53,049 nt of DNA from Gemmatimonadota bacterium. GTDB taxonomy: Bacteria > Gemmatimonadota > Gemmatimonadetes > Longimicrobiales > Gaopeijiaceae. The notes below the pieces were generated by a model. The model was given only the letters and a program-made list of their open reading frames with translations. It was not told where the DNA came from and searched no databases. Positions 1-53,049 of this stretch are shown here, in pieces. The position numbers and the translations under genes are program-made. The stretch covers positions 1 through 53,049 of the forward strand of contig JAJCZZ010000103.1 of the NCBI GenBank assembly GCA_029262115.1, given 5' to 3'. Each line of letters begins with the position of its first letter. Positions within the stretch are counted from its first letter, which is position 1.

Positions 1-154
1 GCCCCAACTCGACGAGTCCGCCGTCCACGCCCTCCTCGAGCAGAACCGACGCCAGGGAGTCGATCCCGACGGGAGCACGGCCGGCGCCCGCTGGAAGCGC
101 GAGTCCGACATCCCCGACGACGTCTACTTCGGAGCGCTCGAAGCCATAGCCTGA
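1..154 (+). CDS. C-terminal end of an unidentified protein (partial)
   Basis: An open frame enters from the left edge (codons in phase with position 2) and stops with TGA at 152-154. It gives about 50 residues that end ...DDVYFGALEAIA. GC-rich third positions and an even amino-acid mix support real coding. No catalytic or structural motif is recognisable in so short a tail, so no function is assigned. The gene is convergent with the restriction-modification operon, whose last gene ends only 11 bases away, so no separate terminator fits between them. Confidence 0.5.
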   Translation, partial: PQLDESAVHALLEQNRRQGVDPDGSTAGARWKRESDIPDDVYFGALEAIA

Positions 155-165
155 AGGGCGGGTGA

Positions 166-894
166 CTACCCCACCTCCACCTCGTGCCGCTCCAGCCATC
201 CCTTCCGCTCCTCGTAATCCGGGAGGAGGTCGCGTACCAGCGCCCAGAACGCCGCCGAATGATCGCGATGCCGGAGGTGGCAGATCTCGTGGACGACCAC
301 GTACTCGAAGACGGATCGCGGGACCCGGGACAGCTTCCGGTCCAATCGCAGCACTCGGTCTCGACCGCAGCTGCCCCACACGGTCTTCTGATCTCGCACG
401 ACGACCGTCTGCGGAACGAGTCCCTCGGCCGAACCATGGTGGCGAATGATCGAGTGCGCATCCTCGAGAATGCGGTGCTCGATCCAGTCGTCGATCAGCG
501 TTCGGACTGCGTCCACCCTTTCGGTCTCCGAAAGCCCGACCGGAAGTCGGACCATAAAGCCGGTGCGGTATTCCAAGCTCGGTCGCGACACGGCAGGCGA
601 CTCCTGCACCCGCAGCTTGAGGAACCTGCCGCGGAAAAGGACCTTGGCGCCCGAATGGTATCCCGTGGGCGTGCGGGCGTTGAGCCGGGCAACCGCTTCC
701 TTCAGTTCCTCGGTCTTGTCGTGGATCCAGCGACGGCGGGAGTCTACGAATCGGGTGACCTCGGAGTCCGGAGTCCCCGCGGGCACGATCACCGCGACAC
801 CGGCCGGAGTTGCCTCGATGCGTTGGCGCAGTGCGCGGGCGCTCTCCCGGACTGTATAGGGAATGCGCCGCCGACCGATCCGCAGTACGGGCAT
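166..894 (-). CDS. YgjP-like zinc metallopeptidase (DUF45/M48 type)
   Basis: A 242-residue protein with the zinc-peptidase signature HEICH at about residues 202-206 and a further conserved His in the RDHSAAFW segment (about 212). An upstream WGSC motif (about 172-176) is typical of YgjP/DUF45 proteins. The family is predicted to be a cytosolic metal-dependent hydrolase; its physiological substrate is not established. The start codon overlaps the hsdR stop by one base (TGATG at 892-896), so it is translated from the restriction operon. DUF45 genes are often found beside Type I restriction genes, but a direct role in restriction is inference. Length matches the family. Confidence 0.88.
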   Translation of the reverse strand: MPVLRIGRRRIPYTVRESARALRQRIEATPAGVAVIVPAGTPDSEVTRFVDSRRRWIHDKTEELKEAVARLNARTPTGYHSGAKVLFRGRFLKLRVQESPAVSRPSLEYRTGFMVRLPVGLSETERVDAVRTLIDDWIEHRILEDAHSIIRHHGSAEGLVPQTVVVRDQKTVWGSCGRDRVLRLDRKLSRVPRSVFEYVVVHEICHLRHRDHSAAFWALVRDLLPDYEERKGWLERHEVEVG

Positions 895-3800
895 CAGCCG
901 ATCCGCACGTAGTGCCTGAGGGCGTACTCCTCCACGCGGTTCGGAAGCTCCTTCAGGACCTCGGTCGGGAAACCGGCCTGATGGGCCTCGAGCCGAACGC
1001 GCTGGCGAAGCTCCTTTCGCAACTGCTCCTTTCGGTGCCAGCCGGCGGGCGCTGACGTGGAATCTCCGTACAAACGGGCGATCCGGTCTGTGAGATTGGC
1101 GAGCCAGTGCGCGGGATCCCCTGTCGGCGGTCCCTCGCGACCAGGGGACGCCTCCTTCACGGCGGCGGGACCCGTCGGGCTGCCTTCGGACACGAAGATC
1201 TCCAGAATCTTGAGCAGGCCGTAGGCCTTCTGACTCAGTCCCGTGTGCAGGTAGGCATTTCCCTCGGCCTGCACATCCCTTGCCACGTCTTCGAGGGCCT
1301 TGAGCGCTTCGGCCGCATCAATCTGGTCCTGCTCGAAGCGCCGGATGATCTCGAGCACGCGCTCAGAGAACTTCCCGTACTGGGCCGGACTGTCCTGCGC
1401 CTTGTCGTAGGTGACCTTTTTCAGCTCGACGGCCTTGCGGATGGTCGCGTGCTTCAGTTCCTCGGGCGACTTGCCCGCCTCGAAGTCCTTCCAGAACTCG
1501 GGCTGCTCGAACGGGTCCCCGATGATGGTGCGTGCCTTCACGATTGTCGTAAGGCCGGTCGCGTTCAGGTGCTCCTGGAGCAGCTCTCGGATCTTGGGGC
1601 TCAGGTCCGACAGATCAGGAGGCGGATCCTTGTCGATGATCGGCGTGGCATACCCGATGAACTCGACGATCCACTTGAGGTCCCACTGGAAGTCCAGGAC
1701 GGCAGGGTCAGGGCTGAGACTCTCGTAGATGCTGATGAACGCCTCCGCGAGGCGGCGGAACGTGTACCACTGATCCTCATCTTGAAGCCCGTCGGCCAGG
1801 GCGTCGTAGACCCGCTTCTTGTCGTCCGCCTTTCGCGACGGATTGCCCAGGAAGTTGAAGACCGCGCGGTGTGCCGCCCTGAGCGCATCGCGCTCCTCAT
1901 CGAGGTCGCGCATGGCGTTCTCGATGTCTTCCTTCCGGTACGCCTGGAGCGCCTCGTCCAACTTTCGGGTCACGCCGATGTAGTCGACGATGACCCCGAA
2001 CTTCTTCTTGGGACCGCACACGCGATTCGTTCGGGCGATGGCTTGAAGGAGATTGTGATCGGTGAGCGGGCTGTCCAGGTACATGACGCTCTCGCGGGGA
2101 GCGTCGAAGCCCGTCAGCAGCTTGTTGCATACGATCAGGAACGACGGCTCCGCGTCGGCCTTCTGGAAGCGAGCGATGACCTCCTTCTCGGCCTGCTCGT
2201 CGAGGGCGTAACGCCGGAGGTCCTGCCGCACCCCGTTCGTCCACGTATCGTCGCTCGGCTTCTCATCGTCCTGCGCGGACGAGTAGACCGGAGCGGACGT
2301 GGAAGCGGCCCGGGCGTGTGCCTCGTCCTCGGTCATCCCCTTCTTGATCAGCGACCTCGCGATCACGCGGTCGAGCGCCCGCTTGTAGAGGATCACGGCC
2401 TCCCGATCGATGGCCACGATCTGCGCCTTGTAGCCGTCGGGCTGGGCGTGACCACGGAAGTGCGTCCAGATGTCCTTCGCGATCCAATGTACGCGCTCGA
2501 GATGCTTGGCCAGCTCCGCGAGTGTGACCCCGCGCTTCTTGATTGCGGCGATGCGCTCCTCGGATTCGTTCGCGAACCAGTTGTCGAAGAGCAGGTCGAT
2601 CTCGCCGGGGTCGATGTGCCACTCGGTCTTCCGCGACGTGTAGCGGATAGGGACCGTCGCACCGTCGGCCACCGCGTCGTCGATGGAGTAGCGGTCGAGG
2701 TAGCCCTCCCCGGGCGGGCTGAAGTTCTCGAAGGTGTCGAGGTCGCCCTTCCGAACGGGTGTACCGGTGAACCCGAAGAGCTGCGCGTCGGGGAAGGTGG
2801 CGCGTAGGAAGGCGCCCAGGTCCTTCTCCTGAGTGCGATGGGCCTCATCCACCAGGACGATCCAGTCCGCGCTGTTCGCGACCGGCTTTCGCGAGTCCTC
2901 GAACTTGTGGATGGTCGACAGGATGGTGAGCCCGGCCACCCCGCTGTGGATGGTCTTTCGGAGTTCGTCCTTTGAGCGCATCGGCTTCGGGTTCGGAAGC
3001 CCGCACGCCTCGAAGGTGTTCGAGATCTGCCGGTCGAGATCCTTCCGGTCCGTGACAACCATGAGGCTCGGACTCGCAATGCCGGGTGCTGCTTCCGTCA
3101 GATGGGTCTTCGCCCGCAGTGCCGCGAACACCATCGTCAGCGACTTCCCGCTCCCCTGCGTGTGCCAGATCAGTCCCCGGTGCTGGTCCGGGTCGTTCAC
3201 CCGGTCCGCGATCTTCCGGACGGCCCGGTACTGCTGATAGCGACAGACCTTCTTGACGACTCGGCCCGAGTCGGGATCCGTCTCGAAGACGATGAAATGC
3301 GCCAGCAGGTCCAGGAGTCGTGACGGCTCCAGCAGCGCCCAGAGTCCAGCCTGGAGATCGTTCCCGAAGTCGGCCGATGTCTTCGGCCAGGGATCGCGCC
3401 ACTTCCCCCACCATGCCCAGTCCGCAGCCGTCGATCCGTAGGAGATCTCGTGTGCGTTCGTGACGATGTTGAACGCGTTTGCGTAGAAGAGCCTGGGGAT
3501 CTGCTGCTCGTACTGACGGATCTGCTCGTACGCCGTGCGCAGTCCCTTGCTGGGTGCCTTGGCCTCGATCACCACCACGGGGACGCCGTTCAGGTAGATG
3601 ACGAGATCGGCCACGCGGGGGTGCTCCGATTCGACGCGGAGCTGGGTGGTGACCACGAAGCTGTTGTTGCCCGGGTTCTGAAAGTCGACCAGGCGGATGG
3701 TCTGCTTGGTGGACTGGCCCGGAACGGTCCTCGAGTAGTTGCCCCGGAGAATCGAGACCCACTCCTGGTTGTCCGAGACCGAGAGGAGCTCATGGTAGAC

Positions 3801-3989
3801 CGCCTCGGCCACATCCGGGCCGACCCCGTTCAGGCGCTGAACGGCGGCAAGGACTTCGTCGCGCAGGAGGACCTGGTTGAGACCATCACGCCCGAGCTCG
3901 TTGCCCTGCCTGTCGAGGAAGGTGTAGCCGAGGCCGACCAGGAAGTCGATGGCCGGCTTCTCGACGAGGTTGAACTCGGGACCGGGCAT
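894..3989 (-). CDS. hsdR: Type I restriction endonuclease, R subunit
   Basis: A 1031-residue motor/nuclease subunit. The N-terminal nuclease domain shows the PD-(D/E)xK pattern, with D near residue 128 and E-A-K at about 142-144. The helicase core follows: Walker A in HTQGSGKS (about 276-283), DEAH (about 381-384) and GFTGTP (about 406-411). The C-terminal part is helical and contains a long charged region that probably contacts the methylase. The product uses ATP to translocate unmethylated DNA and cut it away from the recognition site, together with HsdM and HsdS. It begins two bases after the hsdS stop. No frameshift or missing motif was seen, so the enzyme looks intact. Confidence 0.96.
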   Translation of the reverse strand: MPGPEFNLVEKPAIDFLVGLGYTFLDRQGNELGRDGLNQVLLRDEVLAAVQRLNGVGPDVAEAVYHELLSVSDNQEWVSILRGNYSRTVPGQSTKQTIRLVDFQNPGNNSFVVTTQLRVESEHPRVADLVIYLNGVPVVVIEAKAPSKGLRTAYEQIRQYEQQIPRLFYANAFNIVTNAHEISYGSTAADWAWWGKWRDPWPKTSADFGNDLQAGLWALLEPSRLLDLLAHFIVFETDPDSGRVVKKVCRYQQYRAVRKIADRVNDPDQHRGLIWHTQGSGKSLTMVFAALRAKTHLTEAAPGIASPSLMVVTDRKDLDRQISNTFEACGLPNPKPMRSKDELRKTIHSGVAGLTILSTIHKFEDSRKPVANSADWIVLVDEAHRTQEKDLGAFLRATFPDAQLFGFTGTPVRKGDLDTFENFSPPGEGYLDRYSIDDAVADGATVPIRYTSRKTEWHIDPGEIDLLFDNWFANESEERIAAIKKRGVTLAELAKHLERVHWIAKDIWTHFRGHAQPDGYKAQIVAIDREAVILYKRALDRVIARSLIKKGMTEDEAHARAASTSAPVYSSAQDDEKPSDDTWTNGVRQDLRRYALDEQAEKEVIARFQKADAEPSFLIVCNKLLTGFDAPRESVMYLDSPLTDHNLLQAIARTNRVCGPKKKFGVIVDYIGVTRKLDEALQAYRKEDIENAMRDLDEERDALRAAHRAVFNFLGNPSRKADDKKRVYDALADGLQDEDQWYTFRRLAEAFISIYESLSPDPAVLDFQWDLKWIVEFIGYATPIIDKDPPPDLSDLSPKIRELLQEHLNATGLTTIVKARTIIGDPFEQPEFWKDFEAGKSPEELKHATIRKAVELKKVTYDKAQDSPAQYGKFSERVLEIIRRFEQDQIDAAEALKALEDVARDVQAEGNAYLHTGLSQKAYGLLKILEIFVSEGSPTGPAAVKEASPGREGPPTGDPAHWLANLTDRIARLYGDSTSAPAGWHRKEQLRKELRQRVRLEAHQAGFPTEVLKELPNRVEEYALRHYVRIG

Positions 3990-3991
3990 CG

Positions 3992-5215
3992 TCAGGCGAC
4001 CTTCACGCGGACACGGCCAGTGAGGAGGTCGTGCATTAGGCCCCGTTTGAGTTGGCGGAGCGTCGTGAGTTCCTGTTCCAAGGCGGCGACTCCGCTGCCG
4101 ACAGAACGGACTGCAGCCACGATATTGTCTTGCTCAGGCAATGGCGGCACTGGCACCATGTCGCGGAAGAACCAACGCTCGTTGAGTACGAATTTCTCAC
4201 GATCAACTCCGTAGGTGCAACGATCGATAGTACGACGGAAGTGAATTCCGTGGGAGAATAGATCGAGGAACGCCATTCGAAGCGCGCCGCGCGACTCGAG
4301 TTGCAGGTACTCTTTGGACACGATCGCGTTCGGGGAGAATCCCTCAGGGACCATCCCGCAGGATCCGTGGACAACTTGCCGCTTGGAGATAGCAAAGGCG
4401 CCAGGAGTGGCTCGAAACTGCTTCTTGACCAGGATGGATTTGCCCAGTTTCTCTTCAGGACACTCAACCCCTCGATGCCTTCGACGAATCACGACGGGCC
4501 GATATCCCTCATGATTCTTCATCTCGACACTCGGATAGATCGGTCGCACCACCTCTCCCAACTTCACCACCTCCCAATCCTCCGGAATCTCTCCGATCTC
4601 GGTCTGCTTGAAGCGGGTGTGCCCGACTCCCCGGGTCACGAGCGTCTGGAGGAGGCCCTTCTTCACCCGCTCTGTCTGGTCGATGACCTTCTGTGTCGCG
4701 GCGATCGCCTCGTCCACGCTGGAGAGGATCTCGGCGATCTTCTTCTGTTCGGGGAGGGGGGGGAGGAGGACGGGGAGCGCTCTAAGCGCCTGACTCGAAA
4801 TACTCTCGACGGTAGTCCCGACGTTCAGGCATCCCGAGAGGATTTTCCGGGCGCTGCCGACGAGCAAGTAGAACAGGAATTCCCGATCAAGGTTGGCAGC
4901 GGGAGTCAGGGCTTTCAGATCTTGGTTTATTGCCACCGACAAAGAGGGTTTGGCCACGGGCAAGCTGTGTCGCAATACGCCACTGCGGACAACAAGCAGG
5001 ATGCTCTCGTTCGAGACCAGGTTGGTCGAAGACTCGGACACGGCCAACGGCGTGATGGTATCGGAGGCCTCCGAGAGTGGCCTGCCGAAGTCCTTCGGGG
5101 AGACCCACGGTATCTCGCCACCCCAATAAGCGGAGTTGCTCTTGCTCGGTGTGCCGCCGCCAGTCATCCGCACGACCCTCCCGAGTGGCACTTCCCCCCA
5201 CCCCTCAGGCACCAT
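3992..5215 (-). CDS. hsdS: Type I restriction-modification specificity subunit S
   Basis: A 407-residue protein with two target-recognition half-subunits. The first begins near PEGWGEVPLGRV, the second near PEDWEVVKLGEV. Each is followed by a conserved helical spacer with the PLPEQ motif (PPLPEQKKIAEIL and PPLPEQDNIVAAV). This two-TRD layout sets a bipartite DNA recognition sequence for the methylase and nuclease. The ATG at 5215 was chosen over an upstream one at 5260 because it places the first TRD right at the N-terminus and gives an 11-base overlap with hsdM. The recognition sequence cannot be read from the protein. Confidence 0.94.
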   Translation of the reverse strand: MVPEGWGEVPLGRVVRMTGGGTPSKSNSAYWGGEIPWVSPKDFGRPLSEASDTITPLAVSESSTNLVSNESILLVVRSGVLRHSLPVAKPSLSVAINQDLKALTPAANLDREFLFYLLVGSARKILSGCLNVGTTVESISSQALRALPVLLPPLPEQKKIAEILSSVDEAIAATQKVIDQTERVKKGLLQTLVTRGVGHTRFKQTEIGEIPEDWEVVKLGEVVRPIYPSVEMKNHEGYRPVVIRRRHRGVECPEEKLGKSILVKKQFRATPGAFAISKRQVVHGSCGMVPEGFSPNAIVSKEYLQLESRGALRMAFLDLFSHGIHFRRTIDRCTYGVDREKFVLNERWFFRDMVPVPPLPEQDNIVAAVRSVGSGVAALEQELTTLRQLKRGLMHDLLTGRVRVKVA

Positions 5216-6689
5216 ATCCCAACTCCTCCAGATACCCGAGCATGGTCCTCTCCGCCGCATCCCTCTCCGCCATCAGTCCGCGCAGCGTCGCCAACTCCGC
5301 GGCAACGTCGATATCCTCCTCCGGCTCGGTGGTATCGACGTACCGGGGAATATTCAGATTGAAGTCGTTCTTCTCGACCTCCTCCAGATCCACCACGCGG
5401 CAGAACCGCTCCTCGTCCTCCCACGCATGAAAGGCCCCCGCCAGTCGATCGACATTGTCGTCGCTCATCTGGTTCTGGTTCTTGCCCTCGACCAGCTCCT
5501 CCGCCCCGTGGATGAAGAGCACCTTCCCCTTCCGCGTGTCCGGCTTCGCGCGGTTGATCACGAGGATCGCCGCGGGAATTCCTGTGCCGTAGAACAGATT
5601 CGGTCCCAGCCCGACCACCGCCTCGATCAGGTCATCCTCCAGCATCCCCTTACGGATCTTGCCCTCCGCGCCGCCGCGGAAGAGCACACCGTGCGGAACG
5701 ACCACGCCGAGCATGCCATTGTCTTTCAGGCTCGCGACCATGTGCTGCACGAAGGCGAGATCACCATAGGACTTCGGCGGGCAGCCGTAGACGTCGCGCC
5801 CAAATTTGTCGCCGTCCTTCCACTGCGCGTGTCCCCACTTCTTCAGGGAGAACGGCGGGTTGGCGAGGACGCGATCAAAGCGGCGCAGCCCATTCGCAGC
5901 CGTCAGGTGCTGCGGGTCGCGAAGCGTGTCTCCCCGGGCGACTTTCGCGTCGTCGATGTCGTGCAGGAAGAGGTTCATTTTACAGATAGCCCAGGTATTC
6001 AGATTCATCTCCTGACCCCAGAGATGAAGAGACCGCGGGTCTCCGCCTTGGCGCTCCAGATGATGAACGGCTTCCAGGAGCATTCCGGCTGAGCCACAGG
6101 CCGGGTCGTAGATGTGCATGCCCGCCTGCGGACGGATCATCTCGACGATGGTGCGCACCACCATCTTCGGCGTGTAGAACTCACCGCCCTTCTTGCCGGC
6201 GTCGTCCGCGAACTTGGCAATCAGATACTCGTAGGCTGCGCCCAACACGTCGGGCTCCACATCGGTCTTGCGGAGCCGATATCGGTCGAAGTGCTGCAGG
6301 AGCGATTCGAGCACGTCGTCCGGGAAGCGTTCCTTGTTGTTGAAGTCGACGTCCTGGAAGACGCCTTTCAACTCCAGGTTCGCGTCCTCGATCGCGTGGA
6401 ACGCTTTGTTGAGCGCCGCGCCGATATCGGTGGTCTTCTTTCGGACATCCTCCCAGAAATAGCCCTCCGGGATATGCACGCGGTGCTCGTCCCGATCGGC
6501 GGCCAGCGCTTCCGCGCCGTCGTAGACCTTCAGCTTCGCCTCGTACTCCTCCATCCAGACATCGCTCAGGCGCTTGAAGAAAAGCAGCCCGAAGATGTAG
6601 TGCTTGTAGTCACCGGAATCGATGCGGCCACGCAGAATGTCTGCGGCCTGCCAGAGGTGAGCCTCGAGCTGTTGTTGGGTCAGGGGCAT
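5205..6689 (-). CDS. hsdM: Type I restriction-modification DNA methyltransferase subunit M
   Basis: A 494-residue N6-adenine methyltransferase. The N-terminal helical domain (about 1-140, beginning MPLTQQQLEAHLW) is the usual HsdM N-terminal region. The SAM-binding motif DPACGSAGM lies at about 195-203 and the catalytic NPPF at about 277-280. It methylates the host copies of the HsdS target and is the core of the M2S and R2M2S complexes. It is the first gene of the operon, so the promoter should lie in 6690-6800 on the minus strand, though no clear -35/-10 pair stands out. Length and motifs are normal for the family. Confidence 0.96.
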   Translation of the reverse strand: MPLTQQQLEAHLWQAADILRGRIDSGDYKHYIFGLLFFKRLSDVWMEEYEAKLKVYDGAEALAADRDEHRVHIPEGYFWEDVRKKTTDIGAALNKAFHAIEDANLELKGVFQDVDFNNKERFPDDVLESLLQHFDRYRLRKTDVEPDVLGAAYEYLIAKFADDAGKKGGEFYTPKMVVRTIVEMIRPQAGMHIYDPACGSAGMLLEAVHHLERQGGDPRSLHLWGQEMNLNTWAICKMNLFLHDIDDAKVARGDTLRDPQHLTAANGLRRFDRVLANPPFSLKKWGHAQWKDGDKFGRDVYGCPPKSYGDLAFVQHMVASLKDNGMLGVVVPHGVLFRGGAEGKIRKGMLEDDLIEAVVGLGPNLFYGTGIPAAILVINRAKPDTRKGKVLFIHGAEELVEGKNQNQMSDDNVDRLAGAFHAWEDEERFCRVVDLEEVEKNDFNLNIPRYVDTTEPEEDIDVAAELATLRGLMAERDAAERTMLGYLEELGYGA

Positions 6690-7399
6690 TTATAGGCCGG
6701 AAGGATGGTCTGGGACCGGGAGGGGGGAGAATGCGCAGTTTGGTCAGGGGATGCCAGCGGGGGAGTGGAGAACGAGCGAATCCCCCGGCAAGCGGCTCCG
6801 ACTCAGCATGGACGACCGCCTCTACAGCCAAGTCCGTCTCCGACTGGCTGGTGACGAGGCCCGATGACGAAAGCCTGAGCGTTCCGCTCTTCGCAGACGG
6901 TCGGCAGGAATCGTTCGTCACGCGGCTGGCCGACTTTCATAACGCGATCCGGCACGCGACCTACCAGACGTCTATTCTGACAAACGGGCTTCGCCGTCGT
7001 CTGGAGAGCGCCGTCGACGAGGAGGCCCGCTCACGACTCGTGAATGGGTCACTGGATGCCGACTCCATTCTCATCCAAAGAGGTCGCCAACACTCTGGAT
7101 ACGGAGACCGCGAACTGATTGGGCGGCTGAAGGCTGAGTTACCCTTTCAGCCGGGGGCTCGGGTCTATATGTGCGAAACCCCCGCAAAGCGGGGGTCCGC
7201 AACCTGGCATACGAGCTGGAGGGAGCGATGCGCCATGAAATCGACGGCAGCGACCATAAACACCTCCGCGTACGGGTCATTGGTGCCTGCGGTGAAAACC
7301 ACCAAGGCGATGGACTTCAGGAGGAAAACAACGAACTCCAGAACTCTCTCGCACACCGCGCCCGCCGCTCTGGCCAGCCTGGTGTGAGGCGGTCACGCC
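6690..7399. other. About 700 bases without a confident gene (degraded accessory DNA)
   Basis: No recognised gene is seen between hsdM and the IS110 remnant. A plus-strand frame runs to a stop at 7385-7387 and could start at GTG 6851 or further upstream. Its middle part (about 6850-7170) has acceptable codon use and reads as a helical, charged segment (for example FADGRQESFVTRLADFHNAI), but nothing is recognised. On the opposite strand 7165-7356 encodes a short hydrophobic peptide from a GTG. A near-perfect hairpin sits at 7179-7195. The stretch may be a gene broken by the adjacent insertion sequence. Confidence 0.35.
7179..7195. repeat. Short GC hairpin
   Basis: Two perfect 7-base arms, CCCCCGC and GCGGGGG, are separated by AAA. 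No T-run follows on either strand, so it is not a standard intrinsic terminator. It sits inside the unassigned stretch left of the IS110 remnant. It could be a small REP-like palindrome or an insertion-sequence scar; a single copy in this window cannot decide. Confidence 0.5.
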
Positions 7400-7785
7400 T
7401 CACGCTGGTCGGAAAATAGTCTCTCCGGTACACCAGGGCACCAGGCGGCCGTCGCGGAAGTCGCGAGCGATCTTGATGGCGTCGCGTCGATCGGTCTTTC
7501 GATGCTCGCCGGCGCGACGTGGAATCAGCGACGGGGCGGCGAGATCGCACAAGACGCCCCACTCAGCGAAGGAGCGCTGAAGCACGTAGCCGGCCCCGAA
7601 GCTTCGTAGCATGCGCGGACAGTGCCTTCGGCTTGCAGGCGCTGAACGTAGCGCCGGATCTTCTTGAGATCGTAGGGCAGGCGATCGACGCGCAGGGGCT
7701 CGGCGTCACGGTCGCGGATGACGGCGGCGGTGACGGACTCCTTGTGGACGTCCATGCCGAGCCAGAAATTGTGGGATGATGACAT
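7400..7785 (-). pseudogene. IS110-family transposase, truncated and frameshifted
   Basis: Two overlapping minus-strand frames together give the N-terminal half of an IS110-type DEDD transposase. Frame one (from ATG 7785) carries the first catalytic Asp in GMDVHKESV and the Glu in CYEASG. Near positions 7600-7620 the homology moves to another frame, which continues with GYVLQRSFAEWGV and the KTDRRDA motif holding the final acidic residues of the RuvC-like domain. The frame then ends at 7400. The C-terminal Tnp domain with its catalytic Ser is absent, so the enzyme is dead. A ribosome-binding site AGGAGG precedes the start (7796-7801 on the minus strand). Confidence 0.85.
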
Positions 7786-7905
7786 GGGGCGGGCCTCCTG
7801 TCGGTTACGGAAAGTGGGACGACCAGCCCCGCCCGTCTTTTGAAGGTTAGGCGGCGTGGTGAATGGACGAGGTAGATTGGAGGGACTGAAGCTCTAGTCC
7901 CTCGG
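7786..7905 (-). ncRNA. Candidate relic of the IS110 5' non-coding (bridge) RNA
   Basis: In IS110-group elements the region upstream of the transposase encodes a structured bridge RNA that guides recombination (established for IS621 and relatives). Here, reading the minus strand, the segment begins with a perfect 8-bp stem (arms at 7896-7903 and 7880-7887, loop of 8 bases). It ends with a 7-bp stem (arms at 7828-7834 and 7787-7793) enclosing a loop of about 34 bases just before the start codon. Stem-loop followed by a large loop resembles the bridge-RNA layout. Expression and identity are inferred; the element is dead, so this would be a fossil. Confidence 0.35.
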
Positions 7906-7931
7906 GGAATCCAGGATGGATTGACCAGGTA

Positions 7932-8120
7932 TTGAAGGTTCGGGAGGTCATCCGGAGGCTGGGCGACGATGGTTGGTTCCTGAAGCGGACCCGAGGCAGT
8001 CACCGACAGTACAAGCATCCTCAGAAACCGGGACTCGTTACGGTGCCGGGGCACCTGAACGACGACCTTGCTCCCGGAACGCTGAATAGCATCCTGAAAC
8101 AGGCGGGGCTCAAGTCATGA
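7932..8120 (+). CDS. hicA: HicA-type mRNA interferase toxin
   Basis: A 62-residue protein with the double-stranded-RNA-binding-like HicA fold. It starts KVREVIRRLGDDGWFLKR and contains the catalytic His in the segment RGSHRQYKHP, followed by the usual VTVPGH segment. HicA cleaves mRNA when not held by HicB. The start is TTG at 7932, the only start that gives the family length; a rare start may keep toxin translation low. The stop overlaps the hicB start (ATGA, 8117-8120), so the two are co-translated. Any promoter lies in or next to the IS110 remnant just upstream. Confidence 0.92.
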   Translation: MKVREVIRRLGDDGWFLKRTRGSHRQYKHPQKPGLVTVPGHLNDDLAPGTLNSILKQAGLKS

Positions 8121-8332
8121 AGCGATACTTGATCGTTATCGAGGAGACGAGTACTGGCTACTCCGCATACTCTCCAGACCTGCCTGGGTGTGTATCTACG
8201 GGGCGGACCCGAGAATTGGTCGAGGCCAACATGCACGAGGCGATTCGGTTCCATCTGGACGGCCTTCGCGAAGAGGCGTACGAAGTGCCTGAGCCGCACA
8301 GCTATTCGACCTATGTAGAGGTGCCTGCTTAG
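8117..8332 (+). CDS. hicB: HicB-type antitoxin (short form)
   Basis: A 71-residue partly degraded-RNase-H-fold antitoxin: YLIVIEETSTGYSAYSPDLPGC is the signature N-terminal strand region, followed by the ANMHEAIRFHLDGL helix. HicB binds and blocks HicA. This copy ends shortly after the core domain and has no visible C-terminal HTH or ribbon-helix-helix DNA-binding domain, so autorepression by this protein is doubtful. It overlaps hicA by four bases and is followed 40 bases later by the convergent ADOP permease gene. Confidence 0.93.
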   Translation: MKRYLIVIEETSTGYSAYSPDLPGCVSTGRTRELVEANMHEAIRFHLDGLREEAYEVPEPHSYSTYVEVPA

Positions 8333-8371
8333 GGCTCTGGCGTCACGCCGTCATCAGCCCTCCCCCCCCGG

Positions 8372-11071
8372 CTACTCCGCCCCCAACACCTCCATCGGAT
8401 CCGTCCGCGCCGCACGCCGCGCCGGCAGCCAACCGGCCACGAGCGCGACCACGAGTAGCGTCAGCGCCGCCCCGGCGAACGTGGTCGGGTCGCTCGGTTC
8501 CATCCCGTACAGGAGGGAGTCGACCACCGGCGTGGCCAGATAGGCGAGCCCGAGTCCGAGCGCCAAACCTACGAGCGCGATGGCCGCGACCCGTCGCATG
8601 ACGAGGGCCAAGACTCCGTCGGGCCGCGCTCCGAGGGCGAGCCGGATCCCCATCTCGGAGCGTCTGCGCGCGACCGCAAAGGCGGTGATGCCGTGGAGAC
8701 CGATCGAGGCGAGCAGGAGCGCGAAGACCCCGAAGAGCGTCAACAGTCGGGAGAAGACACGTTCGCTGCTCATGGCAGCCGCCATCTGAGCCTCCTGCGT
8801 CCGCACGTCGGTGATCGGCAGGCCGGCATCGGCCCGAGCGACCGCGTCGCGAAGATTGCGCTCGAGCTCGGGCCCGGAAGATGCGGCGCGCACAGCCACA
8901 TGCGTCCTCGTCGACCCTCGCTGCGCGGCAGCGTCGAAGAAGGTCGGGACGGCACCGTCCCGGAGGTCCGCGTACGGCGTGTCACGGGCTACGCCCACAA
9001 CCAGGATGTCGGTTTCCCCTCGGCGGAACGAGCGCCCGATGGCGGCGCCGCCGAACAGAGTCCGGGCGGCCGCCTCGTTGACCACGGCCACCACCGGCCC
9101 GCCCGCCTCGTCTCCCTCGTCCAAGGCGCGGCCAGCCACGATCGGAATCCGGAACGTTTCGAAGAAGTCCGGACCGACCGCGTTCATGTAGATGCTCACG
9201 GGGTCGCCTCCGTCCACGACCACCCTGGTGTTCGACGTCCACCCGCTGAGAAACACGTTCTCGATGAGGGTCGCGCTCCGCACGCCCGGCGTTTCGCGAA
9301 CGTTTGCAAGAACGCGGTCGAACAGGCCCGGCACCTCGGAGGGGTCGTCCGTCACCGCCGACGCGTCCAGCGCGAACACCGTGAGGCCCGACGGATCGAA
9401 GCCGGGATCGAGTTGGTTCAGATTCCCAACGGTGCGCAGCAGGAGCCCTCCTCCGATGACGAGGGGAGTGGCCGCCGCGATCTGCGCGATGATCAGTCCG
9501 CTGGCGAGCTTCGACCGGGCCGCCCCCACCCCCCGCGTGCCGAGCCCATGACCAGCGTGGAGTCGCGTGGCGCGCAGTGCCGGGATCAGGCCGCTGACGA
9601 GAGCCACGACCACCGCGACCGCCCCCGTCATTGCCAGCATCCGGCCGTCGAGCTGGAAGTGCAGGCCTGTCACCCCCATCCCGGCGGTCAGAGCCGCGGC
9701 GACGAGAGGCGCGCCCCACATGGCCAGAAGCACCCCCAGCACCGCGCCTGCGGTGGCGACCACGATGCTCTCCAGCAGGATTGGCCACACGAGGAGGGCG
9801 CGCGAGGCCCCGAGCGCCTTTCGTACCGCCATCTCCCTGGAGCGTGACAGTCCGCGGGCGAGCAGTAGCGTGGCCACGTTGGCGCAGGCGATGAGAAGAA
9901 CCAGCAGAACCACGACGGCCAGGATCTTCAGCGGACGCTCCGTGGATCCCCGCACGGTGTCGAGCCCTCTGCGTCCGGGCAGGAGTCGTGCGACGACCCC
10001 GCTGCCTTCGTCAACCGGGACCCGACCTTCCGCCAGGTAGTGGTCGCGGAGCACGGACGTCATGGAGCGCTGAACCAGATCGTGCGCCTCGTCTCCCGGG
10101 ATCCGCGCGATCAGGCGCAGCCAGAAGATATCGCTGGAGGAAAAGAGCGACTCGTCCTCTGGGGTCCACCGAGGTGCCACGCTCGGCTGTGCCACGAGCG
10201 GTAGGGTGATTTCGGTCGATGGGAAGAATCCCCCGGGCGAGAGCCCGACGAAGCCACGTCCCGTGACCCCGACGATCTCGGCGGGGGCTCCGTTGACGCG
10301 GATCGTCCGGCCGAGGACGCCGGGGTCGCCGCCGAAGGCTTGCTGCCAGAACGCGTGGCTCAAGGCGGCCACCAGCGGGGCGGTCGGGTCGTCGTCTGTG
10401 GGCTGGAGCGAACGTCCCAGCGCCATGTCGACGCCGAGGACGTCCAGGAACGTGCCCGACGCGAGGAGTCCGCTCGCGGGCACGGCGGGTCGACCGGCGT
10501 CGACAACGGCCAGGTTGCGCGCGAAGGTATACGCGGCGACCGCCGACGGTGCCGGAAGATCGGCCTGGACAGCCCTGAACGCCGGGTAGGACACGTTGCT
10601 GTGAAGTGTGGCTCCGGTTTCCGGGTCCGCTGTCTGGCTGGAGTTGATGTTCGACCCGCCCTGGAAGCCCCTCGGCCGGAGGTGGTAGGGGAAGGCCAAC
10701 TCTTCGGGGGCGTGCACCGGGAGGGACTCGAAGACCAGGGCCTGCAAGACGCTGAAGATGGCCGTGTTCGCACCAATGCCGAGACCCAGCGACCCCACTG
10801 CGACCGCAGTGAAGCCGGGACTGCTCAGGAGGCGGCGAAGGACGGGGCGCACTTCCAGGACATCCGCGTCGAGCCGCTCGATGCTCGCCTTCCAGAACCA
10901 GAGCGGGAGGGCCGCGACCTGCCGGAAGTACCAGAGCGTGGCGGACCGGCCGCGTGCGCGGCGTTGGACATACTGCTCTCTCAGGTCGCCGAGCACCTCC
11001 GCCCGTTCGCTCCGGGGCAGCAACAGCCCCAGCAACCACTGAGCAAAGCGAGGCGGTCGGTGGGATGCCAT
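8372..11071 (-). CDS. ADOP-type ABC transporter permease (MacB/FtsX family)
   Basis: An 899-residue inner-membrane protein. The N-terminal ~80 residues (RFAQWLLGLLLP, then EVLGDLREQYVQR) match the prefix domain typical of ADOP permeases of Acidobacteriota and Gemmatimonadota. A transmembrane helix (FTAVAVGSLGLGIGANTAIF), a large MacB-type periplasmic domain, and two FtsX-like blocks of three helices each (near ILAVVVLLVLLIACANVATL and near the C-terminus) follow. No ATPase gene is adjacent. ATG 11071 was chosen because it overlaps the padR stop (TGATG); an upstream in-frame start lies inside padR. The exported substrate is unknown; the partner regulator suggests control by an effector. Confidence 0.92.
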   Translation of the reverse strand: MASHRPPRFAQWLLGLLLPRSERAEVLGDLREQYVQRRARGRSATLWYFRQVAALPLWFWKASIERLDADVLEVRPVLRRLLSSPGFTAVAVGSLGLGIGANTAIFSVLQALVFESLPVHAPEELAFPYHLRPRGFQGGSNINSSQTADPETGATLHSNVSYPAFRAVQADLPAPSAVAAYTFARNLAVVDAGRPAVPASGLLASGTFLDVLGVDMALGRSLQPTDDDPTAPLVAALSHAFWQQAFGGDPGVLGRTIRVNGAPAEIVGVTGRGFVGLSPGGFFPSTEITLPLVAQPSVAPRWTPEDESLFSSSDIFWLRLIARIPGDEAHDLVQRSMTSVLRDHYLAEGRVPVDEGSGVVARLLPGRRGLDTVRGSTERPLKILAVVVLLVLLIACANVATLLLARGLSRSREMAVRKALGASRALLVWPILLESIVVATAGAVLGVLLAMWGAPLVAAALTAGMGVTGLHFQLDGRMLAMTGAVAVVVALVSGLIPALRATRLHAGHGLGTRGVGAARSKLASGLIIAQIAAATPLVIGGGLLLRTVGNLNQLDPGFDPSGLTVFALDASAVTDDPSEVPGLFDRVLANVRETPGVRSATLIENVFLSGWTSNTRVVVDGGDPVSIYMNAVGPDFFETFRIPIVAGRALDEGDEAGGPVVAVVNEAAARTLFGGAAIGRSFRRGETDILVVGVARDTPYADLRDGAVPTFFDAAAQRGSTRTHVAVRAASSGPELERNLRDAVARADAGLPITDVRTQEAQMAAAMSSERVFSRLLTLFGVFALLLASIGLHGITAFAVARRRSEMGIRLALGARPDGVLALVMRRVAAIALVGLALGLGLAYLATPVVDSLLYGMEPSDPTTFAGAALTLLVVALVAGWLPARRAARTDPMEVLGAE

Positions 11072-11400
11072 CAGAGCTCCGCCTCCAACAGACCCTCGAT
11101 CCCGTCGAGCAGGGCGTTCCACTCGTCCCGCGCTTCCCTCAGCGCGGTTCGGCCCGCCGTGGGCACGGAGTAGTACCGGCGAGGCCGGCCCCCACGTTCG
11201 GGCGTGGGCTCCCCCGAGCGCGAGGTCAGCAGGCCGCGGGCGGCCAGGCGCCGGAGTGTCACGTACACGGCTCCCTGCGACACGTCGCGTCGGGTGCGGT
11301 CCTCCAACTCCTGGACGATTGCCGCGCCGTATGCGCCGTCGTCGAGTCGAAGCACGGCCAGGAGCAGTAACTTCTCGAACCCACCCAATGTCTCGGCCAC
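11071..11400 (-). CDS. PadR-family transcriptional regulator
   Basis: A 109-residue winged-helix regulator. It starts MAETLGGFEKLLLLAVLRL, has the PadR core DGAYGAAIVQELEDRT followed by VYVTLRRLAARGLL, the wing GGRPRRYYSVP, and a short C-terminal dimerisation helix. PadR proteins usually repress the adjacent gene and are released by small molecules. It is co-transcribed with the ADOP permease (one-base stop/start overlap), an arrangement common in Acidobacteriota and Gemmatimonadota. An imperfect palindrome 49 bases upstream is a candidate operator. Confidence 0.93.
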   Translation of the reverse strand: MAETLGGFEKLLLLAVLRLDDGAYGAAIVQELEDRTRRDVSQGAVYVTLRRLAARGLLTSRSGEPTPERGGRPRRYYSVPTAGRTALREARDEWNALLDGIEGLLEAEL

Positions 11401-11448
11401 GGTCCCTCCACTGTCCGGATCAACCCCTGAGTCACTCTATCATTTAAA

Positions 11449-11463
11449 CCTGACACTGTCGGG
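11449..11463. promoter_or_regulatory. Imperfect palindrome, candidate PadR operator
   Basis: The 15-base sequence centred on 11456 reads CC-x-GACA-c-TGTC-x-GG: six of seven position pairs are complementary. It lies 49 bases upstream of the padR start and about 40 bases upstream of the forward promoter-like sequence at 11500. That position fits an operator for the padR promoter. Classical PadR sites are ATGT-N8-ACAT, which this is not, so the link to PadR is only by position. Confidence 0.3.
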
Positions 11464-11499
11464 TTGCAAGGGGTTGGAAGGAGCAAACGACCGGTCGAG

Positions 11500-11528
11500 T
11501 TGTGGCCCGGTTGGGGCTTCTCTATATT
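11500..11528 (+). promoter_or_regulatory. Sigma70-type promoter-like sequence for a forward RNA
   Basis: TTGTGG at 11500-11505 and TATATT at 11523-11528 are separated by exactly 17 bases. The -10 matches the consensus at five of six positions and stands out in this GC-rich DNA. Predicted transcription start is about 11535, just before the foldable segment. The upstream gene padR points the other way, so this promoter would serve only the candidate RNA and, by read-through, the pterin operon. Confidence 0.45.
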
Positions 11529-11534
11529 CCTTGG

Positions 11535-11727
11535 GCGTGTCGGTGGGCTCAATTATTGAGCCAACGCAAGAGAAGCCGGGACTGACTTCCGGGCTGGACG
11601 TTATGCCCTTCGCGGGAAAACGGAGCGCCTGGAGAGGTCACCATCAATTCATCCCGGGCTTCAATAAAACCCCGTCGATGCGCTTTCGGGGGTCGTGATC
11701 CGCAAGGACGCGGCCCCCGATTTTTTT
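11535..11727 (+). ncRNA. Candidate structured RNA: sRNA or terminating leader of the pterin operon
   Basis: From the predicted start the RNA can form a 5' hairpin (arms 11546-11552 and 11556-11562, flanked by CGT/ACG and CTTG/CAAG pairs). A closed domain follows: 11572-11581 pairs with 11652-11662 with one bulged base. It ends in a strong intrinsic terminator (11686-11727). A short A-C4 segment at 11669-11673 can pair with 11689-11693 inside the terminator's 5' arm, a possible antiterminator. The segment does not match any riboswitch or housekeeping RNA that I recognise. Whether it is a stand-alone sRNA or an attenuator for the operon beginning at 11901 is open. Confidence 0.45.
11686..11727 (+). 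terminator. Strong intrinsic terminator ahead of the pterin operon
   Basis: A stem of about 15 pairs (outer arms TCGGGGG at 11686-11692 and CCCCCGA at 11714-11720, continued inward with two GU pairs and one bulged A) closes on a GCAA tetraloop. Seven T residues follow at 11721-11727. The T-run is on the plus strand. It must therefore end a short forward transcript that starts after padR, or act conditionally on transcription into the pterin genes. Confidence 0.85.
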
Positions 11728-11900
11728 GGCGGTCGCCGATGCGCGGCTACGGGTTGCCGGCCGGCGGTCGCAGGTCGCCGCTTCCGAACGGACCCGCCCG
11801 CTCAGGCGGGGGTATCCCGCCCCGATTCGATCCCTCGGTCCCGTGCCTGGACGTGTCGGTGACGTTCCCGCCCGGGGTCTCACGAGCTCAGGAGTGGACG
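11728..11900 (+). other. Leader between terminator and pterin operon
   Basis: These 173 bases have no recognised gene. A GGCGGG block at 11805-11810 can pair with CCCGCC on either side (11793-11798 or 11816-11821), giving two mutually exclusive hairpins. The frame of the downstream synthase is open back to 11739, but those residues have no family counterpart. The region ends with the AGGAG ribosome-binding site at 11890-11894. Confidence 0.4.
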
Positions 11901-12344
11901 GTGCCCACGGTCCGAGTTACCCGTCGCGTGCATTTCTCGGCGGCGCACCGCCTCTTCCGGGAGGACTGGTCGGACGAGCGGAACGCGCAGACGTTTGGCG
12001 ACTGCGCGAATCCCAACTGGCACGGTCACAACTACGAGATGGACGTCACGGTGGTCGGCCCGATCGACCCCGAGACGGGCTTCGTCATGGATCTCAAAGA
12101 CCTGAGAGACGCCCTGGAGGCCCGCGTGCTCCGGGACGTGGATCACCGAAATCTCAACCTGGAGGTCTCCTGGATGAATGGTGTGAACCCGACCACCGAG
12201 AACCTCGTGGTGGCGATCTGGGATCGAGTGGCGCCATCACTGCCGTCCGGCGTTTCGCTCGATCGGATCGTCCTTCACGAGACGCCCCGCAACTCCGTCG
12301 AGTACACCGGGCCCGACTCTTCTGAGCTTCGAGGTGGTTCGTGA
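11901..12344 (+). CDS. 6-pyruvoyl-tetrahydropterin synthase (eukaryote-like PTPS-I type)
   Basis: A 147-residue protein, the normal PTPS length. Zinc ligands are H16 (FSAAHRLF) and H41, H43 (WHGHNY). The catalytic Cys is C35 in [12 protein letters not shown], with D81-H82 (VDHRNLN) and E127 (LHETPRN). The spacing of the Cys before HGH, the NPN and the NLN segments match animal-type PTPS rather than bacterial QueD. It would convert 7,8-dihydroneopterin triphosphate to 6-pyruvoyl-tetrahydropterin on the way to tetrahydrobiopterin. GTG 11901 is preceded by AGGAG six bases upstream; upstream in-frame residues are unlike the family. The stop overlaps folE (GTGA). Confidence 0.9.
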
Positions 12345-13060
12345 TCGGATCCGCCGATGCTCCCCTGGGACGGTCGCTGCGGTACCCTGCGGACGTTCCC
12401 GGGTCGGTGGACGACCGGTCCGTCGACACCGCCTCCGTCGACACCGCCTCCGTCGACATCGCGTCCGCCGATCACACGTCGGTCGACCTGTCGGGCGTCT
12501 CCTACGAGGCCCTCGTCGCCGAGATGATCCGGCGTAGCGGAGACGACCCGGAACGCGAAGGCATGCTCAAGACGCCCGAGCGCGTCCGGAAGTCGATGGA
12601 GTTCCTGACGTCGGGATACCACATGACGCCTGACGACGCCATCGGAGACGCGCTCTTCACGGAGTCGCATCAAAACATGGTGCTGGTGCGCGACATCGAA
12701 CTGTACTCGCTGTGCGAGCACCACCTCCTGCCGTTCTTCGGCAAAGCACACGTGGCGTACATCCCCGACGGTCGCATCATGGGCCTGTCCAAGGCCGCGC
12801 GTATTGTGGATGTGTTCGCGCGACGGTTCCAGGTTCAGGAGCGGCTGACGGAGCAGATCGCGCAGGCGGTGTGGGACACGATCCAGCCGCAAGGCGTGGC
12901 CGTCGTGGTCGAGGCGTACCACCTGTGCATGATGATGCGGGGCGTCCAGAAGCAGAACTCGAAGACCATTACCTCGGCCATGCGCGGGGCGTTCCTCGAG
13001 GACCACCGCACGCGGGAGGAGTTCCTCCGACTGGCCACGGACAACAGCGGTCCGCTATGA
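12341..13060 (+). CDS. folE: GTP cyclohydrolase I
   Basis: A 239-residue enzyme that opens GTP to 7,8-dihydroneopterin triphosphate, the common precursor of folate, biopterin and deazaguanines. The catalytic core starts near residue 55. Zinc ligands are C125 and H128 (LCEHHLLPF) and C196 ([11 protein letters not shown]). The first ~50 residues are an extra low-complexity tail with an S-V-D-T-A type pentapeptide repeat encoded by 15-bp DNA repeats (12419-12487); typical FolE proteins lack it. The GTG start overlaps the synthase stop by four bases, and the stop overlaps the SDR start (ATGA), giving a tight operon. Confidence 0.96.
12419..12487 (+). repeat. 15-bp tandem repeat in the folE N-terminal coding region
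   Basis: Two identical units TCCGTCGACACCGCC (12419-12433 and 12434-12448) are followed by two diverged units (12449-12463, 12464-12478) and a partial one (12479-12487). Each unit encodes five residues of the form S-V-D-x-A. Being a multiple of three, copy-number change would keep the reading frame. The repeat lies outside the catalytic domain, so it probably lengthens a flexible tail. Confidence 0.85.
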
Positions 13061-13776
13061 GGGAGTCCGATTCGCTTCGGGGTCAGGCCGCGCTGGTCAC
13101 GGGCGCGAGCCGCGGCATCGGAGCGCGCGTGGTCGAGCGCTTCACCGGGGCGGGCGCGCGGGTCTGGGCGATCGCGCGCTCGGAAGATGCGCTGACGGAA
13201 CTGGCGTCACGCACGGGGGCGATTCCGCTCCCGCTCGATCTGACGGATGAGGCCTCCGTGTGGGACGGCCTCGATCGGTTGCACGACCAGTTGAGAGGAG
13301 CACCAAACCTGGTGGTGAACTCGGCCGGAATCTTCGGTATGGAGATGGCGCATCAGGAGACCGTGCGGGGCTTCGATGAAGCCATCGCCGTGAATTTGCG
13401 TGCTCCGTTTCTGGTGATTCGTTCCGTCCTGCCGGCCATGCTGTCCCGTGGCTCGGGAACGATCGTAAACATCGGCTCGGTTTCAGGCCGTCGCGCATTC
13501 CCCGCGAACGGTTCGTATTCCGCGTCGAAGTTCGGACTGCGCGGGTATCATGAGGTGCTGCTGGAGGAGCTGCGCGGCACGGGTGTTCGGGCCACGCTCG
13601 TGGAGCCGGCCGCCACCGATACCGCGATGTGGGACGCGCTGGACCCGGACAACGATCCGAATCTTCCCGACCGGGACGGTATGTTGTCGGCCGATGACGT
13701 GGCCGACGCCGTGATGTACGCCGTGACCCGCCCGGAAACGGTCCGGATCCCTCTTCTCCAGATCGAGCACGGGTAG
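13057..13776 (+). CDS. Short-chain dehydrogenase/reductase, candidate sepiapterin-reductase role
   Basis: A 239-residue classical SDR. NADP(H)-binding TGASRGIG is at residues 15-22, followed by the NSAG motif and the catalytic Ser in GSVSGRRAF and Tyr/Lys in YSASKFG. The sequence alone supports an oxidoreductase of the FabG/SDR type. The sepiapterin reductase assignment comes from its place between folE and a second pterin synthase, because the third step of tetrahydrobiopterin synthesis is an SDR-catalysed reduction. The ATG overlaps the folE stop (ATGA). A general 3-ketoacyl reductase role cannot be excluded. Confidence 0.85.
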
Positions 13777-13783
13777 GCGGTCG

Positions 13784-14212
13784 ATGAGCGGACGCTACGT
13801 TTACACCATCAGCGCGCGGGCTCACTACGATGCCGCGCACTTTCTGGAGAACTACGACGGGAAGTGCTCGCGGGTCCACGGGCACCGCTACGTGGCCGAG
13901 GCCGCCATCCAGTCGCCCGAACTGGACGAGAACGGGCTCGCCTTCGACTTCGCGGACCTCAAGCGCGAACTGCGCGCTCTTGCGGACCGACTGGACCATG
14001 AGCTTCTCAACGACCTCCCGGAGTTCGACGGCGTTCCCACGAGCGCGGAGAACCAGGCACGGTGGTTCTACGAGTCCCTGCAGGGTCGGTTGCCGGACGC
14101 GCTGGCCGGTGGGTTGATCTACGCTCGCGTCTGGGAGTCGCCGACCCAGTGGGCTCAGTACGGCCCGGAGGGCGCCCCGCTTCCGGCTCCGGGCGGGCTG
14201 TCCGGCGAGTAG
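13784..14212 (+). CDS. queD: 6-carboxy-5,6,7,8-tetrahydropterin synthase (QueD-like)
   Basis: A 142-residue T-fold synthase. Zinc ligands are H19 (YDAAHFL), H32 and H34 (RVHGH). The catalytic Cys is C28 in DGKCSRVHGH, only four residues before HGH as in QueD, with D71-H72 (RLDHELLND) and E118 (VWESPTQW). The Cys spacing separates it from the PTPS-I paralogue 1.4 kb upstream. It should make 6-carboxytetrahydropterin for queuosine or another deazaguanine. It starts seven bases after the SDR stop. QueE and QueC are not in the window, so the pathway must be completed elsewhere. Confidence 0.9.
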   Translation: MSGRYVYTISARAHYDAAHFLENYDGKCSRVHGHRYVAEAAIQSPELDENGLAFDFADLKRELRALADRLDHELLNDLPEFDGVPTSAENQARWFYESLQGRLPDALAGGLIYARVWESPTQWAQYGPEGAPLPAPGGLSGE

Positions 14213-14214
14213 CC

Positions 14215-14847
14215 GTGCATCTGCTTCTGACCGATCGGCTCTCATGCCCGAGGTGTGGGCCGGAGTTCGGTCTCATTCTCCTCGCGCATGAAATGGGCGA
14301 CGGCCGTCGGGTGGTCGAGGGGGTCCTGGGCTGTTCGAACTGCCGCGATCGGTTCCCGGTCCAAGCGGGCTTCGGCGACCTTCGGGCTCCGCCTCGGGGC
14401 CCTCTGGCCGACGGTCGCGCGGGCGCGGCGCCTGGAACCGACACGGACGCAGCGGCCCGTGTGCAGGCCTTGCTGGGGATCGCGACAGGGCCGGGCACCG
14501 TCCTGGCTGTGGGACGAGCCGCCCGCCACGCCGCGCCTCTTGCAGGGCTTGTCCCGGGAGTAGAGGTGGTCGCCCTGGACGGTGACGCACGGGCGTGGAC
14601 CGCTACGCCGGGCGTCAGCCGGATGGTCGCGCGTCCCGGTATCCCCATCATGTCGCGTACACTCCGCGGCGTGGTCGTCGACGGCTCGATGGGCTCCGAC
14701 TGGGTGCGGGAAGCGGCCCGGGTCGTGGCCCGTGGGAGCCGCGTGCTGGTCGAGGACGCCGGGGCCGACGCGGTGAGCGTGCTGGAATCGGCGGGGTTGA
14801 GCGTTATGGCGGAGGAGGCTGGAACCGTTGTTGCAGCAAGGGCTTGA
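14215..14847 (+). CDS. Trm112-like zinc-ribbon protein with a methyltransferase-like C-terminal part
   Basis: A 210-residue protein. The N-terminus has two Cys pairs, CPRC at about 10-13 and CSNC at about 40-43, spaced as in a Trm112/YcaR-type zinc ribbon. The rest resembles a Rossmann methyltransferase scaffold (VLAVGRAARHAAPL, then EVVALDGD), but the usual glycine-rich DxGxGxG loop is altered, so SAM binding is uncertain. GTG 14215 begins two bases after the queD stop, so it is probably the last gene of the pterin operon. Substrate and role are unknown. Confidence 0.6.
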   Translation: MHLLLTDRLSCPRCGPEFGLILLAHEMGDGRRVVEGVLGCSNCRDRFPVQAGFGDLRAPPRGPLADGRAGAAPGTDTDAAARVQALLGIATGPGTVLAVGRAARHAAPLAGLVPGVEVVALDGDARAWTATPGVSRMVARPGIPIMSRTLRGVVVDGSMGSDWVREAARVVARGSRVLVEDAGADAVSVLESAGLSVMAEEAGTVVAARA

Positions 14848-14950
14848 ACGGCCCGAAGCCGTTGCGTCGCCGTCCTTTTTCCGCCTAGTTTCCGATAACG
14901 CTCTCATGCCTGACACGTTGGGATGGGCGGGCCCCTCACCTCCCCGGACC
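14847..14950 (+). other. Intergenic gap with weak hairpin
   Basis: A 6-bp stem (14847-14852 with 14858-14863) begins at the stop codon of the zinc-ribbon gene. A T-run at 14876-14880 follows 13 bases later, too far for a standard intrinsic terminator. The gap probably separates the pterin operon from the TPR gene and may hold its promoter, but no convincing -35/-10 pair is seen. Confidence 0.3.
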
Positions 14951-15403
14951 ATGACGATCTGGAACAAGCTGTTCGGCGGTACCGATTCGGGGCGGGTGGA
15001 CTACTATCGCGAGGGCGTGGACCTCCTTACCGATGGGAAGTTCCACGAGGCCCTGACGTCGTTTCGCCTTGCGCTGAAGGAATCTCCCGGAGACTCCGTG
15101 ATCCTCCAGCAGATCGCCATCTGCTATACGAGGATCGGGATGACCGAGGAGGCGGCCAAGACGTATCGCCATGTCCTTCACCGGAATCCCGATGAGTCCG
15201 GCGCGCACTACGGGCTGGCTTTCATCCTGCTGCGGCGGGAGGAGCGGGACGAGGCGGCGCAGCATCTCGAAGCCTTTCTGGCCCACCCGCCGTCCGGGCC
15301 GGACGCGGACGACCACATCCACCACGCGAGAACGACCCTCGCTCAGATCCGGGGTCAGGCGCATGAAGGCGCTCCGGAGGGACCGCCTCATGAGCTCTAC
15401 TGA
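14951..15403 (+). CDS. Small TPR-repeat protein
   Basis: A 150-residue protein starting MTIWNKLFGG. It contains about three tetratricopeptide-like helical pairs (YREGVDLLTDGKFHEALTSF, then ILQQIAICYTRIGMTEEAAK, then AHYGLAFILLRREERDEAAQ), giving a protein-binding solenoid. No enzyme motif or signal peptide is seen, so it is probably cytosolic. It overlaps the following osmC-like gene by 14 bases. An earlier in-frame start at 14828 overlaps the previous gene and adds residues unlike a TPR protein; ATG 14951 is preferred. Confidence 0.78.
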   Translation: MTIWNKLFGGTDSGRVDYYREGVDLLTDGKFHEALTSFRLALKESPGDSVILQQIAICYTRIGMTEEAAKTYRHVLHRNPDESGAHYGLAFILLRREERDEAAQHLEAFLAHPPSGPDADDHIHHARTTLAQIRGQAHEGAPEGPPHELY

Positions 15404-15800
15404 CATACGTCTACGGTGGACCGGCGACGAGTTGCTCTTTCAGGGCGGTGCCGATGGTGGTCCGCAGATCACCCTCGACAGCGCTCGAACGGAGGGACCC
15501 TCCCCGATGCAGGGCTTGCTCCTGTCGCTTGCCGCTTGCATGGCCATCGACGTGAAGCTGATCCTGGACAAGTCACGGGTGCCCGTGGATGCGCTCGAAG
15601 TCACGGCGAGCGGCGACCGAGCGGACTCTGAACCTCGGCGCTTCGTTGCCGTCCGCCTGACCTACCACGTCCGTGGTCCGCTCCCCGAACACGACAGCCG
15701 GTTGGAGCGCGCGGTAGGCCTCTCGCGCGACAAGTATTGTAGTGTGCTCCACACCCTCAACCCGGATCTGGACCTCTCGATCCAAATCGTCCGATCCTGA
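15390..15800 (+). CDS. OsmC/Ohr-family protein
   Basis: A 136-residue protein with the OsmC fold. It has the GPSPMQGLLLSLAACMAIDV helix containing the first conserved Cys and the second near YCSVLHTL, where OsmC peroxidases keep their resolving Cys. The family reduces organic hydroperoxides or acts in osmotic/oxidative stress; which of these applies is not shown by sequence. A GGAGGG ribosome-binding site at 15376-15381 supports ATG 15390, inside the end of the TPR gene. It is followed closely by the acyl-CoA synthetase gene. Confidence 0.85.
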   Translation: MSSTDIRLRWTGDELLFQGGADGGPQITLDSARTEGPSPMQGLLLSLAACMAIDVKLILDKSRVPVDALEVTASGDRADSEPRRFVAVRLTYHVRGPLPEHDSRLERAVGLSRDKYCSVLHTLNPDLDLSIQIVRS

Positions 15801-15819
15801 CGCCCGGATCCAGGATTCC

Positions 15820-17664
15820 ATGACGACGCTCCAGTACGCCTCCAACGACACCAAAGTGTTGCCCGCGACGCTCTCGGGTCTCTTCCTGGACGCGGTCGAC
15901 CGCTTTGGCAGGGTCCCGGCCATGGAGTACTTCCCCGAGGCCGGTGTCCTCGCGCAGTACACATACGAAGACGTCCTGGAGTTCGTGGAAGCTGTTGCGG
16001 GCGGATTGGAGACCCAGGGCGTCGAGACCGGCGACCGGGCCGCGATTCTCTCGGACAACCGGCCCGAATGGGCCTTTTCGGACTACGGCTGTCTGTGCAC
16101 GGGCGTGCTCTCGGTACCGATCTACGCGACTCTGACGGCGCCGCAGGTCGCGTATATCCTGAACGACTCCGGAGCGAAAGTCCTGTTCGTATCCGACGTC
16201 GAGCAGATGGAGAAGGCGCAGGCGGCCGTCGACGAGACCGACCACGAGGTCACGATCATAGTGTTCGACGCCCCCGGGGCGCTTCCCGAAGGCGTGGTTC
16301 GGTGGGCCACGTTTCTGGAGGAAGGTCGGAGGCGCGTGGCGCGGTGGCCGGAGGGAGAACTCCGACGTCGCGGGCGTTCGCATGAGCCCGACCAGACGGC
16401 GACTCTGCTCTACACGTCCGGAACGACCGGCGAGCCCAAGGGGGTGATGCTGACGCATAACAACATCGCGTCGAACGTGCTGGCGTGCAGTATCGCGTTG
16501 CCGATCGGGCCTGAGGACAACACCGCGAGCTTCCTGCCCCTGTCTCATATCCTCCAGAGGATGGTCGACTACCTCTTCTTCCACGTCGGATGCCGCATCG
16601 CGTATCCCCGTAGCATCCTGACGGTCGTGGAGGACTTTGCGCATATCCAGCCCACCGTGGCGGTGTCGGTCCCTCGCTTGTACGAGAAGATTTACAACGG
16701 CGTGATGGAGGGTCAGGGCCTCAAGAAGAAGATCATAAACTGGGCGGTCGATGTGGCCGACCGGGTGGCGGATATCCGTCTGGCTGGAGAGGAGCCCAGC
16801 GGCCTACTGGCCCTTCAGTATCGGCTAGCGGACAAACTGGTGTTCTCGAAGGTCAAGGCCGCGGTCGGTGGACGCCTCCGCTTTTTCGTGAGCGGTGGCG
16901 CCCCGCTCGCTCCGGCCCTCAATCGGTTCTTCTATTCGATCGGCTTGACGATTCTGGAAGGGTACGGTCTGACGGAGACGAGTCCCGTCACCAACGTGAA
17001 CACGCCCGAGAATTTCCGGATCGGGACGGTCGGCCAGCCCGTGCCGAACACGGAAATCAAGATTGCGGAGGATGGTGAGATCCTCATGCGCGGCCCTCAG
17101 ATCATGAAGGGGTACTACAACCGCCCCGAGGCGACGGCCGAGGTGATCGACGACGAGGGATGGTTCCGGTCGGGAGACGTCGGGGTCATCGACGCGGAGG
17201 GATACCTGACCATCACCGATCGGAAGAAGGACATCATCGTCACGGCCGGGGGGAAGAACGTGGCGCCCCAACCGCTGGAGAACCGACTGAAGGCCAACGA
17301 CTTCGTGGAGCAGGTCGTGATGGTCGGAGACAAGCGCAAGTACGTGTCCCTCCTTCTCGTCCCGGCCTTCGGCAACCTCGAGTCATGGGCCCGGGATCAG
17401 GGGATCACGTTCTCCGATCGGGCGGCTTTAGTCGCGGACGCCCGCGTTCAACGCTTCATGGACGAGCAGGTCGCCCGCGAGTTCGAGGGCATGGCGTCGT
17501 ACGAGACGCCGAAGCGGGTGGCGCTGTTGGCGGACGAGTTCACGGTCGAGGACGGGACGCTCACCCCGACCATGAAGGTGAAGCGGCGGGTCGTGCAGGA
17601 GCGGTTCGACGCGGTCATCGACGGTCTCTACGAAGGCGAGGCGGCCGACGCCGTCGTCGACTGA
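15820..17664 (+). CDS. Long-chain fatty-acid-CoA ligase (AMP-forming)
   Basis: A 614-residue adenylate-forming enzyme of the long-chain acyl-CoA synthetase (FAA1/ACSL-like) group. The P-loop motif LLYTSGTTGEPKGVMLTH lies at about 200-217, the A5 motif YGLTETSPV at about 385, and the ITDRKKDIIVTAGGKNVAP motif near 470 carries the hinge and catalytic-loop region. It activates free fatty acids with ATP and CoA at the inner membrane face. ATG 15820 gives the family N-terminus (ATLSGLFLDAVDRFG). The gene begins 20 bases after the osmC-like gene, so they are probably co-transcribed. Confidence 0.93.
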   Translation: MTTLQYASNDTKVLPATLSGLFLDAVDRFGRVPAMEYFPEAGVLAQYTYEDVLEFVEAVAGGLETQGVETGDRAAILSDNRPEWAFSDYGCLCTGVLSVPIYATLTAPQVAYILNDSGAKVLFVSDVEQMEKAQAAVDETDHEVTIIVFDAPGALPEGVVRWATFLEEGRRRVARWPEGELRRRGRSHEPDQTATLLYTSGTTGEPKGVMLTHNNIASNVLACSIALPIGPEDNTASFLPLSHILQRMVDYLFFHVGCRIAYPRSILTVVEDFAHIQPTVAVSVPRLYEKIYNGVMEGQGLKKKIINWAVDVADRVADIRLAGEEPSGLLALQYRLADKLVFSKVKAAVGGRLRFFVSGGAPLAPALNRFFYSIGLTILEGYGLTETSPVTNVNTPENFRIGTVGQPVPNTEIKIAEDGEILMRGPQIMKGYYNRPEATAEVIDDEGWFRSGDVGVIDAEGYLTITDRKKDIIVTAGGKNVAPQPLENRLKANDFVEQVVMVGDKRKYVSLLLVPAFGNLESWARDQGITFSDRAALVADARVQRFMDEQVAREFEGMASYETPKRVALLADEFTVEDGTLTPTMKVKRRVVQERFDAVIDGLYEGEAADAVVD

Positions 17665-17672
17665 GCCACGCC

Positions 17673-18011
17673 ATGACCACCGATGTGCGCACGGTCCTGA
17701 TGACCGCCCCGGATGAAGGCGAAGCCGACCGACTGACCGAGGCGGTCATCGTCGAGGGGTTGGCCGCGTGCGGCACCATTGTGCCCGGAGTGCGATCGAT
17801 TTTCCGATGGAAGGGCGAAGTCGAACGGGTCGAGGAGGTCCTCGTCATCCTGAAGACGAGCTCCGCGAATCTGGATCGCCTTCGTGAGCGCGTGGTCGAG
17901 CTGCATTCCTACGAAGTGCCTGAGTTCCTCGCGTTCGTGGTCGACGAGGGCCACGCTCCGTACCTCGACTGGATTGGCTCGACGACGGGCCGGGAGCAGG
18001 AGTCCGAGTGA
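17673..18011 (+). CDS. cutA: CutA1 divalent-cation tolerance protein
   Basis: A 112-residue protein with the CutA1 core: VLMTAPDEGEADRLTEAVIVEGLAACG-type N-terminus, then the strand with FRWKGEVERVEEVLVILKTS, the HSYEVPE motif and a Trp/Ile-rich end. CutA1 forms very stable trimers and is linked to copper or general divalent metal tolerance, although its biochemical role is unsettled. It starts nine bases after the acyl-CoA ligase stop and overlaps the next gene by four bases (GTGA). Confidence 0.94.
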   Translation: MTTDVRTVLMTAPDEGEADRLTEAVIVEGLAACGTIVPGVRSIFRWKGEVERVEEVLVILKTSSANLDRLRERVVELHSYEVPEFLAFVVDEGHAPYLDWIGSTTGREQESE

Positions 18012-19129
18012 GTCGTAACCGACGGCGGAAGAGCGAGAAGCGAGCCGAGGAGATCCCGGGGGAAGAGGAGCAGGGCGATCTGCTCGGGGAGGTCGGCAGC
18101 GGGGTCGAGGCCGGGGGTCCGCCGGTCGTTGGGGCAGAAGATGCGGCCGTGGCCGACTTTTCCGCTGATCCGCCCCGCCCCCCCAGACGACGCAGGCGGA
18201 GGGCACCGGCCAAAGCGCGGGAGCCGGAGGCGTCGGAGTCCTCCCTTGAGGGCGCCCATGAGCCAACCGCCCCTGCCGATGGTGAATCGCGGTCCCCTCG
18301 GGACACGATCGAGCCCGCGGCGCGCCCGGAGTCGGCGCGCCCGGAGTCGGCGGTCGCGGAACCGGCGGTCAGCGAGGTTGAGGAGCCGGCGGTCGGTGCG
18401 GCCGAGGAGCCCGCGACCCCGACCTCCGACCCGGTCGAGGTACCGACCCGCGGCGCCGTGGCCGCTGACCCCATGTCGACGGGTATGGGCTCCGGCCCGC
18501 CCCCCGCGCACCCCCCCGCCGGAGAGCGTCTGGCACGGGCGAAGGAGCTGGTTCAGGACGGTCGAGTGGAGGAGGCCGTCGACCTCTACCTGGAGATCCT
18601 CGACGAGAACCCTGGCAGTCTCAAGGCCCGAAACAACCTGGGCGCGCTTTACGAGGCGCTCGGAAGTCACGGCCTCGCGCTCGAGCAGTTCGAGGCCGCG
18701 ACCGAGATCGACCCGGACAACGTTGAGGTTCTCAACAATCTCGGGTCCGTACTCGGTGGCCTCGCTCGCTATGACGAAGCGGACAAGGAACTGCGTCGGG
18801 CGGCGCGACTGGAGCCGGAGAACCCGGAAGTGCGGGCCAGCCTGGGAATCCTGGCGTTCCGCCGCAGTGTCTACGCCACGGCGGAGAGCGAACTGCGGTG
18901 GGTCTGCGAGCAGCAACCAGACCACGGCCCCGCCCACTACTACCGCGGAGAGGCCCTCAACCGCCTGGGGCGTTACGACGAGGCGCTGGTGGTCCTGGAG
19001 CGTGCCGTCGAGCTACAGCCGGGCAGCGCAGCGGCGTTCCGCACGCTCGGCATTCTCTACGACCGGAAGCACATGCCGGAAGAGGCTGCCCGGATGTACC
19101 GGAAGGCTCGGGAACTGCAGAAGGGATGA
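18008..19129 (+). CDS. TPR-repeat protein with a long low-complexity N-terminal tail
   Basis: A 373-residue protein. The first ~165 residues are rich in Ala, Pro, Glu and Arg, with an internal repeat (RPESA twice, EPAV/EEPA blocks), and should be disordered. The C-terminal ~200 residues carry about six TPR units (LVQDGRVEEAVDLYLEIL, ALYEALGSHGLALEQFEAAT, ILYDRKHMPEEAARMYRKA and others). No signal peptide or enzyme motif is seen. It probably acts as a scaffold. The GTG start overlaps cutA; the stop overlaps the macro-domain gene (ATGA). Confidence 0.85.
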   Translation: MSRNRRRKSEKRAEEIPGEEEQGDLLGEVGSGVEAGGPPVVGAEDAAVADFSADPPRPPRRRRRRAPAKAREPEASESSLEGAHEPTAPADGESRSPRDTIEPAARPESARPESAVAEPAVSEVEEPAVGAAEEPATPTSDPVEVPTRGAVAADPMSTGMGSGPPPAHPPAGERLARAKELVQDGRVEEAVDLYLEILDENPGSLKARNNLGALYEALGSHGLALEQFEAATEIDPDNVEVLNNLGSVLGGLARYDEADKELRRAARLEPENPEVRASLGILAFRRSVYATAESELRWVCEQQPDHGPAHYYRGEALNRLGRYDEALVVLERAVELQPGSAAAFRTLGILYDRKHMPEEAARMYRKARELQKG

Positions 19130-19662
19130 TCCGCGTGGTGGTCGGGGATCTGGTGTCCCGCAGTGAAGAGGCGGTGATGCGGCCGATTCGCTCGGACCTT
19201 GCTCCGCTCACGCCCGCGTCCCGGGATCTGGGGGCGCGCGCGGGTCCGCTCGTGGAACGGCGCCTGGCCGACGTGGGCCACATTCCCGTGGGTGGGGCGG
19301 TCATCACGGCAGGGGGTGACCTGCCGGCCACCTTCTTGATCCACGTGGTAACCAGTGCCGAGGGCGAGCCGCAGACGCCCGCCACGGTGCGCCAGGCGGT
19401 ACGGAACGGTCTCCGGCGCGCGGCGGATTGGGGTATTGCGTCCCTCGCCCTGCCCCCTCTCGGCATCTCGGTGGGTGTGATGGGCGCGGAGGAGGGGGCG
19501 CAGGCGCTGACAAAGATGCTCGTAGAGCACATGGCGGAGGGCGTCCCGCCGACGGAGCTGGTGATCGTCGTCTCGAGTGGGTACGAGGAACAGGTATTCA
19601 ACAGGGTGGTAGGGGAGGTTGCATCGGGCGAGGGTTCGCCCCGCTCAGAGGAGGCTCGATGA
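19126..19662 (+). CDS. Macro-domain protein
   Basis: A 178-residue protein consisting mainly of a macro domain. The N-terminal IRVVVGDLVSR strand, the GHIPVGGAVITAGGDLP binding loop, the helix VRQAVRNGLRRAADWGIAS and the LPPLGISVGVM loop that cradles the distal ribose are all visible. Macro domains bind ADP-ribose or its derivatives and some remove ADP-ribose from proteins. Activity here is not shown. It is translationally coupled both to the upstream TPR gene and to the downstream transglutaminase-like gene by ATGA overlaps. Confidence 0.85.
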   Translation: MIRVVVGDLVSRSEEAVMRPIRSDLAPLTPASRDLGARAGPLVERRLADVGHIPVGGAVITAGGDLPATFLIHVVTSAEGEPQTPATVRQAVRNGLRRAADWGIASLALPPLGISVGVMGAEEGAQALTKMLVEHMAEGVPPTELVIVVSSGYEEQVFNRVVGEVASGEGSPRSEEAR

Positions 19663-21224
19663 AAAGGCGCGTTGTCGGAGTTTCGATCCTCCTGATCTGG
19701 ATCTCCATGGTCGGATGGCAGTTCCGGCGGGAGTACTTCCAACCGGAACTTTTCCGGCTGGCCGACGCCGCACTCTCGCTCGCGCCCAGCGTGAATTTCT
19801 ACACGCTGACGATGGGGGATCGGACCGTCGGACAGGCCACGTCCCGACTCGACACCCTTCCCGACGGCTTCGAGTTGGAGGACCTGATGAGCCTCGAGCT
19901 TCCCGCCCTTGGCCAGACCGGAACCGCGGTCGTCAGGACCCGGGTCAAGATGAACGAGTCCCTCGTCATGGAAAACTTCTCCTTTTCGCTCGAAAGCTCC
20001 GTCGGCCGGTTCGAGGCGTCCGGCACGCTGGACGCGGATACGACGCTACATGTGACGATCGTGTCGGCGGGGTCGGAGCAGAACATCGACTTCCGTCTGC
20101 CGCAGCCGCCCGTGTTCTCCTCGGTGCTGCCGATCCGGGTGGCCATGGGCGAGGGCTTCCAGGTGGGCCGGACGAGTCGGTATCCCGTGTTCGATCCTAC
20201 GAGCCTGAGCACGCGGAACGTGGAGGTACGGGTGCTTGAGCACGACACCCTCTTCATCACCGATTCGGCGTCCTTCGAGCCGTCGACGGCCTCCTGGAGC
20301 CCGGCGCGGCAGGATACGGTGCCCGCGTGGAAGATCGCCGAGGTATTCGGGGGCATTCAGGTGGAGAGCTGGGTGGACGAGGACGGCCGAGTTCTGCGAG
20401 CGTCGAGCCCGCTGGGCTTCTCCATGGAGAAGACGGAGTACGAACTCGTTCGTCAGGCTCAGGAACGGGCGCGGCTGGTCGACTACTCCTCGTCCATCGA
20501 TGACGATGTAATCCTGTCGACCGCGGTTCAGAGCAACGTCGACCTGTCGGATGCCCCCGAGTACGAGGAACTCCGTTTCCTGCTCCGGGGCGTCGATCTG
20601 GCGGGCTTCCAGCTCGACGGAGGCCGACAGACGCTACGAGGAGACACGCTCATCGTCCGGCGTGAGCGCTGGGCATCGTTGGATCCCGGATACCAACTCC
20701 CGTACCCGCGGATGGATCTGGCGGACGCACTCGCACCCGAGCCGCTCATCCAGAGCGACGACCCTCGGATTCTCGAGCGGGCGCGGCAGATCACGTCGAG
20801 CCGTTCCCAGTGGCGGCAGGATCCGAAGCAGGTGGCGCGGCAACTGACCAATGCCGTGTACAACATGCTGGACAAGGAGATCACGTTCTCGGTCCCGAAC
20901 GCGATCCAGGTCCTCGAGACGCTCCAGGGCGACTGCAACGAGCACACGGTGCTCTACGTGGCCATGGCGCGCTCCCTCGGGCTGCCCGCGCGCACGGCCG
21001 TCGGTCTGGTTTTCGTGAACGGCGCCTTCTTCTATCACGCCTGGCCCGAAGTCTGGCTCGGCGAGTGGGTCGGTGTGGATCCGACGTTCGGCCAGTATCC
21101 TGCGGACGCGTCCCACCTTCGCTTCGTCATCGGCGGACTCGCGCAGCAGGTCGAGATCGTGCGCCTGATCGGTAACCTGGACATCGAAGTCCTCGATCGA
21201 GTGGTGGTCGCCGACGCACCCTGA
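19659..21224 (+). CDS. Membrane-anchored transglutaminase-like protein
   Basis: A 521-residue protein. An N-terminal hydrophobic segment (VGVSILLIWISMVGWQF, about 5-21) is a signal anchor, so the bulk is periplasmic. A beta-rich region of unknown fold covers about 30-370. The C-terminal transglutaminase core has its triad at C426 (QGDCNEHTVLY), H460 (FYHAWPEVW) and D474 (VDPTFGQ). Such bacterial domains act as cysteine peptidases or amide-bond-forming enzymes on cell-envelope proteins; the substrate is unknown. It overlaps the macro gene (ATGA) and precedes the ABC exporter genes by 57 bases. Confidence 0.87.
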   Translation: MKRRVVGVSILLIWISMVGWQFRREYFQPELFRLADAALSLAPSVNFYTLTMGDRTVGQATSRLDTLPDGFELEDLMSLELPALGQTGTAVVRTRVKMNESLVMENFSFSLESSVGRFEASGTLDADTTLHVTIVSAGSEQNIDFRLPQPPVFSSVLPIRVAMGEGFQVGRTSRYPVFDPTSLSTRNVEVRVLEHDTLFITDSASFEPSTASWSPARQDTVPAWKIAEVFGGIQVESWVDEDGRVLRASSPLGFSMEKTEYELVRQAQERARLVDYSSSIDDDVILSTAVQSNVDLSDAPEYEELRFLLRGVDLAGFQLDGGRQTLRGDTLIVRRERWASLDPGYQLPYPRMDLADALAPEPLIQSDDPRILERARQITSSRSQWRQDPKQVARQLTNAVYNMLDKEITFSVPNAIQVLETLQGDCNEHTVLYVAMARSLGLPARTAVGLVFVNGAFFYHAWPEVWLGEWVGVDPTFGQYPADASHLRFVIGGLAQQVEIVRLIGNLDIEVLDRVVVADAP

Positions 21225-21281
21225 CGTCGCGATCGAGCCTGCCTCCGACCCGATCCGTCCGACTCCAACCCGAGGTCATCC

Positions 21282-22121
21282 TTGAGCGAACCCATTTCGC
21301 CGACGCACGCCCTCGGGCCGATGCTGAAGCTGGAAGGCGTGGTCAAGCGGTACGGGAAGTTCACCGCGGTGTCGGGCCTGGACCTGGAGGTTCCGCGCGG
21401 GGAGATCTTCGGTTTCCTCGGACCGAACGGCGCCGGGAAGACCACCACGATCCGCATGGTCGCCGGCGTGCTTCGGCCCTCCGAAGGCCGGATTCTCCTG
21501 GGCGGCGACGACATCGTGGCATCGCCTGAACGGGCCAAGCAGCGGCTGGGGTACATCCCAGACCGACCGTTCCTCTATGAGAAGCTGTCCGGGGGTGAGT
21601 TCCTTCGGTTCGTAGCGGGGCTCTGGGGCAAGGAGTGGTCGGAGGTCGAGGGGCAGGCGGACCGCCTGTTGGAGATCTTCCACCTGACCGAGTGGAAGGA
21701 CGAGCTGGTCGAGAGCTATTCCCATGGGATGCGCCAGAAGCTGCTGATCAGTTCGGCGCTGCTCCACCAGCCGCAGATGATCCTGGTCGACGAGCCCATG
21801 GTCGGGCTGGATCCCCGATCCGCCCGCATCCTGAAGGACCTGATGCGGACGTTCGTCGAGAAAGGCGGCACGATCTTTCTGTCCACGCACACGCTGGAGG
21901 TCGCGGAGGCGCTGTGTGACCGAATCGCCATCATCAGCCGGGGAGCGATCATTGCCCAGGGCACGATGGACGACCTTCGCGGTCAGGCGCAGGCGGGCGG
22001 AGCCCACCTCGAAGAGATCTTCCTCAAGGTCACCGGTGGCCAGGACATGGCCGACGTGATTGCGAGCTTGCAGCAGGCCATCGAGGCGCCGGCGTCGGAC
22101 GCAGGGATCGGCTCGACTTGA
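21282..22121 (+). CDS. ABC transporter ATP-binding protein
   Basis: A 279-residue nucleotide-binding subunit of the ABC-2/DrrA-like type. Walker A is GPNGAGKTTT, the signature is SHGMRQKLLIS (a degenerate LSGGQ in which His-Gly replace Gly-Gly), and Walker B is ILVDEPMVGLD with the switch His in STHTLEVAE. It powers the membrane protein encoded next. The start is probably TTG 21282; an ATG at 21321 (MLKLEGVVKRYG) is the alternative and would give a protein starting right at the domain. The stop overlaps the next start (TTGA). Confidence 0.93.
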   Translation: MSEPISPTHALGPMLKLEGVVKRYGKFTAVSGLDLEVPRGEIFGFLGPNGAGKTTTIRMVAGVLRPSEGRILLGGDDIVASPERAKQRLGYIPDRPFLYEKLSGGEFLRFVAGLWGKEWSEVEGQADRLLEIFHLTEWKDELVESYSHGMRQKLLISSALLHQPQMILVDEPMVGLDPRSARILKDLMRTFVEKGGTIFLSTHTLEVAEALCDRIAIISRGAIIAQGTMDDLRGQAQAGGAHLEEIFLKVTGGQDMADVIASLQQAIEAPASDAGIGST

Positions 22122-23815
22122 GTTCGGCTACCCGGGGTGCCGGCCTTCTCTGGCTCCTGCGCCCCAAGATCCGGACGAAGATCAACCGGGCACGAACCGA
22201 CGAAGGCCGAATCTTCAAGGGCCTTCTCCTGTCGTTCGTCGGGCTGTTCTTCTGGACGCTGATTTTCGCGGTCATCTACCGGATGCTGCTGTACTTCCGG
22301 AGCACGCAGGGCATCGGCCACCTCCTGTCGGCCAAACTACTGTCCTTGGCGTTTCTCACGTTCCTGATGATCCTGATCCTCTCGAATGTGATCACCGCAT
22401 TGTCGACGTTCTTCCTGTCGGACGATCTGGAGTTGGTGGTGGCCAGTCCGGTGGACTCCGTGACCGTCTACGGCGCGCGCCTCCTCGAAACGATGGTGGA
22501 TTCGTCGTGGATGGTGGCGTTGCTGGCAGTCCCGCTGCTCGCGGCGTACGGGGCCGTGTACGGAGCGGGGCCGGGATACTACCTGTTGGCGGCGGCGACC
22601 GTCGTTCCGTTCCTGGTCATCCCGGCCGTCCTCGGCACGGCGTTCACCCTCATGCTCGTGAATGTCTTTCCGGCACGGCGAACGAGGGACCTTCTGGCGT
22701 TGGTGGGCCTCTTCGCGGCCGCCGGCGTCGTGGCGCTCTTTCGCTTCCTTCGGCCCGAGCGCTTGATGCGTCCGGAGGAGTTTCGCGACCTCGTGGACTT
22801 CGTGGCGGTGCTGCGGACCCCGACGTCACCCTGGCTCCCCTCGGAGTGGGCCGGCGACGCGCTGATGTCGTACCTGAACGGGTTCTTCGAGCCCTTCCCG
22901 TTCTTCTTTCTGTGGAGCACCGCAGCCGCCGCGGTCGTGGTCGGTGCCTGGCTCCACGCACGGTACTTCGATGCCGGTTTCACGCGTGCCCAGGAGGGGG
23001 CTGAGAAAAAGGACGGGCGGGTCCGCTCGGTCGTGGTCGACCATCTGCTGGCCGGGGCCAAGCCGTCCACTCGTGTTCTGGTAGCGAAGGAGATCCGCAC
23101 GTTCTTCCGCGACACCACACAGTGGTCCCAGTTGATCCTCCTGGGTGTCCTCGTGGCGGTGTACGTCTACAACATCACCGTCCTACCGCTGTATACCGGC
23201 GAGGAGATCTCGTTCTTCCTCATCAACGTGGTCTCCTTTCTCAACCTCGGGCTCGCCGGCTTCGTCGTGGCCGCCATCGCGGCCCGATTCGTCTTTCCCG
23301 CGATGTCGCTCGAAGGGAGGATGATGTGGCTCCTCCGCTCGTCTCCCCTGGATGTCCGGGCGCTGTTCTGGTCCAAGTACTGGGTAGGGACGATTCCGCT
23401 CCTGCTCGTTTCCTTGCCCCTGATCGTCATCACCAATGTGGTGCTTGAGGCATCGACCTTCATCTTGGTTCTGACCACGGTCACGATGGTCGGCGTCACC
23501 TTCGCGCTCACCTCGCTTGCCCTTGGTTTCGGGGCGCTCTATCCCAACTACGAAACGGAGAACGTGGCCGAGATCCCCACCTCCTTCGGCGGCCTCCTCT
23601 TCATGATGGCCGCCGTCACCTATCTGGCGGGGGTGGTGATCCTGGAGGCGTGGCCCGTGTATCTCTTCCTGACGTCGAGAATGGGCGGAGGTACCGCCAC
23701 CGTCGGGCTCGTGCCCCTCGTACTGGGCGTCTCCGGAGCTGCGGTGCTCACCGGAGTCGCGATTTCGGTCCCACTGTCGGCAGGGATTCGTAAGGTCAGG
23801 CGTTTGGAGCTCTGA
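22118..23815 (+). CDS. ABC exporter membrane subunit, uncharacterised
   Basis: A 565-residue polytopic protein with about twelve hydrophobic segments in two blocks. The first block contains LLSFVGLFFWTLIFAVIY and LAFLTFLMILILSNVITAL; the second starts after a cytosolic stretch of about 60 residues (near AEKKDGRVR). The overall pattern is that of a fused ABC-2-type exporter half-pair. The TTG start overlaps the ATPase gene by four bases, so the two form one transporter. The neighbouring transglutaminase and TerB-like genes suggest envelope work, but the substrate is unknown. Confidence 0.85.
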   Translation: MSSATRGAGLLWLLRPKIRTKINRARTDEGRIFKGLLLSFVGLFFWTLIFAVIYRMLLYFRSTQGIGHLLSAKLLSLAFLTFLMILILSNVITALSTFFLSDDLELVVASPVDSVTVYGARLLETMVDSSWMVALLAVPLLAAYGAVYGAGPGYYLLAAATVVPFLVIPAVLGTAFTLMLVNVFPARRTRDLLALVGLFAAAGVVALFRFLRPERLMRPEEFRDLVDFVAVLRTPTSPWLPSEWAGDALMSYLNGFFEPFPFFFLWSTAAAAVVVGAWLHARYFDAGFTRAQEGAEKKDGRVRSVVVDHLLAGAKPSTRVLVAKEIRTFFRDTTQWSQLILLGVLVAVYVYNITVLPLYTGEEISFFLINVVSFLNLGLAGFVVAAIAARFVFPAMSLEGRMMWLLRSSPLDVRALFWSKYWVGTIPLLLVSLPLIVITNVVLEASTFILVLTTVTMVGVTFALTSLALGFGALYPNYETENVAEIPTSFGGLLFMMAAVTYLAGVVILEAWPVYLFLTSRMGGGTATVGLVPLVLGVSGAAVLTGVAISVPLSAGIRKVRRLEL

Positions 23816-23830
23816 CAGGGAGATGACGGA

Positions 23831-24286
23831 GTGCTCGAATCGATCCGAAGCTTCTTCAGCACGACGATGGTACCCGACGAGGCTGCATCCGAGGAGGACC
23901 AGGGCGCCGACCTCCGGCTCGCAGCGTGCGCGCTCATGCTGGAGTTGGCGCACGCCGACAATGACTTCACCGTCGACGAGCGATCGCACCTCGAGTCGGT
24001 GGTCCGTCGCCACTTCGGGCTCGACGGAACGGAGGCCGAGCGCCTCCTGGAGTTGGCGGACGAAGAGCGTGCCCGCGCCGTCGACCTGTGGCAGTTCACC
24101 AGCCTGATTGCCGAGAACTACTCCCTGGGCCAGAAAATGGTGCTCATGGAGATCCTGTGGGGGCTCGTCTTCTCGGACGGTGAGCTGGCACGCCACGAGG
24201 ACTACCTGATGCGAAAGATCTGCCACCTTCTTCGGCTGGAGCCGGGATATCTGGCGCAGTCGCGCCGGCGGGTGGAGGACGAGTAG
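23831..24286 (+). CDS. TerB-like helical protein
   Basis: A 151-residue all-helical protein with the TerB-type acidic motif HADNDFTVDERSHLESVV, where the Asp residues resemble a metal site, followed by a second similar unit VFSDGELARHEDYLMRKI. TerB-like domains are found in tellurite-resistance and membrane-associated stress modules. A GTG start at 23831 follows an AGGGAG element (23818-23823). It is 15 bases downstream of the exporter gene and probably in the same operon. A role in tellurite resistance itself is not implied. Confidence 0.8.
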   Translation: MLESIRSFFSTTMVPDEAASEEDQGADLRLAACALMLELAHADNDFTVDERSHLESVVRRHFGLDGTEAERLLELADEERARAVDLWQFTSLIAENYSLGQKMVLMEILWGLVFSDGELARHEDYLMRKICHLLRLEPGYLAQSRRRVEDE

Positions 24287-24375
24287 GGGCTCGCCAACTG
24301 GCCCCCAGGGGGGTGACAGGCCGCCAGGGTCCCGGCATATTTTTCGGTGCATCCACATCCCTACAAGAAGCGCTC

Positions 24376-24525
24376 ATGCGAGATCTGATTCCCGGCGGAT
24401 ACGTCTTCACTCACGCCATTTTCTGGACGGTCATCGCGATGGTGGCGGTCGGCACCAACGGCGTCGCGATCATCCTTTCGGTCGGCCTGGTCCTTCTCGC
24501 GCTCGAGTCGATCGGAAAGGCATAG
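24376..24525 (+). CDS. Small membrane protein (49 residues)
   Basis: Starts MRDLIPGGYVF and contains two adjoining hydrophobic stretches (FTHAIFWTVIAMVAVG and VAIILSVGLVLLALESIG), so it should be an integral membrane miniprotein. The 89 bases upstream contain a T-run (TATTTTTC at 24339-24346), perhaps a weak terminator of the TerB-like gene, and no clear promoter. No family is recognised. It is followed two bases later by another small membrane protein, suggesting a pair. Confidence 0.55.
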   Translation: MRDLIPGGYVFTHAIFWTVIAMVAVGTNGVAIILSVGLVLLALESIGKA

Positions 24526-24527
24526 TT

Positions 24528-24779
24528 GTGGACACCCTACTCACGCTGAAGATCATCGGCGCCGTCGCGGCGCTCGGTCTCGGCTTGTGGCTCGGGCTTC
24601 CGGGTCGGTACGAGCCGGAACACGACGAGATCGAGAAGACGATGACGTCGGGATACGGCCGAACGAAGAGGGTCAAGCGCCACTTCACGCCGATGGCGTG
24701 GGTGAAGCGTAATGTCGACGTGGGCACCCGGTCGAAGGGTGGCGGCGGCTTCAAGCTGGAGAAGCCGGAAGACCGGTAG
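24528..24779 (+). CDS. Small single-pass membrane protein (83 residues)
   Basis: Starts at GTG 24528 with a hydrophobic N-terminal segment (LLTLKIIGAVAALGLGLWLGL) followed by a basic, glycine-containing cytosolic tail (RVKRHF, then SKGGGGFKLEKPEDR). It lies two bases after the 49-residue membrane protein and ends 26 bases before the convergent DUF445 gene. No family or enzyme motif is recognised. The tandem layout with the preceding gene suggests co-expression. Confidence 0.6.
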   Translation: MDTLLTLKIIGAVAALGLGLWLGLPGRYEPEHDEIEKTMTSGYGRTKRVKRHFTPMAWVKRNVDVGTRSKGGGGFKLEKPEDR

Positions 24780-24805
24780 CGCGGCGGTCCTCTACGGGTG
24801 GCTCG

Positions 24806-26377
24806 CTACGCCATGACCCGGTCGACGACCACCAGGATAACCCCGATGAATGCCCCCAGGACGTAGCCGAGCCGGACGATCAGAACCAGTTCCCGGTCGG
24901 TGACCGTGCGGACGATCTCCTCGAGGCGAGCCATCGGGAATTCCAGGACCTTCTCTTCCACACGTTGCGCCACGTCGATCTTCTCGACGACCTGGGGCAC
25001 CTGCCCCTGGAGCCACCCCCACAGCGGATCGCCCAGACCCGCTTGAAGTCGCTCGGTGGCGCGTGGCGGTAGCCAACGGGCCGGGAGTCCCACCGGCGTG
25101 TCCAGGAGGCCGCTCACCAGCCGGTTCGACGCTTCCCGGTACAACTTCCCCGCGCCCTCACTGCGGGCGGCCATCAGCACCCACTCCACCAGTCGCTCGG
25201 GCGGAAGGCCGCTCAGGACGTCGCCCCATGTCTTGGCGCCCGCCTTGTCGAGGCCCATGTGCAGCTTCTCGACCACGAACTCCCGGGTCGCGGGGTCGCG
25301 GGCCATCTCCACCACCCACCCGGCGAGGGTGGCGCGCGCCTCGAGGACGTTCTCATCGTCCGGCTCGCCGAGTACGGACGTGACCGGGCGCCTCAGGAAG
25401 TCGACGATAGCCTCGTTGACTCCTTTGGCCATCGCCTTCTGCACCGCCTGGTCCGTCAGGATTTCGGCCAGCCGCTCCGCGCCTTCCCGCTCGATCGTGT
25501 CGAGAACCTTGTCGACGGTGTCCTCAGTCATGACCAGCCGCGCGACGACTCGCTGGTGGAACTTCAGGTCGGTCATGAACCGACGGAGCAGGTCGTGGAT
25601 CGTGGCTTCGAAGCGGGCGCGAGCGTCCGGATCCTCGAGGAGTTGCCCCAGCCTTTCGATGGCGAGCGGTAAATACCCGGCGATGGCCTTCTCGAAGGAA
25701 CTCACGAGACCGGTGGGAAGGACTTCCTCGAACGTGCGACCCGGCTGCAACAGTTTGGCCGCGGCGCGCCCGAGGTAGTCGTCGACGGCCTGATGGAAAT
25801 CGGCGCTCCCGACGGCCGACTCGAGCCACTCCTCGACCGCGTCCTCCAGCGCGTCTTCTCGCGCGGGCGTCAACATTCCACCGATCGGCTCGTCGGCGAT
25901 CGAGGCCAGGAGGTCGTCGGACCGGCGGCCTACCGCCTCGGCGAAGCCTTCGGAGTCGACGTATGAGTCGAGGCGGTCCATCGCCCGATCGACGCCTTCC
26001 TCCAGAATCGGCTCGACGCGTTCGAACAGGGCGGGCGGCAAGATCTCGCGTAGCGGACCCCGCTCCCGCTCGAGAACCTCCTGGAGGAAGCCGCCCAGGC
26101 GGTCATCGAACGCCTGCCGGAATTCCTGGTTGGTGAAGGCCGCCGCGAGGTCCTCCTCCGTCAGCAGGCGGGTTCCGACCGTTCGACCGATGGCCGATGC
26201 GAGGCGAGGCTGATTCTTGGGAATGGCCCCCTGGAGGAAGCCGACCCGCCATCGCCCGAACAGTTTGGGAGGGTGGTACGGATGGAAGAGCATCCATATG
26301 GCAATGGTGTTGGTGAGGCCTCCGGCCAGAGCGCCGAACAATATGGTGACCAGAGCTCGAGCGATTTCTTCGTTCAT
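24806..26377 (-). CDS. DUF445 family membrane protein
   Basis: A 523-residue protein. It has an N-terminal transmembrane helix (VTILFGALAGGLTNTIAIWM) with the DUF445-type sequence FHPYHPPKLFGRW, a long amphipathic helical middle region, and a C-terminal helix (VLGAFIGVILVVVDRV). DUF445 proteins are widespread but their function is unknown; a link to membrane organisation is only suggested by topology. ATG 26377 overlaps the upstream lipoprotein stop (ATGA). It is the last gene of a four-gene minus-strand operon. Confidence 0.9.
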   Translation of the reverse strand: MNEEIARALVTILFGALAGGLTNTIAIWMLFHPYHPPKLFGRWRVGFLQGAIPKNQPRLASAIGRTVGTRLLTEEDLAAAFTNQEFRQAFDDRLGGFLQEVLERERGPLREILPPALFERVEPILEEGVDRAMDRLDSYVDSEGFAEAVGRRSDDLLASIADEPIGGMLTPAREDALEDAVEEWLESAVGSADFHQAVDDYLGRAAAKLLQPGRTFEEVLPTGLVSSFEKAIAGYLPLAIERLGQLLEDPDARARFEATIHDLLRRFMTDLKFHQRVVARLVMTEDTVDKVLDTIEREGAERLAEILTDQAVQKAMAKGVNEAIVDFLRRPVTSVLGEPDDENVLEARATLAGWVVEMARDPATREFVVEKLHMGLDKAGAKTWGDVLSGLPPERLVEWVLMAARSEGAGKLYREASNRLVSGLLDTPVGLPARWLPPRATERLQAGLGDPLWGWLQGQVPQVVEKIDVAQRVEEKVLEFPMARLEEIVRTVTDRELVLIVRLGYVLGAFIGVILVVVDRVMA

Positions 26378-27360
26378 GGGCGCGTGTGGCGGATCAGGCC
26401 CCGAACCGGAAAGGCCTGACCATCGATGACGAGGGTGCCGGAGACGCCGAACAGGCCATCCACCGGCAGAAGGGGACCCGGCCCATCGCCGGCTTGAAGC
26501 TGCGCTGTCTCCGCGGTCAGGGTGCCGACGAGGTCCTGCCCTCCGACGATCGACCACTCGGCAGGGACGTCCTGTCGGGCGGGCTCGAACGCGCTCGTTT
26601 CGGGCCACTCGACCGTGAGCGACGGCCATTGAAGTTCCCGCGAGTCGAGGCGGCCCCACCCGTGATAGACGCCGGGCGTCCCGGGGGGCTCGTACCGCGT
26701 GCTCTCCAGGACCACCTGGAGCGAGTCCCCCGACATGAGGAAGGCCCAATCGCCACCGGGAGGTCCGCTGGACGCCAACGTTCGGGTGGCATCGACCACG
26801 ATCCCACCGACGCGTTGCTCAGACAGGAAGAGGGCTCCATCGAGGAGGCGGAAGACCTGACCCGTCCGTCCGGTCCACTCGATCAAAACGTTCCCGAACT
26901 CGAGTTCGAGCACGCGCGGGCCCTCTTCGAAGACGATCGTGGTAATCGCGTCTTCCACGCCGACGACGAGACGAAGTCCCCCGTGGGGCAGGAGCCGCCA
27001 AGGTGCCCGGCTCGGCGGCGTGTCCCACGACGCATCATGGAATGCGTCCCACGTCGATCCCCGCCGGAGCCACCCGCGGGCGGTGCGAGCGATCCCGTCC
27101 GCGTGGGTCTCCGCGGTGAACAGCATGGGGACCATGAAGGCCGTGTCGGTTCCGACCGTCGAGAAGACGATGCTCCTCTCGTACAGCCGGTCGGGGGGGT
27201 TACTCACCGGCGCCGGGATGGGCACGTCGACCTCGCCGAGCGCGGGACGCTCTCCCGAGTCGCACGCGGCGGCCACGACGAGGAGGGTTCCAACAGAGAT
27301 CCTGAGAGCCCCTGTCCGGGCGCCCCAACGGCCGCCGCTGTCGACGGGACCGCGCCTCAT
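26374..27360 (-). CDS. Lipoprotein of unknown function
   Basis: A 328-residue protein beginning MRRGPVDSGGRWG. Its signal sequence GTLLVVAAAC ends in a lipobox Cys, after which comes an acidic DSGE stretch. The mature part is beta-rich with many Trp and Gly residues and no recognised motif. It is probably anchored in the inner or outer membrane facing the periplasm. ATG 27360 was chosen because it overlaps the DUF1499-like stop (ATGA) and yields a proper lipoprotein signal; a longer upstream frame exists but lies inside the preceding gene. Confidence 0.75.
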   Translation of the reverse strand: MRRGPVDSGGRWGARTGALRISVGTLLVVAAACDSGERPALGEVDVPIPAPVSNPPDRLYERSIVFSTVGTDTAFMVPMLFTAETHADGIARTARGWLRRGSTWDAFHDASWDTPPSRAPWRLLPHGGLRLVVGVEDAITTIVFEEGPRVLELEFGNVLIEWTGRTGQVFRLLDGALFLSEQRVGGIVVDATRTLASSGPPGGDWAFLMSGDSLQVVLESTRYEPPGTPGVYHGWGRLDSRELQWPSLTVEWPETSAFEPARQDVPAEWSIVGGQDLVGTLTAETAQLQAGDGPGPLLPVDGLFGVSGTLVIDGQAFPVRGLIRHTRP

Positions 27361-27782
27361 GCGTCCCAACGCGGCGGGCTGCTTGCATCCAGGATCAGAT
27401 GGGCCTCGACACCCAGCTCCCTGTCCAACCGCCGAGCGAACCAGCCGAGAAGGCGTGCGCCGCGGCCAAGGGCCGGCCGCCGGCTGGCCGTGGTCCACGA
27501 CAGGTCGACACGCGTCTGACCGTTCCCGTCCAGTCCGACATCGACCCGTATCTGGTCCTCCGTTCTCAGGAGAAGCGTCTTGCAGCGCGCATCGATGATG
27601 CCTTCCTCGTCATCCGCATGGATCACCGACCACCTCGGCAGGCCGCCACCGACCAGGCGGAGCGCGGCGTTCCAGACCGCGTCGAACGGGACGGCGTACG
27701 TACGTCCGGCTAGCCTCGGGTCGTCCGAAAGCGGATCGGTCCCGACCCGGGGACCCACAGGCCCGGTGGGAGATGCCGTCAA
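27357..27782 (-). CDS. DUF1499-like protein
   Basis: A 141-residue protein. The core YAVPFDAVWNAALRLVGG, WSVIHADDEEGIIDARCKT and RVDVGLDGNGQTRVDLSW has the strand-helix order of DUF1499-type domains of unknown function. A C-terminal helix (GRGARLLGWFARRLDREL) follows. The start is TTG at 27782, overlapping the SIMPL stop (TTGA); no ATG or GTG gives this frame a sensible start. The assignment is by pattern only. Confidence 0.6.
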   Translation of the reverse strand: MTASPTGPVGPRVGTDPLSDDPRLAGRTYAVPFDAVWNAALRLVGGGLPRWSVIHADDEEGIIDARCKTLLLRTEDQIRVDVGLDGNGQTRVDLSWTTASRRPALGRGARLLGWFARRLDRELGVEAHLILDASSPPRWDA

Positions 27783-28597
27783 CGGCGTCCGGTCGCGGGG
27801 CCGATGGCGAATGCGATGCTCACGTGCGCGGTGACTGCCTGGCCGCCGGCCTCGATCGGCGTCGGTGCGGCCATGTCCATCGCCATCTCCACGTTGGCCA
27901 TGCGGCTCCGGACCATGGGCGGCGCCTGCACACCTGAATTCACGTCGATCGGTGGTCCCAGAGTGCGTCCGAGCGCGGCGGCTACGGTCTCCGCCTCCTG
28001 GCGGGCCTTCTGGACAGCGCGCCGGATGGCTTCCAACTCGGCGTCGCGGGTGTCCGAGGCGTGGAACGTGAGCTGGGCGACCCGGTTGGCCCCGGCACCG
28101 ATGGCGGCGTCGATGATCCCGCCCACCGCGTTTACGTCCGTCGTCTCGGCGCGGACATTGTTGTACGCCGTATATCCGTCGATGCGCTGGACGCGTTCGC
28201 CGTTCTCGGTACGGGTCACGTAGCGCGGGTTCAGGCCGTACCCGAACGTCTCGATGTCCAGGCCCGGCGCCCCGTCGCGTCGCACGGCCGCAAGCACGCG
28301 GGACATCAGCTCGGCGTTTGCTGCCGCGGCGTCGCTCGCGTCCTTGGCCTCGGTCAAGACGGCGAAAGTGACCGTCGCCCGGTCGGACTCGACCTCGACG
28401 GTGGCCGTCCCGTTCACCCGGATCACTCCGGTGTCGGCCGCCTGTACCCGGGCGCCCGCAGACGGTAGCTCGTACTGGTAAACGTGATCGAGAGGCGCGC
28501 CTGCGGGCGCGGGGTCCTGCGCGGCGACCTGCTGTCCACCGCACGCAGCCATCGCGACCACGAGCGAACCATACTTGAAGAGTTGCAGCTTTTTCAT
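27779..28597 (-). CDS. SIMPL domain (DUF541) periplasmic protein
   Basis: A 272-residue protein with an N-terminal export signal (LFKYGSLVVAMAACGGQQVAAQ) that includes a possible lipobox Cys at about residue 19. The SIMPL domain follows: GVIRVNGTATVEVESDRATV, the YTAYNNVRA strand and the ARQEAETVAAALGRTLG helix. SIMPL proteins form periplasmic rings and are linked to oxidative or envelope stress, without a known enzyme activity. First gene of the four-gene minus-strand operon; it shares a 78-base divergent promoter region with the nucleotidyltransferase gene. Confidence 0.9.
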   Translation of the reverse strand: MKKLQLFKYGSLVVAMAACGGQQVAAQDPAPAGAPLDHVYQYELPSAGARVQAADTGVIRVNGTATVEVESDRATVTFAVLTEAKDASDAAAANAELMSRVLAAVRRDGAPGLDIETFGYGLNPRYVTRTENGERVQRIDGYTAYNNVRAETTDVNAVGGIIDAAIGAGANRVAQLTFHASDTRDAELEAIRRAVQKARQEAETVAAALGRTLGPPIDVNSGVQAPPMVRSRMANVEMAMDMAAPTPIEAGGQAVTAHVSIAFAIGPATGRR

Positions 28598-28675
28598 TGT
28601 CGGCACGGGGTTTGCGCGGGTGGGGGCGACGTCTATCGTACGATCCGCACCGCCGAACCCGCTACGTCGAGTTTT

Positions 28676-29674
28676 ATGAAAGCCATCATCCCCCTCGCAG
28701 GGAAGGGCACGAGGCTTCGTCCTCACACCCTGCATACCCCCAAGCCGCTTCTCAGGGTCGCTGGGAAGCCGGTCCTGAGCTACATCCTCGATGACCTCTG
28801 TGAGCTGGGGGTCGAGGAATTCGTGCTGATCACAGGGCATCTCGAAGAGACGATGCGCGACTGGATCGGCGCTGAATATCCGGACATCACGGCTCATTTT
28901 GTGACCCAGGAGGTTCAGGACGGAACGGCGGGGGCGATCGCCCTTGCGGAGCCCTACGTCGACGAAGACGTACTCATCGTGTTCGCGGATGCGGTTCTCG
29001 AGCTGGACTACGGTCTGGCGCGCACGCTGGGTTCGGAGTTCGCAGGCGTGATCTGGGCAAAGGAAGTCGAGGATTACCAGCGGTTCGGCGTGATCGTGAC
29101 GGCGCCGGATGGCACCATGGCTCGAATCGTCGAGAAACCTGACGAGCCGATCTCCCACTTGGCGAATATCGGTCTCTACTACATCCGTGACCACGAGCTC
29201 CTTTTCGATGGGATTCGTGACACGATGGGTCGGGAGCCTTCGGTCGGCGGAGAGTACTATCTCACCGACGCGTTCCAGTACATGGTCGACCACGGTTCGA
29301 AGATCCTGACCGCCCCGGTCGAGGGGTGGTGGGACGCGGGGAAGCCCGAGACGCTTCTGGAGACGAATGCCCACCTCGTCGAGACGAGCCGGGGCGGCGT
29401 GGACGACGGCGCCACCGTGAAGGACGCGGAAATCGTCCAGCCGGTACGGATCGATGCGGGCGCCGTGGTCGAGGGCGGAACGGTCGGGCCCAATGTGACC
29501 GTCGAAGCCGGCGCACGGCTGGTGGGATGCACGATCCGAGACAGTGTGATCGGTGCCGAAAGCGAGCTGAGTGGCTGCACCCTGCACGACTCGATCGTGG
29601 GAGCGCACAGCACGATCACCGGGGCGGCCGGGGCGCTCTCCGTGGGCGATTACACGACGATTTCCGTGGAGTAG
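28676..29674 (+). CDS. Sugar-phosphate nucleotidyltransferase (GlmU/RmlA-like)
   Basis: A 332-residue two-domain enzyme. The N-terminal Rossmann domain has the signature LAGKGTRLRPHTLHTPK (about 7-23), which binds the nucleoside triphosphate, and catalytic acidic positions in IVFADAVLE and the VGGEYYLTDA segment. The C-terminal ~100 residues show irregular hexapeptide repeats (VVEGGTVGPNVTVEAGARLV) of a left-handed beta-helix. It makes an NDP-sugar from a sugar-1-phosphate, probably for envelope polysaccharides; the exact sugar cannot be read. It is monocistronic and followed by a terminator. Confidence 0.9.
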   Translation: MKAIIPLAGKGTRLRPHTLHTPKPLLRVAGKPVLSYILDDLCELGVEEFVLITGHLEETMRDWIGAEYPDITAHFVTQEVQDGTAGAIALAEPYVDEDVLIVFADAVLELDYGLARTLGSEFAGVIWAKEVEDYQRFGVIVTAPDGTMARIVEKPDEPISHLANIGLYYIRDHELLFDGIRDTMGREPSVGGEYYLTDAFQYMVDHGSKILTAPVEGWWDAGKPETLLETNAHLVETSRGGVDDGATVKDAEIVQPVRIDAGAVVEGGTVGPNVTVEAGARLVGCTIRDSVIGAESELSGCTLHDSIVGAHSTITGAAGALSVGDYTTISVE

Positions 29675-29743
29675 CCACCGGGCCGTTACAGAAGGTTTCC
29701 TGGTGAGCGAACGGCTCACGAGGCCAATGACCGCAGGGTGAAG

Positions 29744-29790
29744 CCGAGGGGCCCGGACACGCACAGCGTGCGGGCCCCTCTCGGTATTTT
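29744..29790 (+). terminator. Intrinsic terminator after the nucleotidyltransferase gene
   Basis: A long GC-rich stem, CCGAGGGGCCCG at 29744-29755 against CGGGCCCCTCTCGG at 29771-29784 with a one-to-two base bulge, is followed by TATTTTA. It insulates the nucleotidyltransferase from the TonB receptor gene downstream, so the receptor needs its own promoter in 29791-29925. Confidence 0.8.
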
Positions 29791-29798
29791 ACGGCTCC

Positions 29799-29839
29799 GT
29801 TACACAACCCGCCCGGCGCCGTTACGAGCGCCCCATATC
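29799..29839 (+). promoter_or_regulatory. Candidate Pho-box-like site upstream of the TonB receptor gene
   Basis: Two CCGTTAC copies, with GTTAC cores at 29799-29803 and 29821-29825, are spaced exactly 22 bases (two DNA turns), and a CATATC -10-like element lies at 29834-29839. A third CGTTAC occurs at 29684-29689, before the terminator. The same GTTAC core occurs at 11-base spacing upstream of pstS. OmpR/PhoB-type activators bind direct repeats at ~11-base spacing just upstream of the -10, so a PhoB-like regulator is a plausible binder. The middle half-site is absent, which weakens the case. Confidence 0.35.
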
Positions 29840-29925
29840 GTCGTCCTCACAGGGTATCGGTGGGCCGACACGTCGCGAACCGCACACGGGACGTGAGCGC
29901 CTGCCACCACGCAGGACGACTCGAT

Positions 29926-32730
29926 ATGAAGAAGCTCCTCAATTCCTTCGGGACCCTCGGGTTCGCGCTCGCGATGTTCGCGGCGGCGGCCCCGGTCGCG
30001 TCCCAGCAGACGGGACGGCTCATCGGCCGGGTCGTCGATGCCTCCTCCGGACGGATGCTGTCGGGCGCCCAGGTCTACGTCGATGACGGGGTCGTCGGTG
30101 CGCTTTCCGACCTGGACGGGCGCTACGTCATCCGCGGGGTACCGGTGGGTACGGTGAGCGTGACGGCCCAGATCCTGGGCTACGCAACCAAGACCGTGAC
30201 CGGCGTCACGGTCGACCCCGGCACCCCGACCGTTCTGGACATCACGCTCGATGAGAGCGCCGTTCAGTTGGAAGGGCTGGTCATCGAGGCCACCCGTGAG
30301 CGCGGGAGTCAGGCGTTTCTGCTCGACGAGCGACGGAACGCCGACGCCCTCGTGGAGTCGGTGGGCGCGGCGGAGATCAGCCGACGTCCCGACTCCGATG
30401 CCGCGGACGTCGCGAAGCGCCTCACGGGTGTGACCGTGACGGACGGGAAGTACGTGTTCGTCCGCGGCCTGGGGGAGCGGTACTCCCAGACGACGCTCAA
30501 CGGCTCCTCGCTTCCGAGTCCGGAGCCGGAACGGGAGGTCGTTCCGCTCGACATCTTTCCGGCGGGCTTTCTCGAGAGCCTCGAGACGCAGAAGTCCTAC
30601 ACGCCCGACCTCCCCGCCGACTTCTCCGGCGGTACGGTCAAGATCGAGACCAAGGACTTCCCGAACGAGTTCACGGTTCGGTTCGGTGTCGGCTCGAGCG
30701 TCAACTCGAACAGCCAGTTCAAAGACGGCTTCTTGACCTACGCCGGAGGCGGTCGCGACTGGCTCGGCTTCGACGACGGCACGCGGAATCAGCCGAACAC
30801 GGTCCGGGCCATCATGGGTGACGTCCGCACCGGGAACCGGCTTCCCTCGGATCCGGCGCAACTCGTTGCCATCGGGCAGGCGTTTCAGCAGCTCGGCCAG
30901 GCCTTCGCGCCCACGCAGAGGACCACACCGCTGAACCGTTCGTTCAACCTCTCGGTCGGCGGACGCAACGACGTATTCGACGATGGAGAGCTCGGCTACT
31001 TCCTGGCTGGCAGTTACTCGGACGACTACCGATACCAGCCGCTCGACGTCGAGCGGAAGTGGCGGGTGTCGGCCTTCGATCCGTCCGTTCCCGCCAGCGT
31101 CCGCCAGCCGAACGTGGACTACGCCTTCACTCGCGGAACCCGGGCGCTCTCCTGGGGCACGATCGGCAACTTCACCGTAAAGCCATCCCCGGGTCAGAAG
31201 GTGAGCTTCCGTAGCACCGTGAACCTCAGCACCGAAGACGAGGCGCGGCGCTACGTCGGGGACAACCGGGAGGATATCGGAGCAACGGTCCGCTCGGACC
31301 GGCTTCGTTTCGTGTCCCGGTTGATGATGTGGAGCCAGCTCTCCGGTGAGCACAAGCTGTTTGGCGATTCGCGGCTGGAGTGGCGGGTTACCGCCGCACA
31401 GGCCAACCGTGATGAGCCGCTACTGAGGGAATCCGTGTACGTGGCCGATGACGGCGAAGCGTTCACGCTTCTGCCGATCGGCGAGTCGGGGCGGTACTTC
31501 TGGAGTGAGTTGAAGGACAACGACGTATCCGGTGCGGCGGACTGGTCGATCCCCTTCTCGTTCCTCGGAAACGACGCCAGCGTGAAGTTCGGCGGGGAGC
31601 ACCGTACCCGATCTCGCGACTTTGCCGCCCGTCGCCTGAACTGGGACTTCCTGGGTGGCGTCATCACCGATCTGGACCAGGCTCTGGCCGGTGCCCAGAT
31701 CGTTGCCAACGCCCGGCGCCGTGGAGAGTTCTCGATCGAGGAAGTCGTCGAACCGGGCGACCTGTACGACGCCGAGGACACACGGACGGCTGGTTTCGCC
31801 ATGGTCGATCTGCCACTCGGCAACCGCCTCCGGGCCATCGCGGGGGCGCGGGTCGAGACCTACGACCTGGGGCTCAATTCTCGCGGCGATGTGCTTCAGG
31901 ACCTTGGGCAGACCGACATCGCGCCGTCGCTCAACTTGATCTACAGCGTGGCGGACAACGTGAAGGTGCGTGGCGCGGTCAGCCGAACGGTCGACCGTCC
32001 CGAATTCCGGGAGTTGGCACCCTTCCAGTTCACCGAAGCCACCAGCCTCCGTCAGCTCTTCGGAAACCCGACTCTCGTGCCCGCCGGGATCGTCAGCGGG
32101 GACCTGAAGGTCGACTGGTTCCCCGGCCCGGGTGAGATGCTCTCGATCGGCGGCTTCTACAAGAAGCTCACCGATCCGATCGAGCGTGTGTTCATCGCGG
32201 CCGCCTCGACCGCGTTCTCGTTCCAGAACGCGAAGAGCGCCACGGTCAACGGGCTGGAGTTCGACGCCCAGCTCGGCCTGTGGAGGCTCTCGGAGAGCCT
32301 CGAGAATTTCTCGATGCAGGCCAACTACTCCTGGATCGACTCGGATGTGGAAGTGCGGCAGGGAGAGGGCGGCTTCGAGCCGACCAACCTCCGCCGGCCG
32401 CTGGAGGGCCAAGCACCCTACGTGCTCAACGCCGGCCTCAACTGGTCGAACAACAACGGCGTTGACGCCGGTGTCTTCGTGAACCGTTTCGGTGACCGCC
32501 TCAATGCCGCGGGCGGCGGCGGCATCCCCGACCTGTACGAGAAGGCCCGCACCGGGCTCGACGCTTTCGTGGGCTTTCCCTTGATGGGGCGCGCCACGGC
32601 CAAGCTGCGGGCCACCAACCTCCTGGACTCCGAGTTCCGGTTCGAGCAGGAAGCGAACGGGATTACCCAGGTCCAGAGGTTCTACTCCACCGGACGCACG
32701 CTGTCCGTGGGGATTTCATGGGAGTTCTGA
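29926..32730 (+). CDS. TonB-dependent outer-membrane receptor with N-terminal carboxypeptidase-regulatory-like domain
   Basis: A 934-residue protein. It has a signal peptide (about 1-25, ending near PVASQ), a carboxypeptidase-regulatory-like domain (TGRLIGRVVDASSGRMLSGA, about 28-110), a plug domain (VTDGKYVFVRGLGERYSQTT, about 180-200, and GGTVKIETKDFP), and a C-terminal beta-barrel ending in an aromatic residue (WEF). It would import a large or scarce ligand using TonB energy. It is followed by a lipoprotein with a beta-helix-like domain, the usual pairing of receptor and surface lipoprotein. No TonB/ExbBD genes are in the window. Upstream GTTAC repeats hint at phosphate control. Confidence 0.93.
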   Translation: MKKLLNSFGTLGFALAMFAAAAPVASQQTGRLIGRVVDASSGRMLSGAQVYVDDGVVGALSDLDGRYVIRGVPVGTVSVTAQILGYATKTVTGVTVDPGTPTVLDITLDESAVQLEGLVIEATRERGSQAFLLDERRNADALVESVGAAEISRRPDSDAADVAKRLTGVTVTDGKYVFVRGLGERYSQTTLNGSSLPSPEPEREVVPLDIFPAGFLESLETQKSYTPDLPADFSGGTVKIETKDFPNEFTVRFGVGSSVNSNSQFKDGFLTYAGGGRDWLGFDDGTRNQPNTVRAIMGDVRTGNRLPSDPAQLVAIGQAFQQLGQAFAPTQRTTPLNRSFNLSVGGRNDVFDDGELGYFLAGSYSDDYRYQPLDVERKWRVSAFDPSVPASVRQPNVDYAFTRGTRALSWGTIGNFTVKPSPGQKVSFRSTVNLSTEDEARRYVGDNREDIGATVRSDRLRFVSRLMMWSQLSGEHKLFGDSRLEWRVTAAQANRDEPLLRESVYVADDGEAFTLLPIGESGRYFWSELKDNDVSGAADWSIPFSFLGNDASVKFGGEHRTRSRDFAARRLNWDFLGGVITDLDQALAGAQIVANARRRGEFSIEEVVEPGDLYDAEDTRTAGFAMVDLPLGNRLRAIAGARVETYDLGLNSRGDVLQDLGQTDIAPSLNLIYSVADNVKVRGAVSRTVDRPEFRELAPFQFTEATSLRQLFGNPTLVPAGIVSGDLKVDWFPGPGEMLSIGGFYKKLTDPIERVFIAAASTAFSFQNAKSATVNGLEFDAQLGLWRLSESLENFSMQANYSWIDSDVEVRQGEGGFEPTNLRRPLEGQAPYVLNAGLNWSNNNGVDAGVFVNRFGDRLNAAGGGGIPDLYEKARTGLDAFVGFPLMGRATAKLRATNLLDSEFRFEQEANGITQVQRFYSTGRTLSVGISWEF

Positions 32731-32789
32731 CGCCGGTTCGGCGTGGATCTCCCTTCATCGCGCACACCTGATTTGGAGCACCAACTACC

Positions 32790-34577
32790 ATGAAGTTCTC
32801 GCGAATCCTTCGGACCCTGAGCGTCGTAGCGCTCGGCGCTGTCGCGACGGCAGCCTGCGGAGACGACGATCCGGTCGTCGTCGTCGTGGCACCCTCCCCA
32901 CCGACCAACATCCAGGCGGCCGTGAATGGGGCGGCTGTCACCGTCACCTGGACCGCAGGTACGGGCGCGACCTCCCACCGGGTGGTCCTGACCACGTCCG
33001 GGGAGTCGGATCGGACGGAGACGACCACGGGCACGACCGCGGACTTCGCGGGACTCACGCAGGGCAGCACCTACGCGGTGCAGGTCTTCGCCGTGAACTC
33101 GGCAGGTGAGGCGGGATCGTCGGTGACGCTCGCGGAAATCGAGGAAGCCGAGCCGACCTTCGTCGTGGTGGAAGGCGACGTCCTGACCAACACGACGTGG
33201 ACCGCGGACAAGGTGTGGGTGCTTCGTCAGCCCACCTTCGTGGGCACGGATTGCGGCACGGACGGGAACAAGGCCGGCTGCGTTCAGGCCACGCTCATCA
33301 TCGAGCCCGGAACCACTGTGCTCGGTCGGACCAACCTGTCCCAGGGTGTGCGTGGCGCGTATCTCGTGGTGAGCCGCGGGTCGAGGATCATGGCGGACGC
33401 GACCGGTTCAGCCCGCGCTCCGACGGCCGAGGAAGTCATCGTCTTCACGTCGGACAAGCCTCGTGGCCAGCGCGACCGTGGCGACTGGGGTGGTCTCATC
33501 GTCAACGGCATGGCTCGGACCAACGCCGGTGACGAAGCGCAGGGCGAGGGCGACTCCGGCTTCTTCGGCGGCACCAACGACACGGACAGCTCCGGCATCC
33601 TCCGCGGCGTCCGTATCGAGTTCGCGGGCGACCGGGTAACGCCGTCCGACGAGTTGAACGGCCTTGCGCTCCAGGGCGTGGGTTCGGGCACGACGCTCTC
33701 CTACATCCAGATCCACTACAACGTGGACGACGGAGTCGAGCCCTTCGGTGGCACGGCCTCGATCGATCACCTGGTCGTGACCGGCATCGGTGACGACTCG
33801 GTGGATGGAACGGACGGCTACCGGGGCTTCATCCAGTATGTGATCGTCCAGCAGCGGGGGGACGAGGCGGACAACGGCATGGAGCTGTCGAACGACGGTG
33901 AGGACGCCGACGCGCAGCCGCGCTCCACGGCGGTCATCGCCAACGCGACGGCCGTCGGGGCGGACGAGGACTTCCAGAGCGGTGAGATCGCCGGCGCCAA
34001 CGGCGACCGGGGCGTACAGTTCCGCGAAGCCTCTCACTACCGGGTCTACAACTCGATCTTCCGGGACTTCGGCGACGCCGGCTTCTGTGTCGAGAACGGC
34101 GGCACGGTGGTCAACGCGAACAACCGCCTCGGGGGAGCGATGGATCCCCAGACCACGCTCGACATCCAGGGCTCGATCGTCTGGAACAACGCGGGCGCGA
34201 ACGACTCCGACGAGAACTTCGAGGGATGCTCGGGCTATACGACCGCCCAGAACAAGGCGTTCTTCCTCAACGCGGGTTGGAAGAACATGGTGGCCGACCC
34301 GAATCTGCGGGCCGGCTACAACAACATCGGCACGCAGAGCAGCCCGCCCGACATCATTGCGGCCGCGGCGCCGGCCGGATACTCGGCGTTCGACCTCAGC
34401 ACGATCGCCTACGACGGGATCAACCTGTTCGCTCCGGCGGACGGTCGCCGGCTCGAGTCGACCGACTACCCGGGTGCGGTCGCTCCGGGTACGGCCCTGG
34501 CGGACGCCTGGTACAACGGGTGGACCATCTGGTCGGTGGACGGCAGCGACTCACGTGCCAACGAGGCCGGAAACTAG
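32790..34577 (+). CDS. Large lipoprotein with fibronectin type III and beta-helix-like domain
   Basis: A 595-residue lipoprotein. Signal VVALGAVATAAC ends in Cys-23, followed by an acidic GDDDP linker. A fibronectin type III-like domain covers about 35-115 (PPTNIQAAVNGAAVTVTW). The rest is a repetitive beta-rich region with the family segments DWGGLIVNGMA, GVRIEFAG, NGLALQGVGSGTTLSYIQIH and GDDSVDGTDGYRG. This domain type is commonly found next to TonB receptors in Bacteroidota and related phyla. The 60-base gap to the receptor gene suggests one operon. It probably sits on the outer membrane and captures ligand; the ligand is unknown. Confidence 0.88.
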   Translation: MKFSRILRTLSVVALGAVATAACGDDDPVVVVVAPSPPTNIQAAVNGAAVTVTWTAGTGATSHRVVLTTSGESDRTETTTGTTADFAGLTQGSTYAVQVFAVNSAGEAGSSVTLAEIEEAEPTFVVVEGDVLTNTTWTADKVWVLRQPTFVGTDCGTDGNKAGCVQATLIIEPGTTVLGRTNLSQGVRGAYLVVSRGSRIMADATGSARAPTAEEVIVFTSDKPRGQRDRGDWGGLIVNGMARTNAGDEAQGEGDSGFFGGTNDTDSSGILRGVRIEFAGDRVTPSDELNGLALQGVGSGTTLSYIQIHYNVDDGVEPFGGTASIDHLVVTGIGDDSVDGTDGYRGFIQYVIVQQRGDEADNGMELSNDGEDADAQPRSTAVIANATAVGADEDFQSGEIAGANGDRGVQFREASHYRVYNSIFRDFGDAGFCVENGGTVVNANNRLGGAMDPQTTLDIQGSIVWNNAGANDSDENFEGCSGYTTAQNKAFFLNAGWKNMVADPNLRAGYNNIGTQSSPPDIIAAAAPAGYSAFDLSTIAYDGINLFAPADGRRLESTDYPGAVAPGTALADAWYNGWTIWSVDGSDSRANEAGN

Positions 34578-34612
34578 ACGTGATCGACTGGATCTCTCGG
34601 CGTGAGCGCTGA

Positions 34613-35116
34613 ATGCGACCGACGATGAGGCGGGTCTGGACCCTGGCCGCGCTGGTCGCCCTTGGCGGCTGCCTTACGGAGGAGTCCAACACCCCGCTCT
34701 CTGGAGACAGCGCCTCACCCTAGGCGCTGTCCGAGTCGGTCCTTTCGGCGATCGCGTCGGCGGATCGGGACGAGGTCATGTCCCACGTCCTGACGCGGGA
34801 CGAATACGAGACGTTCATCTGGCCCGAACTGCCGGACGGTGAGTACACTCCGTTCGACTTCGTGTGGGGACTCGCGGACGCGAACAACCGCAAGGGCCTG
34901 CGCCAGGCGCTCTCGACGTATGGAGGGCTTGGCCTGGAACTCGTTTCCGTCACCTTCACCGAAGAGCCCGAGGAGTACGAGTCGTTCCGGTTGCATCCGG
35001 GCGTCCAGGTGAAGGTCCGTCGGTTGGACGACGGACGCGAAGGTGTGCTCCCGACATTCGACGTTTTCGTCGAGTACGGGGGAACGTGGAAGTTGATGAA
35101 CCTGGACGAGCTCTGA
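34613..35116 (+). pseudogene. Small lipoprotein gene interrupted by an in-frame amber codon
   Basis: From ATG 34613 the frame encodes a lipoprotein signal (RRVWTLAALVALGGC, lipobox Cys about residue 20) and an acidic/Ser-rich linker, then meets TAG at 34721-34723. The same frame continues without further stops to TGA at 35116. The continuation has normal codon use and a folded-looking sequence (LSESVLSAIASADRDEV, then YETFIWPELPDGEYTPFDF). Without the TAG it would be a 167-residue lipoprotein. It may be a recent nonsense mutation, an assembly error, or read-through. It lies between the large lipoprotein and the LeuA-like gene. Internal ATG 34778 could restart a 112-residue cytosolic product. 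Confidence 0.75.
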
Positions 35117-35162
35117 TCCGTGGGTGGAATCCTACGCGTCCAGTTTCGTCGAGAGGTGAAGG

Positions 35163-36395
35163 TTGAACGACAAGGAGCTCATTTACGACTGGAATCGTGC
35201 GCCCCAAGCGTTCGACTGGTCGACTCTGAAGCAGGTAGAGCTGGACGACGAGACCCTGCGCGACGGGCTGCAGAACCCTTCCGTGGTCGATCCCCCGATC
35301 GGCGACAAAATCCGCCTTCTCCATCTCATGGACGAGCTCGGCATCCACACGGCGGACGTCGGACTGCCGGGTGCCGGCCAACGACAGGTGGACGCGGTCA
35401 CCGCGCTGACGAAGGAAATCATATCCTCGGGTCTGTCGATCGAGGCGAACTGCGCGGCCCGCACCATGGTGGCGGATGTGCGGCCGATCGCGGAGATCTC
35501 CCAAGCCGTCGGGATCCCGATCGAAGCCTGCACGTTCATCGGCTCCTCTCCCATCCGTCAGTACGCGGAGGGGTGGACGCTCGAGCGGATGCTGAAGACC
35601 TCCGAGGAGGCCGTGACCTTCGCCGTTCGGGAGGGCCTTCCCGTCATGATGGTCACCGAGGACACGACGCGGGCCGACCCGGAGGTGCTCAAGCAACTGT
35701 ACGGCAGGGCCATCGAGTGGGGGGCGAAGCGGCTGTGCATTGCCGACACGGTCGGACATGCGACGCCCCACGGAACCCGGGCGCTGGTCCGCTTCGTGAT
35801 CGAGGAGATCGTGGAGCCTTCGGGCGAGGACGTGGGGGTCGACTGGCACGGCCACAGGGATCGCGGGCTTGGGCTCGCGAACACGCTCGCGGCCATCGAG
35901 GCGGGCGCGACCCGCGTGCACGGAACCGCCCTCGGAATCGGCGAGCGATCCGGCAACACCGAAATGGAGTTGATCCTCGTGAATCTGGCGCTGGAGGGGG
36001 TGCACAGCGGTTCGTTGCACGGCCTTCCCGAGTACTGCGCCCTGACGAGCGAGGTGTGCCAGGTCCCGATCGTGCACGCGCAGCCAGTGGTCGGGGAAGA
36101 CGCGTTTCGTACGGGCACGGGCGTCCACGCTGCGGCCATCATCAAAGCCGAGGCCAAAGGCGATGCCTGGCTGGCGGACCGGATCTACTCCGGTGTGCCC
36201 GCCTCGCTGGTGGGTCGCCGCCAGCAGATCGAGATCGGGCCGATGTCGGGCCTCAGCAACGTGAAGTACTGGCTCCGGGAACGCGGCCTCGACCCGGACG
36301 ACGCGAACCTCGTGAATCGCATATTCGAAAAAGCCAAGGCCACCGATCACACTCTCTCCGAGGAAGAGCTCGACGTCCTCTGTCGCGGCGGCTGA
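35163..36395 (+). CDS. DRE-TIM metallolyase: 2-isopropylmalate synthase / HMG-CoA lyase-like
   Basis: A 410-residue TIM-barrel enzyme. The signature DDETLRDGLQNPS (about 28-40) provides the metal-binding Asp and catalytic Arg; the second metal-site pair is in DWHGHRDRGLGLAN, about 225-238, followed by VHGTALGIGERSGNTEME. These are typical of LeuA, homocitrate and citramalate synthases, which condense acetyl-CoA with a 2-oxo acid. The C-terminal allosteric LeuA dimer domain of full-length isopropylmalate synthases is absent, so the exact substrate is uncertain. The TTG start is preceded by AGAGGTGAAGG. It lies just before the phosphate cluster but has no evident functional link to it. Confidence 0.82.
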   Translation: MNDKELIYDWNRAPQAFDWSTLKQVELDDETLRDGLQNPSVVDPPIGDKIRLLHLMDELGIHTADVGLPGAGQRQVDAVTALTKEIISSGLSIEANCAARTMVADVRPIAEISQAVGIPIEACTFIGSSPIRQYAEGWTLERMLKTSEEAVTFAVREGLPVMMVTEDTTRADPEVLKQLYGRAIEWGAKRLCIADTVGHATPHGTRALVRFVIEEIVEPSGEDVGVDWHGHRDRGLGLANTLAAIEAGATRVHGTALGIGERSGNTEMELILVNLALEGVHSGSLHGLPEYCALTSEVCQVPIVHAQPVVGEDAFRTGTGVHAAAIIKAEAKGDAWLADRIYSGVPASLVGRRQQIEIGPMSGLSNVKYWLRERGLDPDDANLVNRIFEKAKATDHTLSEEELDVLCRGG

Positions 36396-36453
36396 CATGT
36401 GAGTCAGGCGGGACGAGGCCGACGACGGGCGTGGGCCTTCCGTTCAGGATTCG

Positions 36454-37224
36454 ATGAGCGCTCTCGCGACGTCAGCCATAGACTTGATCATGCAATCCGC
36501 CGATTCGTCTCCAGCCGTTCCGCGCGTGCTCGTCGTCGAAGACGAGCCCGACATCGCCGCCCTGATCGCCTACCAACTCACTCGGGAAGGATTCCGGGTG
36601 GAGACGGCCGGCACCGGCACGGCGGCTCTCCAGGCGGTCGGGCGGGAGGTGCCGGACCTCGTCGTCCTGGACCGGATGCTCCCGGGCATCACCGGGGACG
36701 AAGTGCTGCAGCGGCTGAAAGACGAGCCGGGCACGGCGTCGATTCCCGTCCTCGTGCTCACCGCCAAGCGTGAACAGGAGGACCGGATCAAGGGCTTCGA
36801 ACTGGGTGCCGACGACTATCTGACGAAGCCCTTCAGCCCCCGCGAACTCGTGCTCCGGGTTCAGGCGATCCTGCGTCGGCTCAAGGAGACGGGCATCACG
36901 TCGGGCGGAAGGATCCTCCGCGCCGGCCCGATCCGCATGGACGTGGCGGCGCATCAGGTGTCTCTGGACGACGGCGAGCTGAATCTCACGCCGACGGAAT
37001 TTCGACTTCTCCAGGCGCTCATGGAGCGTCGGGGCCGGACGCAGAGCCGCAAACAGCTTCTGGAGAAGGCATGGGACGTCGAAGCGGGGGTCTCGGATCG
37101 CATCCAGACCCGCACGGTCGACATGCACGTCCGGCGGTTGCGGAGCAAGCTCGGCGAAACCGGAGATTGGATCGAGACCATCCGGGGCTTCGGGTACCGG
37201 CTGAAGGTTCCGGAGGGAACGTGA
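36454..37224 (+). CDS. phoB: PhoB-like OmpR-family response regulator
   Basis: A 256-residue regulator. The receiver domain has the acidic pocket E29-D30, phospho-acceptor D73 (VVLDRMLPG) and K125 (LTKPFSP). The winged-helix DNA-binding domain covers about 155-250, with the TPTEFRLLQAL and RTVDMHVRRLRSKL recognition helix and IRGFGYRL wing. It is the likely activator of the Pho regulon because of its neighbours: porin, PhoR-like kinase and pst genes. A second start at ATG 36490 (MQSADSS) is possible. A 6-bp hairpin directly follows the stop. Confidence 0.9.
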   Translation: MSALATSAIDLIMQSADSSPAVPRVLVVEDEPDIAALIAYQLTREGFRVETAGTGTAALQAVGREVPDLVVLDRMLPGITGDEVLQRLKDEPGTASIPVLVLTAKREQEDRIKGFELGADDYLTKPFSPRELVLRVQAILRRLKETGITSGGRILRAGPIRMDVAAHQVSLDDGELNLTPTEFRLLQALMERRGRTQSRKQLLEKAWDVEAGVSDRIQTRTVDMHVRRLRSKLGETGDWIETIRGFGYRLKVPEGT

Positions 37225-37225
37225 G

Positions 37226-37240
37226 CTGGGAACATCCCAG
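37226..37240 (+). terminator. Short hairpin after phoB, weak terminator candidate
   Basis: CTGGGA (37226-37231) and TCCCAG (37235-37240) form a perfect 6-bp stem with a 3-base loop two bases past the phoB stop. A CCCCTTTTG stretch follows 7 bases later. The stem is short and the T-run only four long, so termination would be partial at best. It may separate phoB from the porin transcript, which has its own Pho-box-like sites. Confidence 0.3.
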
Positions 37241-37274
37241 CGCGGCCCCTTTTGCCGACAATTGTGTCGCGAAC

Positions 37275-37345
37275 GTGTAACACACAGGTAACGGCGGTCC
37301 GATTTGCGGTGACGTTTGTTGAGATAGGGTCACGAGACGGTAACA
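37275..37345 (+). promoter_or_regulatory. Two Pho-box-like direct-repeat pairs upstream of the porin gene
   Basis: Pair one has GTAAC at 37277-37281 and 37288-37292 (GTGTAAC-N4-AGGTAAC, 7+4+7). Pair two has GTCAC at 37329-37333 and GTAAC at 37340-37344. Each pair has exact 11-base spacing. This is the geometry of PhoB boxes, whose E. coli consensus half-site is CTGTCAT/CTGTMAY. The neighbouring phoB and phoR genes make phosphate control of the porin likely. No good -10 is visible at the expected place. Confidence 0.6.
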
Positions 37346-37439
37346 TTCCGGCGGTCCTGGGCGACGCCGGTCATCGGCCAGGCTCATGGGATCTCCACGG
37401 TTACGCCGAGGAGATCGACACCTCTCCAGGAGTTCTTCC

Positions 37440-38492
37440 GTGATCCGGTCCCTTGCGCTTCTCACGTCTGCTCTGGCGGTCCTTTCAGCGCCCGTAGCGT
37501 CCCAAACCGTGCTTTCCCGTGCCTCCGAGTCGATCCGAATCGGTGGGCGCCTGCACACGCAGTACGCCGCCTCCACGGTGGAGGCGGCTGACAACGACTT
37601 CTTCTTCCGGCGGGCCCGCATCATCGCGGATATCACCATCAACGACTTCGTGAGTGCGCGGATCCAGCCCGACTTCGCGGGCGGCACGGCCAAACTTCAG
37701 GATGCGTACATGACGTTCGCGTTCTCCGATGCCTTCGAGCTGTCGATGGGACAGTTCAAGCTGGCCTTCGACCTGTTCGACCTGGCCAGTTCGACCGATC
37801 TCTCGCTCATCGAACGGGATGGCCGGGTCGCGGGGGTGAGTTCGTGCCCCGGCGTGGGCGGCGCGTGCTCCCTGACCCGCTTGTCCGAGAAGCTCGAATT
37901 CGCCGGTCGTGACCAGGGCATTCGTTTGGAGGGAGAGCAGGGCAGCCTCGAGTATATGGCCACCTTGACGAACGGGACCGGGGCGAATTCGAGCGACGAG
38001 AACGACGCGAAGTCGGTATCGGGTCGCCTCTCGATCGGGGCCACCGAGAACGTTCGTATCGGCGGGGCGGTCGCCGCCCACGACTACGTGAAAGCGAATG
38101 AGGAGAACGGTACGGCTGTCGCGTTTACCGTGGACCTGGAGGTCGGCACGTGGCGCGACGGACTCCACGGCCAGCTCGCGTTCACGCGCGGCGACAACTG
38201 GAAGGTGCTCGACACTGGCGGAGACGAAGCCAGCTTCAGCGCGGTTCAGGGCTGGGTCAGCTACTACGTGGCCACGTCGAGCCCCCGGGTCGTCGGAGTC
38301 GAGCCGCTCGCTCGAGTTTCGTTCGCCGACGGGGACGGCGACACGGCGGACGATGGCGCGGTCATCTTCACCCCGGGCCTGATGCTGTACGTCGGCGGGA
38401 AGAACAAGATCGGCTTCAATGTCGACGTGTTCTCGCCGCAGACGGGCGACACGGAGTATTCGTTCAAGGTGCAGTCCTTCCTGTACTTCTGA
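37440..38492 (+). CDS. Phosphate-selective porin O/P-type outer-membrane porin
   Basis: A 350-residue protein with a signal peptide (RSLALLTSALAVLSAPVASQ, about 3-22) and a beta-barrel sequence starting IRIGGRLHTQYAAS, with the family-typical FFFRRARIIADITINDFVSARIQP-like strands and an aromatic C-terminus (FLYF). The OprP/OprO family forms anion channels for phosphate and polyphosphate. The GTG start has an AGGAG site at 37428-37432. It is placed between the PhoB-like and PhoR-like genes, directly downstream of two Pho-box-like pairs. Selectivity for phosphate is inferred from context. Confidence 0.87.
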   Translation: MIRSLALLTSALAVLSAPVASQTVLSRASESIRIGGRLHTQYAASTVEAADNDFFFRRARIIADITINDFVSARIQPDFAGGTAKLQDAYMTFAFSDAFELSMGQFKLAFDLFDLASSTDLSLIERDGRVAGVSSCPGVGGACSLTRLSEKLEFAGRDQGIRLEGEQGSLEYMATLTNGTGANSSDENDAKSVSGRLSIGATENVRIGGAVAAHDYVKANEENGTAVAFTVDLEVGTWRDGLHGQLAFTRGDNWKVLDTGGDEASFSAVQGWVSYYVATSSPRVVGVEPLARVSFADGDGDTADDGAVIFTPGLMLYVGGKNKIGFNVDVFSPQTGDTEYSFKVQSFLYF

Positions 38493-38541
38493 TGCTGACG
38501 GTCGGGGGCCTTCCGGCTCCCGGCCCCGAGGAGCGAGGCGA

Positions 38542-40266
38542 GTGCGACTGAGGATCCACCACAGGCTGTTTGCCGGCTTTCTCGGTGTGGTTGGTCTGTC
38601 CGTGGTGCTCATGGTCGTGCTGGTCGGCCAGGGACTCCGCAGAGAGCTGACCACGACGTATCAGGATGAGCTTCGACGGCAGCTCGCCCTGGCGGCATGG
38701 CTCACCAGTTCTTCTCCCTCGACGCCCCTGGGCGAGTTGGCCCGTGGGATCACGCGGCGGGTCGGGTACCGGGTCACGTTCATCACACGCGACGGAGTGG
38801 TAGTCGCCGACTCCTACGTCGACTCCGATGCGCTCGCGTCCGTGGAAAACCATGCGGACCGCCCCGAGATTGTCGCGGCGCGTGAGGGCGATCTGGTGTT
38901 TTCTGAGCGCCGGAGCGCCACGGTGGGGGAACAACTGCTCTACGGCGCCGTCTCCGTTGAACACTCCGGTCGCTCTCTGGTCCTGCGGATCGCCGCTCCA
39001 CTGGCCGAGATCGAAGCGACCGTGGGGCGGGTCCAGGGCACGATCGCGCTGTCGGGACTCCTGTCGATGGCGGTCGCCCTCGCCATCGCCTACCTGCTGT
39101 CGATGGCGCTGACCCGGCCCATTGTCCGGATGGCGGACCAGGCTCGTCGGTCGGCCCTCGGCGGAACGAATGCTCGGCTGCGCCCGCCGGGCGGCGTGAC
39201 CGAGTTGGAAGAGCTGGGCATGGCGTTCAATCGCCTCACCGACGAGCTGGCGGCCCGACTGAGCGAGCTTCGATCCGAGAGAGATGAGATGCAGGCGCTC
39301 ATCGACTGCATGGCCGAGGGCGTGGTGGCTCTGGACGACGAGGCGCGCGTCCTCCGGACGAACCGCGCGGCGGCGACTCTCCTGGATCTCCCGCGTGACG
39401 CGACGTTCGCGCGACTGGGCACACTGATCCGCCACCCGGATCTTCGCTCTCTGCTCCTCGAGTCCGTCGACGAGCCGGTGCAGGCACGCGAGATCGAGAT
39501 CGGCGGGCGCCACCTCTTGGTTTCGTCTCGGCGGTTGGACTCCGGAGGCGCGGTCACGACGCTGCTGGACGTGTCCGAGGTCCGCCGGCTCGAACAGGTG
39601 CGGCGGGACTTCGTCGCGAACGCGTCCCACGAGCTCAAGACGCCCTTGACGTCGATCCGGGGCTTCGCGGAAGCGTTGCTCGAGGAGGAGCCGCCGCCGG
39701 AACTGCGGGCGCACTTCCTCTCGTTGATTCGCAACAACACGCTCCGTCTCCAGCGTCTCGTCGACGATCTCCTCGATCTGTCCCGCCTCGAGTCCGGCGG
39801 ATGGGTGGCGCGGTTGGAGGACGTGGTGCTCGCGGATGAGACGGCCCAGGCGTGGGAACCGTATGCCGCGGCCGCCGCGGAGAAGGGAGTCGAGCTTGCC
39901 GTGGACGCCGATGTCAGCGTGCGAGCCGACGGCGCCGCGGTTCAGCAGATCCTCCGGAATCTCCTCGAGAACGCACTCCGCCACACGGACGCCGACGGCA
40001 CCATCCGTGTGGGCGCGTATCGGACGGACGACGGGGGCACGGTCCTTCAGGTATCGGATGACGGCGAAGGGATCCCCGGCAAGGCGTTGGAGCGGGTTTT
40101 CGAGCGGTTCTACCGCGCCGATTCGTCGAGGGCGCGCGACTACGGTGGTACGGGCCTCGGCCTCGCAATCGTACGCCACCTCGCCGATGCAATGGGAGCG
40201 GTCGTGTCGGCCGAGAGCCAGTTGGGGCGCGGCACCACCGTGCGAGTGGCGTTCCCCCCCGATTGA
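38542..40266 (+). CDS. phoR: PhoR-like sensor histidine kinase
   Basis: A 574-residue inner-membrane kinase. TM1 is at about 10-31 and TM2 at about 167-190, enclosing a ~135-residue periplasmic domain. A HAMP-like linker (about 190-240) and a PAS domain (about 250-345) precede the HisKA box NASHELKTPLTSIRG with phospho-acceptor H363. The ATPase domain has the NLLENALRHT N-box and the DDGEGIPG and GGTGLGLAIV motifs. It should phosphorylate the PhoB-like regulator under phosphate limitation, with Pst/PhoU giving the inhibitory signal. The large periplasmic domain differs from the small one in E. coli PhoR. GTG start with GGAG upstream. Confidence 0.9.
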   Translation: MRLRIHHRLFAGFLGVVGLSVVLMVVLVGQGLRRELTTTYQDELRRQLALAAWLTSSSPSTPLGELARGITRRVGYRVTFITRDGVVVADSYVDSDALASVENHADRPEIVAAREGDLVFSERRSATVGEQLLYGAVSVEHSGRSLVLRIAAPLAEIEATVGRVQGTIALSGLLSMAVALAIAYLLSMALTRPIVRMADQARRSALGGTNARLRPPGGVTELEELGMAFNRLTDELAARLSELRSERDEMQALIDCMAEGVVALDDEARVLRTNRAAATLLDLPRDATFARLGTLIRHPDLRSLLLESVDEPVQAREIEIGGRHLLVSSRRLDSGGAVTTLLDVSEVRRLEQVRRDFVANASHELKTPLTSIRGFAEALLEEEPPPELRAHFLSLIRNNTLRLQRLVDDLLDLSRLESGGWVARLEDVVLADETAQAWEPYAAAAAEKGVELAVDADVSVRADGAAVQQILRNLLENALRHTDADGTIRVGAYRTDDGGTVLQVSDDGEGIPGKALERVFERFYRADSSRARDYGGTGLGLAIVRHLADAMGAVVSAESQLGRGTTVRVAFPPD

Positions 40267-40285
40267 GCCTCCTGCGTCCGGGCCC

Positions 40286-40301
40286 GTTACTTGTATGTTA
40301 C
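40286..40301 (+). promoter_or_regulatory. Pho-box-like direct repeat upstream of pstS
   Basis: GTTAC at 40286-40290 is repeated exactly 11 bases later at 40297-40301, about 85 bases before the pstS start. This core is the reverse complement of the GTAAC repeats upstream of the porin. The same core with 22-base spacing occurs upstream of the TonB receptor. Direct repeats at 11-base spacing are typical of PhoB/PhoP operators. A TATGTT at 40294-40299 overlaps the repeat and could be a -10, so activation versus overlap is unresolved. Confidence 0.5.
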
Positions 40302-40385
40302 CGAATCGTCGCAGACCCGACCCTGAACACACATATGCTTCGTCGACTCCCTATTTACCTCTTTAGATCGAGAGGCAAAAACCTG

Positions 40386-41333
40386 ATGAGACTCAAGTCA
40401 TCCGCGACCGGCATACTCACGCTTTCCGTTCTCCTGCTTGGTGCCTGCGGCGGAGACGCGGGCGGCGATGGCGGTACGGCCCTCCGAGGCGAGGTGGTCA
40501 TCGACGGTTCATCGACGGTCTTCCCGGTGGCCGAGGCGGTCGCCGAGGAGTTCCAGAAGGAGAACCCGCGAGTTCGGGTCTCCGTGGCGCTGTCGGGCAC
40601 CGGCGGTGGCTTCAAGCGGTTCTGCGCGGGCGAGACCGATCTGTCCAACGCGTCGCGCCCCATTCGCGAGAGCGAGATCGAAGCGTGCAGAGCCGCCGGA
40701 ATCGAGTTCACGGAGCTGTCCGTGGCGTGGGACGGACTTTCCGTGATCGCCAATCCGTCCAACTCGTTCCTCACATGCCTGACGGTGGCGGAACTGGCGC
40801 GCATCTGGGGGCCCAGCTCTCCGGCGCGTACCTGGCGGGACGTGCGCTCGGAGTGGCCGGCCGATGAGATCCGTCTCTACGGGCCCGGCACGGACTCCGG
40901 CACCTTCGACTACTTCACCGAGACCGTGAACGGCGAAAGCGGCGCGAGCCGTGCCGACTATCAGGCGTCGGAGGACGACAACATCCTCGTCCAGGGCGTT
41001 TCGGGTGACGACAGCTCGCTCGGCTACTTCGGGTACGGCTACTACTCCCGGAACCAGGACCGCTTGAAGCTGATCGCGGTCGACGGCGGGAACGGCTGTG
41101 TGACCCCCACGGACGAGACCATCGCTGACGGATCGTACGCGCCCCTGTCGCGACCGCTGTTCGTCTACGTGCGCCACTCGGCGCTCGAGAGGCCGGCCGT
41201 GCGGGCCTACGTCGAGTACATGCTCCAGAACGCGCCGGAGTTGGTTCCGGCCACCGGGTACCATGCGCTTTCGGTGGAAGAGTACCGCGCCGAGATGGCG
41301 GAGTTGCCCCGGACCACCGACGCCGCGGGCTGA
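40386..41333 (+). CDS. pstS: Phosphate ABC transporter substrate-binding lipoprotein
   Basis: A 315-residue phosphate-binding protein. The signal LTLSVLLLGAC has a lipobox Cys at residue 21. The mature protein opens with VVIDGSSTVFPVAEAVAEEF, whose Ser/Thr residues bind phosphate, and has the further ligand motifs SGTGGGFKRFCAGETDLSNASR and GTDSGTFDYF. It delivers phosphate to PstCA. ATG 40386 puts the signal at the N-terminus; the longer frame from 40263 adds non-signal residues. It is followed by pstC-pstA-pstB-phoU with almost no gaps. Confidence 0.95.
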   Translation: MRLKSSATGILTLSVLLLGACGGDAGGDGGTALRGEVVIDGSSTVFPVAEAVAEEFQKENPRVRVSVALSGTGGGFKRFCAGETDLSNASRPIRESEIEACRAAGIEFTELSVAWDGLSVIANPSNSFLTCLTVAELARIWGPSSPARTWRDVRSEWPADEIRLYGPGTDSGTFDYFTETVNGESGASRADYQASEDDNILVQGVSGDDSSLGYFGYGYYSRNQDRLKLIAVDGGNGCVTPTDETIADGSYAPLSRPLFVYVRHSALERPAVRAYVEYMLQNAPELVPATGYHALSVEEYRAEMAELPRTTDAAG

Positions 41334-41362
41334 CACTGGAAGACGGGAAGAAGGCGTCCGGT

Positions 41363-42292
41363 TTGGGCGCGGAGTCGGGGATCCCCCACTCCGCGCCCCT
41401 CACCTTCCGGAGGGTCCGTGACCTGAAGGAGCGGGTCATCGGGTGGGCGCTGTTTTCGTGCGCCGCGCTGTCGACGCTCATCACGCTCGGCATCGTCGGC
41501 GTGTTGGTGACAGAGTCGTTCGCGTTCTTTCGGCAGGTGTCGATCGTGGACTTCTTAACCGACCGACAGTGGACGCCGATGTTCCAGGATCCGCACTTCG
41601 GGATCATGCCGCTGGCAGCGGGCTCCTTCCTGATCGCGATCGGGGCGGCGCTGATCGCGCTCCCGCTCGGGCTCATGACGGCCATTTTCCTGAGCGAGTA
41701 CGCGGGCGATCGGCTTCGAGGCGTTCTGAAGCCCATGCTCGAGATCCTGGCCGGTATCCCGACGGTCGTCTACGGCTACTTCGCGCTTACCTTCATCACG
41801 CCGCTGCTCCGGGTGGTGTGGCCGGAAACCGACGTGTTCAACGCGTTGTCCGCGTCGATCGTCGTGGGCATCATGATCATCCCCACTGTGTCGTCGCTGT
41901 CCGAGGACGCGCTTCGGGCCGTTCCCCTGGCGCTCCGAGCGGGTGCCTACGGGTTGGGCGCCACCAAGCTCGAGGTGTCTACGAAGGTCGTGGTGCCGGC
42001 GGCTCTCTCGGGCATCATCGCCTCGTTCATCCTTGGGATCTCCCGTGCCATCGGCGAGACCATGGCGGTCACGATCGCGGCCGGGAGCCTCGCGCAATTG
42101 ACGATGAATCCGCTCGAGTCGGTCCAGACCATGACGGCGTACATCGTGTCCGCCAGCCTCGGTGACACCCCGCGCGGGACCATCAGCTATCAATCGCTTT
42201 TCGCGGTGGGCATGACGCTCTTCATCATCACGTTCATGATGAACATCCTCAGCCAGTGGGTGCTGGCCCGCTTCCGTGAGGAGTACCAATGA
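41363..42292 (+). CDS. pstC: Phosphate ABC transporter permease PstC
   Basis: A 309-residue inner-membrane permease with six predicted helices: one N-terminal ([22 protein letters not shown]), then [20 protein letters not shown], and a conserved [16 protein letters not shown] motif that marks PstC. The ATPase-contact loop reads [21 protein letters not shown]. The start is assigned to TTG 41363, after a GAAGAAGG stretch; no ATG or GTG exists before the first helix in this frame. The stop overlaps pstA (ATGA). Confidence 0.94.
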
Positions 42293-43176
42293 GCGAGCCG
42301 GTGAACAGCTTCGATGGGGCCCGGTCGTCACTCGATCGGCGCCGCCACTTGAAGGGGCGGATCTTCGCCGTCCTCTGTGGAACGGCGGCCATGTTCGGCA
42401 TCGTGGCGCTCGCCGTCCTCCTCATTGACGTCTTCATAGACGGCGCGGGCGAGTTGGATATTCAGTTCCTCACGTCGTTCGCTTCGCGGTTCGCTGAGCA
42501 GGCAGGCGTCAAGGCTGCGCTGCTGGGCTCGATCTGGATCCTCGGACTGACCGCTCTGATCGCCTTTCCCATTTCCGTGGGTGCCGCGATCTACCTCGAG
42601 GAGTACGCCGGAAAGAACTGGATCACACGTCTGATCCAATTGAACATCGCCAACCTCGCGGGCGTGCCGTCCATCGTGTACGGGATCCTCGGGCTGGCGC
42701 TGTTCGTACGCGCCCTCGGCCTCGAGCGCACGATCCTGTCCGGCGCGTTGACGCTGTCGATCCTGATCCTGCCGATCATCATCATGGCCTCTCAGGAGGC
42801 GATCCGCGCGGTGCCCAGTTCGATCCGTGAAGCCGCATACGGCCTCGGGGCCACCCGCTGGCAGGTCGTGAGCCAGCAGGTCCTACCGATGGCGATGCCG
42901 GGCATCCTGACGGGTACGATCCTGGCCCTGTCGCGCGCCGTGGGTGAGACCGCTCCCCTTATCATGGTGGGTGCTGTCGGCTTCATCGCGTTCGCACCGT
43001 CCGGCGTGATGGACCAGTTCACGGTGCTGCCGCTACAGATCTACAACTGGATCTCCCGACCCCAGGTGGAATTCCACCACATCGCGGCCGCAGCTATCCT
43101 CGTGTTGTTGGCGCTACTACTGACGATGAACGCGGCCGCCATCCTCCTCCGAAACCGGTATCAGAACCGTACCTGA
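42289..43176 (+). CDS. pstA: Phosphate ABC transporter permease PstA
   Basis: A 295-residue permease with six helices, including [22 protein letters not shown] near the N-terminus. It contains the PstA motif [18 protein letters not shown] and the ATPase-coupling loop [21 protein letters not shown]. It pairs with PstC to form the phosphate channel. ATG 42289 overlaps the pstC stop; the pstA stop overlaps the pstB start by one base (TGATG), showing tight translational coupling across the operon. Confidence 0.95.
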
Positions 43177-43958
43177 TGGCAACGACCCACGATATCGACA
43201 CCGACGGCCAGGATCCTGCCCTCGAAGCTCGTGCCGTCTCGGTGTTCTATGGAGATAAGCAGGCGGTGAAGGAGATCGACCTGGTCATTCCGGCCAACAA
43301 AGTGGTCGCGTTGATCGGGCCGTCCGGGTGTGGCAAGTCGACGCTGCTCCGCTGTTTCAACCGGATGAACGATCTGGTCGCTGGAGCGCGCGTCGAAGGC
43401 GAGATCAACTTCCACGGCACCAACCTCTACCAGGACGATGTCGACCCGGTGGAGGTGCGCCGGCGCATCGGGATGGTCTTTCAGAAGCCCAACCCGTTTC
43501 CGAAGTCGATCTACAACAATCTCGCCTTCGGCCCGAAGGTGAACGGGTTCAAGGGAGATCTCGACGGGTTGGTCGAGGAGTCGCTCAAGCAGGCGGCGCT
43601 CTGGGACGAGGTGCACGATCGGCTCTCCGACTCGGCGTACGCTCTGTCGGGTGGGCAGCAACAGCGCCTGTGCATTGCGCGGACGCTGGCGGTGAAACCG
43701 GAGATCGTCCTCATGGACGAACCGGCTTCAGCGCTCGATCCGATCGCCACGCAGCGGATCGAGGAGCTGATCTTCGAGTTGAAAAAGCAGTACACCATCG
43801 TGATTGTGACGCACAACATGCAGCAGGCGGCACGGATCTCGGACTACACGGCCTTTCTGTATATGGGTGAGTTGGTCGAATACGGTCCGACGGACCTCCT
43901 CTTCACCAATCCCAGCGAGGAGCGCACCGAGGCTTACGTGACAGGGAGGTTTGGATGA
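43176..43958 (+). CDS. pstB: Phosphate ABC transporter ATP-binding protein PstB
   Basis: A 260-residue ATPase. Walker A is GPSGCGKS (residues 48-55), the signature is [14 protein letters not shown], and Walker B is [16 protein letters not shown] with the His switch in [13 protein letters not shown]. The N-terminal [16 protein letters not shown] and the [17 protein letters not shown]-loop are diagnostic for PstB. It energises PstCA. It is coupled to phoU by an ATGA overlap. Confidence 0.97.
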
Positions 43959-44671
43959 ACATCGATCAAAGGCCCCGTCGGTACTTCCACTCGCGTCTCG
44001 ATGCGCTGCAAGGGCGGCTCGTGGAGATGGCGGGAATCGTGGAGCGTACCATCGCGGAGGCTGCCACCGCGGTCCTTCAACGCGATCCGACGGTCGCGCA
44101 GGACATCATTGAGCAGGACGACCGAATCGATGAGATCGAGGTCGAGATCGACGAGATGGTCCTGGAGCTGTTGGCGCTACACCAGCCGATGGCCACGGAC
44201 CTCCGCCAGGTCGTCACCACGAACAAGGTTTCGAACGATCTCGAACGGATGGGCGATCATGCCGTCAACATCGCCAAGGCCGCCCGGCGCCTCGCGGATA
44301 CCCATCCTCTTCCCGAGCTGCGGGAACTCGAAGAGATGGCCAGTATCACCCGGGAGATGGTATCCGATGCCCTGGCCGCCTACATGTCTCGGAATGCGGG
44401 CACCGCACGGATGGTGTGCCTGACCGACGACCGTGTCGACGATCTCCGCAGGTCGCTCTTCCGGATTCTCGTCACACACATGCTGGAGGATCCGAAACGG
44501 ATCAGCGGCGCTCTCGAACTCCTTCTGGTCTCGCAGAATCTCGAGCGCGTGGCCGATCTCGCCACGAATATTGCCGAAGACGTCGTCTTCCTGGTCGAGG
44601 GACGGACCATCAAGCACGGGTTGGACGAAGAGATGTGGGTCCAGGTGGACGAGGACGACGCGCTACCGTAG
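43955..44671 (+). CDS. phoU: Phosphate transport regulator PhoU
   Basis: A 238-residue all-helical protein with two PhoU repeats. The metal-binding motifs are [14 protein letters not shown] in repeat one (about 48-61) and the [11 protein letters not shown] region in repeat two, with [20 protein letters not shown] and [17 protein letters not shown] as the family helices. PhoU connects the Pst transporter to the PhoR kinase and holds it inactive when phosphate is plentiful. It ends the pst operon. No intrinsic terminator is evident in the 58 bases that follow. Confidence 0.96.
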
Positions 44672-44729
44672 AGGGTTCCCCAGCGCTCCCAGGTTGGCCG
44701 CCCCGCCTTGCGCGACGTACTCTGTGGCC

Positions 44730-45647
44730 ATGACAGACGACTCGATCGCGTCCGAAAAGTGGCGCCCCGATACCCAGGAGGGCGGTACGGCTGAGCTGCC
44801 AGGCGCTCCGGGCGATGTCCAGGAGGCGGTCGAAGCGCTCCTCGACGAGGTGGGCGTCGACACCCAACCGGAGCCCTACTTGGAGGCGTCGGGTCTCCGC
44901 GGACAGATTGCGATCGTGACGGGCGGATCGAGTGGAATCGGGCGGGCCGTGGTCCTGGACCTCGCGCGGGCCGGCGCCGATGTCGCTTTCTGCTTTCTCG
45001 ACGACGGAGCCCAGTCCCGGCTCGATGCGCAGAGCGTCGCACGCGAACTCCGGCACCTCGAGGTGCGCTGCTTCTTCCAAGCCTGTGACGTGCGCGAGTC
45101 CTCGGAGGTGAAGGCGTTCGTGCGAGGGGCGCACGAGACGCTCGGGAACATCCATATTCTCGTGAACAACGCCGGCATCGGGCGGGACCGAGCACTGTGG
45201 CATATGGCCGACCACGAGTGGGAGGCTGTGGTCCGGACGAATCTCGACGGTGCCTTCTTCTTCACGCGGGCGGTCGCGCCCTATCTGCGCGCACAGGAGT
45301 ATGGCAAGATCGTGAACGTCGCCTCCGTGCACGGAGTGCGCAGCGAGTTCGGGTTGTGCAACTATGCGGCGTCCAAGGCCGGCCTGATCGGGCTCACGAA
45401 GAGCGCGGCCGTCGAGTTGGGGCCCCGCAACATCAACGTGAACGCGGTTGCGCCCGGCTATATCCGTACGACGCGCCTCACGGACGGCGTCTCGCCCGAA
45501 GTTCTGGATCACGCCCGCGAGGAGTCGGTACTCGGTCGGCTCGGCGACCCGCAGGACGTGTCCAGTACCATCATGTTTCTTGTGTCCGAAGCGGCTCGGC
45601 ACATCACGGGGGCCGTGATCCCGGTGGACGGGGGCTACCTGCTCTAA
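44730..45647 (+). CDS. SDR-family oxidoreductase (FabG-like) with N-terminal extension
   Basis: A 305-residue SDR. About 55 extra acidic residues (with PGAPGDVQEAVEALLDEVGV) precede the Rossmann fold. The fold has TGGSSGIGRAV for cofactor binding, NNAGIG, catalytic Ser in NVASVHG and Tyr-Lys in YAASKAG. The closing NAVAPGYIRTTRL and PVDGGYLL segments are FabG-like. Substrate is unknown. ATG 44730 gives this product; a longer frame lies inside phoU. It stands 58 bases after phoU and 110 bases before the TRAP genes. Confidence 0.85.
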   Translation: MTDDSIASEKWRPDTQEGGTAELPGAPGDVQEAVEALLDEVGVDTQPEPYLEASGLRGQIAIVTGGSSGIGRAVVLDLARAGADVAFCFLDDGAQSRLDAQSVARELRHLEVRCFFQACDVRESSEVKAFVRGAHETLGNIHILVNNAGIGRDRALWHMADHEWEAVVRTNLDGAFFFTRAVAPYLRAQEYGKIVNVASVHGVRSEFGLCNYAASKAGLIGLTKSAAVELGPRNINVNAVAPGYIRTTRLTDGVSPEVLDHAREESVLGRLGDPQDVSSTIMFLVSEAARHITGAVIPVDGGYLL

Positions 45648-45757
45648 AGAGTCCAGGTCGAGGTCCGATAGCCCATTCGGGCGGTCCGCGGCGGGGACCG
45701 CGCGGCCCGACCCGGTGTCGCATTGCCCGGAAGGGCGCGCCGCGTCATCATGGCCGG

Positions 45758-46384
45758 ATGCAATCTCTGAGACGACTGGCCGGCGCCATCGACGGCCTCA
45801 ACGACCGTATCGGTTCGGCCATACGTTGGCTCGCCCTCATCATGGTGCTGGTCGGCGCCTTCAACGCCCTCGCCCGCTACGCCACCCGGTATACGGATGT
45901 GTCGCTCAGCTCCAACGCGTACCTGGACCTGCAGTGGTACTTCTTCAGCCTGATCTTCCTGCTCGGGGCCGCCTACGGTCTCCTGCACGACGTCCACGTC
46001 CGGGTCGACGTGGTCTACGAACGGCTGTCCCGTAAGGCTCGGGCCTGGATCGATCTGTTCGGCACCGTCCTCTTCATGCTGCCGTTCTCGTTCCTCATGC
46101 TGTACGTCTCGTATCCGGCAGTGCGAAACTCGTGGTCCGTCCGGGAGGTGTCGCCCGATCCGGGCGGTTTGCCGCGGTGGCCCATCAAAGGCGTGATCCT
46201 GGTCGGCTTCGTCCTTCTCGCGCTTCAGGGCTTCAGCCAACTCATCAAGCAGATCGACATCCTGCGATCCGCCGACCCGCCGGACGTCCCGATCCCCACC
46301 GATGACCCGTACCCCGACGGTGTGCCCGACCCGGCCGCCGACGCCGCTCCCGCTCCCCTCGATCCGACGCAGGGAGGCGCCTGA
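45758..46384 (+). CDS. TRAP transporter small permease (DctQ-like)
   Basis: A 208-residue protein with four hydrophobic helices (WLALIMVLVGAFNALARYA, YFFSLIFLLGAAYGLLHD, LFGTVLFMLPFSFLMLYVSY, GVILVGFVLLALQGFSQLI) and the DctQ hallmark DVHVRVDVVYERL. The C-terminal ~40 residues are Asp/Pro-rich and outside the family core. It joins the large permease of the next gene to form the membrane part of a sodium-driven solute importer. ATG 45758 lacks a strong ribosome-binding site. The stop overlaps the next start (TGATG). Confidence 0.9.
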   Translation: MQSLRRLAGAIDGLNDRIGSAIRWLALIMVLVGAFNALARYATRYTDVSLSSNAYLDLQWYFFSLIFLLGAAYGLLHDVHVRVDVVYERLSRKARAWIDLFGTVLFMLPFSFLMLYVSYPAVRNSWSVREVSPDPGGLPRWPIKGVILVGFVLLALQGFSQLIKQIDILRSADPPDVPIPTDDPYPDGVPDPAADAAPAPLDPTQGGA

Positions 46385-47685
46385 TGGACGGTATCTGGGG
46401 ACCGGCCATGTTCTTCGGGGCGCTCTGCCTGATCTTCACCGGCTATCCGGTCGCCTTCGCGATCGGCGGCACGGCCATGATCTTCGCAATCCTCGGCAGC
46501 CTGGCCGGCCATTTCGATATGGCGCTCCTGTTTGCGCTCCCGGAGCGCACCTTCGGCACGATGTCGAACTACACGCTGCTGGCCGTGCCTTTCTTCATCT
46601 TCATGGGCACGATCCTGGAGAAGAGCCGGCTGGCCGAGCAGTTGCTGGAGACAATCGGCGCGCTCTTCGGTCGGTTCCGCGGGGGATTGGCGCTCGGGGT
46701 GATCTTCGTCGGAGCGTTGCTCGCCGCGGCCACGGGGGTGGTGGGGGCCAGCGTGACGGCCATGGGCCTGATCTCGCTGCCGGTCATGCTCCGCAACGGC
46801 TACAAGAAGGACGTCAGCCTCGGCGTGATCGCGGCGTCGGGGACCCTGGGGCAGATCATCCCCCCGTCTATCGTGTTGATCGTTTTGGGCGACCAGATGG
46901 GCGTCAGCGTCGGCGATCTCTTCCGGGCGGCCCTGGTCCCAGGGCTGATTCTAACCAGTGCGTATGCTGTGTACGTGATGGGCCTGGCGCTGGTGCGGCC
47001 GACCTACTTCCCGGCCCTCCCGGAAGAGATGCGGTCGTCGGGTTGGGCGCTCTTTCGTCGGGTGATCGTGTCGCTCCTCCCGCCGCTGTTCCTGATCCTC
47101 GTGGTACTTGGGAGCATCTTCGCGGGAGTGGCCACCCCCACGGAGGCCGGAGCGCTCGGGTCGGTAGGGGCCATGCTTCTGGCCGGGGTCAACCGCCAGC
47201 TCTCGATGACGACGCTTCGAGCGGCCATGGAGGAGACGAGCCGGCTGACCATCATGGTCATCTTCCTGCTGATCGGATCGACGGCGTTCGCGCTCGTCTT
47301 CCGCGGACTCGACGGCGACATCTGGATCTCCGACGCCCTCACCGGCGTGCCGGGCGGGGCGCTCGGCTTCCTTCTCGTCGTGAACCTCGTGGTGTTCATC
47401 CTCGGCTTCTTCATCGACTTCTTCGAGATCGCGTTCATCATCGTGCCGCTCATCGTGCTTCCGGCGCAGATCCTCGGGATCGACATGACCATGCTCGGCA
47501 TCGTGTTGGCCATGAACCTCCAGACGTCGTTCCTCACACCCCCGTTCGGCTTCAGCCTATTCTACCTTCGGGGAGTGACGCCGAGCGACATCCCCACCAC
47601 GGACATCTACAGGGGTGCGATTCCGTTCATCGTCATCCAGTGGATCGTGCTCGCGGGGGTCATCTGGAAGACGCTTCCGCAGTAA
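46384..47685 (+). CDS. TRAP transporter large permease (DctM-like)
   Basis: A 433-residue polytopic protein of about twelve helices. It has DctM markers such as YTLLAVPFFIFMGTILEKS, GGLALGVIFVGALLAAATGVVGASV-type repeats, GTLGQIIPPSIVLIVLGD and the second half LQTSFLTPPFGFSLFYLRGV. It is the sodium-coupled translocation subunit. No periplasmic substrate-binding protein gene (DctP/TAXI type) lies upstream or downstream in this window, so the solute cannot be guessed; it may use a binding protein encoded elsewhere. Confidence 0.94.
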   Translation: MDGIWGPAMFFGALCLIFTGYPVAFAIGGTAMIFAILGSLAGHFDMALLFALPERTFGTMSNYTLLAVPFFIFMGTILEKSRLAEQLLETIGALFGRFRGGLALGVIFVGALLAAATGVVGASVTAMGLISLPVMLRNGYKKDVSLGVIAASGTLGQIIPPSIVLIVLGDQMGVSVGDLFRAALVPGLILTSAYAVYVMGLALVRPTYFPALPEEMRSSGWALFRRVIVSLLPPLFLILVVLGSIFAGVATPTEAGALGSVGAMLLAGVNRQLSMTTLRAAMEETSRLTIMVIFLLIGSTAFALVFRGLDGDIWISDALTGVPGGALGFLLVVNLVVFILGFFIDFFEIAFIIVPLIVLPAQILGIDMTMLGIVLAMNLQTSFLTPPFGFSLFYLRGVTPSDIPTTDIYRGAIPFIVIQWIVLAGVIWKTLPQ

Positions 47686-47792
47686 GGAGCGGTGGAGTTG
47701 CTCTTGGACAGGGTGACGATGAAGTTGTTTCCAGATGGCACGCCCCGCCGCCTGACGGTCCAGTTTTCGCCCGCTGTAGGAGGAATGCGTCA

Positions 47793-48443
47793 ATGCTGTC
47801 AGTGCCCGAGGCCCAAAAGCCATTCCTTCGCATCCTAGCGACAGTCTCACCTGCCGAGCGTGATGCTCTGAAGAGCGCCTTGGAGTCTGCAGGGCCGCAC
47901 CCGTACATACCTGAGTTGGCGCGCTCGGTCGCCGCATCGGGACCGCTGGATCTGGAGTCGACCCTTGGCGTATTGTCCGTGGCCGGATCCTTGGTGCCAA
48001 TGATTCGGCGCGTCGGAGCGGACGCAGTGCCATTGGTTGGGATGGTGGTCGAGGCTTCTGTGGCTGCGGGGATCGCCGTGTCGAAGGTAGAGCAGAAGCG
48101 TCTCAAGGAATTGCTCCTTATTCTTCTGCGGTCGTCGGCGGTCACTATGACTCTCAAGGCTGCTGAGGTCGCTCTTGAGGTCGACCGTGCCTTCGACGAG
48201 GCGCGGGTCATGACCGACCTTCGACCGTTGTTCTCGGATAACGATGAGGTGTCGGCGGGTGTAGTCATGCACACGCTACGGATCTCGTTGATCGGAACAG
48301 AGGGCATTTCCGTAGTACTTGACGAGGCTGACCTGCTTCAACTGGAACAGCAAATCCTGAGGGCACGGAAGAAGGCGAGTGCCCTCCGAGAGAAGTTGCG
48401 GGTAGCGGGAATCCCCACTCTGGAGCGGAGACGAACTGAATGA
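47793..48443 (+). CDS. Unknown protein A of a three-gene cassette
   Basis: A 216-residue protein starting MLSVPEAQKPFLRILATVSP. A perfect AGGAGG ribosome-binding site (47778-47783) precedes the ATG by nine bases. The middle (about 45-85) is a hydrophobic helical stretch with SLVPMIRRVGADAVPLVGMV and EASVAAGIAV. The C-terminal half is amphipathic, rich in Leu, Glu and Lys (LKELLLILLRSSAVTMTLKA, LEQQILRARKKASALREKL), and suggests a coiled coil. No family is recognised. Base composition looks less GC-rich than the flanking genes. It overlaps gene B by four bases (ATGA), so the cassette is translated as a unit. Confidence 0.75.
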   Translation: MLSVPEAQKPFLRILATVSPAERDALKSALESAGPHPYIPELARSVAASGPLDLESTLGVLSVAGSLVPMIRRVGADAVPLVGMVVEASVAAGIAVSKVEQKRLKELLLILLRSSAVTMTLKAAEVALEVDRAFDEARVMTDLRPLFSDNDEVSAGVVMHTLRISLIGTEGISVVLDEADLLQLEQQILRARKKASALREKLRVAGIPTLERRRTE

Positions 48444-48979
48444 ATAGAGAGGCGTTACGGGCCAAGGTCGTCCACGACATTTCCCTATGGGATAGTTCGC
48501 TAGGGAAGGGCCAGGCCCTTCACGAATACCCCGCGTTCGTATCCCCGGCGGACTTGAGCCTTGATCCGGATCAGCAGTGGTTTGTGGGGGAGGCTGATGT
48601 TCAGGCTGCACTCGTCCCCGTAGACGACCTGATTGGCGACAGTCAGGCGATTCTCGCAATCCCCGACGATTGGGACCATGACGGTGGGGTTGGCTATGCT
48701 GAGGCCACGCTTCGACGAGCAACGAACCTCGCGCGGACGTTTTGCTGGTTGTCGATCGAAAGGTATCTCAGAAAATTGCCGCCGCCGGATATTTCGGCAG
48801 CCGACTCGGGCTCGGTCGATGTGTTCTGGCAGCGTGGAGATCGGTACCTGCTCATGAACATTCCGTCTTCGGGAGGAGATCCCTACACCTTCTTCGGAGA
48901 GGGAGCGCAGGGCGAGACGATAAGCGGGTCGTCCACCAAAATCCGCGAGGATCTCCTCGTCTGGCTCTTGGGTGAATGA
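48440..48979 (+). CDS. Unknown protein B of a three-gene cassette (WD-x-x-G type)
   Basis: A 179-residue protein. The central segment IPDDWDHDGGVGYAEATLRRA, then LPPPDISAADSGSVDVFWQR and YLLMNIPSSGGD, resembles a widespread uncharacterised pattern (W-D-G-x-G-A, a helix, then a P-x-I ... G-S/G-x-x-x-x-W strand pair) that I recall from small proteins in accessory gene cassettes; no search was possible. No signal peptide or enzyme motif is visible. It overlaps both gene A and gene C by ATGA, which suggests a fixed stoichiometric complex. Confidence 0.72.
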   Translation: MNREALRAKVVHDISLWDSSLGKGQALHEYPAFVSPADLSLDPDQQWFVGEADVQAALVPVDDLIGDSQAILAIPDDWDHDGGVGYAEATLRRATNLARTFCWLSIERYLRKLPPPDISAADSGSVDVFWQRGDRYLLMNIPSSGGDPYTFFGEGAQGETISGSSTKIREDLLVWLLGE

Positions 48980-49359
48980 CGGACTGGGAAGTCGAGGAAG
49001 TCCCTGATGAGGACCTCCTCCACTATCGAGTCCATCGCAATTTGTTGGGGACGAAGGGAGATCTTCGCCCGAGCATATTTCGGGAGCATCAAGGCGGGAT
49101 GTCCGTGGACTGGTCCAAATACTCGACGCCGGAGCAGTCCCGGGTCCGGGCGTCTGCTCCTGAAGATAATGGCGTAGTTTCGCTGAGCGTCGGTGGGGTC
49201 CGTAGTGTCAAGGGATGTAGTGTCCAACATGCCCCGATTCGAACAAACCGTGCACACACTGATGTGCGAGGGATCGCGATGGACAAGACCCGTATTCGGC
49301 TTCAGCTCTACCGGTTGATCGAAGCAAGTGGCTGGGTCATCCCAGTCGATCCTGAGTGA
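48976..49359 (+). CDS. Unknown protein C of a three-gene cassette
   Basis: A 127-residue protein starting MTDWEVEEVPDEDLLHYRVH. Notable segments are REHQGGMSVDWSKYSTPEQS, then NGVVSLSVGGVRSV and IRTNRAHTDVRGI, ending in a short helix RIRLQLYRLIEASGW. The order (G-x-SVDW, then G-V-VSL-x-VG, then N-R-A-H-T) looks like a conserved small enzyme or binding domain with a His and an Asp, but I cannot name it. Codon use is visibly AT-richer at third positions than in the neighbouring genes. It ends 47 bases before the DNA glycosylase gene. Confidence 0.72.
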   Translation: MTDWEVEEVPDEDLLHYRVHRNLLGTKGDLRPSIFREHQGGMSVDWSKYSTPEQSRVRASAPEDNGVVSLSVGGVRSVKGCSVQHAPIRTNRAHTDVRGIAMDKTRIRLQLYRLIEASGWVIPVDPE

Positions 49360-49405
49360 GGACGTCCGCACGAAACGGTGTGTCGGTCGTAGGCGACGTG
49401 CATCA

Positions 49406-50020
49406 GTGAATCCACCCGAGATCACGATCTGGGAGGAGGCCCAGCCGCTCCTGCTGGCGGACGCCCACTTCGGACCGCTCGCCCGCCGGGTCGGCCCCGT
49501 GCGGGTGATCGAGCGGACCGACCCCCCGTTCATGTATCTCGCGCGGTCGATCGTCTATCAGCAGTTGGCCGGAGCGGCGGCAGCGACGATCCACGGACGA
49601 TTCGTGGCTGCGTTGAAAGGCGATGTCTCTCCGGAGAAGGTCTTGCGGGTCCGTGAGACCACCCTACGTAAGGCCGGGCTGTCCGGGGCCAAGCTGCGCG
49701 CCATCCGTGACCTGGCGCGGAAGATCCGCGACGGAGAGCTCCGCGTGGACGACCTGGACTCTCAGTCGAACGAGGAGATCGTCCGGCGACTCACGGCCGT
49801 GTGGGGCATCGGCACCTGGACCGCTCAGATGTACCTCATGTTCCGGCTGCACCGCCCCGACGTCTGGCCGTGTGGGGACCTGGGCGTGCGGGCCGGGTAT
49901 GGACGGCTGCACGGGTTGGCCGCCGCCCCGAGCGAAAAGGAAATCGCTCCGCTGGGCGCTCCGTATGAACCGTGGCGTAGCGCGGCCGCCTGGTACTGCT
50001 GGCGCGCGCTGGAGGAGTGA
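49406..50020 (+). CDS. DNA-3-methyladenine glycosylase II-like (AlkA/HhH-GPD)
   Basis: A 204-residue base-excision glycosylase of the HhH-GPD superfamily. The segment FMYLARSIVYQQLAGAAAAT and the helix-hairpin-helix VWGIGTWTAQMYLMF (about 136-150) are typical, and the catalytic Asp is in WPCGDLGVRAGYG (about 160). It removes alkylated purines from DNA. The length matches the short AlkA form without the N-terminal TBP-like domain. The GTG start at 49406 leaves a 47-base gap from the three-gene cassette; an earlier in-frame start would overlap it. Confidence 0.9.
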   Translation: MNPPEITIWEEAQPLLLADAHFGPLARRVGPVRVIERTDPPFMYLARSIVYQQLAGAAAATIHGRFVAALKGDVSPEKVLRVRETTLRKAGLSGAKLRAIRDLARKIRDGELRVDDLDSQSNEEIVRRLTAVWGIGTWTAQMYLMFRLHRPDVWPCGDLGVRAGYGRLHGLAAAPSEKEIAPLGAPYEPWRSAAAWYCWRALEE

Positions 50021-50091
50021 GGGGGCGCGCGGCCGAGGGCAGCACGGCACCGGCGCTACCGCCCCGCTGTCCATCCACCGATCGGCCATCC

Positions 50092-50127
50092 GATTCCCTT
50101 GAATTCTCCGATTCCCTTGAATTCTCC
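50092..50127 (+). repeat. 18-bp tandem duplication upstream of the lipoprotein gene
   Basis: The unit GATTCCCTTGAATTCTCC occurs twice without a gap (50092-50109 and 50110-50127), 19 bases before the lipoprotein start codon. Each copy contains TTGAATTC with a GAATTC palindrome. The copies are identical, so the duplication looks recent. It could be a duplicated operator or a slippage product with no function. Confidence 0.9.
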
Positions 50128-50146
50128 GACGTTGACGAGGTCTTCC

Positions 50147-51079
50147 ATGCGACGTGAGTTCCTTTTTCTGACCGCCGTGTTTCTCTCGGCGGGCTGTGCC
50201 GAAACCGCTCCCGACAGCGAGGCAGGGGAGGCGGCGGAGACGACGTCCGGACGCTCCTGGGACGCCGTCCAGACGGACGCCGATCGGGTCGGGTCCGTTG
50301 GCGGCCTCTCCGGGCCGGAGGCCGTCCGCTACGACGCCGATCAGGACGTTTGGTTCATCGCCAACTTCGGCGAAGGCAACGCGGACGCCCGCGACGGAGA
50401 CGGTTTCATCACCCGGGTGGACGCCGCTACCGGAGAGGTGAGCGATCTCCGCTTCGCGATGGGCACCACCGACCAGCCGCTCCACATGCCGCGCGGCATG
50501 TTCATTACCGGCGACACGCTCTGGGCCGCGGACGTGGACGGCGTGCACGCATTCGACCGCCGTTCGGGCGCGGCTCTCGGCTTCATCGACTTCGCGGCGC
50601 ACGACCCCGGCTTCCTGAACGACATCACCCGGGGGCCGGACGGCGCGCTCTATGTGACGGACACCGGCCGGTCTTCGCTCCTGGTTATCCGGAACGGGGT
50701 GGTCAGCGAAGCGCTCCCGGCCGACGAGGCCTTGGGGAGCCCCAACGGGGTCACGTGGGACGCCGAGCGCGAGGTATTCATCCTGGTCCCCTGGACTCCC
50801 GGCCATCCCGTGCACGCGTGGGCGCCGGGCGGTGAGGTGATGGCGGTCGGTACCGGTACGCCCGGGCGGCTCGACGGGGTCGAGGCGTACGGCGGGAGGC
50901 TTCTGGTCGCCAGCCAGACGGACTCGACCCTCCAGGCGGTCACGGGAAGCGGTACGAGCGCGCTCATCCGCATGTCGGGGGCTCCGGCCGATATCGGCGT
51001 CGACACCCGACGAGGTCGGGTGGCCGTGCCGTACATCGCCTTGAACCGGGTGGACATCTGGGAGCTTCCGGGAGCATAG
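50147..51079 (+). CDS. Beta-propeller lipoprotein (SMP-30/gluconolactonase-like)
   Basis: A 310-residue lipoprotein. Signal REFLFLTAVFLSAGC ends at a lipobox Cys (residue 17 of the ATG 50147 product), followed by an acidic linker. The mature part contains NHL/SMP-30-like blades: GGLSGPEAVRYDADQDVWFI, FITRVDAATGEV, LNDITRGPDGALYVTDTGRS and SPNGVTWDAEREVFI. Family members bind calcium and hydrolyse lactones, or act as non-enzymatic ligands; the catalytic residues cannot be assigned with certainty here. It precedes an exported amidohydrolase by 34 bases and may be co-expressed. Confidence 0.82.
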   Translation: MRREFLFLTAVFLSAGCAETAPDSEAGEAAETTSGRSWDAVQTDADRVGSVGGLSGPEAVRYDADQDVWFIANFGEGNADARDGDGFITRVDAATGEVSDLRFAMGTTDQPLHMPRGMFITGDTLWAADVDGVHAFDRRSGAALGFIDFAAHDPGFLNDITRGPDGALYVTDTGRSSLLVIRNGVVSEALPADEALGSPNGVTWDAEREVFILVPWTPGHPVHAWAPGGEVMAVGTGTPGRLDGVEAYGGRLLVASQTDSTLQAVTGSGTSALIRMSGAPADIGVDTRRGRVAVPYIALNRVDIWELPGA

Positions 51080-51113
51080 TTCCTCAGTGCTACCCACCTC
51101 CGGAGTCGACACG

Positions 51114-52442
51114 ATGAACATCCGAGTTCCCGTCTTGCTGGCCCTCGCGGCCGTTCTACTCTCGAGCGCCGGGGCGGGTGCTCAGATGGCGGGCATGCCC
51201 GGGATGGATACGGACGGGCCGACCATCGTGCGCGCGGCACGGATGTTCGATGCCGAGGCGGGGCGCATCGTCGAGGGCGCTGTGCTGGTGGTGCAGAACG
51301 GGCACATCATGGCCGTGAACCCGGCCACTCTGCCGGACTCCGATCATGATATCGATTTAGGCGATGTCACGCTTCTGCCCGGCTTCATCGACGCGCACAC
51401 CCACCTGGGCGGCGAGATCGGCCCGACGTCGTTCACGGCTCCGGTCACGGAGACCGTCGCGGACGCCACGCTGCATGCGGTGAAGAACGGGGCCACCACC
51501 ATCCGGGCCGGCTTCACAACCGTCCGGGACTTCGGTGGCGAAGCGACTGTGGCCCTGTCGAAGGCGGTCGAGCGCGGCGACGTGTTGGCACCCCGGATCA
51601 TCCCATCGCGGAACGCGCTGGGCATCACGGGTGGCCACTGCGACGCGACCGGGTGGGCGGCCGGAGTGCTCGAACTGGGTCCCAAGGAGGGCGTGGCGGA
51701 CGGTCCGTGGGAAGTGGTTCAGGCCGTACGCTACCAGATCAAGCATGGCGCCAAGGTCATCAAGACCTGCGCGACCGCCGGTGTGCTCTCGATGGAGGGC
51801 CCGGTCGGGGCGCAGCAGTACTCGTACGAAGAGTTGAAGGCGATGGTCGACGAAGCAGCCCGGCACGGGGTGAAGGTCGCCGCCCATGCGCACGGCTCGG
51901 AAGGGATCCTCGCCGCGGTACGCGCCGGCGTCGCCTCGATCGAACACGGCTCGGTTCTCACGGACGAGATCATGGACCTGATGAAGGAGCGCGGCACGTA
52001 CCTCGTGCCGACCACGTTTCTGGTGGACGTGATTCCGCTGGACGTGCTACCGCCGCTCGTGCGCTCGAAAGCCGAGCAGGTGCTGCCGGTGGCCCGACGG
52101 AGCGTGGAGCGGGCCATCGCGGCCGGCGTGCCGATCGCGTTCGGGACCGACGCCGCCGTGTTTCCGCACGGACTCAACGCCGGTGAGTTCGAGGTCTACG
52201 TACGGCTCGGGATGAGCCCCGCCGAGGCGCTGCGAACGGCCACCGTCCACGCGGCTGACCTGCTTGGGACCGAGGACCGGGGCGCGCTGAAGGCGGGTAT
52301 GCTGGCCGACATCATTGCGGTGCCCGGAAATCCCGTCGACGACATATCTGTCACGAAGGATGTTCGCTTCGTCATGCTGGGTGGGCGGGTGGTCAAGCAT
52401 GTCGAGGGCGGCATGGACATGCACCGTATGGGGCCGGGCTGA
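51114..52442 (+). CDS. Exported amidohydrolase (prolidase / imidazolonepropionase-like)
   Basis: A 442-residue metal-dependent hydrolase with a signal peptide (VPVLLALAAVLLSSAGAGAQ). Metal ligands are DAHTH (about 98-102), a carbamylated-Lys candidate in AKVIKTCAT (about 217), AHAHG (about 261-264), IEHG (about 281) and the catalytic Asp in FGTDAAVF (about 345). This is the Xaa-Pro dipeptidase/Sgx9355e branch of the amidohydrolase superfamily, which hydrolyses dipeptides or N-acyl amino acids in the periplasm. ATG 51114 starts directly at the signal. Confidence 0.9.
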   Translation: MNIRVPVLLALAAVLLSSAGAGAQMAGMPGMDTDGPTIVRAARMFDAEAGRIVEGAVLVVQNGHIMAVNPATLPDSDHDIDLGDVTLLPGFIDAHTHLGGEIGPTSFTAPVTETVADATLHAVKNGATTIRAGFTTVRDFGGEATVALSKAVERGDVLAPRIIPSRNALGITGGHCDATGWAAGVLELGPKEGVADGPWEVVQAVRYQIKHGAKVIKTCATAGVLSMEGPVGAQQYSYEELKAMVDEAARHGVKVAAHAHGSEGILAAVRAGVASIEHGSVLTDEIMDLMKERGTYLVPTTFLVDVIPLDVLPPLVRSKAEQVLPVARRSVERAIAAGVPIAFGTDAAVFPHGLNAGEFEVYVRLGMSPAEALRTATVHAADLLGTEDRGALKAGMLADIIAVPGNPVDDISVTKDVRFVMLGGRVVKHVEGGMDMHRMGPG

Positions 52443-52444
52443 GG

Positions 52445-52930
52445 GTGCTGAACAGCACCACGTTTTCGCACGAGATCGTCGTCGCGGCCCTCCCCAAAGA
52501 GGTGTTGGCCCTTCTCACCCCTGAAGGCGAGCGCAGATGGGTCCCAGGATGGGAACCCGTCTACGGCGGACATTCGGCGTCTGGCCCCGACTACGAGCGT
52601 GACTCGGCTCTCCCGTCCCCTACGGCTCCCGACATCGAGGAGGGACTGGTGTTCACCACCCACCATGGGGGTGAGACGACTCTCTGGTACGTGGGGACGG
52701 TCGATCAATCGGCGCGCCGGTACGAGTACCATCGCTTCACCCCCGGCTCCAGGGTTGCCGTCGTGCGTGTCGGGTGCGAGCCGGAAGAAGACGGCCTAAC
52801 CCGCGTCCTGGTCACATACGAAGTGACAGCTCTGTCGCCCCACGGGGAAGCCGTGATCGAGGCGATGAAGGCGGGATTCGTCGAGGAGATCGAGGGGTGG
52901 GTGCCGGCGATGGAGGGGGTGCTGCGTTGA
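52445..52930 (+). CDS. SRPBCC (START/Bet v1-like) ligand-binding protein
   Basis: A 161-residue protein with the SRPBCC/polyketide-cyclase-like layout: an N-terminal strand (TTFSHEIVVAALPKEVLALL), the GERRWVPGWEP segment, several antiparallel strands, and a long C-terminal helix (GEAVIEAMKAGFVEEIEGWV). The fold binds hydrophobic ligands; no catalytic motif is evident. GTG 52445 lies two bases after the amidohydrolase stop, so they are co-transcribed. Confidence 0.8.
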   Translation: MLNSTTFSHEIVVAALPKEVLALLTPEGERRWVPGWEPVYGGHSASGPDYERDSALPSPTAPDIEEGLVFTTHHGGETTLWYVGTVDQSARRYEYHRFTPGSRVAVVRVGCEPEEDGLTRVLVTYEVTALSPHGEAVIEAMKAGFVEEIEGWVPAMEGVLR

Positions 52931-52939
52931 GCCGCCGCC

Positions 52940-52970
52940 GGGCGGGGGGCGTCCGCACCCCCCCCCGCCC
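52940..52970 (+). terminator. GC hairpin after the SRPBCC gene
   Basis: A perfect 10-bp stem (GGGCGGGGGG at 52940-52949 with CCCCCCGCCC at 52961-52970) with an 11-base loop lies ten bases after the stop codon. No T-run follows on the plus strand, so it may act as a weak terminator or mRNA 3'-end stabiliser. Confidence 0.45.
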
Positions 52971-53027
52971 ACGGCCCCCAAAAGCCGTACAAATTTGGGA
53001 ACCCGCACTCCGCCGAGGAGAGCTCCG

Positions 53028-53049
53028 TGCCCCCCCAGTACCGAAACCC
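53028..53049 (+). CDS. Possible start of the next gene (partial)
   Basis: A GAGGAGAG ribosome-binding-site-like run at 53016-53023 precedes a GTG at 53028 by four bases. The frame stays open for the remaining 22 bases (M-P-P-Q-Y-R-N). Too short to identify; the assignment rests on the ribosome-binding site alone. Confidence 0.35.

Follow-up and report, generated by a model that had tools for sequence, protein, structure and literature searches.

Does the segment at positions 11500-11727 of this Gemmatimonadota DNA encode an RNA of its own, or is it the leader of the pterin operon that lies downstream? The window, meaning the whole 53,049-nucleotide stretch that was analysed, holds here a promoter-like sequence, a foldable region and a terminator, and the sequence-only reading had proposed either a candidate sRNA or a riboswitch or attenuator responding to pterins or deazaguanines. 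The sRNA part of this proposal stood, with own promoter, own terminator and a conserved covarying structure in its favour, and the riboswitch part did not. The segment is almost certainly the ssrS (6S RNA) gene of this genome, monocistronic and with its own promoter and terminator. Since it is a 6S RNA, the kind of RNA is already known: the Gemmatimonadota RNA is a divergent lineage of that kind and not a new riboswitch, and its novelty is that of an unrecognised, diverged 6S lineage that is nearly universal within one phylum. In other bacteria 6S RNA is a housekeeping RNA, an open-promoter mimic restraining RNA polymerase, and as such a global regulator of bacterial transcription. The features of the locus are:

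11500-11528, forward strand: sigma70-type promoter TTGTGG-N17-TATATT, read directly (TTGTGG at 11500-11505, TATATT at 11523-11528); the -35 box is poor in the window copy
11535-11684, forward strand: 6S RNA body from model R1, its probable start deduced from the -10 box and from where the closing stem begins
11536-11547, forward strand: closing stem, 5' strand, pairing with 11671-11682
11553-11562, forward strand: P2, 5' strand UUAUUGAGCC, pairing with 11657-11667; putative part of the pRNA template
11563-11578, forward strand: central bubble, 5' strand, from alignments with E. coli ssrS
11572-11580, forward strand: collapse helix, 5' strand GAAGCCGGG, pairing with 11653-11662
11579-11642, forward strand: apical (internal) stem-loop, a 14-pair helix plus two distal helices
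11643-11656, forward strand: central bubble, 3' strand, unpaired in the covarying structure
11657-11667, forward strand: P2, 3' strand GGCUUCAAUAA, common to P2 and the collapse helix
11671-11682, forward strand: closing stem, 3' strand, pairing with 11536-11547
11686-11727, forward strand: intrinsic terminator, read directly, a hairpin of -29.4 kcal/mol followed by seven Ts (11721-11727)
11901-12344, forward strand: PTPS/QueD family gene (Pfam PTPS, 2.3e-33), head of a QueD-FolE-SDR-QueD operon

The segment is its own transcription unit. At the same place in relatives, a -10 box agreeing with TATATT at five or six of the six positions was present in 26 of 30 loci, with 0.3 expected, and a terminator-like hairpin lay 3' of the RNA in 19 of 29 relatives versus 5 of 90 random places, the terminator's own sequence not being conserved among relatives. 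The retained -10 box and the excess of terminator-like hairpins over random places therefore document an independent transcription unit, with an RNA gene of about 150 nt plus terminator. The whole transcript is more stable than 200/200 dinucleotide shuffles (z -4.7); without the terminator the folding z is only -2.1, so it is conservation that constitutes the real evidence. In a DNA search of 59 relatives, most members of the same family had a single copy of 11533-11677, or of the greater part of it, in each genome. A protein-coding reading, in the overlapping 164-aa ORF at 11204-11698, was rejected: aligned relatives are separated by single-base indels, and the conserved letters are thus not a reading frame. 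No tRNA or tmRNA was found in the window.

The promoter, 5' hairpin, closed domain and terminator picked out from the letters alone all lie where they had been placed, and the comparison of relatives shows how they are combined. The covarying structure is the 6S rod of closing stem, P2, central bubble and apical stem. Covariation in relatives, proposed earlier as a check on the fold, was found: among near relatives 92.7% of cells are paired and 22 of the 42 pairs have changed on both sides, whereas pairing falls to 37-54% in controls with slid partners. Changes on both sides affect 8/8 pairs of the outer and 2/3 pairs of the inner helix of the closing stem, and seven pairs of the apical 14-pair helix, in which 93.3% of cells are paired (all near relatives). 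P2 is paired in 93.6% of cells in the family, and its 5' strand UUAUUGAGCC corresponds in the alignment to E. coli CCUGAGCC. Across the phylum 90.4% of cells are paired and 35 of 42 pairs show double changes, with 94.7% of cells paired and 6/10 pairs changed on both sides in P2 (UUGAGCC/GGCUUCAA), in an alignment that leans towards the structure because it was fitted to the model. The 5' hairpin GGGCTC..GAGCC (11546-11562) is reinterpreted as one of two uses of GAGCC, the conserved partner of which is GGGCUUC near the 3' end. As a fixed element this hairpin was discarded; many relatives keep only its GGC/GCC part, and the conserved fold has GAGCC paired to the 3' strand. Two further elements of the sequence-only reading fell away: the A-C4 run suggested to act as an antiterminator contains CCCC at 11670-11673, which belongs to the closing stem as its 3' strand, and an inverted repeat that overlaps the promoter (11515-11523 with 11569-11577) is absent from the relatives' sequences compared.

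The closed domain, GAAGCCGGG at 11572-11580 with CCCGGGCTTC at 11653-11662, forms a second helix in which GAAGCCGGG pairs with CCCGGGCUUC in the RNA. This helix is paired in 97.4% of cells and is invariant in the family, and for that reason yields no covariation. Its 3' strand is common to P2, which makes the two pairings mutually exclusive. The P2 fold and the collapse fold have nearly equal predicted energies (median difference -0.9 kcal/mol), and when the template strand was blocked in silico 17 of 28 copies refolded into the collapse helix. In other families the complementary segments differ; across the phylum the complementarity exceeds that of 95% of shuffles in 16/47 copies, and no copy was worse than the average shuffle (47 copies, a few of them misparsed). 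The central bubble collapse helix of Bacillus subtilis 6S-1 and Aquifex aeolicus 6S RNA is formed by the 3' strand of P2 and the distal 5' bubble (PMC8876501). The predicted second pairing in Gemmatimonadota matches this type, its putative refolding element likewise linking those two segments, and differs from it in that the helix has 9 pairs here and is near-invariant in the window's family.

Membership in the 6S family was established through orthologues. The Rfam 6S model RF00013 (full model 1-187, curators' cut-off 46.4 bits) did not match the window copy even at E 10, and a scan of the window against Rfam, with both the gathering and a permissive threshold, yielded only chance matches to ArcZ and to a CRISPR repeat (E about 0.4). 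Among 59 near relatives the RF00013 cut-off was reached in none, and 57 gave no match at all. As tmRNA was found by the same method in 29/29 relatives, the gap in 6S annotation lies with the model rather than with the genomes, and the missing match of the window copy is taken as the limit of the model's reach. In G056, a genome of another family in the same order, RF00013 gave a sub-threshold, full-length match (E 0.006) that coincides exactly with the orthologous RNA preceding QueD. Over 298 genomes of the phylum 28 matches were obtained at E <= 0.1, most of them over the full model and many upstream of the same QueD-FolE genes. Full-length matches to the orthologous RNA, in other families of the class and the phylum, reached 56.6 bits in locus L034 and 53.3 bits in L035, both above the cut-off, and 42.3 bits in L036 and 40.5 bits in L037 (E 1.9e-6), both below it. 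A match to a common housekeeping RNA, which the sequence-only reading had named as counting against its riboswitch guess, was thus obtained through orthologues, two of them above the cut-off. Many of the matched loci have in common with the window the signature UUGAGCC[A/G]A...GGGCUUCAA.

Covariance models built from the Gemmatimonadota RNA lead to the same family. Model R1, made from 29 close relatives (almost all from the window's family, with a few from a neighbouring one in the order), matches the window at 11530-11686 with 152.8 bits, the window copy itself being in the model. R1 matches the same places as RF00013 (L034 64.2, L037 76.6, L035 51.7 and L036 41.2 bits), and a chain therefore runs from the window copy through family, order and class to the Rfam 6S RNA. 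Model R2, made from 51 Gemmatimonadota copies including some that RF00013 also recognises, gave ssrS the highest score when run over 10 kb of E. coli K-12 (21.1 bits, E 0.0014; runner-up 10.5 bits). The alignment is in register, with UUGAGCC against CUGAGCC and GGGCUUCAA against GGGUUCAA, so that UGAGCC and GGUUCA of E. coli ssrS both fall in place. R1 alone also ranked E. coli ssrS first in the 10 kb, but not significantly (10.0 bits, E 0.29). The best RF00013 match in the phylum, L033 (G309 contig C266, 62.5 bits), is unlike the phylum's own 6S and its contig is probably contamination; R1 does not match it, and the same genome has an R1 match of its own elsewhere. It was dropped as a homology link because it resembles a different lineage and lacks an R1 match. 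The Gemmatimonadota RNA resembles E. coli ssrS in length class, closing stem, central bubble and apical stem, in a P2 with UGAGCC/GGUUCA-type strands, and in being a free-standing gene beside a folate-pathway gene (fau/ygfA, of folate metabolism, in E. coli; GTP cyclohydrolase here). It is shorter, at about 150 nt, is too diverged in the window's family for the Rfam cut-off, and is predicted to form the collapse helix in place of the 3'-bubble hairpin of E. coli.

Of 298 Gemmatimonadota genomes, 282 gave a match to R1, almost always a single one, and R2 found the RNA in 5 of the 16 that R1 had missed, so that the two models recover 6S RNA in 287/298 genomes (96%). RF00013 is above cut-off in 3/298, one of these probably on a contaminating contig, and Rfam annotation thereby leaves almost the whole phylum without 6S RNA, an apparent absence that is a gap of the model. 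The loci bearing the RNA are mostly labelled Gemmatimonadetes/Gemmatimonadota, Gemmatimonadales or Longimicrobiales, and a few are MAGs that carry other labels. No paper on 6S RNA or ssrS in Gemmatimonadetes, Gemmatimonas or Gemmatimonadota was found in the open-access literature, and an earlier description elsewhere is possible. Five genomes (G036, G040, G044, G052 and G277) have two matches each to the 6S model; these may possibly be second 6S paralogues, which are known in Bacillus. The copy L032 (41.8 bits) lies directly before a tRNA gene.

The alignments also place the putative template of the pRNA. C11565 lines up with U44 of E. coli, the known pRNA start there. Every correctly parsed copy has C or U at the equivalent position (misparsed copies being left out of the template count), by which a purine start of the pRNA is kept. 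The predicted pRNA would be 5'-GUUGGCUCAAUAAUU, with 5'-GUUGGCUCAAU as its expected beginning. By analogy with 6S biology in other bacteria, which would supply RNA polymerase binding, pRNA synthesis and release alike, the central bubble of the rod would mimic an open promoter and bind the RNA polymerase holoenzyme with the housekeeping sigma factor, and the holoenzyme so held would restrain transcription, chiefly when growth slows. Upon return of NTPs the polymerase would transcribe a short pRNA from the 5' strands of the bubble and of P2, starting at C11565 and running back to about 11551. Its synthesis would open P2, the freed 3' strand GGGCUUC would pair with GAAGCC, in the distal part of the 5' bubble, to give the collapse helix, and the rod would change shape and release the polymerase. 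The models supply a template for testing both the pRNA and the refolding.

A 6S-like rod in a lineage with almost no matches to the 6S model is also what Ms1 of Actinobacteria presents, an RNA that binds core polymerase (PMC9130861) and not the sigma holoenzyme. That the Gemmatimonadota RNA is likewise a 6S-like RNA with altered function would fit its rod and its strong divergence from known 6S RNAs, but the pRNA template GAGCC-R-A-Y (a point of difference from Ms1), the pyrimidine at the start position and P2 are kept phylum-wide, and such a change of function is highly improbable. The retained template, start and P2 suggest that use of the template is conserved.

Still less credible, by a little, is that the RNA is the riboswitch or attenuator leader of the pterin/deazaguanine operon, with a ligand shifting the balance between P2 and the collapse helix and hence termination. 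In the window, where the operon occupies 11901-14212, the gene after PTPS/QueD encodes GTP cyclohydrolase I (4.5e-75), the upstream neighbour, a PadR regulator, is divergent, and a terminator lies between the RNA and the operon. The operon is next to the RNA, close downstream, in 21 of the 27 near-relative loci whose sequence was long enough and in 18 of 20 loci of the phylum sample, mostly from other families, a linkage tighter than expected of a random neighbour. The closeness of the operon, the terminator in between and the existence of two mutually exclusive pairings speak for this reading. Folate/pterin and preQ1 riboswitches are often located upstream of folE or que genes, and the RNA here usually is too; in contrast to them, it gave no match to any known riboswitch family of Rfam at gathering or permissive thresholds in the window, and it persists at loci that lack the gene or have a convergent one. 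The operon is absent beside the RNA in 8/47 loci (6/27 near relatives and 2/20 of the phylum sample). A convergent gene follows in L002 (TPR), L009 (M14 peptidase), L012 (Na/Ca exchanger) and L186 (exchanger-like, by resemblance), and regulation in cis is for this reason impossible in these four; in L014, L020, L028 and L185 the neighbouring genes are unrelated and the RNA is kept. As the RNA persists without the operon alongside, cis control of that operon cannot be all that it is selected for. In Bacteroidota, outside the phylum, QueD homologues have no such RNA upstream, and sequence and fold are explained by 6S homology. The identification as 6S RNA thus removes a false riboswitch candidate.

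For a 6S RNA, the place before the GTP cyclohydrolase/QueD operon might still be functional, through read-through of the terminator or through polymerase held on the nascent RNA, though this is rather unlikely. If it were so, pterin/folate synthesis would be coupled to the 6S cycle phylum-wide, paralleling the 6S-ygfA arrangement of proteobacteria, where ygfA/fau is often the adjacent gene. In several other taxa 6S has the 5-formyl-THF cyclo-ligase gene ygfA beside it (PMC9130861), and the recurring association of 6S with folate/pterin genes in phyla that are not related can now be put to the test. The 6S locus is more variable upstream than downstream: the window has on the reverse strand, at 8372-11400, the PadR regulator and then a large permease that resembles the FtsX/MacB type, and many relatives have in their place what appear by eye to be fumarase or endonuclease IV genes. 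Further upstream, at 7525-7785 on the reverse strand, an ORF resembles by eye an N-terminal piece of an IS110-type transposase and is probably a remnant.
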